From: Desulfurellaceae bacterium
Lineage (GTDB): Bacteria > Desulfobacterota > Binatia > Bin18
DNA length: 54,508 nt
Direction of reading: 5' to 3'
Assembly (NCBI GenBank): GCA_021296095.1
Contig: JAGWBB010000012.1
Span: 1-54,508 of the forward strand
Program-made: the position numbers and the translations under genes
Notes under the pieces: model-generated
Databases searched by the model: none
What the model saw: the letters and a program-made list of their open reading frames with translations, nothing else
Told to the model about the DNA's origin: nothing
Shown here: positions 1-54,508 of the stretch, piece after piece
How positions within the stretch are numbered: position 1 is the first letter of the stretch
How the letters are laid out: each line of letters begins with the position of its first letter

Positions 1-49
1 CTTGACGGGCTTCTCTCCCCGCGAATGCCATCATTACTTCCAGCATTGT

Positions 50-77
50 GGCTACAGATAATGGTGAACCGCTCTAG
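50..77 (+). repeat. End fragment of a MITE-like repeat (copy 1)
   Basis: An 8-base motif GGCTACAG, a 6-base spacer and GTGAACCGCTCTAG occur here and again, with the same spacing, at 9682-9709. The bases further left differ from the second copy, so this is either a diverged or a partial copy. It lies just downstream of the dciA-like gene stop. Confidence 0.55.
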
Positions 78-95
78 GAGCGCATCGGCAGCGCG

Positions 96-584
96 TCAGC
101 CTTTCTGGCTCAGACGCTGACGGCGCTTGGCCAACACGGCGGCAAACGCGGCTTCAAGCTCGGGCTTGCCCAGATCGGGGACACGCAGTTCGGAAAAAGG
201 CGGCGGCGCCAGACCGGCCGGCTCTTTGGCCGGTCTGGCCATGTCCTGGGGACGGCCCACAACGAAAAAAAGCGTTTTGACCGGCGGGGCGTCATGTTCG
301 GCCAGCGCTTGGTTCAGGCTGCGCACGAGACGCCCTTTGAGGAACTGTAACTCCTGGATGACAGCCGGGTGGGAGACGGTCACAAACAGCTTGCCGTGCT
401 GGAGCTTGCTCGGCCACGCTCGGGCGGCCACGGCCCGACCAACCACCTCTTCCCAGAGTTCCCACACCCGGTAGTCCCTCACCCGGCTGGCAATCGGCAG
501 GTCTGGCAACAGGCGCTTCAGCACGTCGGCGGCCGAGTTCCAGCCCGGAGGCGGTGGGGTATTTTTCATACGCGGTTTCAACAT
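96..584 (-). CDS. DUF721/DciA family protein
   Basis: The protein of about 160 residues has the DUF721 (DciA) layout: an N-terminal segment with a conserved W-x-x-V-V-G-x-x-V-A pattern (residues about 45-57) and a compact domain in which hydrophobic strands of the type KLFVTVSHPAVIQEL precede a helix. DciA is the ancestral loader of the replicative helicase DnaB in bacteria lacking DnaC; the link to that role is by family only. The start is uncertain. A TTG at 599, an ATG at 584 and an ATG at 569 share the frame and none has a clear ribosome binding site. The Pro/Lys-rich C-terminal tail is typical. It is transcribed away from nrdJ. Confidence 0.75.
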   Translation of the reverse strand: MLKPRMKNTPPPPGWNSAADVLKRLLPDLPIASRVRDYRVWELWEEVVGRAVAARAWPSKLQHGKLFVTVSHPAVIQELQFLKGRLVRSLNQALAEHDAPPVKTLFFVVGRPQDMARPAKEPAGLAPPPFSELRVPDLGKPELEAAFAAVLAKRRQRLSQKG

Positions 585-622
585 ACGCCGGAAACACAAA
601 AAAAAGAAGTAGATTCAACCAC

Positions 623-638
623 ATACTACAATTAGCGT
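623..638. promoter_or_regulatory. Upstream NrdR box (weaker of a tandem pair)
   Basis: The 16-mer ATACTACAATTAGCGT matches about 11 of 16 positions of the NrdR consensus acaCwATATaTwGtgt and keeps its C4, A6, T11 and G13. It starts exactly 31 bp upstream of the stronger box, about three helical turns, which is the usual spacing for NrdR box pairs. Confidence 0.5.
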
Positions 639-647
639 TTTTTTTCC

Positions 648-674
648 TTGACAACACCATATGTTGTGTATAAT
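648..674 (+). promoter_or_regulatory. Sigma70-type promoter of nrdJ
   Basis: TTGACA at 648-653 and a perfect TATAAT at 669-674 are separated by 15 bp, slightly shorter than optimum. The predicted start near 681 gives a leader of about 38 nt before the nrdJ ATG. The NrdR box at 654-669 fills the spacer. Confidence 0.65.
654..669. promoter_or_regulatory. NrdR box in the nrdJ promoter
   Basis: The imperfect palindrome ACACCATATGTTGTGT matches 14 of 16 positions of the NrdR consensus. It sits between the -35 and -10 hexamers, so a bound NrdR would block RNA polymerase. NrdR is the ATP/dATP-sensing repressor of ribonucleotide reductase genes. Confidence 0.75.
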
Positions 675-718
675 GATGCCCCCTCTACACTACGGAAGGC
701 ACACAGGAGGAGGTGGTT

Positions 719-3550
719 ATGGCGGAGATGGGACGGAAGACGTGGACGGGAGAGGATGCCTCAGTCGAGCAGGAGACACACCCGGTGATCGCCGACAGCC
801 CCGGCGGCACGACACCCGCAGCAGACGGAGTTCGCCTCACCCGGCATTTTACTCGCGCCGGAGAGCAGCCCTTTTCTCAGATCGAGTGGGAGCAGCGCAG
901 CGCGCTGATTTCAGGAGAAAACGGGGAGGTCGTGTTTGAGCAGCACGGGGTTGAAATTCCCAAAGCCTGGTCTCAGCTGGCGACCAACGTGGTTGTCTCA
1001 AAATACTTCCGGGGTCCGCTGGGCACTCCCCAACGGGAACACAGTGTCCGCCAACTGATTGGCCGGGTCGTCGATACCATCACGGCGTGGGGCAAGAAAG
1101 ACGGCTATTTTGCCGACGACGACAGCGCCCAGATTTTCAGCGACGAACTGACCCATCTGTTGGTCAAGCAGAAGCTGGCCTTTAACAGCCCGGTGTGGTT
1201 CAACGTCGGGGTCGAACCCCACCCGCAGTGCAGCGCGTGTTTTATTCTGTCGGTGGACGACAAGATGGAGTCGATCCTCGACTGGTATCGCAAAGAGGGC
1301 GTGATTTTTAAGGGCGGCTCGGGTTCGGGGGTCAACCTGTCTCGCCTGCGTTCGTCCAAAGAGCGCCTGTCAAGCGGTGGGGCTGCCTCCGGGCCGGTGT
1401 CGTTCATGCGGGCGGCCGACGCCTCGGCGGGGGTTATCAAGTCGGGCGGCAAGACGCGCCGGGCGGCCAAGATGGTTGTCCTGAACGTAGATCACCCCGA
1501 CATTGTCGAATTCATCCAGTGCAAGGCCGAAGAGGAGCGCAAAGCCTGGACCCTGATTGAGGCCGGCTACGACGGCTCGATTGACGGTGCGGCCTACAGT
1601 TCGGTCTTTTTTCAGAACGCCAACAACTCGGTTCGGGTCACCGACGCCTTTATGCACGCGGTGGTCAACCGCCAGCCGTGGTCGACCCGGCTGGTCACCA
1701 GCGGACAAGACCACGAGAGTTTTGCGGCCGAGGATCTGCTGCGCCAGATCGCCCAGGCGACCTGGGAGTGCGGCGATCCGGGCATGCAGTTCGATACGAC
1801 GATCAACGCCTGGCACACCTGCCCCAACAGCGGACGGATTAACGCCAGCAACCCGTGCTCGGAGTACATGCACCTGGACGACAGCGCCTGCAACCTGGCC
1901 TCGCTCAACCTGATGAAGTTCCTCAAGGACGACGGCGGATTTGACACCGCAGCCTTTAAGCATGCGGTCGATATCAGCATCACCGCCCAAGACATCATCG
2001 TTGACAACTCCAGCTATCCCACACCCGAGATTACCGATAACGCCAGCGCCTTTCGCGAGCTGGGTCTGGGCTATGCCAACCTGGGCGCGGTTCTGATGTC
2101 CCTGGGTCTGCCCTACGATTCCGAGGCCGGCCGGCAGTACGCGGGCGCGATTACGGCCCTGATGACCGGCCAGGCCTACAGCCAATCGGCCCGCATCGCC
2201 CAGCAGCTCGGTCCGTTTGGCGGCTATGCGAGCAACCGTGAGCCCATGCTGGCGGTGATCGACAAACATCGCGCGGCCGCCCATCAGCTTGACCCGTCCC
2301 TGGTGCCGCTGGAGCTGTTGTCCGAGGCGCGCCGAGCCTGGGACGAAGCCCTGGCGCTGGGCCGCGAGGCCGGCTACCGCAACTCGCAAGCCACCGTGTT
2401 GGCCCCCACGGGGACCATCGCCTTCATGATGGACTGCGATACGACCGGGGTTGAGCCGGACATCGCCCTGATCAAATACAAACGTCTGGTCGGCGGCGGG
2501 ATGCTGAAACTGGTCAATACCACGGTGCCCCACGCCCTCAAGCGGCTCGGCTACACCAGCCGCGAGGTCCAGGCCATTGTGGAATACATCGACGAGCAGG
2601 AAACAATCGAGGGCGCTCCGGGCCTGAAAGATACACACCTGGCGGTATTTGACTGCGCCTTCAAACCGGCCCGGGGCAGCCGGGCGATCCACCATACCGG
2701 ACATCTACGGATGATGGGCGCGGTCCAGCCTTTTCTGTCGGGCGCCATCTCCAAAACGGTCAATCTGTCCAACGATGCCGCGGTCGAGGATATTGTCGAC
2801 GCGTATATGGAAGCCTGGCGCCTGGGTCTCAAGGCCGTCGCTATCTATCGTGACGGGTGTAAACGGGTCCAGCCGCTGGAGACGCAAAAGCAAGCCCCGG
2901 CCGCAGACACACCGGCGCCCGTCGAGCGTAAACCGGAACGGCGCCGTCTGCCCATGGATCGCAACGCCATCTGTCATAAATTTGAGGTGGCCGGACACGA
3001 GGGCTATATTCACGTCGGCTTTTATGAAGACGGGACACCTGGAGAAATCTTCATCCGCATGGCCAAGGAGGGCAGCACCATCTCGGGCCTGATGGACTCG
3101 ATTGCGACCCTGACCTCTCTAGCCCTGCAGTACGGTGTCCCGCTCGAAGCCCTGGTCAACAAGTTCGGCCATGTCCGCTTTGAGCCGTCCGGGTTTACCA
3201 AAAACGCGGATATTCCCTACGCCAAATCGCTAACCGACTATATCTTCCGTTTTCTGGGTACCCGTTTCCTGTCAACCGAGTTGAAAGAGGAAATCGGTCT
3301 GATCGAAACGCCGGATGCCCTACCGCCAGCCGATCAGGCCACGGTCACCACTGTCGAGCCGGTGGTGGAGGTCCGAATTCCGGCGGCGGAGGCCAGCCGG
3401 CCAGCCCCGGTCTCAGACGACCGGCCACAGGCCACCACCTGGCAGTCGCAGGCCGACGCGCCGAGCTGTGCCGACTGCGGCTCGATCATGATCCGCAACG
3501 GGTCGTGTTATAAGTGCCTCAACTGTGGAGCGACGAGCGGCTGCTCGTAA
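719..3550 (+). CDS. nrdJ: Vitamin B12-dependent (class II) ribonucleotide reductase
   Basis: This enzyme of 943 residues reduces ribonucleotides using adenosylcobalamin. The catalytic-loop motif N-P-C-S-E is at residues 378-382: Asn378, the thiyl Cys380 and Glu382. An N-terminal C-S-A-C-F and a later L-A-P-T-G-T-I-A motif are also present. The C-terminus has a zinc-ribbon-like tail with four CxxC-type cysteines, as in long NrdJ proteins, where this tail carries the shuttle cysteines. AGGAGG at 705-710 is 8 nt before the ATG at 719, so I prefer it to the in-frame GTG at 713. A promoter with tandem NrdR boxes precedes the gene. Class II enzymes work with or without oxygen. Confidence 0.96.
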   Translation: MAEMGRKTWTGEDASVEQETHPVIADSPGGTTPAADGVRLTRHFTRAGEQPFSQIEWEQRSALISGENGEVVFEQHGVEIPKAWSQLATNVVVSKYFRGPLGTPQREHSVRQLIGRVVDTITAWGKKDGYFADDDSAQIFSDELTHLLVKQKLAFNSPVWFNVGVEPHPQCSACFILSVDDKMESILDWYRKEGVIFKGGSGSGVNLSRLRSSKERLSSGGAASGPVSFMRAADASAGVIKSGGKTRRAAKMVVLNVDHPDIVEFIQCKAEEERKAWTLIEAGYDGSIDGAAYSSVFFQNANNSVRVTDAFMHAVVNRQPWSTRLVTSGQDHESFAAEDLLRQIAQATWECGDPGMQFDTTINAWHTCPNSGRINASNPCSEYMHLDDSACNLASLNLMKFLKDDGGFDTAAFKHAVDISITAQDIIVDNSSYPTPEITDNASAFRELGLGYANLGAVLMSLGLPYDSEAGRQYAGAITALMTGQAYSQSARIAQQLGPFGGYASNREPMLAVIDKHRAAAHQLDPSLVPLELLSEARRAWDEALALGREAGYRNSQATVLAPTGTIAFMMDCDTTGVEPDIALIKYKRLVGGGMLKLVNTTVPHALKRLGYTSREVQAIVEYIDEQETIEGAPGLKDTHLAVFDCAFKPARGSRAIHHTGHLRMMGAVQPFLSGAISKTVNLSNDAAVEDIVDAYMEAWRLGLKAVAIYRDGCKRVQPLETQKQAPAADTPAPVERKPERRRLPMDRNAICHKFEVAGHEGYIHVGFYEDGTPGEIFIRMAKEGSTISGLMDSIATLTSLALQYGVPLEALVNKFGHVRFEPSGFTKNADIPYAKSLTDYIFRFLGTRFLSTELKEEIGLIETPDALPPADQATVTTVEPVVEVRIPAAEASRPAPVSDDRPQATTWQSQADAPSCADCGSIMIRNGSCYKCLNCGATSGCS

Positions 3551-3643
3551 GACACAACGGTCACACGTGTTGGGACGGGGAAGGACGTGAGGAGAGGATA
3601 CCGGAGGGAGGCCTTCCCTTGGGAGGAGAGGCCGGGCAACCGG

Positions 3644-3668
3644 GCGGGGCGCCCGTGTGGCGCCCCGC
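3644..3668 (+). terminator. Strong hairpin after nrdJ, no U-tract
   Basis: A perfect 10-bp GC stem (GCGGGGCGCC pairing with GGCGCCCCGC) closes a 5-nt loop, about 95 nt after the nrdJ stop. No T-run follows, so it may terminate weakly, protect the 3' end or act in the leader of the next gene. The type is inferred. Confidence 0.4.
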
Positions 3669-3732
3669 GGAAAAACAGGAGGACGAGACTCCGGGCTGTG
3701 GTGTGAGAGAGACGTGTCGCGAGGAAGGGAAT

Positions 3733-4002
3733 ATGGTCAAGCTTCTGAGCTGTACCCACGGCTGTCCGGGCCAGCCACGGCCGGCCCGGGTGACCCGGAG
3801 TTTTCGCCACCAGCCCAGTCATACGGAGGTTGTTGTCCACGGCATTCCGGTAAATGTCTGCGTGGCGTGCGGACAGTCCTTTGTCGAGGAAGAGACGGCC
3901 GAGCAGCTCCAAGCCCTGCTCCAATCCTTGCCGTCCCTGTGGAAGGCCAAAACGCATGTGGAGTTCGGAGCCTGTTCCGAGGACAAGCCTGCCAGACTCT
4001 GA
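3733..4002 (+). CDS. YgiT-type (MqsA-like) zinc-finger protein
   Basis: This 89-residue protein starts at the ATG preceded by AGGAAGGG. It resembles the zinc-binding N-domain of YgiT/MqsA antitoxins: an early CTHGC pair, then a V-V-V-H-G-I-P-V-N-V-C-V-A-C segment and an acidic E-E-E-T-A-E-Q-L helix. The usual C-terminal HTH is absent and no MqsR-like toxin lies beside it. It could be an orphan antitoxin fragment or a free-standing zinc protein. Function is not assigned. Confidence 0.7.
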   Translation: MVKLLSCTHGCPGQPRPARVTRSFRHQPSHTEVVVHGIPVNVCVACGQSFVEEETAEQLQALLQSLPSLWKAKTHVEFGACSEDKPARL

Positions 4003-4077
4003 GAGTTGTGCTACAACAGTCTGAAACACGGCTCTCGCCTGTAGACAGGGGCGAGAATCAAAGAGGGAGGACTGTGT

Positions 4078-4800
4078 ATGCCGATATTCGAACGCGGTGA
4101 TATCACCCTGTATTATGAAGAGCACGGCACGGGGTTTCCGATTTTGCTCATCGCCCCGGGCGGGATGCGTTCTGCGGTGTCCTTTTGGGATCAGGCGGCC
4201 TGGAACCCCATTCCGCAGCTCGCCGCCCACTATCGCGTCATTGCCATGGATCAGCGCAACGCCGGGCAGTCCAGCGCCCCGATCAGAGCAACGGACAGCT
4301 GGCATGTCTATACCGAGGATCAGCTGGCCCTGCTCAACCACCTCGGCGTTGATCGCTTTCATGTCGCCGGCATGTGCATAGGCGGCCCGTACTGTATGGG
4401 CTTGATCCAGACCGCCCCGCAGCGGGTGACCTCGGCGGTCTTGTTTCAGACGATCGGTCTGTCGGACAACCGCCAGGCCTTTTACGACATGTTCGACGGC
4501 TGGGCTGACACCCTCAAGCCGGACCGCCCCGAAGTGAGCGCCGAGGCTTGGGAGTCATTCAAAACGTCAATGTACGGCGGAGACTTTCTGTTTAATGTGT
4601 CACAAGAGTTTGTCGCCCAGTGCCAGACGCCGCTTCTGGTCCTACTCGGCAACGATGTGTACCATCCATCCGAAACCTCACGCGATGTCGCGCGGCTGGC
4701 CCCAAACGCCACGCTGATTGAACGCTGGAAAGAGCCCCAGGATCAGCCGGCGGCCAAACAGGCGGTCGGGGACTTTTTGGCCCAGCATACCCCACGCTAG
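4078..4800 (+). CDS. Alpha/beta-hydrolase with a cysteine at the nucleophile elbow
   Basis: This 240-residue protein is an alpha/beta-hydrolase fold enzyme. The oxyanion region (LLIAPGGMRSA), the strand motif DQRNAGQS and a nucleophile elbow are all visible. The elbow reads G-M-C-I-G-G, so the usual serine is cysteine, as in dienelactone hydrolases. The likely acid is the Asp in LLGNDVYHP. The canonical late G-H histidine is not obvious, because the segment where it would lie reads WKEPQDQPAA. Substrate is unknown. GGGAGG precedes the ATG, and the next gene starts 13 nt after the stop, suggesting co-transcription. Confidence 0.8.
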   Translation: MPIFERGDITLYYEEHGTGFPILLIAPGGMRSAVSFWDQAAWNPIPQLAAHYRVIAMDQRNAGQSSAPIRATDSWHVYTEDQLALLNHLGVDRFHVAGMCIGGPYCMGLIQTAPQRVTSAVLFQTIGLSDNRQAFYDMFDGWADTLKPDRPEVSAEAWESFKTSMYGGDFLFNVSQEFVAQCQTPLLVLLGNDVYHPSETSRDVARLAPNATLIERWKEPQDQPAAKQAVGDFLAQHTPR

Positions 4801-4813
4801 ACAGGAGGACACG

Positions 4814-5275
4814 ATGAGCGAGGCCACAGCACCCCAGCTACCGCAGTGGATCACCGACCACCTGCAACGCTATCTGGACACCAACGGCGCCGACGGACAT
4901 ATGTGGGACTCGGGGCCGGTCGGCGGGCCGGGCCTCCTGCCGACTCTGCTGTTGACAACGAACGGACGACGCTCGGGCAAGCCCATCACCATGCCCCTGA
5001 TTTATGGCGAGGCGGACGGCAGCTATATCATTGTCGCCTCAAAGGGCGGCGCGCCACAACATCCCGGCTGGTATCTGAACCTGGCCGCCACCCCCCAGGT
5101 CGAGGTGCAGGTCCGCGACAAGCGTTTTCGAGCCACCGCCCGCACCGCCAGCGGACAAGAGCGGACCAGTCTGTGGCAAAAAATGCGCGGGATCTATCCG
5201 CCCTACGATGAGTACCAAGCCAAAACCGAACGGGAGATCCCGGTGGTTGTGCTTGAGCCGCAGGGCGAGGTCTAG
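4814..5275 (+). CDS. Deazaflavin (F420)-dependent nitroreductase-family protein
   Basis: This 153-residue protein matches the Ddn/DUF385 family of split beta-barrel F420 oxidoreductases. The core L-L-L-T-T-N-G-R-R-S-G-K strand-turn, the P-L-I-Y-G segment, the S-K-G-G-A-P-x-H-P-x-W-Y-x-N-L motif (about residues 76-92) and a final E-I-P-V-V-V-L-E strand are all recognisable. Members reduce nitro compounds or quinones with F420H2, or only bind the cofactor. AGGAGG lies 6 nt before the ATG. An LLM-family enzyme at 23341-24201 also suggests F420 use in this organism. Confidence 0.88.
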   Translation: MSEATAPQLPQWITDHLQRYLDTNGADGHMWDSGPVGGPGLLPTLLLTTNGRRSGKPITMPLIYGEADGSYIIVASKGGAPQHPGWYLNLAATPQVEVQVRDKRFRATARTASGQERTSLWQKMRGIYPPYDEYQAKTEREIPVVVLEPQGEV

Positions 5276-5296
5276 GACGAGGGCGACAGGCTCGGG

Positions 5297-5860
5297 TCAG
5301 CGAGCCTGCGCCTTCTCCTCCTTGAGCACGTATAAGCCGCCCAGCTGGCGATAGCGTTCCGCCCAGTCAGTACCATAGCCGACCAGAAAGCCCTGGGGGC
5401 GCACAAACCCGACCTGATCGACACTGACCTCATACTGGGTCCGGCCCTCTTTTTTGACCAAGACGCAGACCGTGAGCGAACGCGGCCCGACCTGCCCCAG
5501 TCGGCCTATCACAGTATCAAGCGTCAGACCCGTATCGAGAACGGTATCAACCAGAATGACATCCTGGTCGCGGAACTCCTGACCGGGACCGTGCAACAGC
5601 CGCACACGGCCTGTCGAGTTGGTCGCCCGTCCATAACTGGCGGCCTGGACAAAAGAGACCTGAACCGGGATATCCATTGCCCGGACGAGGTCGGCCACAA
5701 AAATAAACGCCCCCTTGAGAATGCCGACCACCAGCGGCTCGCGGCCAGCAAAGGTCCGAGACAGCTGTCGTGCCATGGCCCGCACCCGGCTCGCAATTTG
5801 GGCCGGCGTGTAGACTAAGGACAGCTCTGGGGGAACGGCGGCGGTTCTGGTCTGCGTCAT
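5297..5860 (-). CDS. hpt: Hypoxanthine phosphoribosyltransferase
   Basis: This 187-residue purine salvage enzyme would convert hypoxanthine (and perhaps guanine) with PRPP to the nucleotide. It has the HPRT fold order: a G-I-L-K-G-A-F-I-F segment, the PRPP loop D-T-V-L-D-T-G-L-T-L and the late F-L-V-G-Y-G-T-D-W-A-E-R-Y-R motif. Typical enzymes have E-D-I-(I/V)-D-T-G in the PRPP loop; here the acidic pair is D-T, so one acidic residue that helps hold ribose and Mg is lost. GGGAG precedes the ATG. It is convergent with the upstream F420 gene. Confidence 0.9.
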   Translation of the reverse strand: MTQTRTAAVPPELSLVYTPAQIASRVRAMARQLSRTFAGREPLVVGILKGAFIFVADLVRAMDIPVQVSFVQAASYGRATNSTGRVRLLHGPGQEFRDQDVILVDTVLDTGLTLDTVIGRLGQVGPRSLTVCVLVKKEGRTQYEVSVDQVGFVRPQGFLVGYGTDWAERYRQLGGLYVLKEEKAQAR

Positions 5861-5935
5861 CGGAGTGCTCCCAAGACAACGAATATATTCATCGGCCCGG
5901 CCATGCTATCCTACACGCCAGGAAAGTGTAGCCCT

Positions 5936-7390
5936 ATGCATCCGGCTGTCTCCTCTCTGCGGGCCGCCCTGGGCCCAGACGCGGTGCTGACTACTCCCGT
6001 AGTCCGGACCGCTTTGAGCCGCGACGCGTTGCGCCCACACCGGGGTTTTCACGCCATGACCGACTTTGAGCAGCCACCTGTAGCGGTCGTCCAACCCGGC
6101 TCGACCCAGCAGGTGGTGGAGCTCGTCGCCATTGCGCGCCGCCACGCGCTGCCGCTGGTTCCGCGTGGCGGCGGCAGCGGCCTGATGGGGGGAGCCCTGT
6201 CCGTCCGACCGGGCATCGTCGTTGACCTGCGACGCCTGGACCGCATCCTGGCCCTCGACCGCCAGGCGCTGACCGTGCGCGTCCAGAGCGGCGTGCGCCT
6301 GCGGATGCTGGAGGCATACCTGGACCAACACGACCTGCTGCTCGGCCACGATCCGTGGTCTATTGGCGTGGCCACCGTTGGCGGGGCGCTCAGCACCAAC
6401 GGACTGGGCTATCTCGGCGGACGCTACGGCTCGATGGGGGATCAGGTGCTCGGGCTTGAGGCCGTGCTTGGCACCGGAACCGTTATCAGTACGCCCGCTC
6501 TGCGCAAACGCTCGACCGGTCCGGATCTGACCCGGCTCTTTATTGGCGCGGAAGGCACGCTGGGCATTGTGACCGAGGTCACGTTGCGCATCTTTCCCCG
6601 ACCCCAGACCCGGACTCTGCTCGGTTTTACCTTTGCGGACTTTCCGAGCGGTTTTCGCGCCCTGCTCGAGATGCAGGGCTATGGCCTCCAGCCAAGCTCT
6701 ATGGATTTGTCGGTCGATAGCTGGCCGCCTGAACTTCAGGAACGCCAGACAGCCCAGGAACCCGACACCGCTCCAGCCTCAACGACTTCCCCCACGGCCT
6801 ATCTGGTACTTGTTTTTGACGGCCGAGAGGCAGAGGTCGCCGCCCAGCAAGACCTGGCCCGGGCGATTGCCCTCCGCCACGCTGGCATACCGGAAGACAA
6901 GGCCGCCGACCTCGACGCCTATTGGTCTACGCGTCATAGCGCGGCCGACCGCTGGGCCGCAGAGCCCACTCAGCGTGACGGCGCGTTGCTCGACACCCCG
7001 GCCGGCAAAGCCCAGCTGGACTATCTCCACCTCAGCATCCCGGTCACCAAACTGCTCGACTTTCGCCTCCGGGTTGCCGACCGCTTGCAGAACAGCCCGG
7101 TCCAGCTGTGCCAGGAAGCGGTCTGGATCTGGCCCGAATGCTATTCCCTGGTGTTGTACTGTTCACCCGTTCGCGATCCAGCGGCAGCCCAGACCATGCG
7201 CCAGACAACCGACACCATTCTGCGGCTGGCCCAGGACATCGGCGGCTCAATCGAGTATGTCCATGGCGTAGGCGTACGTCTCAGCCATCTGATCCAGCGT
7301 GAACTGGGTAGCGGCCTGGCGGTCCTGCGCAGCCTGAAAGCCAGCCTCGATCCGGCCGGCATCATGAATCCCGACAAACTTGGGCTGTGA
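5936..7390 (+). CDS. FAD-binding oxidase/dehydrogenase (GlcD / D-lactate dehydrogenase type)
   Basis: This 484-residue flavoprotein belongs to the VAO/PCMH superfamily. The FAD_binding_4 domain covers about residues 30-220: P-R-G-G-G-S-G-L-M-G-G pyrophosphate loop, then ATVGGALSTNGLGYLGGRYG and F-I-G-A-E-G-T-L-G-I-V-T-E. The C-terminal FAD-oxidase half ends in the typical DPAGIMNPDKLGL. Relatives oxidise glycolate, D-lactate or other 2-hydroxy acids, or act as alkyl-DHAP synthases; substrate cannot be read from sequence. The ATG at 5936 has AGGAAA upstream. It is divergent from hpt. Confidence 0.88.
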   Translation: MHPAVSSLRAALGPDAVLTTPVVRTALSRDALRPHRGFHAMTDFEQPPVAVVQPGSTQQVVELVAIARRHALPLVPRGGGSGLMGGALSVRPGIVVDLRRLDRILALDRQALTVRVQSGVRLRMLEAYLDQHDLLLGHDPWSIGVATVGGALSTNGLGYLGGRYGSMGDQVLGLEAVLGTGTVISTPALRKRSTGPDLTRLFIGAEGTLGIVTEVTLRIFPRPQTRTLLGFTFADFPSGFRALLEMQGYGLQPSSMDLSVDSWPPELQERQTAQEPDTAPASTTSPTAYLVLVFDGREAEVAAQQDLARAIALRHAGIPEDKAADLDAYWSTRHSAADRWAAEPTQRDGALLDTPAGKAQLDYLHLSIPVTKLLDFRLRVADRLQNSPVQLCQEAVWIWPECYSLVLYCSPVRDPAAAQTMRQTTDTILRLAQDIGGSIEYVHGVGVRLSHLIQRELGSGLAVLRSLKASLDPAGIMNPDKLGL

Positions 7391-7413
7391 TGCCCGCCCG
7401 CGCCCAACCCGTT

Positions 7414-7602
7414 TCAGTTGCTCCGGGTCAGAGCCATCTGCTCCGGATACATATACGAGATGGCATAGATCACATGTGGGCCGGAGGATTTCTGCATCTT
7501 GATCTGTTTGGGCCGGACGTGCGGTGTGATGTGCAAAATAAAACCGTTGCGGGCGGTGAGCAGTCGGGACGGTTGTGGCAGCTGGGGCGGCTTGTCTCGC
7601 AT
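7414..7602 (-). CDS. Small hypothetical protein
   Basis: A possible 62-residue product starts 4 nt after the stop of the upstream small gene, with a purine-rich AGAGGTGGGG ahead of the ATG. It is basic at the start and has a central F-I-L-H-I-T-P-H-V-R-P segment. I recognise no family. Translational coupling to its neighbour is the main support. Confidence 0.4.
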   Translation of the reverse strand: MRDKPPQLPQPSRLLTARNGFILHITPHVRPKQIKMQKSSGPHVIYAISYMYPEQMALTRSN

Positions 7603-7606
7603 GTCT

Positions 7607-7825
7607 TTAATGCCCCACCTCTTTCTCAAAGGGTTCCTCTGCTTCCTCAGCCTGATCCAGCAAATAGCTCAGCTCACGAAAGGCTTCGTTCACATGGTGC
7701 GCAACGGCCAGCAGCGAACCGTAGGCGTCTTCGTCCGGGTCATACTGTTTGAGATGGTCATTGATCATACGCAGGAGGTCGCGCATCTGCTCTTCCGCAC
7801 TCCAAAGATGCTCACACGAAGCCAT
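7607..7825 (-). CDS. Small acidic hypothetical protein
   Basis: This 72-residue product has a very good ribosome binding site (AAAGGAGG, 5 nt before the ATG). The sequence is helical and acidic, with EEAEEPFEKE near the C-terminus and a D-P-D-E-D-A-Y-G segment in the middle. No domain is recognised. It probably forms a two-gene unit with the 62-residue ORF downstream and is convergent with the FAD oxidase gene. Confidence 0.65.
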   Translation of the reverse strand: MASCEHLWSAEEQMRDLLRMINDHLKQYDPDEDAYGSLLAVAHHVNEAFRELSYLLDQAEEAEEPFEKEVGH

Positions 7826-7974
7826 GACGTCCTCCTTTCAGGGCTCTGTAGCGCGGGCATTCTAGCTGACAAGCGTGATCCCGCCTAGAGCCTGTCAGAG
7901 ACATGAGCCACATTGCAGACTGCGGCAAAGCTGGATATGCATGGAGAAACAGAATAGCGAAACTGGAGGACACC

Positions 7975-8754
7975 GTGCGAAAATGGTATTGGCGGCTGAG
8001 CGGGCTGGGTCTTGGTCTGGGACTCTCGGTGCTGGCGCAGGCCGAGGGACCGGATCGGATGACTCGAGGTCTGGGCTATGAAGAAAGCATGAGCTGGAGT
8101 GAGGCGGTCTCTGAGTATACCACGCTGCTCACGGAAGAGCCCGAGCACGTCGAGGCGCGCTACCGTCTGGGCGTCGTGTATGAGAAGCTGGGCGCTATTG
8201 ACACGTCCCTGAACTGGCACCGGGAGGTCTTGAAACGCGTGCCCGACCATGCCGGAGCACGAACCGCTCTGGCCGGCTACTATGTGAAGCGCGGGGCCGA
8301 GCTGCGCCGCAATAATAAACCGGCTGAGGCCGCCCGGGCGTTTCAGCAGGCCCTGCAATACAACCAGGACTCGGCCTCGGTCCATTTTGAACTGGGTCAG
8401 GAGCTGGCCAAAATGGGCCAGCAGGATGAGGCCATCGGGGCCTACAGAACGGCCATTCGGCTTGAGCCGGGCATGAGCGCGGCCCACAACCAGCTGGCCA
8501 AGGTGTACACCGAGAAGGGCCTGTATCAAGAGGCCAGACAAGAGTATGAAGAAGTCGTCCGCCTGAATCCGGACGATCCGGAAGCCCATCATGGCCTGGG
8601 GGTGGTGTATAGCGAGCTCGGCCAACACGACGAGGCGATCACCACCCTGGAGAAATCGTGGAAAGGCTATTTGAAGCTCGGACGTCGCGATCTGGCCCGG
8701 CCGGCGTTTGATCTGCAGAAAAAGCTGATGGCCGAAAAATTGGCCGGACAATAA
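7975..8754 (+). CDS. Exported TPR-repeat protein
   Basis: I chose the GTG at 7975 because CTGGAGGA lies just upstream and because translation then opens with a signal peptide (VRKWYWRLSG followed by LGLGLGLSVLAQA). The mature region of about 235 residues is a run of roughly six tetratricopeptide repeats, with helix pairs of the type A-x-x-L-G-x-x-Y-x-x-x-G-x-x-x-x-A around residues 30-240. TPR arrays mediate protein contacts; the partner is unknown. It is convergent with the hpnG-like gene. Confidence 0.85.
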   Translation: MRKWYWRLSGLGLGLGLSVLAQAEGPDRMTRGLGYEESMSWSEAVSEYTTLLTEEPEHVEARYRLGVVYEKLGAIDTSLNWHREVLKRVPDHAGARTALAGYYVKRGAELRRNNKPAEAARAFQQALQYNQDSASVHFELGQELAKMGQQDEAIGAYRTAIRLEPGMSAAHNQLAKVYTEKGLYQEARQEYEEVVRLNPDDPEAHHGLGVVYSELGQHDEAITTLEKSWKGYLKLGRRDLARPAFDLQKKLMAEKLAGQ

Positions 8755-8791
8755 ACGCGGCCGAGACAGCCACGATTCTGCACGAACGGCA

Positions 8792-9550
8792 CTACGCCTC
8801 CAGAACGGGCAACAGCACCCGGCACAGCCGGGTAATCGTCTGGGCAGCGGTGGTTCGAATCCGGCCCAGGGAGAACAGGACGGGCAGCGAACCGGGCTGG
8901 GTCAGCATCAGCGAGGCTGCCTTGAGAGGCCGAATATCGCCCTCAGGCGTGGTCAGTCCTTTGAGAGCGGGCAAGGACATACCGAGCGGGTCGAGAATAA
9001 CCCGCAGGGGCAGGAAGGGAAGCCCCCGAGCCCGGGCAAACGCGGCATGGACGCCGCTTTCCATCTCTACCGCAATCGCCTGGGTGAGTCGGCCGTGGTA
9101 GGCTTTCTCCTGGCTGCTGAGCAACACCCGCGGACTGCTGAACAGCGGTCCGTCCGCCACACCGATTCCGGCCCGTTCTGCGCCGGTACGCGCCTGTTTC
9201 AAAAAACCGGGGTGGGTCGGAAAACGCTCGAGCTGCGTCGGTGAGTCGGCCGCATATACCCGCACATCGGGCGCCAGCACGAGCTGACCTGACATCAGAT
9301 TTGCCCGCAGGGCGCCGGCGCAGCCGACGGACACCACGGCCGACAGAGGCGTGTCCTGGAACCGCTCAAGCGCAGACTGTGTTCGGCGCGGGCCGATCCC
9401 GCCGGTCATAACCACGACTTCTCGCCGCCCCGCCATTCCCCGCCATACCCGTTTGTCTTCGCGCCTGGGCTGGCGCAGAGCGGCACGCACCGCAGCGCTC
9501 TCCCAGGACAGAGCGGTAAAAACGGCCAGGGGAGGAGCAGCGTCCATCAA
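8792..9550 (-). CDS. hpnG: Hopanoid-associated nucleosidase/phosphorylase (HpnG-like)
   Basis: This 252-residue member of the PNP/MTA-phosphorylase family has a V-F-T-A-L-x-W-E-S opening, an M-T-G-G-I-G-P motif, V-S-V-G-C-A-G-A-L (about residues 90-98) and an A-V-E-M-E-S-G-V-H-A-A-F nucleoside-site segment. In hopanoid producers HpnG releases adenine from adenosylhopane to give ribosylhopane. The proximity of hpnB and hpnA on the same strand supports that role. A MITE-like repeat lies between it and hpnB. The upstream ribosome binding site is weak. Confidence 0.8.
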   Translation of the reverse strand: MMDAAPPLAVFTALSWESAAVRAALRQPRREDKRVWRGMAGRREVVVMTGGIGPRRTQSALERFQDTPLSAVVSVGCAGALRANLMSGQLVLAPDVRVYAADSPTQLERFPTHPGFLKQARTGAERAGIGVADGPLFSSPRVLLSSQEKAYHGRLTQAIAVEMESGVHAAFARARGLPFLPLRVILDPLGMSLPALKGLTTPEGDIRPLKAASLMLTQPGSLPVLFSLGRIRTTAAQTITRLCRVLLPVLEA

Positions 9551-9589
9551 CAGAGTCTCGGAGATACGCGTACGCTCAATACGACGCCG

Positions 9590-9709
9590 CTAGAGCACTT
9601 CACGATTCCGTATAGCCAGCCGGTTCTTGTCGTCATTCCGGCGAAAGCCGGAATCCAGGCGCTCGGCGACGAGAGTGGCAAGGCTACAGCTTAACGTGAA
9701 CCGCTCTAG
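9590..9709 (+). mobile_element. 120-bp MITE-like inverted repeat element (copy 2)
   Basis: CTAGAGCACTTCACG at the left end is matched by CGTGAACCGCTCTAG at the right: 15-bp imperfect terminal inverted repeats with two mismatches. Inside is TTCCGGCGAAAGCCGGAA, a perfect hairpin with a GAAA tetraloop that resembles widespread proteobacterial palindromic repeats. The right part recurs at 50-77. The right terminus supplies the TAG stop codon of hpnB. There is no coding capacity, so any mobility would need a transposase in trans. Confidence 0.65.
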
Positions 9710-10926
9710 GTATCCCGCCAGCCGATCCGTCTGCCGGTCCAATAGCGCAGGGCTGAATCGACCGTCATCGCCCCGTATAAGCTTCCCGCCAGCGGCAGCG
9801 TCCACACCCAGCGGCGGGGCAGCTCAAAGAAACGCACGGCCGGCCAGTAGACGATGGCGCTCAGGACCAGGGCTGCGCCGCCCTCCAGGCTGAGCAAGAG
9901 CGCTATCGCGCCTGCTCCCCCTAGGGCCATGGCCAACCCGGCCACGCACCACACCGGGGGCAGCACGAAGAGCAGCCCTAAGCCGACCAGGGTGCCCAGG
10001 AGCCGCAGGGCCGAGTGATTCAGCTCGGTAAAAGCGGTCCGGCGTACCATCGTCCAGATCGGACTTAGCGCATCGTACACGCGCACGCTGCTGACCTCGG
10101 TCCGACTCAGGCTCAAGCGCACCGCCGGGGACACGCTCTTAACCCGCCAAGCCAGATTCAGGTCGTCGATCATGTCACCCTTGATACTGGCGAAACCACC
10201 GATTTTTTCCAAGCCCACAGCCGTCAGCAAGACACACCCGCCTGCCGCAGCCGCAACCCGGCGGCGGGGATTATTCACCCAGCGCATGGGATACAACAGG
10301 CTGAAGAAAAAGACAAAGGGCGGAATCAGCAGGCGTTCGGCGCCGGACACACACCGCAAACGGGCCATACGGCTGTTGAGGACCAGCTGTTTCCGCTCGC
10401 TCTCTGCGACCAGCCGCCAGACAGAACGCGGCGCGTGCCGGATATCGGCATCGGTCAACAACACATACTGGGGACGCGGCAGGCAGTCTCGCTGCCGGGG
10501 ATGGACGATTCCGGGACTGGCGAGACCACAGGCGGCCGCAGCCTGCTCAAGCGCCCAGACTTTGCCGACCCAGCTGGGCGGGAGCGGAGCGCCGGACAGG
10601 ACGATCAGCCGGTGAGAGGCGCTCAGCCGCTGACCGGTCTGACGGGCGATCTGGCCGCTGGCGTCGTGCGAGCGATCATCAACGAGCACGACCGTCAGCT
10701 GACCGGGGTAGTTCTGTTGCAGCAGGGCAGGCAGGGTGTGGGGTAAGACCTCGGCTTCATTCCGAGCCGGCACCAGCACACAGACGGACGGCCAACGGCC
10801 CGCCGGCCCGGCCTCAAAATCGGTCGGCTCATCCTCGCCGACCGGCCGAAAATCCCAGGCCCGGGCGGGATGGAAGAGAATGCCGAGCCACACCAGCACC
10901 GACGCAGCACCCAGCACAAGGAGCAT
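9706..10926 (-). CDS. hpnB: Hopene-associated glycosyltransferase HpnB
   Basis: This membrane glycosyltransferase of about 406 residues starts with one transmembrane helix (LLVLGAASVLVWLGILF), followed by a GT2 domain. It shows V-L-V-P-A-R-N-E-A-E, V-L-V-D-D-R-S-H-D-A-S-G, a T-D-A-D-I metal motif at about residues 175-179 and a later G-x-x-D-D-L-N-L-A-W-R-V-K acceptor motif. Further hydrophobic segments lie at the C-terminus. HpnB is a conserved member of hopanoid clusters and probably modifies the hopane side chain. The ATG at 10926 lies 16 nt after the hpnA stop. The stop codon is within a MITE-like repeat. Confidence 0.9.
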   Translation of the reverse strand: MLLVLGAASVLVWLGILFHPARAWDFRPVGEDEPTDFEAGPAGRWPSVCVLVPARNEAEVLPHTLPALLQQNYPGQLTVVLVDDRSHDASGQIARQTGQRLSASHRLIVLSGAPLPPSWVGKVWALEQAAAACGLASPGIVHPRQRDCLPRPQYVLLTDADIRHAPRSVWRLVAESERKQLVLNSRMARLRCVSGAERLLIPPFVFFFSLLYPMRWVNNPRRRVAAAAGGCVLLTAVGLEKIGGFASIKGDMIDDLNLAWRVKSVSPAVRLSLSRTEVSSVRVYDALSPIWTMVRRTAFTELNHSALRLLGTLVGLGLLFVLPPVWCVAGLAMALGGAGAIALLLSLEGGAALVLSAIVYWPAVRFFELPRRWVWTLPLAGSLYGAMTVDSALRYWTGRRIGWRDT

Positions 10927-10942
10927 ATCCAAAGCGTGACCT

Positions 10943-11947
10943 CTAGGTCCGAACCTCTTTTTGGATATACCCGAACTGTCGAAACCAGGACACCGCTTTG
11001 CGCAGCGCCTCACGGACCGGAGTTTGTGGTAGACCCAGCTCCCGGACAGCCTTGGTGACATCAAAAAACATCTTTTTCTTACTCAATTTTACCCCGACCG
11101 GCGGAATCGAGGGCTCGCGGCCGGGAATAAGACGCGCCAGCACCGCATCGCCGTAGGCTGCTCCGAGGGCCAAGGCATACGGGACCTTGAATCTGGGCAC
11201 GGTTTGACCGGTCAGCTCGGACAGCAGCCCAAAGAGCTGCTGGAGCGTCAGATTCTCGTGGCCCAGAATATATTTTTCGCCAATCTGGCCTTTCTGAGCC
11301 GCCAACAGATGGCCCTGGGCAACGTCTTCGACATCGACGAGGTTGAGACCGGTATCGACATAGCCCGGCATGCGACCGTTCACAAAATCGACAATCATTT
11401 GTCCGGTCGGGGTGGGTTTGAGGTCGCCAATACCGACCGGTGTACTCGGGTTGACGACCACCACCGGAAGTCCCCGACGGACGTAGGTGAGTGCGACTTG
11501 CTCGGCCAGAAATTTGCTACGCTTATAGTGGCCAAGCATATCGGTCACAGACACCGGCGTATCCTCCCGGCCCAGGCGGCCATCTCCGGCACAGCCCAGG
11601 GTCGCCACCGAACTGGTATAAACGACCTTCTCCACGCCAAGGGCCTCGGCCGCTCGCAGAACGTTTTCGGTTCCGGTCACATTGCTCTCATACATGTCTC
11701 GGCGACGGCGTACCCACAGCTTATAGAGCGCCGCCACATGGTATACCTGGGCGCAGCCGGCCAGCGCCCGCCGGACCGACTCGAAGTCACGCAGGTCACC
11801 GACAACGATCTCAAGCGGCAAATCGGCCAGCAGACGGCGGTCAGCCTGAGGCCGGACCAGCGCCCGGACCTCGTGTCCAGCCTGGACCAGGGCGCGGGCG
11901 ACAATGCCGCCCACAAAGCCGGTCGCGCCGGTCACCAATACCTGCAT
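10943..11947 (-). CDS. hpnA: Hopanoid-associated sugar epimerase HpnA
   Basis: This 334-residue extended short-chain dehydrogenase has the Rossmann motif V-T-G-A-T-G-F-V-G at the N-terminus, a T-S-S-V-A-T-L-G strand and the Y-K-R-S-K catalytic motif near residue 141. Length and segments such as P-S-T-P-V-G-I-G-D-L-K-P-T-P-T-G match HpnA of hopanoid clusters. It is first in the order hpnA-hpnB-(repeat)-hpnG on the minus strand. No squalene-hopene cyclase is present in this window. Confidence 0.92.
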   Translation of the reverse strand: MQVLVTGATGFVGGIVARALVQAGHEVRALVRPQADRRLLADLPLEIVVGDLRDFESVRRALAGCAQVYHVAALYKLWVRRRRDMYESNVTGTENVLRAAEALGVEKVVYTSSVATLGCAGDGRLGREDTPVSVTDMLGHYKRSKFLAEQVALTYVRRGLPVVVVNPSTPVGIGDLKPTPTGQMIVDFVNGRMPGYVDTGLNLVDVEDVAQGHLLAAQKGQIGEKYILGHENLTLQQLFGLLSELTGQTVPRFKVPYALALGAAYGDAVLARLIPGREPSIPPVGVKLSKKKMFFDVTKAVRELGLPQTPVREALRKAVSWFRQFGYIQKEVRT

Positions 11948-11996
11948 AGCCCCCTCCCCTAGAGGGCTTCGAGCGGGGAGTCAAGAGGCATGGGAT

Positions 11997-12578
11997 TTAC
12001 CGGGCGAGTGCGGCGATACACTGCTCCCGGATCTTCCAGATATCCTCGAAGCCGAAGCGCCGTGCCGAGGCGTCGGCCGCTCTCCAAACCCGCAAGAACT
12101 GCTGATGCCAGGAAAGCTTGAAGCGGCCGATCTGTTCGGGAAGGATGACCACTTCTGTGACAAAGTCCGGTGCGGACCGGGCAGATGGCAGTCCGGCACG
12201 GGTGACGTCGAGGCGGTGGCGGGCGTAGCGCAGATAACAGTGGGCTTCGGGGATACTGTCCAGACCATAGCGGTCCAACACCGGTCCGACACCGGGGGTA
12301 TTGACCTCGGTCATGTGGTAGATGCCGAGGGTCAGAGTAAGCGCGAGCCCTTGCTCTCGGGCGAGCTGAGCCAACAGGGCATGCTTGGTACTGCACGTGC
12401 CCCGTCCCTCGTCCAGCACCAGACGATAGTTGGCCCGATCAGAATTCCGGCGGTACGGGAGGTGATGCACATAGCGGCCGGCATCACGGTAGGTAAAGAT
12501 GTCTTGTGCCACAAACCTCCGAGACATATCTCCGGCATGTTGAAGTGAAACACGAGGTAAGACCTGCCACAACTGCAT
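11997..12578 (-). CDS. Transglutaminase-like hypothetical protein upstream of hpnA
   Basis: This 193-residue product has a possible Cys-His-Asp arrangement: G-T-C-S-T-K-H-A-L-L with the nucleophile-like Cys (about residue 62), E-A-H-C-Y-L-R and a following L-D-V-T, all in transglutaminase-like order. This is a fold-level suggestion only. The ATG at 12578 has GCAGGGAC before it; an ATG at 12599 lacks a ribosome binding site. It ends 49 nt before hpnA on the same strand and may be co-transcribed with it. Confidence 0.65.
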   Translation of the reverse strand: MQLWQVLPRVSLQHAGDMSRRFVAQDIFTYRDAGRYVHHLPYRRNSDRANYRLVLDEGRGTCSTKHALLAQLAREQGLALTLTLGIYHMTEVNTPGVGPVLDRYGLDSIPEAHCYLRYARHRLDVTRAGLPSARSAPDFVTEVVILPEQIGRFKLSWHQQFLRVWRAADASARRFGFEDIWKIREQCIAALAR

Positions 12579-12723
12579 AGTCCCTGCTCTCCCGTCCATG
12601 AGCGATCAGGTAGGGCGTTTTCCTGCTTCTGTCTCAGCCCCCAACTTTCTCAGTCTCTGGGCTAGGTTCAGCATATATTTTTTGGTATTGGAAAGCGACG
12701 ACTCAACCCGAAGGAGGAAGCCC

Positions 12724-13047
12724 ATGGCTGATGTGACGAACGTGTCCGACGAGAATTTTGATGCCGAAGTTTTGCAATCCGAGCTGCCGGTTCTGCTCGA
12801 TCTGTGGGCCCCCTGGTGCGGGCCGTGCAAAGCCATTGCGCCGACCGTCGAAGCTCTGGCCGGTGAGTACGACGGGCAGCTCAAAGTCGTCAAGCTGAAT
12901 GTGGACGACAACCCAAAAACCCCGGCCAACTATAATGTCCGGGGCATTCCCAATCTGATCCTGTTCAAAGGCGGGGAGGTCCAGGAACAGATTGTCGGAG
13001 CCGTCCCTCGGGCCAAACTCGAAGCGGCGATCAAAAACCTCATCTGA
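12724..13047 (+). CDS. trxA: Thioredoxin
   Basis: This 107-residue classical thioredoxin has the W-C-G-P-C active site at residues 31-35, the buried Asp of L-L-D-L-W-A-P and the cis-proline motif G-I-P-N-L. It reduces disulfides in the cytoplasm. GAAGGAGG precedes the ATG at 12724. The gene ends exactly where rodA ends on the opposite strand, sharing the palindrome TGATCA. Confidence 0.97.
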   Translation: MADVTNVSDENFDAEVLQSELPVLLDLWAPWCGPCKAIAPTVEALAGEYDGQLKVVKLNVDDNPKTPANYNVRGIPNLILFKGGEVQEQIVGAVPRAKLEAAIKNLI

Positions 13048-14148
13048 TCAAAAGATCGCTCGCCTGGTACTCACATTGAGTGCCAGGCCCATCACAAGCA
13101 TGACCGTCAACAGCGATGACCCGCCATAGCTGACCAGGGGCAGCGGAATGCCGACCACCGGCAGAACCCCGATATTCATACCAATATTGAACAAGGTCGG
13201 CCAAAACACGAGCGCCGCCGCTCCAACCGCGAGCAAAGCGCCGAACCGCTCTCGGGCCCGCCAGGCGATAACCAGCAGCCGTGTCAATATCAGCCCGTAC
13301 AGGACTAACAGGCCGGCTGCTCCGACAAAGCCCCACTCCTCGGCAAACACGGCGAACACAAAATCGGTATGGGTCTCGGGCAGAAAGTCGAGCCGACTCT
13401 GGGTACTCTGCAAAAAGCCTTTGCCCCACAACATGCCCGAGCCGACCGAAATCTTGGACTGCACCACATGGTAGCCCGTCCCCAGCGGATCACGGCCCGG
13501 ATCGAGAAACGACAGAACCCGCTCTTTCTGATATGGCTCCATCACGAAGAACCACAGGAGCGACAGGATACCGCCCGAGATCACGCCCAGGAGCGCGAAC
13601 GAGCCCCAGCGCAGGCCGGCGGCAAAAGTCAGGCAGACAAACAGCAACCCGAACGATACGGCCGTGCCGAGGTTGGGCTGAAGTAGGACCAGCGCGGCCG
13701 GGATAAGAACCAGAACAGTGGGGTAGACCAGATCCAGCAGACCGTAGCCGTCCTGTGGCGTATAGCGGTGGAAAAACCGGGCGAGGACCAGCAACAGGCT
13801 AATCTTGGCGAACTCGGACGGCTGAAGAGAGAGCGGCCCAAACACGATCCAGCGCCGCGCCCCACCCCCGACAGAACCGATCAAGGGAACGAGCAGCAGC
13901 AGGAGGAAGGTGCACAGGTACAGGGGGTAGGCCCAGTTCTCGAAGCGGTGATAGTCAATCCCGAAGGCCAGCGCCATGCCAAGGCTGCCTATCCCGATCC
14001 AGATCAATTGACGGACGAGGGTGGGGTTGAGCCGTGGCCCGCCGGTATAGGTAGCACTGTAGACAGCCATCACGCCAACACCGAGCAGCGTCAGCGTCAA
14101 CAGGAACAGCGGCCACTCAAAATGGGTGATCAGCCGCCGGTCGAACAC
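13048..14148 (-). CDS. rodA: Peptidoglycan polymerase RodA (SEDS family)
   Basis: The protein of about 366 residues has ten hydrophobic segments and SEDS signatures: G-G-A-R-R-W-I near residue 95, Q-P-S-E-F-A-K, L-Q-P-N-L-G-T and, at the end, G-I-P-L-P-L-V-S-Y-G-G-S-S. RodA polymerises glycan strands with its partner PBP2 during elongation. The likely start is the GTG at 14148 with GGAGGC upstream, overlapping the 3' end of mrdA by about 30 nt, which indicates translational coupling. It is the last gene of the mreBCD-mrdA-rodA operon. Confidence 0.94.
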   Translation of the reverse strand: MFDRRLITHFEWPLFLLTLTLLGVGVMAVYSATYTGGPRLNPTLVRQLIWIGIGSLGMALAFGIDYHRFENWAYPLYLCTFLLLLLVPLIGSVGGGARRWIVFGPLSLQPSEFAKISLLLVLARFFHRYTPQDGYGLLDLVYPTVLVLIPAALVLLQPNLGTAVSFGLLFVCLTFAAGLRWGSFALLGVISGGILSLLWFFVMEPYQKERVLSFLDPGRDPLGTGYHVVQSKISVGSGMLWGKGFLQSTQSRLDFLPETHTDFVFAVFAEEWGFVGAAGLLVLYGLILTRLLVIAWRARERFGALLAVGAAALVFWPTLFNIGMNIGVLPVVGIPLPLVSYGGSSLLTVMLVMGLALNVSTRRAIF

Positions 14149-15982
14149 CTGCCTCCTCCTTCCGCTGTCGGACCAAGGAGAAATAGGCCGCGAGGACTTT
14201 CTGCACCACGGGTGCGGCAACCCTCCCTCCTCCGTGGGCGGCGTGTTCGAGCAGGCAGGCTACTGCTATTTTGGGCACGTCAGCAGGCGCGAAGGCAACA
14301 AACCAGGCGTGGTCCCGAAGGTGGCGGGCGACCTGCTGACTACTCCCGCCACGCCCGCTGATGACCTGGGCTGTCCCCGTTTTTCCGGCCACACGGACAT
14401 CCGCGACCTGAGCCCGCCTGCCGGTTCCATGGACTTCGTGGACAACCTCAATCATCCCTTCGGTGATTACCCGTAAATACTCGACGTCTATGCCGGTCCG
14501 ACTCACCACCTCCGGCGTCTGAGTCTTGACCACCGCTCCATCTGTCGCAATGACCTGTTTCACGACGCGGGGACGGTAGACGGTTCCCCCGTTGGCCACG
14601 GCTGCGGCAACCGCAGCCATCTGTAACGGCGTTGCGGTGACATACCCCTGTCCGATAACGGCTGAAACGGTCTCGCCCCGATACCACGGTTCACCAATCT
14701 GTCTTTGCTTCCAGCCTTGATCCGGAATAATCCCCCCGGCTTCATAGGGAAGGCCGATCCCGAGCGGCTCATCCAGACCAAACAGGCGCGCGTAAGTGGC
14801 GATCGCCTGAATGCCGAGACGGCGGCTGAGCTTATAGAAATAGACATCGCACGACTCGGCCAGCGCTCGACGGAGATCCACACTGCCGTGTCCGCGTTCT
14901 CGCCAGCAACGGACCCGCCGCCTCCCCATCTGCATATAGCCTGGGCAGTAGGCACGCGTGTCGGGGGTAACGACGCCCTCGGCGAGTGCGGCAAGCGCAC
15001 TAATGATCTTGAAAGTGGACGCCGGTGGATACTGGCCTTGAATCGCCCGGTTTGTCATGGGGTGGAGCGGATCGTCGCGTAAGGCGCGCCACGCTTTGGC
15101 GCTAATCCCAAGAGAAAAAACATGGGGATCGAACGTCGGGGCACTCGCCAGGGCGAGCACCTCACCGTTCGACACGTCTAAAACGACCACCGCGCCGGGT
15201 CTGCCTCCCAAGGCGTCTTCAGCTTGTTTTTGCAGGTCAATGTCGATGGTGAGGACGAGGCTGTGCCCAGACTGGCTGGGCAGCTCTTCAATAATAGCTA
15301 AATGTTTACCGCTGGCATCGACCTCAATCTGCCGTCCGCCGTTCCGTCCCCGCAAGGCATCGTCCCATATCTTTTCTATTCCGAATTTCCCGACGATATC
15401 GCCATGACGATAACCAGCCGACTGATCTAACTCACGCTGACTGACCTCACCGACATAGCCCAAGAGATGGGCGGCCAGATTATCCATGTGATAGGCGCGC
15501 TTGGAACGCGCCTCAATACTGACCCCGGGGAAATCGTGGTGGGAGAATTCGACCGCTAAAACAGTCGACCAATCAACGTCCCGCGCCACGACAATCCCCG
15601 CATCGACAGGACGACGCGGGTCGGGTAAAAACGGGCCCTCGGTCGGCACGACCTGAATGTTGGGCAGATGGCGGGCCAGTTCTGACACGGTCTGGTCCAG
15701 GTCGGGTATATATTCGGGTCTGAATACGACATTGAAAGAGGGCAGGTTATCGACCAGCGTCCGCCCCATGCGGTCATACAGCTTGCCCCGAGGCGCAGGG
15801 ACACGCTGGAAGCGCAGGCGGTTACGCTCAGACCGCTCCCGGAAGCTCGGCCCCTCCTCAAGCTGGAGAAACCACAGACGAGAGATCAGCAGCACCAGCA
15901 CGCCGCACATGACGATGCCCAGCGTGCCTAAGCGAGACATCGGTGTGTTTGGCGTACCAAGCAGGAGGGGGGGCCGGGACAT
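14117..15982 (-). CDS. mrdA: Penicillin-binding protein 2
   Basis: This 621-residue class B PBP has one N-terminal transmembrane helix (residues about 19-38), a pedestal domain and a transpeptidase domain. The active-site S-x-x-K is S-T-F-K, the second motif is S-C-D as in many PBP2 proteins, and K-T-G-T-A is the third. It cross-links peptidoglycan during lateral growth with RodA. It lies between mreD and rodA in the rod-shape operon and starts 6 nt after mreD ends. Confidence 0.95.
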   Translation of the reverse strand: MSRPPLLLGTPNTPMSRLGTLGIVMCGVLVLLISRLWFLQLEEGPSFRERSERNRLRFQRVPAPRGKLYDRMGRTLVDNLPSFNVVFRPEYIPDLDQTVSELARHLPNIQVVPTEGPFLPDPRRPVDAGIVVARDVDWSTVLAVEFSHHDFPGVSIEARSKRAYHMDNLAAHLLGYVGEVSQRELDQSAGYRHGDIVGKFGIEKIWDDALRGRNGGRQIEVDASGKHLAIIEELPSQSGHSLVLTIDIDLQKQAEDALGGRPGAVVVLDVSNGEVLALASAPTFDPHVFSLGISAKAWRALRDDPLHPMTNRAIQGQYPPASTFKIISALAALAEGVVTPDTRAYCPGYMQMGRRRVRCWRERGHGSVDLRRALAESCDVYFYKLSRRLGIQAIATYARLFGLDEPLGIGLPYEAGGIIPDQGWKQRQIGEPWYRGETVSAVIGQGYVTATPLQMAAVAAAVANGGTVYRPRVVKQVIATDGAVVKTQTPEVVSRTGIDVEYLRVITEGMIEVVHEVHGTGRRAQVADVRVAGKTGTAQVISGRGGSSQQVARHLRDHAWFVAFAPADVPKIAVACLLEHAAHGGGRVAAPVVQKVLAAYFSLVRQRKEEAGVRPAADHPF

Positions 15983-15988
15983 CGCACC

Positions 15989-16546
15989 TTACCTGTCGGG
16001 TACCTGGCTGTGGTGCAACAGGGTAAAAACAAGCGGGGTCAGCAGCATGGCCAGTGCCATATCCCACATCACCGAACCGAGCACCAGCCTCGGTGTTTCG
16101 GAGGCGACCTGTCCCAGCCGGCTGAGGCCAAACAGTGTGAGGGTTTTCAAACCAACCGCCACGGCAACCAAGCCCAACACAGACACGGGATTATTCAGCC
16201 ACAGACGCCGAGAGAGGAGGGCAACAGCCGCAAACACCACGCTCAGGGCGCAGGCGTGGTCTCCCCCCAGCGTGCCCGAACCGCAGTCGAACAGATAGCC
16301 TAGGAAGAAGACGACGGCCGCGCCGCTAACCGAAGGATAGGAAATGCCAATATAGACGCACAGAATTAAGAGCAGATCAGGAGCGAGCAGCAGGCGAGAG
16401 AAAACACTGGTCTGCAATACCACAACGCCCAAGCCAGTCAGCACCAAGATCCCAAGAGGACGGGCGGGAAGCCGAGCTTCACTGCTGGGCGTACTGGGGA
16501 CCGCCGGTGGTGACCAGAACCTCTTCCAGCTTGGCGAATTCAACAT
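15989..16546 (-). CDS. mreD: Rod shape-determining protein MreD
   Basis: This small membrane protein has five or six hydrophobic helices and the MreD context between mreC and mrdA. The first helix begins at about residue 30 (LGILVLTGLGVVVLQTSVF), so the ORF as given carries a long hydrophilic N-terminus that overlaps mreC by 68 nt. A later TTG or GTG may be the true start, but no ribosome binding site settles this. MreD supports the elongasome with MreC. Confidence 0.88.
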   Translation of the reverse strand: MLNSPSWKRFWSPPAVPSTPSSEARLPARPLGILVLTGLGVVVLQTSVFSRLLLAPDLLLILCVYIGISYPSVSGAAVVFFLGYLFDCGSGTLGGDHACALSVVFAAVALLSRRLWLNNPVSVLGLVAVAVGLKTLTLFGLSRLGQVASETPRLVLGSVMWDMALAMLLTPLVFTLLHHSQVPDR

Positions 16547-17312
16547 TCAGCCGGACCTCCACATCTTCAAACATCTCTCCACCCATCGTCCCAATCCGGA
16601 AGACACTGCCAAGGGGATGGCCTTTGGGAAATATGCCCTCCTGACCAGAGGCCAGCAACACATCACCGACTCTTACATCGGCTCCCTTCGGCACATATTT
16701 GAGTCTTGCCCGCCCATTCCCAGTCCCGGCGACGATACCTCGCTCGCGTGTCCGCTGCACGAAGGCGTCAATCCCGCTGCTCGGATCAGAGGCCAGCATA
16801 ACCCGTGCGGTATGGGCAGTGGTAAAGACGATACGCCCCACTATCCCTGCGGGCATCAGCACCGCCGAGCCCTTGCCCATACCATTTTGGGTGCCTTTAT
16901 CAAGGACAAGACGGTCGGCCCACAGCCCAGGGCTCCGGCCAACGATCCGCGCCGCAACCGTTGGAGCCTCGATTTGAGCCTGGAGGTCGAGCAGACGCTG
17001 AAGACGCTGGTTGGCCAAGCCCATTTCGACCAGCTGCTGAACCCGCTTTTCGAGCTCCCCCACCTGTTGCCGGAGCGTATCGTTCTCTCGACGGACAGAG
17101 CGGAGATCGAAATACTGATCCCAGACCTGCTCAACACCCTGGCCGACCACTGTCGCGCCAAGCTGGAGCGGGAGCATTGCCTCGAGTAAGAGCGCACCGG
17201 CCGGATCTGGCCGAGACGGAGCCCGAGCATTCAGTACAGCTAACCCTGTAGAGATGACTAAAAAGAATCCACACGACAGAACGACCTTGTGCTGACGGAG
17301 CCAAGCATACAT
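16479..17312 (-). CDS. mreC: Rod shape-determining protein MreC
   Basis: This 277-residue protein has a short cytoplasmic start, one transmembrane helix (residues about 11-27), a coiled coil (about 70-108) and the two-barrel periplasmic domain typical of MreC, including A-R-I-V-G-R-S-P-G-L-W and the G-S-A-V-L-x-P-A-G-I-V-G-R-I segment. It links MreB to PBP2 and RodA. It is second in the operon and 47 nt downstream of mreB. Confidence 0.94.
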   Translation of the reverse strand: MYAWLRQHKVVLSCGFFLVISTGLAVLNARAPSRPDPAGALLLEAMLPLQLGATVVGQGVEQVWDQYFDLRSVRRENDTLRQQVGELEKRVQQLVEMGLANQRLQRLLDLQAQIEAPTVAARIVGRSPGLWADRLVLDKGTQNGMGKGSAVLMPAGIVGRIVFTTAHTARVMLASDPSSGIDAFVQRTRERGIVAGTGNGRARLKYVPKGADVRVGDVLLASGQEGIFPKGHPLGSVFRIGTMGGEMFEDVEVRLNVEFAKLEEVLVTTGGPQYAQQ

Positions 17313-17359
17313 AGCGAGTCCCTCAGTAGACCGGGTTCTGTGTCTAGCTCTGGCATTGA

Positions 17360-18611
<1,252 letters not shown>

Positions 18612-20531
18612 ATGCTGGATTTCATGCGACGACGGACCCGTTCGATCGGGGTTAAAATCCTGTTTGGGATCATTGCCCTCGTTTTCATCTTTTGGGGAGT
18701 CGGAGGCCAGAATGAGGGGCAGGCCATTGACGCGGTCGCCACGGTCGATGATCGCCCGATATCGGCCCGAGACTTTCAGCGCGCCTACGAAAATGTCCAA
18801 GCCGCCTACCGCAATATCTATAAGGAGAACTGGAACCCGGAGTTGATCCAGACCCTGAACCTCAAAGACCAGACCCTCGAGCAGTTGATTGACATGCGAC
18901 TCATGGCGGCCGAGGCGCGGCGGGTCGGGATGACGGTCAGCGACGACGAGGTCCGCGCCTCGATTACCGAGCTGCCGGCCTTTCAGGCTTACGGCTCGTT
19001 CAGCCCTGAGCGCTACCGACGGGTGTTGCGCTCGTTCCGCATGACCCCCCGTGAGTTCGAAGACGACCAGCGGACCCAGCTGTTGACCGCAAAATTCCGA
19101 GACTTTATTCTCGGCACGGTCGAGGTCTCGGACAGCGAACTGCGGGACGTCTTCGCCTCGCGCCAGGACACGGTCAACCTGCGCTTCGTCAAAATCGCCT
19201 CGGCCACGCTGCTTGACGAGGTGGCGGTCGAGGCGGATGCCCTCCAGACGTATTACGAAACGCATAGAGAGTCTTTTCGCCAACCGGAGCGGGTGCGCTT
19301 TTCGTATATCGCGTACCCAGCCGAGCACTTTACGCCGGACGACACGGCGTCGGACCAAGATATCGAAGCCGTGTATCAGCGGGACAAGGATACCCGCTTC
19401 ACCACACCGGAACGGATCAGGGCACGGCATATCTTGTTACGTCTTGATCCGAACGCGAGCGAAGCGGACAAGGACGTGGTCCGGATAGCGGCCGCCGCGC
19501 TGCTGGAGCAGATTCGCGATGGCGCGGACTTCGCCGCCCTGGCTCAGGAACACTCCGAGGATACGGCCACCGGCGCCAAGGGCGGCGACCTGGGCTTCTT
19601 CAGCCGCGGCGCGATGGTCAAACCGTTCGAGGACGCGGCGTTTGAACTCTCAGTTGGTGAGCTCAGCGAGCCGGTCGAAACCTCGTTTGGCCTCCACCTG
19701 ATCCGGTTGGAGGACAAGCAGCCCGCCCAGCCGCGCCCGCTCAACGAAGTACGCGAGGAGATTGAGGACGAGCTCACCGGGCAGCGCGCTCAAGAGCGGG
19801 CCCGGCAAGCCGCCCAGGAAGATCACCAAGAGTTTGGGACGCGCGTCACGCTACCCGAGCTGGCCGAATCCCGTGGGCTGGAAGTGACCGGAAGCCCGTT
19901 GGTCAGCCGGGACGAGACGCTGCCCGACCTGGGCCGGCAACCCCAACTCCTGCAAGCCGCTTTCAGCACCGATCTCGACCAGCTCAGCGCGCCCGTCGAG
20001 ATCGGCGAAACGAGCTATCTCGTCCTGCCCCACGAGCGGCGGCCGTCACAAATTCCAGACTTTAGCGAGGTGCGAGACGAGGTCGAGGGCCGCTACAAGG
20101 CCGAACAGGCCGAGGCTCTTGCCAGACACAAGGCCGAGGACTGGGTAGCACGTGCCACCCAGGACAAGTCCCTGGACCCGCTGGCAGAAGAAGAAGCCCT
20201 GGAAATAGAGGAGACCGGAGAATTTACCCGTCAGGGGACGTATATTCCCAAGATCGGCAGCCTCCCTGCCCTGAAAAAGGCGGCCTTTCGGCTGACCGAG
20301 GAAAAGCCGATCGTGCCCGACGTTTATGTGTGGGGCGGCAACGCGTTTGTGGCACAGCTCGTCGAACACCGCCCTGCCAGCGCGGCGGAGTTCGAGCAAG
20401 AAAAAGACAGCCTGCGTCAAGAACTCACCGACCGTAAGCGGGTCGAGGCGGGTCAGGCTTTTCTGCGCCATCTCAAAAAACACGCCACCATCGAGATGAA
20501 CCAGGCGGCCCTGCTCCGCCTCTCCTCATAG
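18612..20531 (+). CDS. ppiD: SurA/PpiD-type peptidyl-prolyl isomerase chaperone
   Basis: This 639-residue protein has the PpiD layout: a short basic start, one inner-membrane anchor (residues about 17-36), a SurA-like N-domain and a parvulin domain at about residues 270-380. Parvulin motifs are visible as R-A-R-H-I-L-L-R, the GGDLGFFSRGAMVKPFEDAAF segment and F-G-L-H-L-I-R. A second degenerate parvulin-like region follows. It assists folding of exported proteins. AAAGGAG lies upstream. The gene for a selenocysteine peroxiredoxin starts 49 nt after its stop. Confidence 0.9.
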   Translation: MLDFMRRRTRSIGVKILFGIIALVFIFWGVGGQNEGQAIDAVATVDDRPISARDFQRAYENVQAAYRNIYKENWNPELIQTLNLKDQTLEQLIDMRLMAAEARRVGMTVSDDEVRASITELPAFQAYGSFSPERYRRVLRSFRMTPREFEDDQRTQLLTAKFRDFILGTVEVSDSELRDVFASRQDTVNLRFVKIASATLLDEVAVEADALQTYYETHRESFRQPERVRFSYIAYPAEHFTPDDTASDQDIEAVYQRDKDTRFTTPERIRARHILLRLDPNASEADKDVVRIAAAALLEQIRDGADFAALAQEHSEDTATGAKGGDLGFFSRGAMVKPFEDAAFELSVGELSEPVETSFGLHLIRLEDKQPAQPRPLNEVREEIEDELTGQRAQERARQAAQEDHQEFGTRVTLPELAESRGLEVTGSPLVSRDETLPDLGRQPQLLQAAFSTDLDQLSAPVEIGETSYLVLPHERRPSQIPDFSEVRDEVEGRYKAEQAEALARHKAEDWVARATQDKSLDPLAEEEALEIEETGEFTRQGTYIPKIGSLPALKKAAFRLTEEKPIVPDVYVWGGNAFVAQLVEHRPASAAEFEQEKDSLRQELTDRKRVEAGQAFLRHLKKHATIEMNQAALLRLSS

Positions 20532-20580
20532 GCAAAACTCCGAGTGATTTTCCGTTCCGCTCTCCCAAAGGAGGTCTTAC

Positions 20581-21030
20581 ATGCCCCTGTTACAGCCCGG
20601 CGACAGCGCCCCAGGTTTTAGCGTCCCGACCCACCGCGGCGAGGAACTCAGCTTGGCCAGCCTGCGCGGCAAAAAGGTGTTGTTGTGGTTCTACCCCAAG
20701 GCCGACACACCCGGTTGAACCATCGAGGGTCGCGGGTTCCGCGACCAGTACGCGATGTTTCAGGAGCAAAATGTCGAGGTCCTGGGGGTGAGCTTTGACA
20801 GCGTGGCCGACAACGCCGCCTTCGCCCAGAAGTTCGACTTTCCGTTCCTGCTGTTATGCGATACCGAACGCGAACTTGGGCTGGCCTACGGCGCGTGTGA
20901 GAACGCCACGGCCGGCTATGCCAAACGGATCAGCTATCTGATTGACGAGACGGGACAGGTTGAGCGCGTCTACGCCAGCGTGCAGGCTGGCTCGCACCCG
21001 GCCGAAGTCCTGGCCGATCTGATTTCATAA
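20581..21030 (+). CDS. bcp: Selenocysteine-containing Bcp-type peroxiredoxin (TGA = Sec46)
   Basis: Read through the TGA at 20716-20718, this gives a 149-residue protein of normal Bcp/PrxQ length and sequence from the strong AAAGGAGG site onward. The peroxidatic motif is T-P-G-U-T, where the family has T-P-G-C-T. The second cysteine of atypical 2-Cys Bcp, five residues later, is Arg here, so the enzyme would act as a 1-Sec peroxidase needing an external thiol. A perfect 8-bp hairpin follows 9 nt after the TGA. The gene ends with TAA. It reduces hydroperoxides; Sec versions of this family are known. Confidence 0.9.
20728..20746 (+). promoter_or_regulatory. SECIS-like hairpin of the Bcp selenoprotein
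   Basis: GGTCGCGG pairs perfectly with CCGCGACC around a GTT loop. The loop begins 17 nt after the TGA, with a G at its first position. This fits the loose bacterial SECIS rule of an apical loop 16-37 nt from UGA with a G in its first two bases. Confidence 0.7.
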
Positions 21031-21285
21031 CAGCCTGGTGGGGCGTAGGGCGGTGTTGGCTACCTCGACAAGGCTGGGCGACTATCCCCGAATCCTGTAT
21101 ATCGGGTTTCTCTACGGAGTTCCTGCGGGGCTCCGACCTCACTTGTTTGAGCCGATTTCACCAGCGAGGAAACGACGGCGTTCTTGATCGAAACTTTGAA
21201 CAGTCTCGTTGAGATCTTGCGCTGGCAGTCCCGAGCCTCGGGGGACGAGGTAAGGGAGCAAGAACTCTGAACAGATGATTCCTCC

Positions 21286-22449
21286 CTACCCCTCCCGCGC
21301 CGCCTGCAAGGCCGCTTCATACACCACTTTGAGCGGCACGTTGCGTTCACGAGCGCAGCGTTTACAGTCTTCGTATTCAGGAGCGACGTGGATACGCCCA
21401 TCCGGTTGATGGGCCAGCTTGATACCGACTTTGCCGTAGGGCGTCTCAAGCGCCCGGTGTTCACGCCGCAGGGCCATGCGCTCGACCGGATAGACACGAA
21501 TGCCCAGGGTCGAGGTCTCGGCAAACAGCAGGCCGCTCAGGCGTTCCCGATCCGTCGCTTCACACAGCACCCACACCAGAACCCCGGGACGATTCTTCTT
21601 CATGTGAATCGGACATAAAAAGACGTCACGCGCTCCGGCCTCGAGCACACGCTCCATGACATGCTCATAGAACTCGGGGTTGAGATCGTCGATATTCGTT
21701 TCCAAGACCAGGAGCTGGTCGGTCCGGGGCGGCTCCTGGCTGTGGCCGAGGATCACCCGCAGCAGATTTGGACGATCATTCAGCTCCCGCTCCCCCGCCC
21801 CATAGCCGACGGCCTCAACCCGCACGGCGGGCACGCTCCCGGGCTGAGCGACCGCGGCCAGGATTGCCGCCCCGGTCGGCGTCACCAGCTCGCTCTGGCC
21901 GTCAGCCAAACACACCGGGAAGCCCTTAAGGAGTTCGAGCGTGGCCGGTCCGGGTACGGGCAGGATGCCGTGCCGCGACGACACCACCCCGCTGCCCAGT
22001 GGCAGGGGCGAGACGTACACCCGCTCGACGCCCAGCGTGTGCAAACAGAAGGCGGTGCCGACAATATCGACAATGGAGTCAACCGCCCCAACCTCATGAA
22101 AATGGACGTCTTCGGGTGGAACGCCGTGGATGTGGCCCTCGGCCTGGGCCAAGACCTGAAAAATACGCACTGTCGTCTCTTTGACCTGGGGGATCAACGC
22201 GCTCGCCCGGAGCATGTCGGCAATAGATCGCGCGCTGCATTCGACCTGCGGTTCATGGACCTCAACCTCGAATTTCGTTGCCTGAATACCGCTGCGTTGG
22301 CGGATGGTCTGCCGGAGCCGATAGCCGCTCAGCTCGAGCCCGTTCAGCTCGTGGCGGAGGGCGTCGAGCGACACGCCGAGCTGTAGAAAGGCGCCGAGCG
22401 TCATATCACCGCTGATCCCGGAGAAGGCGTCAAAATAGGCAATTTTCAT
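21286..22449 (-). CDS. larC: Nickel-pincer cofactor biosynthesis protein LarC
   Basis: This 387-residue DUF111/LarC protein inserts nickel into the pyridinium-dithiocarboxylate pincer cofactor. It has the D-A-F-S-G-I-S-G-D-M start, a histidine-rich segment H-I-H-G-V-P-P-E-D-V-H-F-H-E-V-G near residue 110, T-P-T-G-A-A and a full C-terminal half with P-x-Y-x-D-C-K-R-C-A-like cysteines. It is one uninterrupted frame, unlike Lactobacillus LarC, which needs a frameshift. Its ATG overlaps the stop of the upstream CusF-like gene (ATGA), indicating coupling. No LarA, LarB or LarE is in this window. Confidence 0.93.
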   Translation of the reverse strand: MKIAYFDAFSGISGDMTLGAFLQLGVSLDALRHELNGLELSGYRLRQTIRQRSGIQATKFEVEVHEPQVECSARSIADMLRASALIPQVKETTVRIFQVLAQAEGHIHGVPPEDVHFHEVGAVDSIVDIVGTAFCLHTLGVERVYVSPLPLGSGVVSSRHGILPVPGPATLELLKGFPVCLADGQSELVTPTGAAILAAVAQPGSVPAVRVEAVGYGAGERELNDRPNLLRVILGHSQEPPRTDQLLVLETNIDDLNPEFYEHVMERVLEAGARDVFLCPIHMKKNRPGVLVWVLCEATDRERLSGLLFAETSTLGIRVYPVERMALRREHRALETPYGKVGIKLAHQPDGRIHVAPEYEDCKRCARERNVPLKVVYEAALQAAREG

Positions 22450-22871
22450 GGTATTGGTTCGTGGCCGGCATCCCGCCGTGCATCGCCAGCCGTCTCGGAC
22501 CGAGCGGGACGCCTCCCCGGTTCGGCCGGGGATACATTTTGCACCGCCACCAGGTAGAGGGTCTGCGAGGTGCGCTCCAGCGTAAAGCGGACGCGCTGGC
22601 CGGGCACACAGGCGTCGGCCAGGGCCGGAGCTCGGAGGGCGAAGCTGCTCGTTTTTGCCGGGAAAAAATCGGGGATTGCTTCATGCGCAATGACCACCCG
22701 CTGATCGTGACGGACAACCTGTTTCACCTCTCCATAGCCGATAAACACGTCGGGCGGAGGCGGGGGCTGGCAGGCCAAGCCGACAAGCAGGGACAAAAGC
22801 GAAGCCAAACGCCGGATGCTCCGCAGACCCGAGGCGCTCCGGCGCTCTCCTAGTACAGGGCGGAATCCCAT
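22446..22871 (-). CDS. CusF-like periplasmic lipoprotein
   Basis: This 141-residue protein has a lipoprotein signal (SLLSLLVGLAC lipobox at about residues 24-34) and a small beta-barrel domain like the copper-binding CusF/DUF family: G-E-V-K-x-V, then H-E-A-I-P-D-F-F-P-A-K-T-S-S-F and a final V-R-F-T-L-E strand. In CusF proteins the equivalent segment carries Met/His/Trp copper ligands; the mets of P-A-M-T-M are K-T-S-S here, so copper binding may be lost. It overlaps larC by 4 nt. Confidence 0.75.
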   Translation of the reverse strand: MGFRPVLGERRSASGLRSIRRLASLLSLLVGLACQPPPPPDVFIGYGEVKQVVRHDQRVVIAHEAIPDFFPAKTSSFALRAPALADACVPGQRVRFTLERTSQTLYLVAVQNVSPAEPGRRPARSETAGDARRDAGHEPIP

Positions 22872-22879
22872 CTTCAGGA

Positions 22880-23194
22880 TTATTGCAGAGCCGAAAACTC
22901 GGTCGGAGATAAGATCTTATTGGTCTGGCTGAGAATAACACCCCGCAGGCGTTTACCGACCTCGGCCCGCCGCGGGTCGCGCGCCCATTTGGCCCACTTC
23001 TCCTGGCGTTCGTTCAGATCCTGATAGGCCCACAGGTGGCACACCTCGTTGAGTTGGCCGACCTCGGTATACCAGAATCCGACCGGCTTGAGTCCGTGCT
23101 CAGCAACGCCGGGCAGAATCATGGTCTTGGCCACTTCCAGATATTCCGGCAGCCCGCCAAAGGCGAGCTGATAGGTCCGCAGTTCATAGATCAT
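22880..23194 (-). CDS. NIPSNAP family protein
   Basis: This 104-residue ferredoxin-like (dimeric alpha-beta barrel) protein matches NIPSNAP: opening I-Y-E-L-R-T-Y, L-K-P-V-G-F-W-Y-T-E and W-A-Y-Q-D-L-N-E-R. Function in bacteria is unclear; members often sit near oxidoreductases and LLM enzymes. AAGGAGG is 8 nt before the ATG. It ends 8 nt before the CusF-like gene, so it heads the NIPSNAP-CusF-larC unit. Confidence 0.88.
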   Translation of the reverse strand: MIYELRTYQLAFGGLPEYLEVAKTMILPGVAEHGLKPVGFWYTEVGQLNEVCHLWAYQDLNERQEKWAKWARDPRRAEVGKRLRGVILSQTNKILSPTEFSALQ

Positions 23195-23289
23195 GTTGAT
23201 TCCTCCTTCTCCGCCTCGGAATCCCCGCTCACGAGTCGGCGCGATTATCGGCTGAAAGAAAGGTGCTTGTCAAATACAGGCCGCACAGC

Positions 23290-23314
23290 AAAAAGGGCAG
23301 CCCGCGGGCTGCCC
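23290..23314 (-). terminator. Intrinsic terminator of the copper monooxygenase operon
   Basis: Read on the minus strand, GGGCAGCC pairs with GGCTGCCC around CGCG and is followed by TTTTT. It is the clearest rho-independent terminator in the window and sits 26 bp after the LLM gene stop. No comparable signal was seen between the operon genes. Confidence 0.85.
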
Positions 23315-23340
23315 CGTACGACATCCGAACTCGGGCTTGG

Positions 23341-24201
23341 CTAGGCCAGGGCCTCCTTGGCCAGAGCGTCCAGCTCGGCCAGGGCGGCGGCTTCCCCATT
23401 ATCACACTCCTGCATCCAGATGGTGACATGATCAACGCCCGCGTCCTGGAGTTCGGCCAGTTCCTGGCGGGTACGGTATTTGCCGGGAAAACCAAAAGCC
23501 AGGACCTGGATCGACTTGGGATCGCGGCCCGCCTGCTCGGCCATCTCATTCAAGCGTTGCCGACCGGCCTTGATGTCTTCGAGCGGAGACAGGACCGGCA
23601 TCCAGCCGTCGCCCCACTCGACCACCCGCTTGAACACATACTTCGACGATCCGCCCATATACACCGGCGGGTGCGGTTTCCGAACCGGCTTGGGGAAAGA
23701 CCGCACGGCCGGAAAGTCATAGAACTTGCCGTGATACTCGGCTTCGTTCTGGGTCCACAGCTCTTTCATGGCCAGCACCCCGTCCTTGGTCTGGCCCCAG
23801 CGATGCTCAAAATCCCCGCCCATGATTTCGGTTTCTTCCCTGAGCCAGCCGGCGCCAATCCCCAGAATAAAACGGCCGCCCGACAGTTTATCCAGGGTCG
23901 CCACTTCTTTGGCCAGCATCAACGGGTTGCGCTCCGGAATGAGGCAAATGCCGGTTCCCAACTCGATCGTGCTGGTCACGGCCGAGGCTCTGGCCAGGGC
24001 CACAAAGGGGTCCAGAATCCGGCCGTACTCGTCCGGAATAATCCCGTCATCGGCACCCGGATAGGGCGAGGTGGTCTGGATCGGAATAATCGGATGCTCG
24101 GGCACCCAGTACGAGTCAAAGCCCAGCTCCTCAGTCCGCTTGGCCACAATCGCCGGATCAACAGAACGGTCGATGGCAAACTCAAAGATTCCTATCTTCA
24201 T
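23341..24201 (-). CDS. LLM-class F420-dependent oxidoreductase
   Basis: This 286-residue luciferase-like TIM-barrel protein has I-G-I-F at the N-terminus, L-G-F-D-S-Y-W-V-P-E-H, I-E-L-G-T-G-I-C and L-G-I-G-A-G-W-L-R-E-E. These are features of the F420-dependent LLM subfamily found in mycobacteria and uncultured soil lineages. Its substrate is unknown. AAAGGAGG precedes the ATG. It follows the cupredoxin gene by 39 nt and lies just before the operon terminator, so it is probably the last gene of the monooxygenase operon. Confidence 0.9.
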   Translation of the reverse strand: MKIGIFEFAIDRSVDPAIVAKRTEELGFDSYWVPEHPIIPIQTTSPYPGADDGIIPDEYGRILDPFVALARASAVTSTIELGTGICLIPERNPLMLAKEVATLDKLSGGRFILGIGAGWLREETEIMGGDFEHRWGQTKDGVLAMKELWTQNEAEYHGKFYDFPAVRSFPKPVRKPHPPVYMGGSSKYVFKRVVEWGDGWMPVLSPLEDIKAGRQRLNEMAEQAGRDPKSIQVLAFGFPGKYRTRQELAELQDAGVDHVTIWMQECDNGEAAALAELDALAKEALA

Positions 24202-24240
24202 AACGGCCTCCTTTACATGTTCGGGTTGCTGGTGCCGCTG

Positions 24241-25008
24241 TCATAGCAGACCCAGTCCTCTGCCGGCTAGAGCCAGACCACACAGCCCGCCAAGAAGCGT
24301 CAGCCCAGCTCCTGCCCACCCCCACTCAAACGGATAGGGATCGTCCAGGCGGGACCCGCTAATCCCCGCAATGCTCGGCAAATCGCCGTCCCCTCCACCA
24401 ACTTTCAACTGGGCTTTCATCCCTTTTTCCATGTGGTGGGGCACGTCACAGTGGACCAGATACGTCTTGCTCCCCGGCGGGACAATAAAGCTGGCGGTTT
24501 TCTGACCTTTTGCCGCCACCTCCAGGGTAAACATCCCCTGGTCATACAGATAGCGGGGCAGGCCGTGCACCATCCACTGGTGGCGAACCTCATCGGTATT
24601 GATCAGGCTGACGGTCAGTCGGGTGCACGGCTCGACCGTCCACTCCCGCTGGTCATAGGCGAACATCGTACCCCTAAAATCCCGGGCAAATTCCCTGCCG
24701 GCGCTGACGCGAATGTGGTGTTCACCCGCGATACGGGGACAGCCCCGGGGCAGCTCGTCGGTATTCTCGTTCATGACCATGCCGGAGGCGTCCAGGTGCA
24801 TAGCGTGGTGGGTATGCATCTGGTGCCCCGAGTGAGACGGCGCATCCATCCCGGAGCCGGCGTGAGGCTGGTGGTCGGCATGGGAGGCCGTATCCATCTG
24901 GTGGTCGGCGTGGGACTGAGGCGCCTGGGCGGGCGAGGTGGTTTCTTGACTCACCGCCAGTGCCGGAAACATGCACACCACAAGCACGGTCAGGAAAAAG
25001 ATCCCCAT
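24241..25008 (-). CDS. His/Met-rich cupredoxin in the CuMMO operon
   Basis: This 255-residue exported protein has a signal peptide (residues 1-20), then a linker of about 50 residues rich in His, Met and Asp-His repeats. A plastocyanin-like domain and a C-terminal transmembrane helix (about 228-250) follow. Type 1 copper ligands are visible as Cys187, His191/192 and Met197 with an upstream His in R-H-Q-W. The mix suggests copper storage or delivery plus electron transfer at the outer face of the membrane. It starts 3 nt after the multicopper oxidase stop. I do not recognise a named orthologue. Confidence 0.85.
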   Translation of the reverse strand: MGIFFLTVLVVCMFPALAVSQETTSPAQAPQSHADHQMDTASHADHQPHAGSGMDAPSHSGHQMHTHHAMHLDASGMVMNENTDELPRGCPRIAGEHHIRVSAGREFARDFRGTMFAYDQREWTVEPCTRLTVSLINTDEVRHQWMVHGLPRYLYDQGMFTLEVAAKGQKTASFIVPPGSKTYLVHCDVPHHMEKGMKAQLKVGGGDGDLPSIAGISGSRLDDPYPFEWGWAGAGLTLLGGLCGLALAGRGLGLL

Positions 25009-25011
25009 CGA

Positions 25012-26718
25012 CTAGCCTCTCCGTGGACGCCGAAAGACAGCGCGCGCCCCGGCCGCCACACCGCCGAGCAGGAGTCCACCCACCAGCCCGAGCAGCGCCG
25101 CGTAGACCCAGCCCAGACGCTGGCTGCCGGCCTGGCCGAGCAAACCCGCGTCGTCGAGAGCGCCCCAAATCGGGATGTTCTTCTGGTAGTAGGCCGGGCT
25201 GAAGAACGGTGTCCAGTCCATGCCCTGCGTTTTTGGCCAGCCGGATTCGGTCAGGAAGGATTCGTACACAATCGCGCTGATATTGCCGCCCGGATTAATG
25301 CCGTTGGTGGTCACGCCCTTCTCCTTGTGGTCGTGCAATAACCACACACCCGGCCCGTAGTTGTGGAGCCCGTCATTGACCGTCCGCAGGTGGAGGTCGA
25401 GCCGTTGGGCGGGTCCCAGCCAGACAACATCGCGGGTAATCTGGGCGGCCGGATTATGCTCGACGCCGTCGTAATGGGTAATCCGCACCTTGTGGCCGTG
25501 GGTATGCAGCGCGATCCCCTCGGCTCCCCCGTTCAGCACACGCAGCTTCACGTCCTGGTCGGGCCTGACGACGACCAGCGACTCTCGTATGGTGTACGGA
25601 AACGAACGGCCGTTGAGAACAAAATAATCAGGCGTCTGATCGGTAATATCGTAACGGCGGTTGGTCGCCTCGGCCACTAACCGAGGATCGTTGGCCGTTT
25701 GAATCAGCTCGTGCAGGCTACGGTCCAGATCCTGATAGTGCAGGTCGTACTCGCGGTCATAGGTCTGGCGAACAGCACGCGACGAAAAGCGCACCTGCCC
25801 GGCGCCCGGGTTGAGCGTCTGCACCCAGTTGTCAGGCTGGTTTTCCTCAACCACAAACATACCCTGCAGGCCCATCAAAATATGGACGTTGGGTTGCACG
25901 TGACAGTGATAGAACATGGTCCCGGTCTGGCGCGGAGTCAGATCATAGGTCCGGCTCTGGCCCGGCAGCACCGGCAGCTCACTGGCGATGGGCACGCCGT
26001 CGTTCCCCTCTCCAGCGCTGTCCACAAACGGGTGGTCAACCCCGTGGAGATGAATCGTATGGGGCAGATAGTGGGTGTTTTCCAGGGTCAGCCGCAGTCG
26101 GTCGCCCTGTTCCACCCGGATGACCGGGGCCGGGGCGCGCAGGCTGGGATGGGCCACATCGGTGTCAAAGTTTTCGGTCGCCATGCCGCGTGTCTTGGGG
26201 GCGAAGACCCATAGTCCGGGCTGCACCCCGGGAGCGATGGCATAGCGCGGAAAGGGCCCTGGCACATCCGGCGAACGGCCGTTGAGTTCGGCCACCTCAA
26301 GCCGGACGTGAATCACATCCGGGTCTCCGTCTCCGTCCCGGTCCTCGTCTTTGACCACCGTCGTCGGAGTCAGCCGGGTCTGCATCAGGACGGCCATCGG
26401 CACATTATTAGTTCCTCTGACAAAGGCGGCCACCTCGGCCGGATTGTCCGGCTCACACACCAGCGACTCCTCAACCGTCACGCCGGCCACGACTTGTTGT
26501 GGACGCCAGTCCGGGCGGGGGGTGGGGCAGAAGGGCTCGACCGGGCCGAGAGCTACGTCTGTGGTGTCCGGCGGCCGCCGATAGGAGGATTCTCCGAAAG
26601 AAGCATACAGCCAGTCTTGAACAGTCTGGGGTAACCAGGAACGCGGCAGCACAAAAATCACGCTGCCGAGAAAGACCAGTATCAGCACGGATACCGTCAG
26701 GAGGCGAAGCCGAGACAT
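25012..26718 (-). CDS. Two-domain multicopper oxidase, type 1 copper in domain 1
   Basis: This 568-residue protein is anchored by helices at both ends. The trinuclear-site pairs are H223-x-H225, H271-C-H273, H405-x-H407 and H462-D-H464. Only the second carries the T1 cysteine (Cys272) and the downstream H-x4-M region, whereas the final pair is H-D-H without Cys. T1 copper therefore lies in the N-terminal domain, the type C arrangement reported for the blue copper oxidase of ammonia oxidisers. It could oxidise Cu(I) or pass electrons to O2 beside the monooxygenase. It starts 49 nt after the accessory-paralog gene ends. Confidence 0.9.
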   Translation of the reverse strand: MSRLRLLTVSVLILVFLGSVIFVLPRSWLPQTVQDWLYASFGESSYRRPPDTTDVALGPVEPFCPTPRPDWRPQQVVAGVTVEESLVCEPDNPAEVAAFVRGTNNVPMAVLMQTRLTPTTVVKDEDRDGDGDPDVIHVRLEVAELNGRSPDVPGPFPRYAIAPGVQPGLWVFAPKTRGMATENFDTDVAHPSLRAPAPVIRVEQGDRLRLTLENTHYLPHTIHLHGVDHPFVDSAGEGNDGVPIASELPVLPGQSRTYDLTPRQTGTMFYHCHVQPNVHILMGLQGMFVVEENQPDNWVQTLNPGAGQVRFSSRAVRQTYDREYDLHYQDLDRSLHELIQTANDPRLVAEATNRRYDITDQTPDYFVLNGRSFPYTIRESLVVVRPDQDVKLRVLNGGAEGIALHTHGHKVRITHYDGVEHNPAAQITRDVVWLGPAQRLDLHLRTVNDGLHNYGPGVWLLHDHKEKGVTTNGINPGGNISAIVYESFLTESGWPKTQGMDWTPFFSPAYYQKNIPIWGALDDAGLLGQAGSQRLGWVYAALLGLVGGLLLGGVAAGARAVFRRPRRG

Positions 26719-26767
26719 AGCAACTCATATGTACGGGGAGATGACGACGGAGGAAAGGGGGGCAGCC

Positions 26768-27325
26768 TCAGCCTTTCAGCAGCGTGAGCGGCGGCTTCCT
26801 TTTATTCAGGAATAAGAAATAGCCGCCTAGCGCGCCAACACACAGGCCACCCAGCGCCAACAGGAGCTGAGCCGACCAGCGTCCAACGCGAAACGCAAAC
26901 GTGATCTGCTGATGCGGGTTCTCCAAGGTCACAACCGCCGCGTAGCGGCCCGGCGTACCAAAGGTGAGTTCGGCGTTCAGCACTCCGTTCAGATATGTCT
27001 GAGCCGGGATGTGGAGCAGGGTACGGGGCTCGGCCGTGGTGCCGGTTTCCACCACTCGCAGGCTCGCCGGGCGCTTGCGGACGACCTCGTCAATCAGATC
27101 AAACACAAGGATGGTGCTGCCAACCTGGGGCAGGCGGGTACAGAACTCCTGGCTTGGACTGAACTCGGGTTGATAGGCGACAAAATGAATCAACGACGGA
27201 CCGGCCCGCTCGACACAGGAATCCTGCTCAATCCCGACCCCACCGTGCGCCCACAGCGAAAGCGGCATGAGCAGCGCGGTGGCCGGCCAGACGAACGACA
27301 GGACAATGCCGATCCGCCCCACCAT
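26768..27325 (-). CDS. CuMMO-associated exported protein, paralog 1
   Basis: This 185-residue protein has a signal peptide predicted to cut at W-A|H-G-G, giving a mature N-terminal His. A periplasmic domain of about 130 residues and a C-terminal transmembrane helix (about 155-173) follow. It shares with the protein at 30624-31208 the pattern D-x-C-x9-L-x-H-x3-Y-Q-x2-F-x-P-x3-(E)-(F/Y)-C. The two cysteines probably form a disulfide. N-terminal His plus the conserved inner His could bind copper like a histidine brace; this is inference. It starts 23 nt after pmoB. It is not recognisably PmoD or CopC. Confidence 0.8.
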   Translation of the reverse strand: MVGRIGIVLSFVWPATALLMPLSLWAHGGVGIEQDSCVERAGPSLIHFVAYQPEFSPSQEFCTRLPQVGSTILVFDLIDEVVRKRPASLRVVETGTTAEPRTLLHIPAQTYLNGVLNAELTFGTPGRYAAVVTLENPHQQITFAFRVGRWSAQLLLALGGLCVGALGGYFLFLNKRKPPLTLLKG

Positions 27326-27348
27326 ACACCGCCTCTCCGACCAAGGAC

Positions 27349-28605
27349 CTATGGCAGATACCGGGGGGTGAAGCGGGTGGGGATCACGCTTGAACGGACC
27401 GTGACCAACTCCTGCTCGCCGGTCGCATTCTCAAACTGGATCACTCCGGCGATATACTGCTGCGGGGCGCTGAGCGGAATCAGGCGTTCGACCCCGAATA
27501 TGGTGCTTGAGATAGTGAGCCGCAGGTCTTGGCTTTCGCCCGGTCCGATTGCCACATCGGGGTCGACATCAAGCGGACCGACAAAATCGCGCGGGCCGGC
27601 AGTAGCCTGTTCCTGTTCGCCGCCGTTGACGAAGCTGGCCATCGCCATCGTATATTTCTTTAGCCTGATCGGGCTGTCGGCAACGTTGGTGACCCGGACA
27701 TCCATCTCCAGCGTCTCGGTCCCCTCGTCAAACGTCGCCCCGCTGGCCCGCACTTCGGCCATTTTCGGCCCCGACGAGATGAACGCCGGCGTGAACCAGT
27801 CGGTCTGTTGGGGCCATCTGACTGGATAACTGGTCGCGGCATACGTCCAGCCCGCCACCAGCATGATAAGCGCGGCCCCGGCAATCACATTCATCCACAT
27901 ATGGTCACGCGGTGTGATCAGCCCCAGGTCGGGCGCGTCATCGTTGGGCGGAATCTGGAGGGTCACCGCCAGATTGGTGACCGTCCTTTTGGTCAGGGTC
28001 CAGTAGAACATCCAGACCAAACCCAGCCCGAAGCCGAGAAACGACCACCAGACGACAAAGCTCCCGCCATAACTCCCCAGCTCGATAGTCTCGCCGCTCA
28101 TCAGGGTGACCGGAAATTCGAGCGGCGTGGGGCTTGGCGCCACGCTGACCCATTCGGCCGGGCCGATGAGAGTCCCTGTTCCGTGGATGGCGATCCCGGG
28201 ATGGACGTGCCAGTCGCCGGGTTCCTTGCCAATGATCACCATGCGGAACTCGTAGATCCCACCCTTTTCGACAAAGAATGAGCCGATCGAGGCTTCGCCG
28301 TTGACCGTCCGCTCCTTGAGCATAAACACCGGTCCGGGAACCACCGGGATGATGGAAGCGATCTCCGGGGTGTAGAGGGTGTGCGGCCAAGTCTCCAGGA
28401 TCTTGACCCTGCCGGTGATGGTGACCGGGTCGCCGACCTGGATTTCGGTCGGCGACACCGACACGTCGAAAAATGCGGTCGTCATATTCTTCAGGAACGG
28501 TTCATCCGCAGCCTCACCATGCGCAAACGCCCGAGGAACACCGATCACAACCGCCCAGCCGATAAGCGCAAGGCTGAGCAAGACCTGTCCGGTCCGCTTA
28601 GTCAT
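27349..28605 (-). CDS. pmoB: Copper membrane monooxygenase subunit B (PmoB/AmoB family)
   Basis: This 418-residue subunit has a signal peptide ending A-F-A|H, so mature PmoB would begin with His29. D-W-H133-V-H135-P follows. The three spacings equal those of H33, H137 and H139, the CuB ligands of Methylococcus pMMO. Two cupredoxin domains flank two transmembrane helices (about 184-204 and 237-257). The gene overlaps the upstream small membrane protein gene by 8 nt. Sequence alone does not tell methane, ammonia or short alkane as substrate. Confidence 0.95.
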   Translation of the reverse strand: MTKRTGQVLLSLALIGWAVVIGVPRAFAHGEAADEPFLKNMTTAFFDVSVSPTEIQVGDPVTITGRVKILETWPHTLYTPEIASIIPVVPGPVFMLKERTVNGEASIGSFFVEKGGIYEFRMVIIGKEPGDWHVHPGIAIHGTGTLIGPAEWVSVAPSPTPLEFPVTLMSGETIELGSYGGSFVVWWSFLGFGLGLVWMFYWTLTKRTVTNLAVTLQIPPNDDAPDLGLITPRDHMWMNVIAGAALIMLVAGWTYAATSYPVRWPQQTDWFTPAFISSGPKMAEVRASGATFDEGTETLEMDVRVTNVADSPIRLKKYTMAMASFVNGGEQEQATAGPRDFVGPLDVDPDVAIGPGESQDLRLTISSTIFGVERLIPLSAPQQYIAGVIQFENATGEQELVTVRSSVIPTRFTPRYLP

Positions 28606-28879
28606 CGACCAGTCTCCTCTCTATCACGCGCAGGCGCGGTTTCTGCTTAATCCGAATAGTGTCCGGCTCGGTCGGCTCAAACGCCGGGAGCTTGGGAGTT
28701 CGGCTGGCGGGCCACAGCACAATCAGCCAGTAGCACCCCAGACCGAGCAGGATGGCGGTCACCACCGGAGGGGCCATCTCGTCCAAGCCTATGCCGTGGG
28801 CGTGGCCGAGTGCGGGTGTTGTGAGCAGAATCGCCAGGCTGGCCCAGCCGACCGTGCTCCATTGGCTTGTCCTTCGCAT
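28598..28879 (-). CDS. Small membrane protein inserted between pmoA and pmoB
   Basis: This 93-residue protein has a signal-like N-terminus predicted to cut at G-H-A|H-G-I, again leaving His first. One transmembrane helix (about 38-57) and a basic cytoplasmic tail of about 35 residues follow. It lies 7 nt after pmoA and overlaps pmoB by 8 nt, so it is tightly coupled to both. Classical pmoCAB and amoCAB operons have no gene at this place. I recognise no family. Confidence 0.8.
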   Translation of the reverse strand: MRRTSQWSTVGWASLAILLTTPALGHAHGIGLDEMAPPVVTAILLGLGCYWLIVLWPASRTPKLPAFEPTEPDTIRIKQKPRLRVIERRLVDD

Positions 28880-28886
28880 AGCGATC

Positions 28887-29690
28887 TCACAGCGTTTTCA
28901 AGTAGCGTCTGATCGGCCAAACCGCCAGATAGCGGCCGATGAACTGGCCGATCCAATACCCGATAAAAGCGACCGTGCCGCCAAAGATCAGAGACACGTA
29001 CTGGGTTTCACCCAGGAAGCTGCGCAGCGCGCCGCGCTCGATCATACGCAGATATTCCGGCGTCTGCGACCGGATATAGGCGATGCCCTGCACATCAGAG
29101 ACCGTTACCACATGATCCATGAAATGGGCGGGTTGCAGAAAGGGCGCCAAGGGCACGTAGTTATAGGCCCACACCGCAACAGCCCAGACGTGGGCGCCAA
29201 TCAGGGAGGTGAGGATGAAACTCTTGGTTTTCATCAGGGTCCAGTCCATCAGGATGCCGGCCCCGACAATAGAGATCGGCCACACAAAGTTCATGGGGTA
29301 GGTTTGGGCGATGTCCCACTGGAAGTAGCGCCCCACCCAAGCCGCCAGGAACATGCAGCACGCGGTATAGGTTGCTCCGGTCGGGAAGCGCCACGCCACC
29401 CACTGGATGTACTGCAGGGCGGACGGAATGATGATCGTGGCAAAAGCGGTCACCACCGGCCACCACTGGGGGTCTTTCCAGTCGGTCCAGAAGTCCCAGT
29501 CCCCGGCAAACAGCTGCTTGGTGATGTCCCCCGCTCCGGCAACGACAAAGATGGCCGTGGTCCAGAATATCAGGTCCCACTTCCAGTCGATCCACTTATA
29601 CTTTTTTTCCACCAGGGCCTTGAGCTCGAGCCGTTTTTGCCGTTCGGCCTCGGCCGCCAAGTCTGCTACTGGGGCTGATGCGTCTGCCAT
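28887..29690 (-). CDS. pmoA: Copper membrane monooxygenase subunit A (PmoA/AmoA family)
   Basis: This 267-residue integral membrane protein has about six or seven helices and PmoA/AmoA landmarks: W-K-W-D-L-I-F-W-T near residue 37, G-D-W-D-F-W-T-D-W-K-D, F-P-x-G-A-T-Y, Y-P-M-N-F-V-W-P and Y-I-R-S-Q-T-P-E-Y-L-R near the C-terminus. It is clearly divergent from textbook methanotroph PmoA and more like hydrocarbon monooxygenase (Hmo) relatives, which is an impression from memory and not a computed tree. It lies between pmoC (51 nt upstream) and the small membrane protein. Confidence 0.95.
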   Translation of the reverse strand: MADASAPVADLAAEAERQKRLELKALVEKKYKWIDWKWDLIFWTTAIFVVAGAGDITKQLFAGDWDFWTDWKDPQWWPVVTAFATIIIPSALQYIQWVAWRFPTGATYTACCMFLAAWVGRYFQWDIAQTYPMNFVWPISIVGAGILMDWTLMKTKSFILTSLIGAHVWAVAVWAYNYVPLAPFLQPAHFMDHVVTVSDVQGIAYIRSQTPEYLRMIERGALRSFLGETQYVSLIFGGTVAFIGYWIGQFIGRYLAVWPIRRYLKTL

Positions 29691-29741
29691 GCGTGCCGCC
29701 TCTCCATGCAGGGTCTGATGAAGCTACTGCGGACTCGGTGA

Positions 29742-30575
29742 TCAGTCAGCAGACACGGGCTGCTCTGCCGGCTGGGACGGGGCGTCGTCCACGGCATCTT
29801 CCTCTTCCTTCTCAATCTCGAACAGATGGACGATGGTTTCTCCCCACACGGCGAACATCCCGGCGGCCAGCCAGCCGTAAATCACAAACGGCCAGTGAAA
29901 AGGCACCGAGAAGATCTCTTCGGAGATCCACAGACTGTGACCCCACTCGTTGGCCGCAACCGCCATGCATTCCAGCGCCGCTGCGGCAATCAGCAGGGCA
30001 AACGACCACGGAAACCCCTTGTCCCGACCATAGAGCCTCGGAATGCGGTAGCGCCCGTACAGATAGGTTCCCACGGCCAGAACAACCGTCAGCGGGAAAA
30101 AGAAATAAAACATCGGAATGTGGGTCGGGGTGAGGGCGGTATCGCGCACCATGGTCTGGTGCCACGAGCCGTCCCAGTTCGGCCAGAAGCTGGCCTCCAG
30201 ATAAACCGCCAGGCTGGTCACACCGACCAGGCTCCACAGGATGGCAACCCGCCGGACCTGTTCAGACCGCGCAACCGGCTGGCCCTCCAGTTCCCGACCG
30301 GTGCGGATCAACCAGCCCAGCCAGATTCCGGCAAACGCGCCGATAATGATCAACTCGGCCCAGAACAGCGAGCGGTAGTACAGGGTGAACTCCCAGCTGG
30401 CGGAATTCAGCCCGGCCGTGAACATATACCAGTAGTTCCAGAACCACAGAAAAACGTTGGCCGCCATGACCAATCCGCAGCCCCAGAACAGCGGCTTCCA
30501 GCCGACCGACCAGTCGGTTGGGTTGATCGTTGCCGTCTCGCCGGAGCCACTTGATGCCGACAATGCCTGAGCCAT
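29742..30575 (-). CDS. pmoC: Copper membrane monooxygenase subunit C (PmoC/AmoC family)
   Basis: This 277-residue protein keeps all ligands of both metal sites described for pMMO. Asp135, His139 and His152 have the D-x3-H-x12-H spacing of the CuC site, and Asn209, His213 and His227 have the N-x3-H-x13-H spacing of the CuD site. About six transmembrane helices surround them and the tail is acidic. AGGAGG lies 6 nt before the ATG. It is the first catalytic-subunit gene of the operon. Confidence 0.96.
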   Translation of the reverse strand: MAQALSASSGSGETATINPTDWSVGWKPLFWGCGLVMAANVFLWFWNYWYMFTAGLNSASWEFTLYYRSLFWAELIIIGAFAGIWLGWLIRTGRELEGQPVARSEQVRRVAILWSLVGVTSLAVYLEASFWPNWDGSWHQTMVRDTALTPTHIPMFYFFFPLTVVLAVGTYLYGRYRIPRLYGRDKGFPWSFALLIAAAALECMAVAANEWGHSLWISEEIFSVPFHWPFVIYGWLAAGMFAVWGETIVHLFEIEKEEEDAVDDAPSQPAEQPVSAD

Positions 30576-30623
30576 GGTATTCCTCCTGTCCTTGCTGATG
30601 CGCTCTGCTAAGGTGTCCGTGTT

Positions 30624-31208
30624 TTATGCCAACGCCTGACCGTCCTGCCGGGAAACAACCGCGTAGCGGATGGCGGAGATGACAACACCCGCGAGCACTC
30701 CGCCGATAATCAGCCCCGGCACCATCATCGCCTTATACCACGCCGCCACCTGAATGGGAAAGGCCAGTAATTGTGGCGTCTGACCCTCTTCCAGCTCGAC
30801 CATCACCCGGGCCACATACTCCTTGTCCTTGGCAAACACCACCTCGGTATTCACCACGCCACGCTCATATATCCGGGGTGGGAGCGACACTACGGCCTGC
30901 GACTGACCCGATTCGGTGGTGGCGATTATTTCCAGTCCCAGCGGCACCGCCCGCAGTTGCCCCGGAGTCACATCAACAACCATGAGCGCCCTGCCCGCCC
31001 GGGGGACTTCTTCGCAGTACTCGGCGACCGGATCGAACTGGGTCTGATACAGCGTGATATGTAACAGTGAGGTCCCGATCTCCCGCCGACACGCATCGTT
31101 TGGCCCGCGATCCCGATGTGCCTCGGCCCGCATGCCGCTCAGCAGCAGGGTAGCACCGATCACCGCCAGCGTTGTTCCGACCCGCCACGTCTTTTTCGTC
31201 CCGTTCAT
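30624..31208 (-). CDS. CuMMO-associated exported protein, paralog 2 (first gene of operon)
   Basis: I chose the ATG at 31208 because the product then opens with a signal peptide ending A-E-A|H-R-D. The mature protein starts with His, carries D-A-C-R and L-L-H-I-T-L-Y-Q-T-Q-F-D-P-x3-E-Y-C, and ends in a transmembrane helix (about 163-184). It is a paralog of the gene at 26768-27325, and the pair brackets pmoCAB. A sigma70-like promoter lies about 70 bp upstream. A copper-loading or assembly role is inferred from N-terminal His, cysteines and location. Confidence 0.8.
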   Translation of the reverse strand: MNGTKKTWRVGTTLAVIGATLLLSGMRAEAHRDRGPNDACRREIGTSLLHITLYQTQFDPVAEYCEEVPRAGRALMVVDVTPGQLRAVPLGLEIIATTESGQSQAVVSLPPRIYERGVVNTEVVFAKDKEYVARVMVELEEGQTPQLLAFPIQVAAWYKAMMVPGLIIGGVLAGVVISAIRYAVVSRQDGQALA

Positions 31209-31285
31209 CCAGTTGTATCTGCCACTCAGACTGTCGGCTCTTGATTCGCCAACAGCTCCAGGCCAAACCCGGCATAGGCCTTCCC

Positions 31286-31315
31286 TATATGGAACGAAAC
31301 CCGAGTTGCTGTCAA
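31286..31315 (-). promoter_or_regulatory. Candidate promoter of the copper monooxygenase operon
   Basis: On the minus strand, a perfect TTGACA (31310-31315) and CATATA (31286-31291) are 18 bp apart. The resulting leader is about 70 nt. No other convincing promoter was seen inside the operon. Confidence 0.5.
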
Positions 31316-31345
31316 GCAGTGAAAAATCTCTGATATTGCAGCGAT

Positions 31346-32167
31346 TTATGGGCGGTAGGGACCGAGCCCGGAGAAAAAGGCCAGGAGCTGCGGATTGAGG
31401 TCGGGCCACTCCAGGTGGGAGCCTGCTCCCTCGCAGTACAGCGTTCTCACCCCGTCGGCGCACTCGGGGTAGCTGCGACAGCCATCGGCCCGGGGTGGGC
31501 TCGCCGGCTTCCCGCACCGGTTACAGGTCGCCCACCAGTCGGCAATCTGTTGACCATAGCCGGAGAAATGCCGGTCTTCGGCGCCATGCATGACCATCAC
31601 CGACAGCGGAGCCGGACAGGCAAAGGCGGCCAAGTCCTGGGCCGTGAATCCGGCCGCGCTCGGCGCGATTGCGGTCGGGATGTGCCGCGTGTGTTCCAGG
31701 ACGGCCAGGGCGACCGCCACCGTCCCTCCGTCGGAGTGACCGGTGAAGAAAATGCGGTCCGGGTTCACACACCATTTTTCGGCAATCAGACCGGGCAGCG
31801 TACCCAGCTCTTCGATGACATCGAGCGACAGACGGCGGTGACTGGCATAGGCAACAATGAAACCGGCCCGGGTGGCGTCCGTGGTCAGGCCGGTCAAGGA
31901 CTCGCTGCCGAACCGGTTGAGCCCGGCCGGGGCATAGACCATAAGCAGGGGATGGGCAAAGCGCGGGTCGTAGTTGGCCGGGGTGCGGACACTGTAACGG
32001 ATACCCGTAGCCGACCGTTCGTCGTCCCATACGCCGGCCAGCCCCGGGCGGGTTCCCGGCCCACAGTCGAGGCTCCGCCGCTCATAGGCATGGCTGCCGA
32101 GTTGGGGAGGGGCGGGCTGGCACGCGCTGGCAAGGAGCCAGACGGCACACCACAGCCAGCGGACCAT
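31346..32167 (-). CDS. Lipoprotein esterase (LpqC / PHB-depolymerase-like)
   Basis: This protein of about 273 residues has a lipobox (WLLASAC) after a short signal peptide starting at the ATG at 32167, which has GAGGCGAC upstream. The hydrolase domain has the nucleophile elbow F-T-G-H-S-D-G-G-T, an M-V-M-H-G-A-E-D acid loop and a late G-S-H-L-E-W histidine: the LpqC/esterase-depolymerase family. It would act on an ester substrate in the cell envelope. Four cysteines near C-N-R-C-G-K and C-R-S-Y-P-E-C suggest disulfides. It precedes the monooxygenase operon on the same strand. Confidence 0.87.
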   Translation of the reverse strand: MVRWLWCAVWLLASACQPAPPQLGSHAYERRSLDCGPGTRPGLAGVWDDERSATGIRYSVRTPANYDPRFAHPLLMVYAPAGLNRFGSESLTGLTTDATRAGFIVAYASHRRLSLDVIEELGTLPGLIAEKWCVNPDRIFFTGHSDGGTVAVALAVLEHTRHIPTAIAPSAAGFTAQDLAAFACPAPLSVMVMHGAEDRHFSGYGQQIADWWATCNRCGKPASPPRADGCRSYPECADGVRTLYCEGAGSHLEWPDLNPQLLAFFSGLGPYRP

Positions 32168-32276
32168 GTCGCCTCGGATGTGCATGCGAGTTCGTCTTCC
32201 TTTCTTGCTCGCTTGCCGCACGAGCCGGTCTTTGTCTATACTGCCTCCGATTCGCACTCGCACCAAGGAGGCGGCT

Positions 32277-33392
32277 ATGCTTTCGGTTTTTTCGGCACCG
32301 AGCCACTACGTTCAGGGGAAAAACGCCACCGCCCAACTGGGCACCGAGATGAAACGGATTGGGCTTGAGGGTCCGGCCCTGATTGTTGCCGGTAAGAGCG
32401 CGATTCGTCTGCTGTCCGAAGTCTGGCAGCAGCATTTGAGCCAGGCGGGGATTCGTCACGCCGTGCACCAGTTTGGCGGCGAATGCTCGTATCCCGAGAT
32501 TGAGCGGATCAAGCAGACCGCCCGGGACAACACAAGCGGGGTGGTGATCGGAGCGGGTGGCGGAAAAGTCCTGGATGCCGCGCGGGCGGCGGCCGATGAC
32601 CTCAACCTGCCGGTCGTCAACTGTCCGACCATCGCCTCGAGCGACGCACCGTGCAGCGCGCTGTCGGTCATTTACACCGACCAAGGCGTTTTTCAGGAAT
32701 ACCGTTTTTACCGCAAGAACCCGGACCTGGTGCTGGTTGATACGCACGTGGTAGCCCAGGCGCCTCCCCGTCTGCTGGTCGCCGGCATGGGGGATGCTCT
32801 GGCCACCTGGTTCGAGGCCAAGACCTGTGTCGAGGGCCATATTCAGAACATGCGTGGCGGCGCGTCCACCCGCAGTGCCGAGAAGCTGGCCGAGCTGTGT
32901 TACACCATCCTGGTCGAAGACGGACCGGACGCCCTGCGGGCGGTCGAGAACAATGTCGTCAACCCGGCCCTGGAGCGCCTCGTCGAGGCCAACACCCTGC
33001 TGTCCGGTCTGGGCTTTGAGTCGTCTGGCCTGGCGGCCGCTCACGCCGTGCATAACGGCCTGACCGAAGCCGCTCAGACCCACCCCTACTACCACGGCGA
33101 AAAGGTCGCCTACGGGCTGATAACCCAGCTGGTGATGGAGGGCAAACCACGCACGGTGATCGATCCCGTTCTCCACTTCTGCACCCAGGTCGGGCTGCCG
33201 ATCACCCTGGCCGAGATCGGCCTTTCGGCCGACATGTCGCGCCAGCAGCTCGAGCAGGTTGCCGCCCGCGCCACGGCCGAAGGTGAGACGATCCACAACG
33301 AGCCGTTTGAGGTCAGCCCCGATATAGTCGCGGACGCGATTCTGGCCGCCGACGCGATGGGCCGCGCCTGGCACGCCGCCGCAGCGGACTGA
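32277..33392 (+). CDS. gldA: Iron/zinc-containing glycerol dehydrogenase family protein
   Basis: This 371-residue protein matches GldA. The NAD-binding G-A-G-G-G-K is near residue 93 and S-S-D-A-P-C-S near 120. Metal ligands appear as Asp in G-M-G-D-A-L and His in A-A-H-A-V-H-N-G and Y-Y-H-G-E-K-V-A. It oxidises glycerol or a related diol to the ketone with NAD+. AAGGAGG precedes the ATG at 32277. It is divergent from the esterase gene. Confidence 0.93.
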   Translation: MLSVFSAPSHYVQGKNATAQLGTEMKRIGLEGPALIVAGKSAIRLLSEVWQQHLSQAGIRHAVHQFGGECSYPEIERIKQTARDNTSGVVIGAGGGKVLDAARAAADDLNLPVVNCPTIASSDAPCSALSVIYTDQGVFQEYRFYRKNPDLVLVDTHVVAQAPPRLLVAGMGDALATWFEAKTCVEGHIQNMRGGASTRSAEKLAELCYTILVEDGPDALRAVENNVVNPALERLVEANTLLSGLGFESSGLAAAHAVHNGLTEAAQTHPYYHGEKVAYGLITQLVMEGKPRTVIDPVLHFCTQVGLPITLAEIGLSADMSRQQLEQVAARATAEGETIHNEPFEVSPDIVADAILAADAMGRAWHAAAAD

Positions 33393-33563
33393 TTGACGGC
33401 CGTCCCCGCATAAACGCACAACGCCGACCAACTCGGTGTAGAGAACCGGCTGGGTAGCGCTCGCCTGAAATTGCTAGAAATGCTTGCGCGAGGGGGAAAG
33501 GTGCTGCTGATTCCGTAGGGACAGACCAATGGGCATTGCCAGGAATAAGGACGGCGGCGGGTG

Positions 33564-34160
33564 TCAGGTCTTCAGTAGCGCCGTGCCGCTGTCTAGGGCC
33601 TCCTGCCATTCACGCGTGCCAATGAACTGGCTCAAGGGGATGGGTTCAGAAGGAGCGCCGGGAGCGGGCTGGATCGTCAGTTGCCATACGTCGTCGTTGA
33701 TCCATCTGCCATGCTTGTAGCCGATGCTTTCGAGGACACCAGTGCGCCGGAAGCCCATGGCCGCGTGCAGAGCAGTGCTGGCCTGATTGGGGAGGGCAAT
33801 TAGCGCGACGGCCGTGTGATATCCTTGGGCTTCCAGGCAGCGCAGTAGCGCGGTGTAGAGGGAGCGGGCCACTCCGCGGCGATGGTAGTTGGGATGCACG
33901 TAAACTGTGAGTTCTACCGACCAACGATAGCCCGCCCGAGACCTGAAGGGTGTAGCGTAGGCGTATCCCGCCAAGTCGTCGCCGAAGACGCAGACCAGCC
34001 AGGGCAACCGGTCCAGCACCGTGCGAATGCGGCTTCGGAACTCCTGGGGCGAGGGCGGCTGTTCTTCGAATGAGATGACCGTTTCCTCAACAACCTGGGC
34101 GTAGATTTCCAGCATGCCCTCGGCGTCGTCTTCGGTAGCCAGTCTCAGCAGGCCGGCCAT
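33564..34160 (-). CDS. GNAT acetyltransferase, phosphinothricin N-acetyltransferase-like
   Basis: This 198-residue protein has the GNAT core: V-E-L-T-V-Y-V-H-P-N-Y-H-R-R-G-V-A-R-S-L with the acetyl-CoA pyrophosphate loop R-R-G-V-A, and A-A-M-G-F-R-R-T-G-V-L-E-S-I-G-Y-K-H-G-R-W as in Pat/Bar/MnaT enzymes. These acetylate phosphinothricin, methionine sulfone or similar amino acids. The C-terminal 25 residues are an extension. AGAGGT lies upstream. It follows a 171-bp stretch after gldA in which I see no feature. Confidence 0.87.
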   Translation of the reverse strand: MAGLLRLATEDDAEGMLEIYAQVVEETVISFEEQPPSPQEFRSRIRTVLDRLPWLVCVFGDDLAGYAYATPFRSRAGYRWSVELTVYVHPNYHRRGVARSLYTALLRCLEAQGYHTAVALIALPNQASTALHAAMGFRRTGVLESIGYKHGRWINDDVWQLTIQPAPGAPSEPIPLSQFIGTREWQEALDSGTALLKT

Positions 34161-34274
34161 AATACCTCTGGCCCGGCCGCCTGGCGGGACTTCATCGCGT
34201 CAATCATAGAATACCGACCTCGCGCCGGGCCAATGATGGCTTAAACGGCGGACCGGCCTCCTCCCCTCTCGGGC

Positions 34275-35999
34275 TCAGTCCTGGGGCAGGGCGAACACCA
34301 GCAGCGCGCTGCCCTTGCTGATATTCGGGTTCTCGCCCACAATGCTGACGACCAGACCGCCAGCCCCGCTCGGGATGGCCACATATTGGCGCCCGCCGAC
34401 CTTATACGTGATGGGCTGTCCGCGTACCGTCGAGCCGGTCTGGAACTTCCACAGCAGCTCCCCGGTCGTGTCGTCCAAGGCCAGGGCATAGCCCTGCTGA
34501 TTGCCGGTGAACACCACACCACCGGCGGTTGCCAGTGCGCCGCCGACCAGCGGATATTTGTCTTTGTAGCGCCACTTGACCTCACCGCTGGTCGGATCGA
34601 TGGCCGACACGTGGCCATAGGCCGTTCCCAGATCGCCCTGGGTCTCGCCCGGACCACCGCCCCAGAACGGAACGCCCTGGATAAACATCGAGGTGGCTTT
34701 TTCCATCTTGCCGCAGCTCTCGATCGTCGGCACAAAGATCGCGTGAGCCGTGGGGCTATAGGCGGCCGCATAGGAACCGTTTTGACCGCCGACATTGCCG
34801 GGGCAGATCAGTTCAGGATTGCCGCCCTTCATCGGCACGTATTTGGGGTCAGCCTGCGGGCGTCCGTTCTCGTCGAGCCCCTTGGCCCAGTTCAGCTGCT
34901 CGACGTACGAGGTGCCGTGCAGAAATTTTCCGCTGTGGCGGTCAAGGACGTACAGAAAGCCATTGCGGTTTGGCTGGGCCAGAGCCTTGACGGTTGCCCC
35001 GCCGCGCTGCACATCGAGCAGGAACATGCCGGTGTTGCCGTCATAATCCCAGATGTCGTGCGGTGTGAACTGGAAATACCACTTCAGCTCGCCGGTATCC
35101 GGGTCCAGGGCTAGCACACAGTTGGTGTACAGATTATCGCCCTCGCGGTTGTCTCCATTCCAGTCCGGCGCCGGGTTGCCGGTCGCCCAGTACAGCACGT
35201 CGGCTTCCGGATCGTAGGAACCGGTCACCCAGGTCGGCCCACCGCCCTGCTTCCAGGAATCGCCCTCCCAGGTCTCGTTACCCGCCTCGCCCATATTGGG
35301 AATGGTGTAGCGGCGCCATACCCGCTCGCCCGTCTTGGCATCGTAGGCGTCCAGATAGCCCCGAATGCCATACTCGCCGCCGGCAATGCCGATAATGACC
35401 TTGTCTTTGACGACCAGCGGAGCGGCGGTCACGCTGAAACCGTTGCGGTAATTATCCACCTCGGTATTCCACACTACCTCGCCGGTCTTGCGATTCAGCG
35501 CCACCACCCGGGCGTCGAGGGTGCCCATGTAGAGCAGATCGCCGGCAATGGCCGGTCCCCGGTTGCCCGGCCCGCAGCAGATCCGCATGTCCTTGGGCAG
35601 CGGATGGTCATACCGCCACAGCATCTCGCCACTGACCGCGTCTATGGCAAACAGGCTGTTAAAGGCTGCGGTCAGGTACAGCACCCCGTCGGCCACCACA
35701 GGAGAGGCTTGCAGCTGGGCCGGAATACCCGTCTGAAAGACCCAGGCGGCCTGCAGCTTCTTGACGTTGTGGCGGTCAATATCGGTCAGTGGGCTGAACC
35801 GCCAGCTCTCATAGTTCCCGCCGTACATCAGCCAGTCGCTGACATTCGTCGTCCCCTGGAGCAGCCGCTCGTTGGTCACGGCCGGCAGGCTCTCACCCGC
35901 TCCGGCGTGCTGGTCGGCCCGAACCCCGACCCCGAGCGCCACCAACAGCGCGACCGCCAGACTGGCTCGACAAACCCACCGCGTCAAAACATCCTGCAT
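34275..35999 (-). CDS. PQQ-dependent alcohol dehydrogenase, lanthanide-type active site
   Basis: This 574-residue periplasmic quinoprotein has a signal peptide (residues 1-29), an eight-bladed propeller and no fused cytochrome c. The vicinal disulfide is Cys141-Cys142, and PQQ/metal residues appear as Glu209, Asn275 and catalytic Asp318. Asp320, two residues after the catalytic Asp, is the extra carboxylate that marks lanthanide-dependent XoxF/ExaF-type enzymes; calcium MxaF has Ala there. It could oxidise the alcohol made by the monooxygenase. GGAGG precedes the ATG. The cognate cytochrome and PQQ genes are not in the window. Confidence 0.92.
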   Translation of the reverse strand: MQDVLTRWVCRASLAVALLVALGVGVRADQHAGAGESLPAVTNERLLQGTTNVSDWLMYGGNYESWRFSPLTDIDRHNVKKLQAAWVFQTGIPAQLQASPVVADGVLYLTAAFNSLFAIDAVSGEMLWRYDHPLPKDMRICCGPGNRGPAIAGDLLYMGTLDARVVALNRKTGEVVWNTEVDNYRNGFSVTAAPLVVKDKVIIGIAGGEYGIRGYLDAYDAKTGERVWRRYTIPNMGEAGNETWEGDSWKQGGGPTWVTGSYDPEADVLYWATGNPAPDWNGDNREGDNLYTNCVLALDPDTGELKWYFQFTPHDIWDYDGNTGMFLLDVQRGGATVKALAQPNRNGFLYVLDRHSGKFLHGTSYVEQLNWAKGLDENGRPQADPKYVPMKGGNPELICPGNVGGQNGSYAAAYSPTAHAIFVPTIESCGKMEKATSMFIQGVPFWGGGPGETQGDLGTAYGHVSAIDPTSGEVKWRYKDKYPLVGGALATAGGVVFTGNQQGYALALDDTTGELLWKFQTGSTVRGQPITYKVGGRQYVAIPSGAGGLVVSIVGENPNISKGSALLVFALPQD

Positions 36000-36068
36000 A
36001 GCCTCTCTCCTCCGTATACGTTGTCCACACAGGCGGACGCCAGAGATCAGCGTTCGCCTGTCCCCGTA

Positions 36069-36096
36069 TTGATACCTGCTTGGCTCGTTTGGTCAA
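36069..36096 (-). promoter_or_regulatory. Candidate promoter of the PQQ alcohol dehydrogenase
   Basis: On the minus strand, TTGACC (36091-36096) and TATCAA (36069-36074) are 16 bp apart, about 70 bp upstream of the ATG. Support is by hexamer match only. Confidence 0.35.
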
Positions 36097-36142
36097 GCAA
36101 GGTGAACGGAGCCCCTCAACGCCGCCCCCGCCCTGACCCGGC

Positions 36143-36171
36143 TTGCTTTGGTCCCGACCAGGACGTATAGG
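36143..36171 (+). promoter_or_regulatory. Candidate promoter of the second selenoperoxiredoxin
   Basis: TTGCTT (36143-36148) and TATAGG (36166-36171) are 17 bp apart, with a leader of about 30 nt before the gene at 36208. Hexamers match only partly. Confidence 0.35.
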
Positions 36172-36207
36172 TGCGCTATCGCGTGAGTACGACAGGAGGA
36201 TTGACCC

Positions 36208-36876
36208 ATGAGTGACCAGAGCGGACTTAACCAGGAACTCAAACAGGCTATTGAGGCATTTCAGCAAGAAATGCTACCCAAAATCCCGGCCGAAATTCGG
36301 ACTACACTCCAGCGCACCACCGAGGATCTGGTCAAAACCGGCATTGCCGACCGCGCCCTGACAGTTGGTGATACGGCTCCCGATTTCAGCCTGCCCAACG
36401 TCGGTGGCGAACAGGTCAGGTTGTCCAGCCTGCTGAGCGAGGGACCGGTCGTCCTGGCCTTCTACCGGGGCAACTGGTGACCCTACTGCAACCTGCAGTT
36501 GCAGGCCTACAAAAAACACCTCGCCGCCATGCAGGCCCATGGCGCCGCCGTCCTGGCCATCTCTCCCCAGACGCCGGACAACTCGTTGACCATGGCCGAA
36601 AAAAACGAGCTGCCGTTTGAGGTCTTGAGCGATGTCGGCAACCGGGTCGCGCGCCAGTTCGGACTGGTTTTTGCCCTGGTCGACGAGCTGCGCCCGCTGT
36701 ACGATCAGATTGGGGCCAAGCTGTCGGATTTCAACGGCGACAGCTCCTACGAACTGCCCATTCCGGCCACCTATGTCATCGGCCAGGACGGGGTCATTCG
36801 GCTGGCCTATGTGGATGCCGATTACACCCACCGGCTTGAGCCGGTAGACATCATCGATAGCCTGGCCGCCCTGTAG
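36208..36876 (+). CDS. Selenocysteine AhpC/TSA-family peroxiredoxin-like protein (TGA = Sec91)
   Basis: Read through the TGA at 36478-36480, this gives a 222-residue protein. The motif R-G-N-W-U-P-Y-C stands where the family has R-G-x-W-C-P-Y-C, so the first redox cysteine is Sec91 and the second remains Cys94. Sequence on both sides of the TGA fits the family in one frame, including I-S-P-Q-T-P-D-N-S-L and the D-A-D-Y-T-H-R-L-E-P ending. AGGAGG lies upstream and the gene ends with TAG. A 7-bp hairpin starts 5 nt after the TGA. It is divergent from the PQQ dehydrogenase and probably reduces peroxides or disulfides. Confidence 0.9.
36486..36504 (+). promoter_or_regulatory. SECIS-like hairpin of the AhpC/TSA selenoprotein
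   Basis: CTGCAAC pairs perfectly with GTTGCAG around a CTGCA loop. The loop starts 12 nt after the TGA, a little closer than the usual 16 nt minimum, and its G is third. It is a plausible but not ideal bacterial SECIS. Confidence 0.5.
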
Positions 36877-36893
36877 ACGGCGCCAAGTCTGAC

Positions 36894-37367
36894 TTAATAT
36901 CCGGTCGTGACCTCGACCAGAATCTGGTCGGGGTCGCGCACATAGACCGAGCCGGTCTCTTCCGAGCCGTGCAGCGAATGGGCCAGCCCCCTGGCTTTCA
37001 GACCGGCCACAATCTGGCGGTACTGCTCGCGACTGGCCTTCAGCGCCACGTGATGCATACTGCCTACCCCCCGGACAGTCGGGGCCGGCCCCTTTTTCGG
37101 AAAGTCAAAAAAGGCCAGCTGATTGCCGCCACCCATATCCAAAAAGATATGGGTCGAGCTCGGCTCGTCCCGGTTGGTCATGATCTTGGTCAGCTGCATG
37201 CCCAACACCGTGGTATAAAACTCAATCGTGGCCTCCAGGTCTGAACAGATCAGGGCCAGATGATCGACCCCAGCCGTCGGGACAGTTCCAGCCGAGGGTT
37301 CTCCGTGCGGCAAATAGCGCTGTTTGAGATCCTCTCGGCGCGCCTGATAGCGATCCAATTCTTCCAT
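36894..37367 (-). CDS. VOC/glyoxalase-family protein
   Basis: This 157-residue vicinal-oxygen-chelate protein has G-V-D-H-L-A-L-I-C-S-D with a metal-type His near residue 35, F-Y-T-T-V-L-G-M, H-H-V-A-L-K in the second half and a final Glu in I-L-V-E-V-T. This H/H/E set suggests a metal-dependent dioxygenase or glyoxalase-like enzyme; substrate unknown. AGGAGG is about 8 nt before the ATG at 37367. It is the last gene of the ceramide-DUF3179 unit, 26 nt after the DUF3179 stop. Confidence 0.85.
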   Translation of the reverse strand: MEELDRYQARREDLKQRYLPHGEPSAGTVPTAGVDHLALICSDLEATIEFYTTVLGMQLTKIMTNRDEPSSTHIFLDMGGGNQLAFFDFPKKGPAPTVRGVGSMHHVALKASREQYRQIVAGLKARGLAHSLHGSEETGSVYVRDPDQILVEVTTGY

Positions 37368-37393
37368 ACCCAGCCCTCCTGTTTTGTGTGTAT

Positions 37394-38350
37394 TCAGTGA
37401 CTGCCCTCCGGCATTCGAGGGCGAGCCTGTGGACTTCCATACACAGCCGTCTCCCGATGGAAGCTCACCCAGGCAAACCAATAGGCGACGACGGACGGCA
37501 GCAGCTCGCCCGACTCGGCATCGACGACCTGAGCGCTGTTGGCGATCGGGTCGTACACGGCCGTAATCTTTTTGTGTCCAAGCTGGTCCTGTATCGGAAC
37601 CGCCCGCTTGTGCAACACCGCCAAGGAGTAGGCTTCGTGCCGCCCGGCTATTGTTACGCCCAATACTTTGTCTTTCGGCCCGAGCCGAAAGTCCGCGTGC
37701 CGGACCGGGAACATCAAACGTGGGCTACTCGCATACTGGCGATAGGGCAGGCGGCCGTAGTCGCGCCGAAAGCCGGTGTGGGTCGATAAGACCAGGATTT
37801 CAGGATATTGTTCCCGCCACGCCTGCCACGTCGTGGTCAGCGATGCGATGGGAATAAGCGGGGTTCCGGTCAGCTCTCCGGTAACTGCCGCAGCCTGGAG
37901 CTGCGACCACAAACTCTCGGTCTGGTGGTCGTACAGCAAGACGTTGCTCTCGTACAGTTTGCCCGACACACCAAAAGAAACGGGCCGGTCCTTGACGGTG
38001 CGGTCGTACACGACGCCGCTGGCGGTCAGCGGTCAATAGGTGACGGCGATGGGTCTGTCGCCAAGCGTATCGTTGACCACCTCGTGCCAGCTCAGAATGC
38101 GCACAGGGTAAGCCTTGGCCACGCCACCCTCGACCACACCGATCAGTTCATCCCCAGCCCCCAGCCAGCTGGCCTCGGCGGCCGGGACAAAGCGGGGAGC
38201 CAGCAGGGCCGGAATATCGTCCTTGTCTAAGCCAGTGTCAACAATGTGGTCCACGTCAATGCTGTGCCGGCTCAGCTCAAAACCGCCCAGCCACGGGCTG
38301 AGCACAACCAGGCTGATCAGCCACAGTCCACGTGTCTTGCTTCTCATCAC
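37394..38350 (-). CDS. DUF3179 selenoprotein (TGA = Sec106)
   Basis: Read through the TGA at 38035-38033, this is a single 318-residue DUF3179 protein. An N-terminal signal/anchor, R-F-V-P-A-A-E-A-S-W-L, A-Y-P-V-R-I-L-S-W-H-E-V-V-N-D, then T-Y-U-P-L-T, V-S-F-G-V-S-G, T-E-S-L-W-S-Q and the Y-A-S-S-P-R-L-M-F-P-V segment follow in family order. The family motif is T-Y-C-P-L-C; here the first Cys is Sec106 and the second Thr109, giving U-x-x-T. Downstream hairpins fit a SECIS. The gene begins 6 nt after the GNAT ceramide synthase candidate. The function of DUF3179 is unknown; the motif suggests thiol/selenol redox chemistry outside the cytoplasm. Confidence 0.87.
38000..38032 (-). promoter_or_regulatory. 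SECIS-like structures of the DUF3179 selenoprotein
   Basis: Directly after the TGA, CCGCTG pairs with CAGCGG (loop ACCGC). An overlapping alternative, GCGGCGTCG-TGTA-CGACCGC, forms a bulged stem with its loop about 22 nt after the TGA and a G second in the loop. The second fits the bacterial SECIS rule better. The two cannot coexist. Confidence 0.5.
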
Positions 38351-38356
38351 AGCTGC

Positions 38357-39496
38357 TCACAAAGCCTTCTCGTACACCCGATACGTCTTATAGCGCACCG
38401 CTCCCATTCGCTCCAGGCCGCGGATCATCGGCCAGTTGTCCTCAAGAATCCACGAGCATTCCACATACGGATAGCCGTTCTCGGGCGCTTCGTGCCACAG
38501 TCTCAGATACAGCATGGCATCCAACCCCCTGAGCCGCACGCCCGGCTTGAGTCCTAATAACAAAATTCGAGTCGCATTCACCGCACGCCGATGCCACACC
38601 AGCTTCAGCCAGCCACACGGCAGCAGCCGCCCGTTCGTCCGCCGTAACACCTGATTATAATCCGGCAGAGCCAGGGCAAACCCAACCGCCTGCCCCTCAA
38701 CCTCAGCAATCAGACACAGCCGTGGGTCGGCAATCCAGCGCACCTGTTTGACAAAATGCTCGAGCTCGGCCTCGGTCACCGGCACAAAGCCCCAGTTATG
38801 CTGCCAGGCCTGCTGGTAGATGGCGAACAGCTCGCGGATCTCGGTCTCAAAACGGCGGCGGTCAATTGGGCGGATGGTCACCCCCTGGGCCCGCTGCAAA
38901 CGCTCGACCCCGCGCACCAGACGGGCGGGCGGGGTCGCATCGGCACGGACATCGATCAGATAGGCGAGTAAGTCTTTGGCCTGCTGGTAGCCGGCGGCTT
39001 CGATCAGCGCCGCGTAGTAGGCCAGGTTGTAGGGCATCATCAACATCGGCGGGTGTTCAAAGCCGTCAACCAACAGCCCACACATCTCGTTGGTCGAAAA
39101 ATTCATCGGACCCTGGACATGGGTCATCCTCCGTTCGGCGAGCCAGCGCTCGGCCACACCGAGGAGAGCCGAGGCAACGGCCGGATCATCGACGCTCTCG
39201 AAGAACCCGAAAAAGCCGACCGGCCGCTTGTGAAACGAGACGTATCGGTGGTTGACAATAGCCGCTATGCGGCCAACCACCTGCCCAGCCCGTAGGGCAA
39301 GAAAATACTCGACCGTCGCGTGTTGATGGAAAGGGTGTCTGTTAGGGTTCAGCTGCGCCTTGAGGTCCAGCAGCAGGGGAGGAACCCAGGCTGGCTCATG
39401 GCGGTACAGACGCTCGGGCAGGCGCAGAAAAGCCCGCAGCGCCGAGCGGCGCCGAACCGGGACCACCCGCACGGCCTGCTGGTCCCGACCGCCCAC
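38357..39496 (-). CDS. GNAT-fold acyltransferase, candidate bacterial ceramide synthase
   Basis: This protein of about 380 residues has two GNAT-like halves and resembles the GNAT-superfamily protein that acts as bacterial ceramide synthase (bCerS) in Caulobacter. Visible segments are H-A-T-V-E-Y-F-L-A, Q-G-P-M-N-F-S-T-N-E, P-M-L-M-M-P-Y-N and the final Y-V-E-C-S-W-I-L-E-D-N. Its place directly after serine palmitoyltransferase supports N-acylation of a sphingoid base. The start is uncertain: a GTG at 39496 lies 17 nt after the spt stop, and later GTGs at 39472 and 39466 are possible. The DUF3179 gene starts 6 nt after its end. Confidence 0.75.
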   Translation of the reverse strand: MGGRDQQAVRVVPVRRRSALRAFLRLPERLYRHEPAWVPPLLLDLKAQLNPNRHPFHQHATVEYFLALRAGQVVGRIAAIVNHRYVSFHKRPVGFFGFFESVDDPAVASALLGVAERWLAERRMTHVQGPMNFSTNEMCGLLVDGFEHPPMLMMPYNLAYYAALIEAAGYQQAKDLLAYLIDVRADATPPARLVRGVERLQRAQGVTIRPIDRRRFETEIRELFAIYQQAWQHNWGFVPVTEAELEHFVKQVRWIADPRLCLIAEVEGQAVGFALALPDYNQVLRRTNGRLLPCGWLKLVWHRRAVNATRILLLGLKPGVRLRGLDAMLYLRLWHEAPENGYPYVECSWILEDNWPMIRGLERMGAVRYKTYRVYEKAL

Positions 39497-39513
39497 GACT
39501 CTGCCCAGGCCGT

Positions 39514-40710
39514 TTAGACCGCCACCTGGCTGCGAATGCCCAAATGATGACGGCCGCGCTCGAAGGCGTCGAGCACGAAGTCGATCTGTTCGTCGGTATG
39601 CGTCGCCATCATGGAAATTCGTACCCGACAGGAATGGTCGGGGACCGCCGGCGGGATGACCGGATTGGTAAAAATCCCGCCATCGTAGAGCGATTTCCAC
39701 AGCAGCCAAGTCTCAATCGGCTGGCCGGTGACAACAGGAATGATCGGGGTTTCGCTGACTCCGATATTGTAGCCCAGGCTCTTCAGCCCGTCCTGCATCC
39801 GGCGGGTGTTCCGCCACAGGGCTGTCCGTCGCTCGGGCTCGGCCTCAATCACGTCGAGCGCGGCCAAGACGGTCGCAACTGAAGCCGGCGGCATACTGGC
39901 GCTGAAAATCAAGGAGCGGGCGTGATGTTTGAGGTAATGAATCACCGGCTCGGGTCCGGCTACCACTCCCCCAATGGAAGCCAGGGATTTTGAAAAGGTG
40001 GCCACAATCAGCATGACCTGGTCTTCGAGCCGGTAGTGCTCGGCCGTCCCGGCGCCCCGTTCGCCCAGTACGCCAAAACCGTGGGCGTCATCAACCAGGA
40101 TGTCGGCCTCATACTGCTCGGACAGACGGACCAGTTCCGGCAGCTCGACAATGTCGCCGTCCATGGAGAAGACCCCGTCTGTGACAATGAGTTTTCCAGC
40201 GTTGCCCTGGCTCTGGGCCAGCTGCTGCTCCAAGATACTCAAATCCTCGTGTGGATAGCGACACACCGTTCCGTAGGCCAGGCGGGCACTGTCAACCAGG
40301 CTCGCGTGGTTGAGCTTATCGAGGTACAAATAGTCGCCGCGTCCGATCAGGCCGGCCACCACACCCAGGTTGGTCTGGTAGCCGGTGCTGAACACCAGGG
40401 CGGCTTCTTTGTTGAGGAAGCGGGCCAAACGGTCCTCGAGTTGTTCGTGCAGGTCAAGCGTACCGTTCAGAAAACGGCTGCCAGTACAGCCACTCCCGTA
40501 GCGCTGCAAGGTCTCGGCCGCCGCTTCAATAACCTTGGGGTGATGGGTCAGCCCCAGGTAGTTGTTCGAACCCATCATGATCATGGATTCGCCATTGACC
40601 CTTACCTGTGTCCCATCAGAAGCTTCAATAGGGATGAAGAAAGGATAATATCCCCCGGCTTGCGCCTCCCGGGCCCGTGTAAAGCGAGCGCATTTGTCCA
40701 ATAGTTTCAT
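39514..40710 (-). CDS. spt: Serine palmitoyltransferase (alpha-oxoamine synthase family)
   Basis: This 398-residue PLP enzyme condenses serine with an acyl-CoA to give 3-ketosphinganine. It has the oxoamine synthase motifs N-N-Y-L-G-L, G-S-G-C-T-G-S-R-F-L-N-G-T, H-A-S-L, D-D-A-H-G-F-G-V-L-G and the PLP lysine in T-F-S-K-S-L-A-S-I-G-G near residue 240. That lysine segment and the neighbours favour SPT over KBL or BioF. The ATG at 40710 follows a GGGGGG-rich leader. It is in the unit cerR-spt-GNAT-DUF3179. Confidence 0.88.
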   Translation of the reverse strand: MKLLDKCARFTRAREAQAGGYYPFFIPIEASDGTQVRVNGESMIMMGSNNYLGLTHHPKVIEAAAETLQRYGSGCTGSRFLNGTLDLHEQLEDRLARFLNKEAALVFSTGYQTNLGVVAGLIGRGDYLYLDKLNHASLVDSARLAYGTVCRYPHEDLSILEQQLAQSQGNAGKLIVTDGVFSMDGDIVELPELVRLSEQYEADILVDDAHGFGVLGERGAGTAEHYRLEDQVMLIVATFSKSLASIGGVVAGPEPVIHYLKHHARSLIFSASMPPASVATVLAALDVIEAEPERRTALWRNTRRMQDGLKSLGYNIGVSETPIIPVVTGQPIETWLLWKSLYDGGIFTNPVIPPAVPDHSCRVRISMMATHTDEQIDFVLDAFERGRHHLGIRSQVAV

Positions 40711-40801
40711 CCAGCCCCCCTCTCTCCGGTCACAGGCTCAAGATTTCCAACAGGGAGCCATATCGGACGGCTTCGCCCCTTCCCTCGATTCATATTTTCT
40801 C

Positions 40802-41815
40802 CTACAGCCAGCCCTGTTCTCGATACCACGCGGCTGTACGCGTCAAGCCTTCAGACAGTGGTATGCGGGCTTCAAAACACAAGTCCTGTCGGGCTGCTGC
40901 GGTTTCACACAACCATCCAGGGGCCAGCAACTCCTGAACTTTATCCCGATTAAAAATCGTCGTCCGCCCCATCATCGCCGCGCCCAACTCGCTGCAGCCA
41001 GCGGCCAGTCGCACCAGCCAGTGGGGTACACGCACCGTGCGGACCCGCCGCCCGAGCGCGTGGGCAAGCCCGGTCACAATATCCCCCCGCGAGTAGGACC
41101 GCGCTTCGGCAATATGATAGATTCCCGCCACCTTGGCAAGGGTTGCAGCTCGACTAAAGGCGTCGACCAGATCGTGGACATGGACGAACTGAAGGAGCCC
41201 CTCGGCTCCTTTGGGCATGAGAAAGATCCCCTGCATAGCCAGTTGAAACAGCAGAAAAAAGTCGCGGTCGCGCGGCCCGTACACCACCGGCGCACGTAGA
41301 ATCACGACCTCGGTCTCCTCCATCAGCGAGCGGCAGGCCAGTTCTCCGGCCAATTTGCTGCGCCCGTAGGCCGTCAATGGCCGGGGCGGATCGTCCACAC
41401 ACACCGGTTGGCCGTTGCGGGCCGGGCCAACCGCAGCCAGAGAGCTGAGATAGACAAACCGGCGCGGACGTGACGGAGCGGCCCGGATCGCCGCAACCAG
41501 CGCCCATGTTCCCTGGCCATTGACCCGCTCATAGACGGCCTCAGGGCGGGCTTTCGTGACCGCCGCGACATGCAAGACCACATCGACATCGGCAACAGCC
41601 CGAGTCAGGGCCGCAGGGTCGCACAGATCGCCCCGGATGCACTCCACACCGCGCGCCTCAAGCTGCGCCACATCCTCCGCCTTACGGACCAGAGCTCGCA
41701 GCTGGAAGGGCTGTGGGGCGAGGGTTTCGAGCAGGTGGGACCCCACAAAACCTGTCCCACCCGTGACCAGAACCCGGCTGCCCGGAGCCGGAGCTGTCCG
41801 CTGTGTTTGCCTCAC
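40802..41815 (-). CDS. cerR: NAD-dependent epimerase/dehydratase, candidate ceramide reductase CerR
   Basis: This 337-residue extended SDR has V-T-G-G-T-G-F-V-G at the N-terminus, L-S-S-L-A-A-V-G and the Y-G-R-S-K catalytic motif near residue 150. In Caulobacter-type sphingolipid clusters a protein of this family, CerR, reduces the 3-keto group after acylation. The assignment here rests on adjacency to spt and the GNAT gene. It starts with GTG. It is related to the HpnA epimerase at 10943-11947, so function should not be taken from sequence alone. Confidence 0.75.
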   Translation of the reverse strand: MRQTQRTAPAPGSRVLVTGGTGFVGSHLLETLAPQPFQLRALVRKAEDVAQLEARGVECIRGDLCDPAALTRAVADVDVVLHVAAVTKARPEAVYERVNGQGTWALVAAIRAAPSRPRRFVYLSSLAAVGPARNGQPVCVDDPPRPLTAYGRSKLAGELACRSLMEETEVVILRAPVVYGPRDRDFFLLFQLAMQGIFLMPKGAEGLLQFVHVHDLVDAFSRAATLAKVAGIYHIAEARSYSRGDIVTGLAHALGRRVRTVRVPHWLVRLAAGCSELGAAMMGRTTIFNRDKVQELLAPGWLCETAAARQDLCFEARIPLSEGLTRTAAWYREQGWL

Positions 41816-42007
41816 CCATGTATCCAGAAATTCGACATAATCCGTCGCTAGATACCAGATTTCAGGCTATTTACCAAGTAGCATTGACCCAGGTGCAAAA
41901 CACCTCCCGTCCGCGCCGCCCGACCCTTGACACTCTCACACAGAGCCATTTAGTCTTTCCCCAGCGTCAATCTCCGATTGCCCCCCGCAAACAGGATACC
42001 CAACCGC

Positions 42008-43147
42008 ATGTCTGAGCCTCCCCCTGTCAGCCTGCCAGCGGCTACCGCCACCTCGTTCAGTGCGGCCGATTATAGACGCCGGTTTGCCAGCGCTTTCCAG
42101 CCCCAGCCGTGGAAGTATTGGGCCGACCTGCTGGTCTCGGCCGGCCTGGGCTGGGGGGTTTTTGGTCTAAGCCTGTCCGTGCCGTTCGGTTCCGTGGTCT
42201 ATCTGGGGTGCAGCGCCGTCGCCGTCCTGGCCCTACTCCGGGCCGTCCTGTTCATCCACGAACTCGCCCACCTCAAGCGCCGTGCCCTGCCCGGTTTTGA
42301 AACCGCCTGGCTGCTGCTGATCGGTTTTCCGCTCATGGTTCCCAGCATCATGTACGATACGCACGGCGATCATCATCGCCAGGCAAGCTTTGGCACCCCG
42401 AACGACCCCGAATATCTGCCCCTGGCCCACAGCCACCCGCTCGGGCTGGTATGGTTTGTCGTCCAGGTCAGCCTTGTGCCGGTCTTGCTGGTCGTGCGCT
42501 GGGGTGTCATCGGCCCGCTCGCGGCGTGTCTGCCGCAGCTGCGCCGGTGGGTCATCCGCCACGCCTCCAGCCTGGTCATCAACCCCCGCTATTGTCGGGC
42601 GCTGCCCTCAAAACGGCAGCGGACTCGTTTTGCCGCCCAGGACGCCACAGCCGGTGTCATGTGTTGGGGGGTGGGACTGGGCTGCTGTCTGGGCTGGATT
42701 CCACCCGCCTGGCTGCTGCAGTGGTGGTTGACTGGAGCCGGCATCCTGGTCATCAACCAGATCCGTACCCTGGCCGCCCATGGCTACCACAACCAGGGCC
42801 AAGCCATCACTACGGTTGAGCAGGTCCTGGACTCGATCACGCTCCGAGGCTGCCCGTCCGAGAAAAACAATGGAGACCGCTCCATCACGTCCGCGTTCAG
42901 CCTGCTGACCGCTGCGGCCGCCCCGGTCGGTCTCCGCTACCACGCCCTGCACCACTTTCTGCCGACCGTCCCCTACCACAGCCTGGGTCTCCTCCACCGG
43001 CGGCTCGAGGCCGAACTGAGGCAGGACTCGCCCTATCGGCAGACCTACCGGAACGGTATTGGATCGGCCATCTCGGCCCTCATCCGGTACGGCTCAGCGC
43101 AGGTGACGCCGGACCAGCAGTCTGAGAATCGCCGGGCCGCCCAATAA
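42008..43147 (+). CDS. Fatty-acid desaturase/hydroxylase family membrane protein
   Basis: This 379-residue membrane protein has all three di-iron histidine boxes: H-E-L-A-H at about residue 82, H-G-D-H-H at about 119 and H-A-L-H-H at about 314, among four or more transmembrane helices. An extra Arg-rich loop and A-A-H-G-Y-H-N lie between. It could desaturate or hydroxylate an acyl or sphingoid chain, given its position between the ceramide genes and the head-group operon. Its last 54 nt overlap the 3' end of the convergent Tam41-like gene. It is divergent from cerR. Confidence 0.87.
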   Translation: MSEPPPVSLPAATATSFSAADYRRRFASAFQPQPWKYWADLLVSAGLGWGVFGLSLSVPFGSVVYLGCSAVAVLALLRAVLFIHELAHLKRRALPGFETAWLLLIGFPLMVPSIMYDTHGDHHRQASFGTPNDPEYLPLAHSHPLGLVWFVVQVSLVPVLLVVRWGVIGPLAACLPQLRRWVIRHASSLVINPRYCRALPSKRQRTRFAAQDATAGVMCWGVGLGCCLGWIPPAWLLQWWLTGAGILVINQIRTLAAHGYHNQGQAITTVEQVLDSITLRGCPSEKNNGDRSITSAFSLLTAAAAPVGLRYHALHHFLPTVPYHSLGLLHRRLEAELRQDSPYRQTYRNGIGSAISALIRYGSAQVTPDQQSENRRAAQ

Positions 43148-44098
43148 GAAAGGATGGCGACGCTGGCGGTCGGTCGGTTGCCAGGCAAACCCGGCATGGC
43201 GGCTGATCTTCCACGCCACATACGGCAGCCAGTCATCGAACGTCAGCCCGGATTTGAGCAGCCACAGCGCGTAGCGGCCCTTGGCCAGGGCACGCCGGAC
43301 CTTCCAGTCCCAGCGCAGCCGGCGGCGCTGGCGGTCGGAGATCGTCACCTGCCACTCAAAGGGGAACGCTGATCTCTTCCTGATGAGGCGGTCATCATCG
43401 TTCCCCTTCGCGGCCTGGCCCGGTTCGGGCACGACTCGAACCAATTGCCCACGGTCCCGCAACTCGGACAGGGCGTGTTCGGCAACCTGGCTGTAGCGCT
43501 CAACCGCGCTGCGATAGAGAGCCTGAACGGTGCCGGGCTGTTCGGCCCGCAGCTCTGTCCGGTAGGTTTCCCGGAAGCCACGCTGCCACAGCTCAGCAGT
43601 CTGAAAGCGAGCCGGCAACAGGGCTGCCATCCGCCCGACCAGGGTCAGGACAGCCTCCGCACACGCGCCGACAACCCGGCTCCGGCTGGCCTGGTCACGG
43701 CTATAGACCAGCCGGGCCGGCTGGCAGAAGCGTGCCCAGATAATCGCGTGTACACTGCGGGCAGAGGCGCCAGACACGAAATCGCGCATCGAAATCACCG
43801 CGTACTTGGCCCGCAGCGTGTGTGGCTCGTCGCCGACCTCCAGATACAAGACATTCGGTGGCAGCACGGCGTTCAACACGGCCAACACCCGTGAGGCAAA
43901 GACGGCCCGGTAGTTATCGACCAGGACATAGAAATCCAACACCCCCTGGTCCGTGCGTCGGCGCAGACACGAGCCGTAGAATACGACTGCGGCAACAGCC
44001 GGGCCGTGACGGCGGCGGATTTCGTCGGCAACGGTTCGCGCCGCCGTAAGCGTCGGCTGGCCGAGTTCCTGGTCCACGATGTCGTACAAGGCGCTCAT
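43094..44098 (-). CDS. Nucleotidyltransferase, Tam41-like lipid cytidylyltransferase candidate
   Basis: This 334-residue protein has a nucleotidyltransferase signature, V-V-F-Y-G-S-C-L, followed after about ten residues by L-D-F-Y-V-L-V-D. This G-S...D-F-x3-V-D form, then L-P-P-N-V-L-Y-L-E and R-A-K-Y-A-V-I-S, resembles Tam41/Mmp37, the mitochondrial CDP-diacylglycerol synthase. A basic C-terminal third follows. It is the last gene of a three-gene operon after a lipid kinase and a CDP-alcohol transferase, so CDP activation of a phospholipid or ceramide phosphate is plausible. Family recognition is by eye and should be checked. Confidence 0.6.
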   Translation of the reverse strand: MSALYDIVDQELGQPTLTAARTVADEIRRRHGPAVAAVVFYGSCLRRRTDQGVLDFYVLVDNYRAVFASRVLAVLNAVLPPNVLYLEVGDEPHTLRAKYAVISMRDFVSGASARSVHAIIWARFCQPARLVYSRDQASRSRVVGACAEAVLTLVGRMAALLPARFQTAELWQRGFRETYRTELRAEQPGTVQALYRSAVERYSQVAEHALSELRDRGQLVRVVPEPGQAAKGNDDDRLIRKRSAFPFEWQVTISDRQRRRLRWDWKVRRALAKGRYALWLLKSGLTFDDWLPYVAWKISRHAGFAWQPTDRQRRHPFLLGGPAILRLLVRRHLR

Positions 44099-44121
44099 CG
44101 GGCGTACCCCGGTGCTCTTTT

Positions 44122-45075
44122 TCAGGTCCGGACGAATCGGAGCCGCCGGTCGGCTGCGAGGCGGACCACCCGGCCCGCCTTCGGCCCGAACAACTCTCCG
44201 TCGATGACGAGCCCACAGTCAAGCCGGAACTGGAGCTGATGAACATTGCGACTCACATAGCCGGCCAGCGATCCGTCGGGCTGGGGCGGACGGCCTCGGA
44301 CAATACGGAGCGGGGCGAGCAGCCGTCGCGACGCCCCCTCGGCAACTGCGGTGCAGCGAATAGGCGCCTCCTCCCGGCCCCAGAACGGACGCAGCCCCAG
44401 CACCGAGTCGAGGGTGGTGGCAAACGCGAGCAAAAACGAACCCGGGGCGAGCGGGCAGCCGTCAAGCCGGATGTCCAGGCGGTCGCGGCTCAGCACCCCA
44501 CGGCAGGAGCCCAGCAGCGCCCGCAGCGCCACCAGCCCGATGATCGCCCCGGACGTCAGCGGCCCCTGAAAATAGTGCTTGGGCAGCAGGCGGTGTTTCA
44601 GTTCCGTGGTTCGATAGATCACCCCCAGCCCAAAGAAGAAGCCGTACTGCACAGCCTCGTCCGGCCCCAACTCGACGCGTAACACTGGCCGCTCCACCAC
44701 AGCCTGGGCAAGGCTGTCCTGACGGACGGCTTTCATCAGGCCGGACAAGGCCCGGAGCGGGTTGGGATGGCTTCCGATATCGAGCGCCCCGGCGTTGGTT
44801 CGTCCGCCCTTGAGCGGCGCAATCAGGGGCAGACGGGCAAACGCCGAACTGCGCAGCGTTGCAGTCAGCACGCGCTGCAGAGTGCCGTCTCCGCCACATA
44901 CGGCCAACACCCCGATGTCGCGGTCGGCCAAGTCTGCGACCGCGTCTTCAACCCCCCGCTGCGGCCCGGTCTCAACATACACGACATCGGGCTGCCGCTC
45001 GCACAGCGCCCGCAACCGGGCCACACGGCCAGGCTGTCGGCCAGCCCGAGGATTGCTCAAAACGCCGATGCGCAT
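44122..45075 (-). CDS. Diacylglycerol/ceramide/sphingosine-kinase-family lipid kinase
   Basis: This 317-residue DAGK_cat protein has an N-terminal L-S-N-P-R-A-G, the ATP-site V-C-G-G-D-G-T-L-Q near residue 62 and a C-terminal beta domain ending with V-I-D-G-E-L-F. These kinases phosphorylate diacylglycerol, sphingosine or ceramide; the surroundings favour a sphingolipid substrate. It lies between the CDP-alcohol transferase gene (33 nt) and the Tam41-like gene (23 nt). Confidence 0.87.
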   Translation of the reverse strand: MRIGVLSNPRAGRQPGRVARLRALCERQPDVVYVETGPQRGVEDAVADLADRDIGVLAVCGGDGTLQRVLTATLRSSAFARLPLIAPLKGGRTNAGALDIGSHPNPLRALSGLMKAVRQDSLAQAVVERPVLRVELGPDEAVQYGFFFGLGVIYRTTELKHRLLPKHYFQGPLTSGAIIGLVALRALLGSCRGVLSRDRLDIRLDGCPLAPGSFLLAFATTLDSVLGLRPFWGREEAPIRCTAVAEGASRRLLAPLRIVRGRPPQPDGSLAGYVSRNVHQLQFRLDCGLVIDGELFGPKAGRVVRLAADRRLRFVRT

Positions 45076-45108
45076 GATACGCGAGCCACGCCTGGGCTGG
45101 ACCAGACC

Positions 45109-46302
45109 TCAGCCCACGGGCTCCGATTCCTGCCAGGTCTGGAGGGGCTGACCACGCCAGCGTTGGCCGCACGCTTGCAGCAAACGCACACTATGAAAGG
45201 CGAGCGAACACAGCGTCCACACCGCCACCGCCACCAAACCCCAGTCCGGTCGGCCACCCAGGCTGGCCACGGACAGCAGGATGAGATTCGGATTGCGGCG
45301 GGCCGTGATCGTCCGAAACCAGGCGTCAATCGGCCGCCAGCTGTGTATTTCCATCTTGAACAGCAGCAGAAAAACGCCCTCAAGCAGACGTCCCAACACG
45401 TACCCAAGCAGGGTAATGACGAGCGCCGGCCCCAACCAGACCGCGCTGCCGGGCAGCCCCGCAGCCCAGGCCAGGTACCAGAAAGGCGGGTGGATCAGAT
45501 CGAGCCCGTGGTCGAGGACATGGCCGAGTTTGCTCGTGGTAAGGCTGAGCCGCGCCAGCTTGCCATCGACCGTATCCAGAAAGGTCATCAGCCACGCCGC
45601 CAGCAGGCCGAGGCCAAAAGCACCAAGGCTGAACAGCCACGTGGCCCCAATCACCAGCAGCCAACTCAGGCCGGTGACCGCGTTCGGCCGCACGCCGGCC
45701 CGGGCCAGGATACGCACAACGGCCTGGGCCGGGCGAGGCCAGACCCACTTGGTGACCGCATCGGTAATGCCCTTGTAGGAGGCCCGGAAGAGATGGGCTT
45801 CGATCTCGCGGAGCCGCTGCGGCTGAATGGGCAGCACATAGGGGACGGCGGATTTTCGGAGGGCGGGGTTGTAGGCCGGCACCAGCTCGCCCGGGGCAAG
45901 GCCACGCAAACCAGCCTGGGAATCGTTATCCTGGAAGGTTTCGGCGCCCGACAAGAGGGCCAGGGCAGCCTCACGGTTTCGGGCCTCGACCCGGGCGGCA
46001 ACGGCTCGCTGCGGGCTGCCCGGGACGAACAGGACGCTGTTGTGGGCGGCGGGTGAGTCGAGCAGGGCGCGGATCAGACGTTCGTCAAACACGTAATCGG
46101 CCCGCACGATAAGCACCTCCCCGCCCTGCACCTGAAGCGCGGCCAGCGGACCGCCGCCGATCCGGTCGGCCCGGATGCCGGCCGCCACCAGCACCCGCCG
46201 CAGACGCTCTGCGCCCGAGATGCCCCAGATTTTGAGCTCGGGTTGGTCCGGATCGGTGAGTATCCAGATGGTGGTTTGCAGCCCACTCGTCGCCTTGGCC
46301 AT
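45109..46302 (-). CDS. Fusion of nucleotidyltransferase-like domain and CDP-alcohol phosphotransferase
   Basis: This protein of about 397 residues has an N-terminal alpha/beta domain (1-190) resembling sugar-phosphate nucleotidyltransferases but lacking the usual G-G-x-G-T-R-L loop. A membrane CDP-alcohol phosphatidyltransferase domain (about 195-375) follows. The latter has the full D-G-x2-A-R-x8-G-x3-D-x3-D motif near residue 245. The layout recalls the bifunctional inositol-phosphate cytidylyltransferase / di-myo-inositol-phosphate-phosphate synthase (IPCT-DIPPS) fusions. It may attach an alcohol phosphate head group to a CDP-lipid. The start at 46302 is a choice among nearby ATGs. Confidence 0.82.
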   Translation of the reverse strand: MAKATSGLQTTIWILTDPDQPELKIWGISGAERLRRVLVAAGIRADRIGGGPLAALQVQGGEVLIVRADYVFDERLIRALLDSPAAHNSVLFVPGSPQRAVAARVEARNREAALALLSGAETFQDNDSQAGLRGLAPGELVPAYNPALRKSAVPYVLPIQPQRLREIEAHLFRASYKGITDAVTKWVWPRPAQAVVRILARAGVRPNAVTGLSWLLVIGATWLFSLGAFGLGLLAAWLMTFLDTVDGKLARLSLTTSKLGHVLDHGLDLIHPPFWYLAWAAGLPGSAVWLGPALVITLLGYVLGRLLEGVFLLLFKMEIHSWRPIDAWFRTITARRNPNLILLSVASLGGRPDWGLVAVAVWTLCSLAFHSVRLLQACGQRWRGQPLQTWQESEPVG

Positions 46303-46435
46303 AGCCTTGGATGTGCCTCCCGGCGGTCTTATCATAGCCGGCGGATGTGGTATAGGCAGACCGATGAGACATGGACCGGCCTGACGAGCGGGCTGCGCTC
46401 CGACCACCCACCATCGCCACAATCTGGAGGAACAC

Positions 46436-46948
46436 ATGACCGGACAAGAACTGAGAAACCTGCAAGCGCCCTTAAAGCAGCGGTATACAGACCGGCCCGA
46501 CTCGGCCCGGATCACCCTCAAAGCCCAGGCCCGACTCGGCCAGGGCATCACCTGCAAGGTTGAAACCGGCCAGGCTTTGGTTGAGGCCGGGCTGCATCCG
46601 GCGACGGGCGGTGACGGTCTGTCGGCCTGCTCGGGCGACATGCTACTGGAAGCCCTGACCGCATGTGCCGGGGTCACGCTCGGGGCGGTGGCAACGTCGA
46701 TTGGCGTACACCTGCGCGACGCGACGATCCGAGCCGAGGGAGACCTGGATTTCCGCGGTACCCTGGCCGTGGCAAAAGACGCTCCGGTCGGTTTCAGCAG
46801 TATCCGGCTCAGCTTTGCTATCGATTCCGACGCTGAGCCCGAGCAGCTGGCGACCCTGCTCAAACTGACCGAGCGCTACTGCGTGGTCTACCAGACCCTG
46901 TCCGGCAGCCCCGCCTTATCGGTCTCAAGTACGCACGAGCAGCGCTGA
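46436..46948 (+). CDS. OsmC/Ohr family protein
   Basis: This 170-residue OsmC-like protein has catalytic-type cysteines in A-C-S-G-D-M-L-L-E-A-L-T-A-C-A-G and in E-R-Y-C-V-V-Y-Q-T-L near residue 147, with the swapped beta-sheet pattern between. Members reduce organic hydroperoxides with thiols. GGAGG lies 5 nt before the ATG. It is divergent from the lipid head-group operon and 52 nt before the phosphoesterase gene. Confidence 0.88.
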   Translation: MTGQELRNLQAPLKQRYTDRPDSARITLKAQARLGQGITCKVETGQALVEAGLHPATGGDGLSACSGDMLLEALTACAGVTLGAVATSIGVHLRDATIRAEGDLDFRGTLAVAKDAPVGFSSIRLSFAIDSDAEPEQLATLLKLTERYCVVYQTLSGSPALSVSSTHEQR

Positions 46949-47000
46949 GCCGCAGCGGACAGGCGCATACTGGCGGCGGCCGCAGAAAGGTCGGCAGCCT

Positions 47001-47945
47001 GTGTCGTTTACCCTGGCCCATCTGTCAGACCTGCACGTCACTCCGGTGCGCTTCGGCTGCCTGCCGTGGCGGCTCAACAAACAGACGATTGGCTGGCTCA
47101 AATGGCGTGCGCAGCGTCGCCACGAGTACCGTCCCGAAATCCTGGAGGCGCTCATCGCCGACCTGCACGGCCAGCGCCCGGACCACACAGTGGTCACCGG
47201 AGACCTGACCAACCTCGGCCTCGAGACCGAGCTGCGCGCAGCCCTGGGCTGGCTTGAGCGGCTGGGCGACCCCCGGCAGGTCACCCTCATTCCCGGCAAT
47301 CACGACGCCTATACGCCGGCCTCAGCCGCCAGCCTGCAGGCCCACTGGCGAGCCTATCTGGGCTCCGATACCTCGGAGGCCGACCTCCTGTTTCCCAGCC
47401 TGCGGCGACGCGGACCGGTCGCCCTGCTCGGCGTGTCGAGCGTCGGCCCGACCGGTCTGTTGTCGGCTGCCGGTCGGGTCGAGCCGGACCAGCAAGCGCG
47501 GCTCGGGCGCCTGCTCCAGAGCCTCGGTCAGGTCTGCCGGGTTGTCCTGATGCACCACCCGCCGACCCGGGCCGGTCTGCCGCAGCGACGGCGTTTACAC
47601 GACGCCCAGGCCCTCCAGCGCGTCCTTGCCGAGTCGGGCGCCGAGCTGGTACTGCACGGCCACACCCATACCACTACCTTGACCCGCATTCCGGTACCAC
47701 ACCGGGCGGCAATTCCGGTCGTTGGGGTACGCTCCGCCTCAGCTCTGGGTCATAAGCCCAGACGCAGCGCCCAGTACCACCTGTACAGCCTGAGCCCCGG
47801 CCAGCCCGACGGCGTGCAGATCAGTCTCCGCATTCGCGCCTACGACCCGACCTCTGGCGGTTTTCACCAGCTCGGTCCCTATCGGCTCACCCCGCTTGAA
47901 AAAAATAGCCTGCCGACTGATGTATTTTCGGTCATTTCAGCGTAA
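47001..47945 (+). CDS. Metallophosphoesterase (calcineurin-like)
   Basis: This 314-residue protein has the binuclear metal motifs in order: L-S-D-L-H near residue 8, V-T-G-D-L-T near 70, P-G-N-H-D near 100, M-H-H-P near 185 and L-H-G-H-T-H-T near 220. Class III cyclic nucleotide phosphodiesterase/UDP-diacylglucosamine hydrolase relatives share this form. A phosphatase step in the neighbouring lipid pathway is conceivable but unproven. Translation starts at GTG 47001 with AAGG upstream. Confidence 0.88.
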   Translation: MSFTLAHLSDLHVTPVRFGCLPWRLNKQTIGWLKWRAQRRHEYRPEILEALIADLHGQRPDHTVVTGDLTNLGLETELRAALGWLERLGDPRQVTLIPGNHDAYTPASAASLQAHWRAYLGSDTSEADLLFPSLRRRGPVALLGVSSVGPTGLLSAAGRVEPDQQARLGRLLQSLGQVCRVVLMHHPPTRAGLPQRRRLHDAQALQRVLAESGAELVLHGHTHTTTLTRIPVPHRAAIPVVGVRSASALGHKPRRSAQYHLYSLSPGQPDGVQISLRIRAYDPTSGGFHQLGPYRLTPLEKNSLPTDVFSVISA

Positions 47946-47992
47946 AAAGGGACGAGCAGCGTGGAACGACAGGAATAAGGAGGAATTCTCTC

Positions 47993-49075
47993 ATGCCGCT
48001 CACTCAACGGCTGCCTCGGTCAGCGTCTCTCCTGTTCCTTGTCGCCCTCCTGGTCGTGCCCACCCCAAGCCCGGGCGATGACGACCCCATCCACACCGCC
48101 CTGTCTGCGGTCGTTCATATTCGCGCCGAAATCCCGCCGACCGCCCGCACGGCGCGTTTCCTCGGCACCCAGCGCGAAGCCAGCGGCATTGTCATTGACG
48201 CCGAGGGTCTGATCCTGACCATCGGCTATATCGTGCTTGAAGCCGAAAGCGTTGCCGTCACCAGCCTGGACGGCCGGTCGGTCGAAGCCACCCTCATCGG
48301 CAATGATTATGACACCGGCTTTGGCCTGTTACGGACCGCCCAGCCCCTGCCCGTCCCGCCTATCCCGCTCGGCCTGTCGGCCGAGTTGGCCGAGCAGACC
48401 GAGGTCCTGGTGGCCAGCTACGGCGCCCTGGAAGCCGTCCGCCCGGCCCTCGTCACCGCCCGACGGGAGTTTACCGGCTACTGGGAATATCTGCTGGAAA
48501 ACGCGATTTTTACCGCTCCCCCACACCCCAATTGGGCCGGGGCGGCGCTGATCGGACCGAGCGGCCATCTGCTCGGTATCGGCTCGCTGTTTGTCGGCGA
48601 CGCCCTCCAGGGCGAGCCCAGCGAGCAGCGTCTGCCCGGCAATATGTTCATTCCGATCGACCGGCTGAAACCCATCCTGCCGGCTCTGCTGGCCACCGGC
48701 CGGACGCCCAAGCCGCCCCGTCCGTGGCTGGGTCTGTTTACCGAAGAGATCGGCGGTCACCTGTTCATTTCCGGCACCATTCCCGAGGGACCGTCAGCCC
48801 AGGCCGGCCTGAGACCGGGCGATATCATCGTCGGGGTCGGGGACCGGACGGTCAGCGGTCGATCCGAATTCTACCGCGCAGTGTGGGCCCAGGGCGAGGC
48901 CGGGGTCGAGGTCCCGCTCCAGATTCTGCGCGAGTCTGCCATCCAGACCCTGCCGGTACGCTCGCTGGACCGCGACCAATATTTTCAGACCGAGCAGGCT
49001 CCGCAGCCCCGCAATCCCGAAGCCCGCTCCGCGAAAGTCCGGCCCCAGCCCTGGTCCGCGCCCTGGAGCGGTTAG
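47993..49075 (+). CDS. HtrA/DegP-like protein lacking its catalytic triad
   Basis: This 360-residue exported protein has a signal peptide (1-28), a trypsin-like domain and one PDZ domain (about 245-320, with G-L-R-P-G-D-I-I-V-G-V-G). The family triad is degraded. L-T-x-x-H-V-V reads L-T-I-G-Y-I-V, so the His is Tyr, and G-N-S-G-G-P reads N-W-A-G-A-A, so the nucleophile Ser is missing. It is probably a scaffold or chaperone rather than a protease. AAGGAGG precedes the ATG. A small exported protein gene follows 46 nt later. Confidence 0.85.
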   Translation: MPLTQRLPRSASLLFLVALLVVPTPSPGDDDPIHTALSAVVHIRAEIPPTARTARFLGTQREASGIVIDAEGLILTIGYIVLEAESVAVTSLDGRSVEATLIGNDYDTGFGLLRTAQPLPVPPIPLGLSAELAEQTEVLVASYGALEAVRPALVTARREFTGYWEYLLENAIFTAPPHPNWAGAALIGPSGHLLGIGSLFVGDALQGEPSEQRLPGNMFIPIDRLKPILPALLATGRTPKPPRPWLGLFTEEIGGHLFISGTIPEGPSAQAGLRPGDIIVGVGDRTVSGRSEFYRAVWAQGEAGVEVPLQILRESAIQTLPVRSLDRDQYFQTEQAPQPRNPEARSAKVRPQPWSAPWSG

Positions 49076-49121
49076 GACACGTGCGAGACCAGAAGCGAGT
49101 ACGATCTGCAGGAAGACACGC

Positions 49122-49580
49122 TTGTCCGTCACAGCCGCAGCCTTCGGCTTGACTCTCAGCCTGGCCCTCACCGCTAGCGTCTACGGACAGGGCGGCTCGG
49201 GTTACGGAGTCGGCTCGGGCAGCAACCCCTGGGACGACAACTCCAGAACCCCGTTTGAAATCACGATGAGCGGTTTTCTGAACACCAAGCCCGAGGAGGG
49301 CAATATCGAGGTCGTCACCCTCGGCATCAGCTCCTTTGGCGAACAGTACCAGTACGAGATCATGGATATTGCGGCGCCCAACTATCCCCAAATGAGCACC
49401 AGAATGATTCTCCAGAAAGTCGGCCAGCGGGGCATCGACTTCAACCTGATCGGCCCCAGAGCCCTGCTGTCCAAAATCGCCCAGTCGCCGCCCGGCACGC
49501 CGCTCAAGATCGTCGGCCTGTTTGAACAGAACCGCCAGCGCCTGCGGCTGACGGACGTGACAGTGCCAGGCATGGAGTGA
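49122..49580 (+). CDS. Exported hypothetical protein
   Basis: This 152-residue protein starts at TTG 49122 with GGAAG upstream and has a signal peptide (1-22). A Gly/Ser-rich stretch and a beta-rich domain with F-G-E-Q-Y-Q-Y-E-I-M-D-I and L-K-I-V-G-L-F-E-Q-N-R-Q-R-L-R-L follow. The ending resembles OB-like or outer-surface beta folds but I recognise no family. It likely shares a transcript with the HtrA-like gene. Confidence 0.7.
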   Translation: MSVTAAAFGLTLSLALTASVYGQGGSGYGVGSGSNPWDDNSRTPFEITMSGFLNTKPEEGNIEVVTLGISSFGEQYQYEIMDIAAPNYPQMSTRMILQKVGQRGIDFNLIGPRALLSKIAQSPPGTPLKIVGLFEQNRQRLRLTDVTVPGME

Positions 49581-49671
49581 GCCGCGCGACGGCTCTTGCC
49601 CTGCCGGGTGGGCATGCTTTATACAGGGAAGCGATTCAATCACGACGCAACAATCGGAGGAGGGAGTATAC

Positions 49672-51405
49672 ATGGCGACATACGATATCCAGCTCAAGGA
49701 CGGCACTGTTGTTGACGGCACCCGGGTGCCGCGCTACCGGGCCGACGTGTGGATCAAGGACGGAAAAATCGCCCAGATCGGTGGGCAGGCGCCGGGGTCG
49801 GCCAAACGGGTGATCGACGCCGACGGCCTGATCGTCGCGCCCGGTTTTGTCGATCTGCACACCCATTACGACGCCCAGATCCGTTGGGACCCGTACTGCA
49901 CAATCTCGGGCTGGCACGGGGTGACCTCGGTCGTGCTGGGCAACTGCGGCTTCGGCTTTGCGCCGGTCAAGCCCGATTTCCGGGAACGCTCGATGCTGAC
50001 CATGACCCGCACCGAAGCCATTCCGTATGACGCGATGAAAGCCGGCATGGACTGGGACTGGGAGACCATTCCGGAGTATCTCGACTCGCTCGACCGCTCC
50101 GCCAAGGGCGTGAACTGCATCCAGTACATGCCGACCGCCTCGCTGATGACCTACGTCATGGGCCTTGACGCGGCCAAGAGCCGCCCGGCGACCGCAGCCG
50201 AGCGTCAGGAAATGCAGCGGCTGCTCGACCAGGGCATGGATGCCGGCCTGTGCGGCTTTTCCATCCAGCGTCTGGGTCCGGACTCGACCCAGGCCGATTA
50301 CGACGGCTCGCCGATGGTCACCGATATCATGGATGACGCCGACATTCTGAACCTGGCCGAGGTGCTGCGCCGACGCGACGAGGGCTTTATCCAGATCACC
50401 CAATCGACCGGCACCATCAAACAAGACCTCAACTTTCTGGAAAAACTGGCCGAGGTCGCCCAGCGCCCGATCCTGCATAACGTCATTGTCGCGGCCCGCA
50501 AAGACCCCAAGGTCCACCGCCGCAGCCTGGACTGGCTGGAGCGCTGCCGGGAGCAGGGTCTGCCGATCTTCGGCCAGACCGGAACCCACCGGACCGGCTT
50601 TGCCTTCACCCTGGAGCACTGGAACCTGTACGATGCCAGCCCGGCCTGGCGGGAGCTGACGACCGGCACCAAGCAGGAAAAGCTGGCCAAAATGAAAAAC
50701 CCGGCCCTGCGTGAGGCGGTCAAGCGCGAAACCGAAGAGGCCGACCGCAAGCTGCAAGTCATTCAGGCCGGCGTTGGCGGCGCCATCCCGACCCTGATCG
50801 TCCAGAGCGCCAACAACCAGACCGATCTGGAGCAGTACGTCGGCAAATCAATCGGCCAGATCGCCCAGGAGCAGGGCAAAAATCCGATTGACACCATGCT
50901 CGACCTGTCGATCGCCGGCGACCTGAACGTCGAATTCCTGGGCCCCAACCGCGGCTTTAACGCCGACTACACGGCCGAGATGATTAACGATTCCCGGTTC
51001 ACCGTTCCCGGCGCGTCCGACGGTGGAGCGCACACCAAGTTCTTCACCGGCGGCGCCTTCACGACCGATTTTCTGCGCTGGCTGGTCCGCGACGAGCAGA
51101 AGGTCAGCCTCGAAGAAGCCCACTATCGGCTGTCGGCCCTGCCCGCCCACGCGGCCGGCTTCCGCGACCGCGGCACGCTGCGCGAGGGCGCTGCGGCTGA
51201 CGTGGTGGTCTACAACCTGGACGAGCTGGACATTGAGCCGGACTGGATTGGGGAAATCACCTACGACTTCCCGGGTGGCGAGTGGCGGCGCGTACAGCGG
51301 GCCAAAGGCTACCGGGCGATTATCGTCAACGGCCAGACCACCTTTGAAGACGGCCAGTGCACGGGCAACACCTCGGGTAAGTTGCTGCGCCACGGCCACG
51401 CTTAA
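49672..51405 (+). CDS. N-acyl-D-amino-acid deacylase-like amidohydrolase
   Basis: This 577-residue amidohydrolase of the D-aminoacylase/AmdH type has V-D-L-H-T-H-Y-D-A-Q near residue 63, G-N-C-G-F-G near 90 (the Cys that is a zinc ligand in D-aminoacylase) and G-A-S-D-G-G-A-H-T near 445 with the catalytic Asp. The C-terminus carries the usual beta domain ending in an I-V-N-G-Q-T segment. It is common in uncultured soil bacteria with LLM enzymes; true substrates are mostly unknown. GGAGGGAG lies upstream of the ATG. Confidence 0.9.
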   Translation: MATYDIQLKDGTVVDGTRVPRYRADVWIKDGKIAQIGGQAPGSAKRVIDADGLIVAPGFVDLHTHYDAQIRWDPYCTISGWHGVTSVVLGNCGFGFAPVKPDFRERSMLTMTRTEAIPYDAMKAGMDWDWETIPEYLDSLDRSAKGVNCIQYMPTASLMTYVMGLDAAKSRPATAAERQEMQRLLDQGMDAGLCGFSIQRLGPDSTQADYDGSPMVTDIMDDADILNLAEVLRRRDEGFIQITQSTGTIKQDLNFLEKLAEVAQRPILHNVIVAARKDPKVHRRSLDWLERCREQGLPIFGQTGTHRTGFAFTLEHWNLYDASPAWRELTTGTKQEKLAKMKNPALREAVKRETEEADRKLQVIQAGVGGAIPTLIVQSANNQTDLEQYVGKSIGQIAQEQGKNPIDTMLDLSIAGDLNVEFLGPNRGFNADYTAEMINDSRFTVPGASDGGAHTKFFTGGAFTTDFLRWLVRDEQKVSLEEAHYRLSALPAHAAGFRDRGTLREGAAADVVVYNLDELDIEPDWIGEITYDFPGGEWRRVQRAKGYRAIIVNGQTTFEDGQCTGNTSGKLLRHGHA

Positions 51406-51429
51406 GCCCGACACTACACTCTGGGCCTG

Positions 51430-51483
51430 GGGCCGCAGCCCTGCGGCCCGTTCCTCATCCGGCCAGCCGAGGGCGGCTGGCCG
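51430..51483 (+). terminator. Two tandem hairpins after the amidohydrolase gene
   Basis: GGGCCGCA pairs with TGCGGCCC around GCCC (51430-51449), and CGGCCAGCC pairs with GGCTGGCCG around GAGGGC (51460-51483). They start 25 nt after the stop. No U-tract follows, so termination is likely but not certain. The remaining DNA to the IS element (51484-51687) shows no other feature. Confidence 0.55.
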
Positions 51484-51677
51484 CTCTATCACACTACAGC
51501 CTGAGCCGTATCGCCTCCCGTCGCCCGCACTCTGCCCGAGCGCAGTGCATTGAGGAGGGCTGCCTCATCCGCCAGACCGCCCCGAAGCCCCACACTGAAC
51601 ATTCTTCGGCCGCCCGGCCGTTTTGCCTAAAACCGCTCAGGTGGCGGCCAGGCGACCGAGCCCGTAATACGGATTCT

Positions 51678-52749
51678 TCATGAGGAGTATCCATTAGCGA
51701 GGTGAGCAGCCGCGACGAAGTAGGGGAAGCCGGTCAGGGAGCGGACCCGAGCGGCGGTGTAGTGCCGGAGGCGGGTCGTCAGGAAGGTCGATAAGGCATC
51801 TAAGGAGGTGGGCTGCCGAGGGGCGAGCCAATCTTTGAGATCGCGCCAGAGGCGTTCGATCGGATTCAACTCCGGGGCATAGGGCGGGAGGAAGAGGAGG
51901 CCGACATTGGGGGGCAGGCGCAGGGAACGGGCCTTGTGAAAGGCGCCATTATCGAGGACGAGGAGATGGAAGTGGGCCGGCGCCGTGGCAGCCAACTGCT
52001 CCAGGAAGAGCTGAAAGAGAGAGCTGGTCAGCGCGGGCAACTCCAGAAAGAAGCTCTGGCCCGTCGTCGGTTCCACGGCCCCATACAGATAGAGACTCTC
52101 GAACCGATAGGCAGCCGGGACCACGGGCTGCAGGCCCCGGGCGGTGATCCGGCGGCGCACGATAGGCAGCAAGCCACACCGACTTTCATCCTGGGCCCAC
52201 ACCCGGCACTGCGTATAGCCGGCGCGCCGGGCCTGGCGCACCCGGTGGCGGAGGTGCTGCGCTAGGGTCCGGCGGAAGCGGGCGACCTCAGCAGCGTTTT
52301 TTTGGGATGCGCCCGCCGCGGTGCTTTGGGCTTGGCGCCCAGCTTATAGCGGACCAGCCCGTGGACGGTACTGTAGCAGAGGTGCACGTGGTGCTCCTGG
52401 GCCAGATAGCGCTGAATCTCGCCGTAGCTGGTAAAGCCCCGAGGCTGCGCTAAGCGCTGGTGGAGGTGTGCCAGGACCGCCGGGGGGAGAGTGCTCCGTT
52501 TCCCGGGCGCTGTCTTGATGGTCAGCAGCGCGCGAAGCCCGCCCGCTTCATACTGGGTTAACCACGCCCGGATGGTATGGCGATGGACAGCGAGGAGGGC
52601 AGCCAGAGCGACGCGGGATGCCGCTTGGCCACTCGCCAGCAGATACAGCGCTTGTAAGCGTTGGCGCTTGCGGGCCTCGGGCTCCGCTCTCACCCGCCTT
52701 TGGAGTTGCTGGGGGCTTTCGGTAATCACAGGGAGGGCTTTGTTCATAG
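51678..52749 (-). CDS. IS630-family transposase in two frames (frameshift at an A7 run)
   Basis: The first frame (52749-52262) holds the helix-turn-helix N-terminal half, with V-H-R-H-T-I-R-A-W and a second winged-helix segment. The second frame (from the A7 run at 52303-52297 to 51678) holds the DDE domain: W-A-Q-D-E-S, V-L-D-N-G-A-F-H and L-N-P-I-E-R-L-W. A -1 shift, or slippage adding one A, at C-C-C-A7 joins them without a stop. Programmed frameshifting or recent inactivation are both possible. The last codons and the TGA lie beyond the IS end. Confidence 0.8.
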
Positions 52750-52777
52750 CCCGCCATCGTGCCCCTCCTAATGGATA
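51690..52777 (-). mobile_element. IS630-family insertion sequence, about 1.09 kb
   Basis: Both ends carry the inverted repeat T-C-C-A-T-T-A-G followed by similar GAGG-rich bases. The element is flanked by TA on each side (51688-51689 and 52778-52779), as expected for IS630-type insertion into TA. It lies between the amidohydrolase gene and an NTF2-like gene. The transposase reading frame crosses the left end into host DNA. Confidence 0.8.
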
Positions 52778-52901
52778 CCTGTCAAACAGAAATAATATAA
52801 GTCCCTGATTTTCCTGATCTCGCTCCCCTCCGATCCAGACCTTGCGTCTGAGAACGCGCAAAGTGTCCACCTTGGCCCGACCGCTGGTCGCGGCGGTGTT
52901 G

Positions 52902-53402
52902 TCACCGAAGTTGGGCAGCGACAAAGGCGTTCAAAGAGGGATAATCAAAGTAATCGGTATGGCGAATCACCCGCCCCTTTTGGATCTGCAACACGGTGAG
53001 TCCTTCGGCTTTGATCTCCACCGTCTCATTTTCGGGACCGCCAAAATACTGGGCGGGCGCGGTGCCTGTGATTTCAACATACAGCACCACGCGGTCGTTC
53101 GACGCAAAACTCTTCACGATACGGACCGTGGTGTCCTCCCTGAGAGAGGGCGCCATATAGTCTAAAAAGGAAGCGAGCGAATCCAGGTGAGAGGAGAGAC
53201 CACTCCCAGCAAGAGCTGTCGGGTCTTCAAACACCATATCCGGCGCAGCTACTGCCCGCACCTTCTCAAACTCTTTACCATACAAGGCGCGGTAATACGC
53301 CTGAGCGACGTCTATAGGGGTCATGGGGAGACTCCCTGCCGTTGGTGTGGTGAGAAAGAAGAAACTGAAGAGCACAGCGCCAACTCTCGGTCCTTTTTTC
53401 AT
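52902..53402 (-). CDS. Exported SnoaL/NTF2-like protein
   Basis: This 166-residue protein has a signal peptide (1-23) and a cone-like NTF2/SnoaL fold: A-Q-A-Y-Y-R-A-L with P-D-M-V-F-E-D-P, then V-E-I-T-G-T-A-P-A-Q-Y and the final G-R-V-I-R-H-T-D-Y-F-D-Y. Such domains bind small hydrophobic ligands or act as isomerases/cyclases. Export is unusual for SnoaL proteins. The gene is bounded downstream by the IS630 element; its promoter side is a 145-bp region with a short tandem repeat. Confidence 0.82.
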   Translation of the reverse strand: MKKGPRVGAVLFSFFFLTTPTAGSLPMTPIDVAQAYYRALYGKEFEKVRAVAAPDMVFEDPTALAGSGLSSHLDSLASFLDYMAPSLREDTTVRIVKSFASNDRVVLYVEITGTAPAQYFGGPENETVEIKAEGLTVLQIQKGRVIRHTDYFDYPSLNAFVAAQLR

Positions 53403-53481
53403 GCGTACGCCTTTCTCTTTCTACTATCAAGCGGTTGCTCGAACAGTGCCCGCTCCACATCTTACGTCCGAGAAGGTCCCA

Positions 53482-53511
53482 TCTGTCAACTACCACTCTG
53501 TCAACTACCAC
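53482..53511 (+). repeat. 15-bp tandem direct repeat, two copies
   Basis: TCTGTCAACTACCAC is repeated exactly, head to tail, between the NTF2-like gene and the DUF5615 remnant. It could be a polymerase-slippage duplication or a paired protein-binding site. Confidence 0.8.
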
Positions 53512-53520
53512 TGCACACCA

Positions 53521-53542
53521 CCCCTGCGGACCCGAGCAGGGG
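53521..53542 (-). terminator. Hairpin downstream of the DUF5615 remnant
   Basis: CCCCTGC pairs with GCAGGGG around an 8-nt loop, starting 5 nt after the DUF5615 stop read on the minus strand. There is no U-tract, so terminator function is uncertain. Confidence 0.35.
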
Positions 53543-53547
53543 CGCGG

Positions 53548-53866
53548 TCAGACCGCTATCTCCTGGTACTCCCCCGGCTGCATCCGGCTGATCGTCTCGC
53601 GAATCGTGGTGACATGGGCCTGGATGCGGGGCCAGGACGTCGAGCGCAGCACCAGGATGGGCCAAGCGCCGCCCGAACAGATTCTGTTGATGACGCAGCT
53701 GTTGGTCCGTGGTGATGAGCAGGTCGTAGCCCTCGGCTTCGGCACGATCCAGCAGGTCCCCATTGCGGAGCGTTGCCCACCCCAGCTCGAAGGCCGTGTC
53801 GACGGTGTGCCCGGACAGACTCCGCCGTAGGGGAACCGGCGTGCCCTGGTCAAACAGGACTTTCAT
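53548..53866 (-). pseudogene. DUF5615 PIN-like toxin, frameshifted
   Basis: The N-terminal part from ATG 53866 reads as a DUF5615 PIN-like protein (M-K-V-L-F-D-Q-G-T-P, L-L-I-T-T-D-Q-Q-L-R-H-Q-Q-N-L). Near 53658-53663 the frame breaks, and the family C-terminus (I-L-V-L-R-S-T-S-W-P-R-I onward, ending E-Y-Q-E-I) continues in another frame to the TGA at 53548. One extra C in GGCCCATCC explains this. DUF5615 proteins are the toxin half of DUF433 toxin-antitoxin pairs. Decay and base-calling error are both possible. Its ATG overlaps the DUF433 stop (ATGA). Confidence 0.7.
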
Positions 53867-54079
53867 GCCGGGCCGGAAGCCGTCAGCGACTGGGCCGCAT
53901 GCTCCAGGACGGCGGCGGCTTGCCAGCTCGCCACGCCGGGGAACCACGCGAGGAACTGGTCCAGCGTCGCCCCGTCTTTGAGATTCTCGAACAGCGCGGT
54001 GACCGGCACCCGGGTGTCGCGAAAGACCCAGGCCCCGCCACACGTGCCCGGCTCGCGTTCGACGGCCGGGCAGGCTCAC
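53863..54079 (-). pseudogene. DUF433 antitoxin, frameshifted near its start
   Basis: A DUF433 domain is clear in one frame (G-G-A-W-V-F-R-D-T-R-V-P-V, L-F-E-N-L-K-D-G-A-T-L-D-Q-F-L-A-W-F-P-G-V, V-L-E-H-A-A). The only well-placed start, GTG 54079 with AGGAGGAG before it, is in a different frame. Removing one C from CCCGGCC near 54067 joins them. It overlaps the DUF5615 start by 4 nt, the usual antitoxin-toxin coupling. Confidence 0.65.
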
Positions 54080-54118
54080 CTCCTCCTCTGCATAGCGGAG
54101 GAGACCGCCTGACCGCAA

Positions 54119-54492
54119 GTTCCTTCGTGGTGGTGGGACCGTGGCGCTGGAAGGCGCGGATTTTCCTGCGCCCGTGCGCGGCCGCTCCGTCAGCTGCGTC
54201 CGAGTACGCCCAAAGTGTTACCTTTGAGAGAGCGGACGGAGCGCCTTGGTCCTGGGTTCCTCGCTCCAGCCTTTTCCCCGTGATTTCCCCTCATTTCCTC
54301 CCAAACTGCACCTTCCCACGGTGTGTTTGCCGCCTCCCCGGCCCAGCGAAACCGGCCGGAGGGCTTTTCCTCTACCTCGTCTTTCCCCTCCTGGCTCTGG
54401 TTGTCTCAAGCGAATGTCAGCGAAACCGGGTGGATAGCATACAGCCACGAAGGACCTGCCGACCCAAGCAGGGTCGAGAAGGGAGTGCGATC
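54119..54492. other. Long non-coding stretch with a 12-bp repeat
   Basis: About 370 bp have no credible gene on either strand. The plus strand is pyrimidine-rich around 54240-54400. CAGCGAAACCGG occurs at 54344-54355 and 54418-54429. The region may hold a structured RNA leader of the next gene, but I could not fold it into a known family. Confidence 0.4.
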
Positions 54493-54508
54493 ATGGCAAC
54501 GTACGCAC
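54493..54508 (+). CDS. Start of an unidentified gene cut by the window end
   Basis: An ATG at 54493 follows GAAGGGAG at a suitable distance, and five codons (M-A-T-Y-A) are visible before the window ends. Nothing can be said of its function. Confidence 0.35.

Follow-up and report, generated by a model that had tools for sequence, protein, structure and literature searches.

The DUF3179 gene on the minus strand of the analysed DNA (the window, a whole stretch of 54,508 nucleotides from a Desulfurellaceae bacterium) very probably encodes a full-length selenoprotein, judging from its sequence and from that of its homologues. Selenocysteine (Sec) is almost certainly inserted at the single internal TGA. 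The explanation as a whole, an exported DUF3179 protein into which Sec is inserted by means of a hairpin, is considered highly likely; redox chemistry with one selenol is its likeliest, inferred action. Standard annotation rules would call this gene truncated or a pseudogene.

37394..38350, minus strand: DUF3179 gene, putative selenoprotein of 318 residues with the TGA read as Sec; stop codon TGA at 37396-37394
38033..38035, minus strand: in-frame TGA, codon 106 (Sec106), in the place of the Cys that is invariant in the family; Thr109 stands at the second Cys position

Reading frame, homologues and Sec machinery

Apart from the TGA at 38035-38033, the frame is open throughout, and the peptide around this codon reads VTY-U-PLTASGVVYDR. 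The gene can start at GTG 38350 or ATG 38347; the latter seems more likely, and its Met (M2) matches a Met in 52 of the 56 alignment rows. The profile PF11376 matches residues 43-301 with an E-value of 4.8e-85, on both sides of the TGA, and is covered completely (1-292 of 292), with a score of 286 bits for a curated cut-off of 27. A separate six-frame search of the genome returned the same place, with "1 TGA". The TGA column contains C (or TGA) in 56/56 aligned homologues; the second Cys of the CPLC motif is replaced by Thr, and no Cys is present besides the Sec106 position. An earlier note on this DNA had described a frame broken only at the first motif Cys, a Thr instead of the second (U-x-x-T) and family sequence continuing in frame on both sides, all of which is borne out by the frame, the translation, the alignment and the profile match.

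An open frame alone is no proof of Sec, as long frames separated by a TGA are common by chance in this GC-rich DNA: counting those with some 90 codons or more to either side of the TGA, the whole window has 31, the DUF3179 gene included. Hence, the case rests on the homology on both sides and on the exact Cys position. The roughly 30 other arrangements, and the weakness of the hairpin in isolation (see below), would fit a true stop codon, the gene being either a pseudogene in decay or split into two. However, the 212 codons past the TGA retain the family sequence and all the invariant residues, the TGA is found at the same codon in dozens of genomes, always at the motif Cys, and the genome has the Sec machinery. 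A pseudogene or split gene is contradicted by the comparative data and is very improbable.

At the Cys/Sec site, the codon is TGA in 24, TGC in 37 and TGT in 21 of the 82 aligned sites (80 loci), and no other codon occurs. Many more TGA forms appear in a survey of the phylum, where at least 24 of the 45 genomes with a match carry it (draw of 395 genomes), and all full-length homologues in the window's order have TGA. The search for TGA/TGC alternation and for a conserved hairpin across genomes, proposed in the earlier note, thus found both. The nearest homologue, L021, is 58% identical at the protein level, comes from a separate assembly and likewise carries TGA at this codon; L101, from the window's order, is apparently the same species ("Candidatus Binatia bacterium isolate SKYG48"). 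A TGC or TGT misread as TGA by sequencing or assembly is very unlikely because the TGA recurs in independent assemblies (L021 and 23 other loci), and the unusual conservation of synonymous sites in the codons after it also speaks against a misreading; on these comparative grounds, the error was rejected, with a probability that is practically negligible.

The gene selA is present in 20/24 TGA genomes versus 6/26 Cys genomes (Fisher p 2e-5, inexact since the genomes are related). All four TGA genomes in which selA was not found are MAGs of unstated completeness; of the six Cys genomes with selA, two carry the CPLT forms L054 and L065. The assembly to which the window belongs (4.3 Mb, 97% complete) was searched for selA, selB and tRNA-Sec, the lack of which would have counted against Sec in the earlier note. 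It carries a tRNA-Sec with anticodon UCA (72 bits), an adjoining selA (578.7 bits), selB (383.3 bits) and selD (385.4 bits). The selD gene (L017, C46:5964-6899) adjoins selB and has an in-frame TGA of its own.

A further candidate, a probable second selenoprotein of the window with a 7-bp hairpin from 5 nt after its TGA, is separated from the DUF3179 gene by some 500 bases:

36208-36876, plus strand: peroxiredoxin-like (AhpC/TSA) frame, selenoprotein candidate; TGA at 36478-36480 in FYRGNW-U-PYC

Several loci show other particularities. L114 and L077, which look like one species in two records, share an in-frame TAG that lies 44 codons beyond the TGA, where LWSQ has its invariant Gln; it may be a nonsense change, an assembly error or another recoding. 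L119 contains another in-frame TGA, which lies 71 codons beyond its Sec codon. Five short DUF3179-like selenoproteins (L135, L136, L137, L138 and L147), apparently exported, have just the first of the two repeats, with the motif [AG]YUPLVDLAAVYSR, and in 5/5 the stop codon lies exactly 86 codons past the TGA. In the divergent DUF3179-like proteins L139 and L140, the motifs that include the in-frame TGA are UPSC and UAEC.

The hairpin downstream of the TGA

In most TGA forms, a 7-bp stem with a 5-nt loop is found about 20 nt downstream, within the 39 nt after the TGA. The corresponding elements in the window are:

37994..38032, minus strand: predicted SECIS region, 39 nt after the TGA (covariance model match, 19 bits, with a rough E-value of 0.062)
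38000..38019, minus strand: proposed SECIS hairpin GCGGCGU-CGUGU-ACG(A)CCGC, 7 bp with one bulged A
38016..38032, minus strand: competing hairpin CCGCUG-ACCGC-CAGCGG, directly after the TGA, which wins in the isolated fold

The proposed SECIS hairpin has its 5-nt loop at 38012-38008, with a G at the second loop position, and a folding energy of -7.6 kcal/mol for its segment and -9.1 kcal/mol for 23 nt. Hairpins following the TGA, as mentioned in the earlier note, are real, but the 63 nt after the TGA, folded alone and compared with shuffles, show no extra stability (z 0.44). Since this isolated fold gives no support by itself, the TGA and Cys homologues were compared instead, and the evidence for the hairpin is comparative.

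The mean local folding energy is -10.6 kcal/mol over 52 TGA rows (about 45 of them independent, as some loci from different collections belong to the same species, e.g., L021/L101 and L047/L113) versus -4.1 kcal/mol over 56 Cys rows. When the same peptide is recoded with synonymous codons for comparison, the TGA rows have a mean z of -2.46 and the Cys rows one of -0.39; for the window's hairpin, such recoding gives p 0.07. Among 29 sequences, the window left out, 95.6% of the stem cells are paired, whereas sliding the partners leaves at most 57.6% paired. One stem pair is present as A-U, G-U, C-G, U-A and U-G, both sides changing across two codons.

When a covariance model for this 39-nt region was trained on these 29 sequences, all from other genomes, its single match in the whole window fell at 38032-37994, immediately behind the TGA; the E-value of this match (0.062) is modest. 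The model found none of the 46 loci outside the training set (Cys forms and TGA forms, including L021) at E <= 0.1, and as left-out TGA forms such as L021 are missed, it lacks sensitivity and is specific for the main clade. An Rfam scan of the window gave no match. A G at position 24 is present in 50/52 TGA rows, yet it is found in all Cys rows as well; hence, it is not evidence and may be a coding effect.

The codons themselves provide a separate sign of constraint at the RNA level. In the first 12 after the TGA, 11/11 codons for the same residue are identical between the window and L021, versus 64/163 elsewhere (p 6e-5); this stretch lies in a 45-nt identical run. Hairpin-aided insertion of Sec at the window's UGA is strongly supported by the comparison of homologous sequences: Sec would be placed there by SelA, SelB, SelD and tRNA-Sec, helped by the short hairpin about 20 nt downstream.

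Predicted fold, evolution and proposed chemistry

The structure is predicted with a pLDDT of 93.3 and a pTM of 0.89: an N-terminal hydrophobic helix is followed mostly by strands, and according to this model the protein is probably exported.

38285..38347, minus strand: N-terminal hydrophobic helix, probable signal peptide or anchor (predicted helix residues 7-22)
37991..38167, minus strand: internal repeat, N-terminal copy (residues 62-120), which carries Sec106 (hhalign, structure prediction)
37511..37687, minus strand: internal repeat, C-terminal copy (residues 222-280), without Cys or Sec (hhalign, structure prediction)

The two copies align with an E-value of 1.7e-12 (hhalign, residues 62-120 versus 222-280), and in the predicted structure both halves have the same strand-strand-helix-strand-strand-strand order. 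A sequence search of the PDB returned no solved relative, and a Foldseek search of the PDB with the model found nothing at E <= 0.001. PF11376 is the sole profile match, and no thioredoxin-like fold or family (GPx, Prx, Dsb) was found. Against viral models (BFVD), Foldseek matched two uncharacterised giant-virus proteins at E <= 0.001, Indivirus ILV1 (E 1.2e-10) and, more weakly, Hokovirus HKV1 (E 5.3e-4). In the alignment of 56, the invariant residues of the family include His89, Glu90, N93, W148 and Q150.

In a quick tree of 96 DUF3179 proteins, one group of 40, not firm at a support of 84, unites the Sec forms with four CPLT forms, and the CPLC forms are outside it. The window protein pairs with L021 (support 99), and the CPLT forms are sister to this pair (82). 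The second motif position is Thr, Ser or Ala in the main Sec clade; among the relatives, the states beyond Cys and Thr are Ser, Ala and Val. Three divergent Sec forms keep the second Cys, as UTLC (L102, L103) or UPLC (L115), their placement being unsure because of long branches. The simplest reading would be that Sec was gained once, the second Cys being lost, and that a later return from Sec to Cys left the Thr in place. The CPLT forms nested among the Sec forms (L054, L065, L120 and L126) are apparent Sec-to-Cys reversions, and they offer a test of whether a DUF3179 protein with one Cys works without a resolving Cys.

The best reading of DUF3179, inferred from these features, is an enzyme of the envelope that works with one selenol. 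The selenol of Sec106 would be oxidised in the envelope by its substrate, a peroxide or a disulfide-type electrophile, and reduced again by an outside thiol or protein partner; in the CPLC relatives, the second Cys would be the resolving residue. This redox reading follows from the lack of any other Cys in the protein and from the Thr, Ser or Ala at the second position in the main Sec clade. Redox catalysis by one selenol is given an even chance.

A serious rival, if a rather unlikely one, is the binding of a soft metal or metalloid (e.g., mercury, copper or heme iron) by Sec106, which would make DUF3179 an envelope metal handler. This fits the predicted export, the CPLC motif that is invariant in the relatives, the invariant His89 and Glu90 close by in sequence, and the failure to find a thioredoxin-type fold; moreover, a table in an Idiomarina electron-transfer study places a DUF3179 gene among mostly cytochrome and redox proteins. 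However, the main Sec clade lacks the second Cys, where both ligands of a metal site would normally be retained, and no metal-handling genes recur nearby. In fact, no recurring neighbour genes of any kind were found for the Sec forms, and the window's neighbours are in no other locus.

Returning to the redox reading, its fuller version is put forward tentatively: DUF3179 may be a redox enzyme with a fold unseen in solved structures, built by internal duplication, in which the switch to Sec did away with the need for the resolving Cys once in a large clade, and some lineages then went back to Cys while keeping the Thr, giving a one-Cys enzyme. The Sec form marks residue 106 as reactive and suggests that the chemistry gains from selenium. 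As the family has no known function and no solved structure was found, this form is a handle on DUF3179.

Comparison with known systems

Glutathione peroxidases have a Sec-Gln-Trp-Asn set, which the invariant W148, Q150 and N93 of DUF3179 may recall by analogy. DUF3179, on the contrary, has no GPx or thioredoxin family match and no significant fold match in the PDB. The UxxT motif of the window protein is shared with glutathione peroxidase-like selenoproteins, listed with this motif in PMC9312934, and one-selenol chemistry is presumed.

The Cys-form CPLC proteins of Nitrospirota, Nitrospinota and Gammaproteobacteria are at most 49% identical to the window protein and have the same invariant residues. 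They differ by their TGC or TGT codon, by the second Cys, which is kept, and by the absence of a hairpin after the codon; most are without selA.

The earlier note did not know DUF3179 as a described selenoprotein family. In fact, the reviews PMC9312934 and PMC13188914 already list the family as such, with "UxxC/T", and both refer to Zhang & Gladyshev 2007, a study of the Olavius algarvensis symbiont. That DUF3179 includes selenoproteins is therefore already known, and the redox chemistry suggested in the note, a reasonable inference, is not a new one. The window protein belongs to the same Pfam family (PF11376) with the same UxxT motif, and the UTLC and UPLC forms keeping the second Cys agree with "UxxC/T" as given in the reviews. 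L073, likewise UPLT, was found in the MAG of a delta symbiont associated with Olavius algarvensis, the host animal in the 2007 study. The window protein, in contrast, comes from a different, Binatota-related lineage, and its predicted SECIS differs from that of the main Sec clade by a bulged stem and another letter sequence.

Beyond what the accessible text of the two listings contains, the present analysis provides the hairpin comparison between Sec and Cys forms, the Ser, Ala and Val at the second position, the apparent reversions and the internal duplication. It adds a DUF3179 selenoprotein, as read from sequence, in a Binatota-related lineage, with a predicted SECIS; probably one Sec clade without the second Cys, including the apparent Sec-to-Cys reversions; and a confidently predicted exported fold with an internal duplication, for which no solved relative was found.
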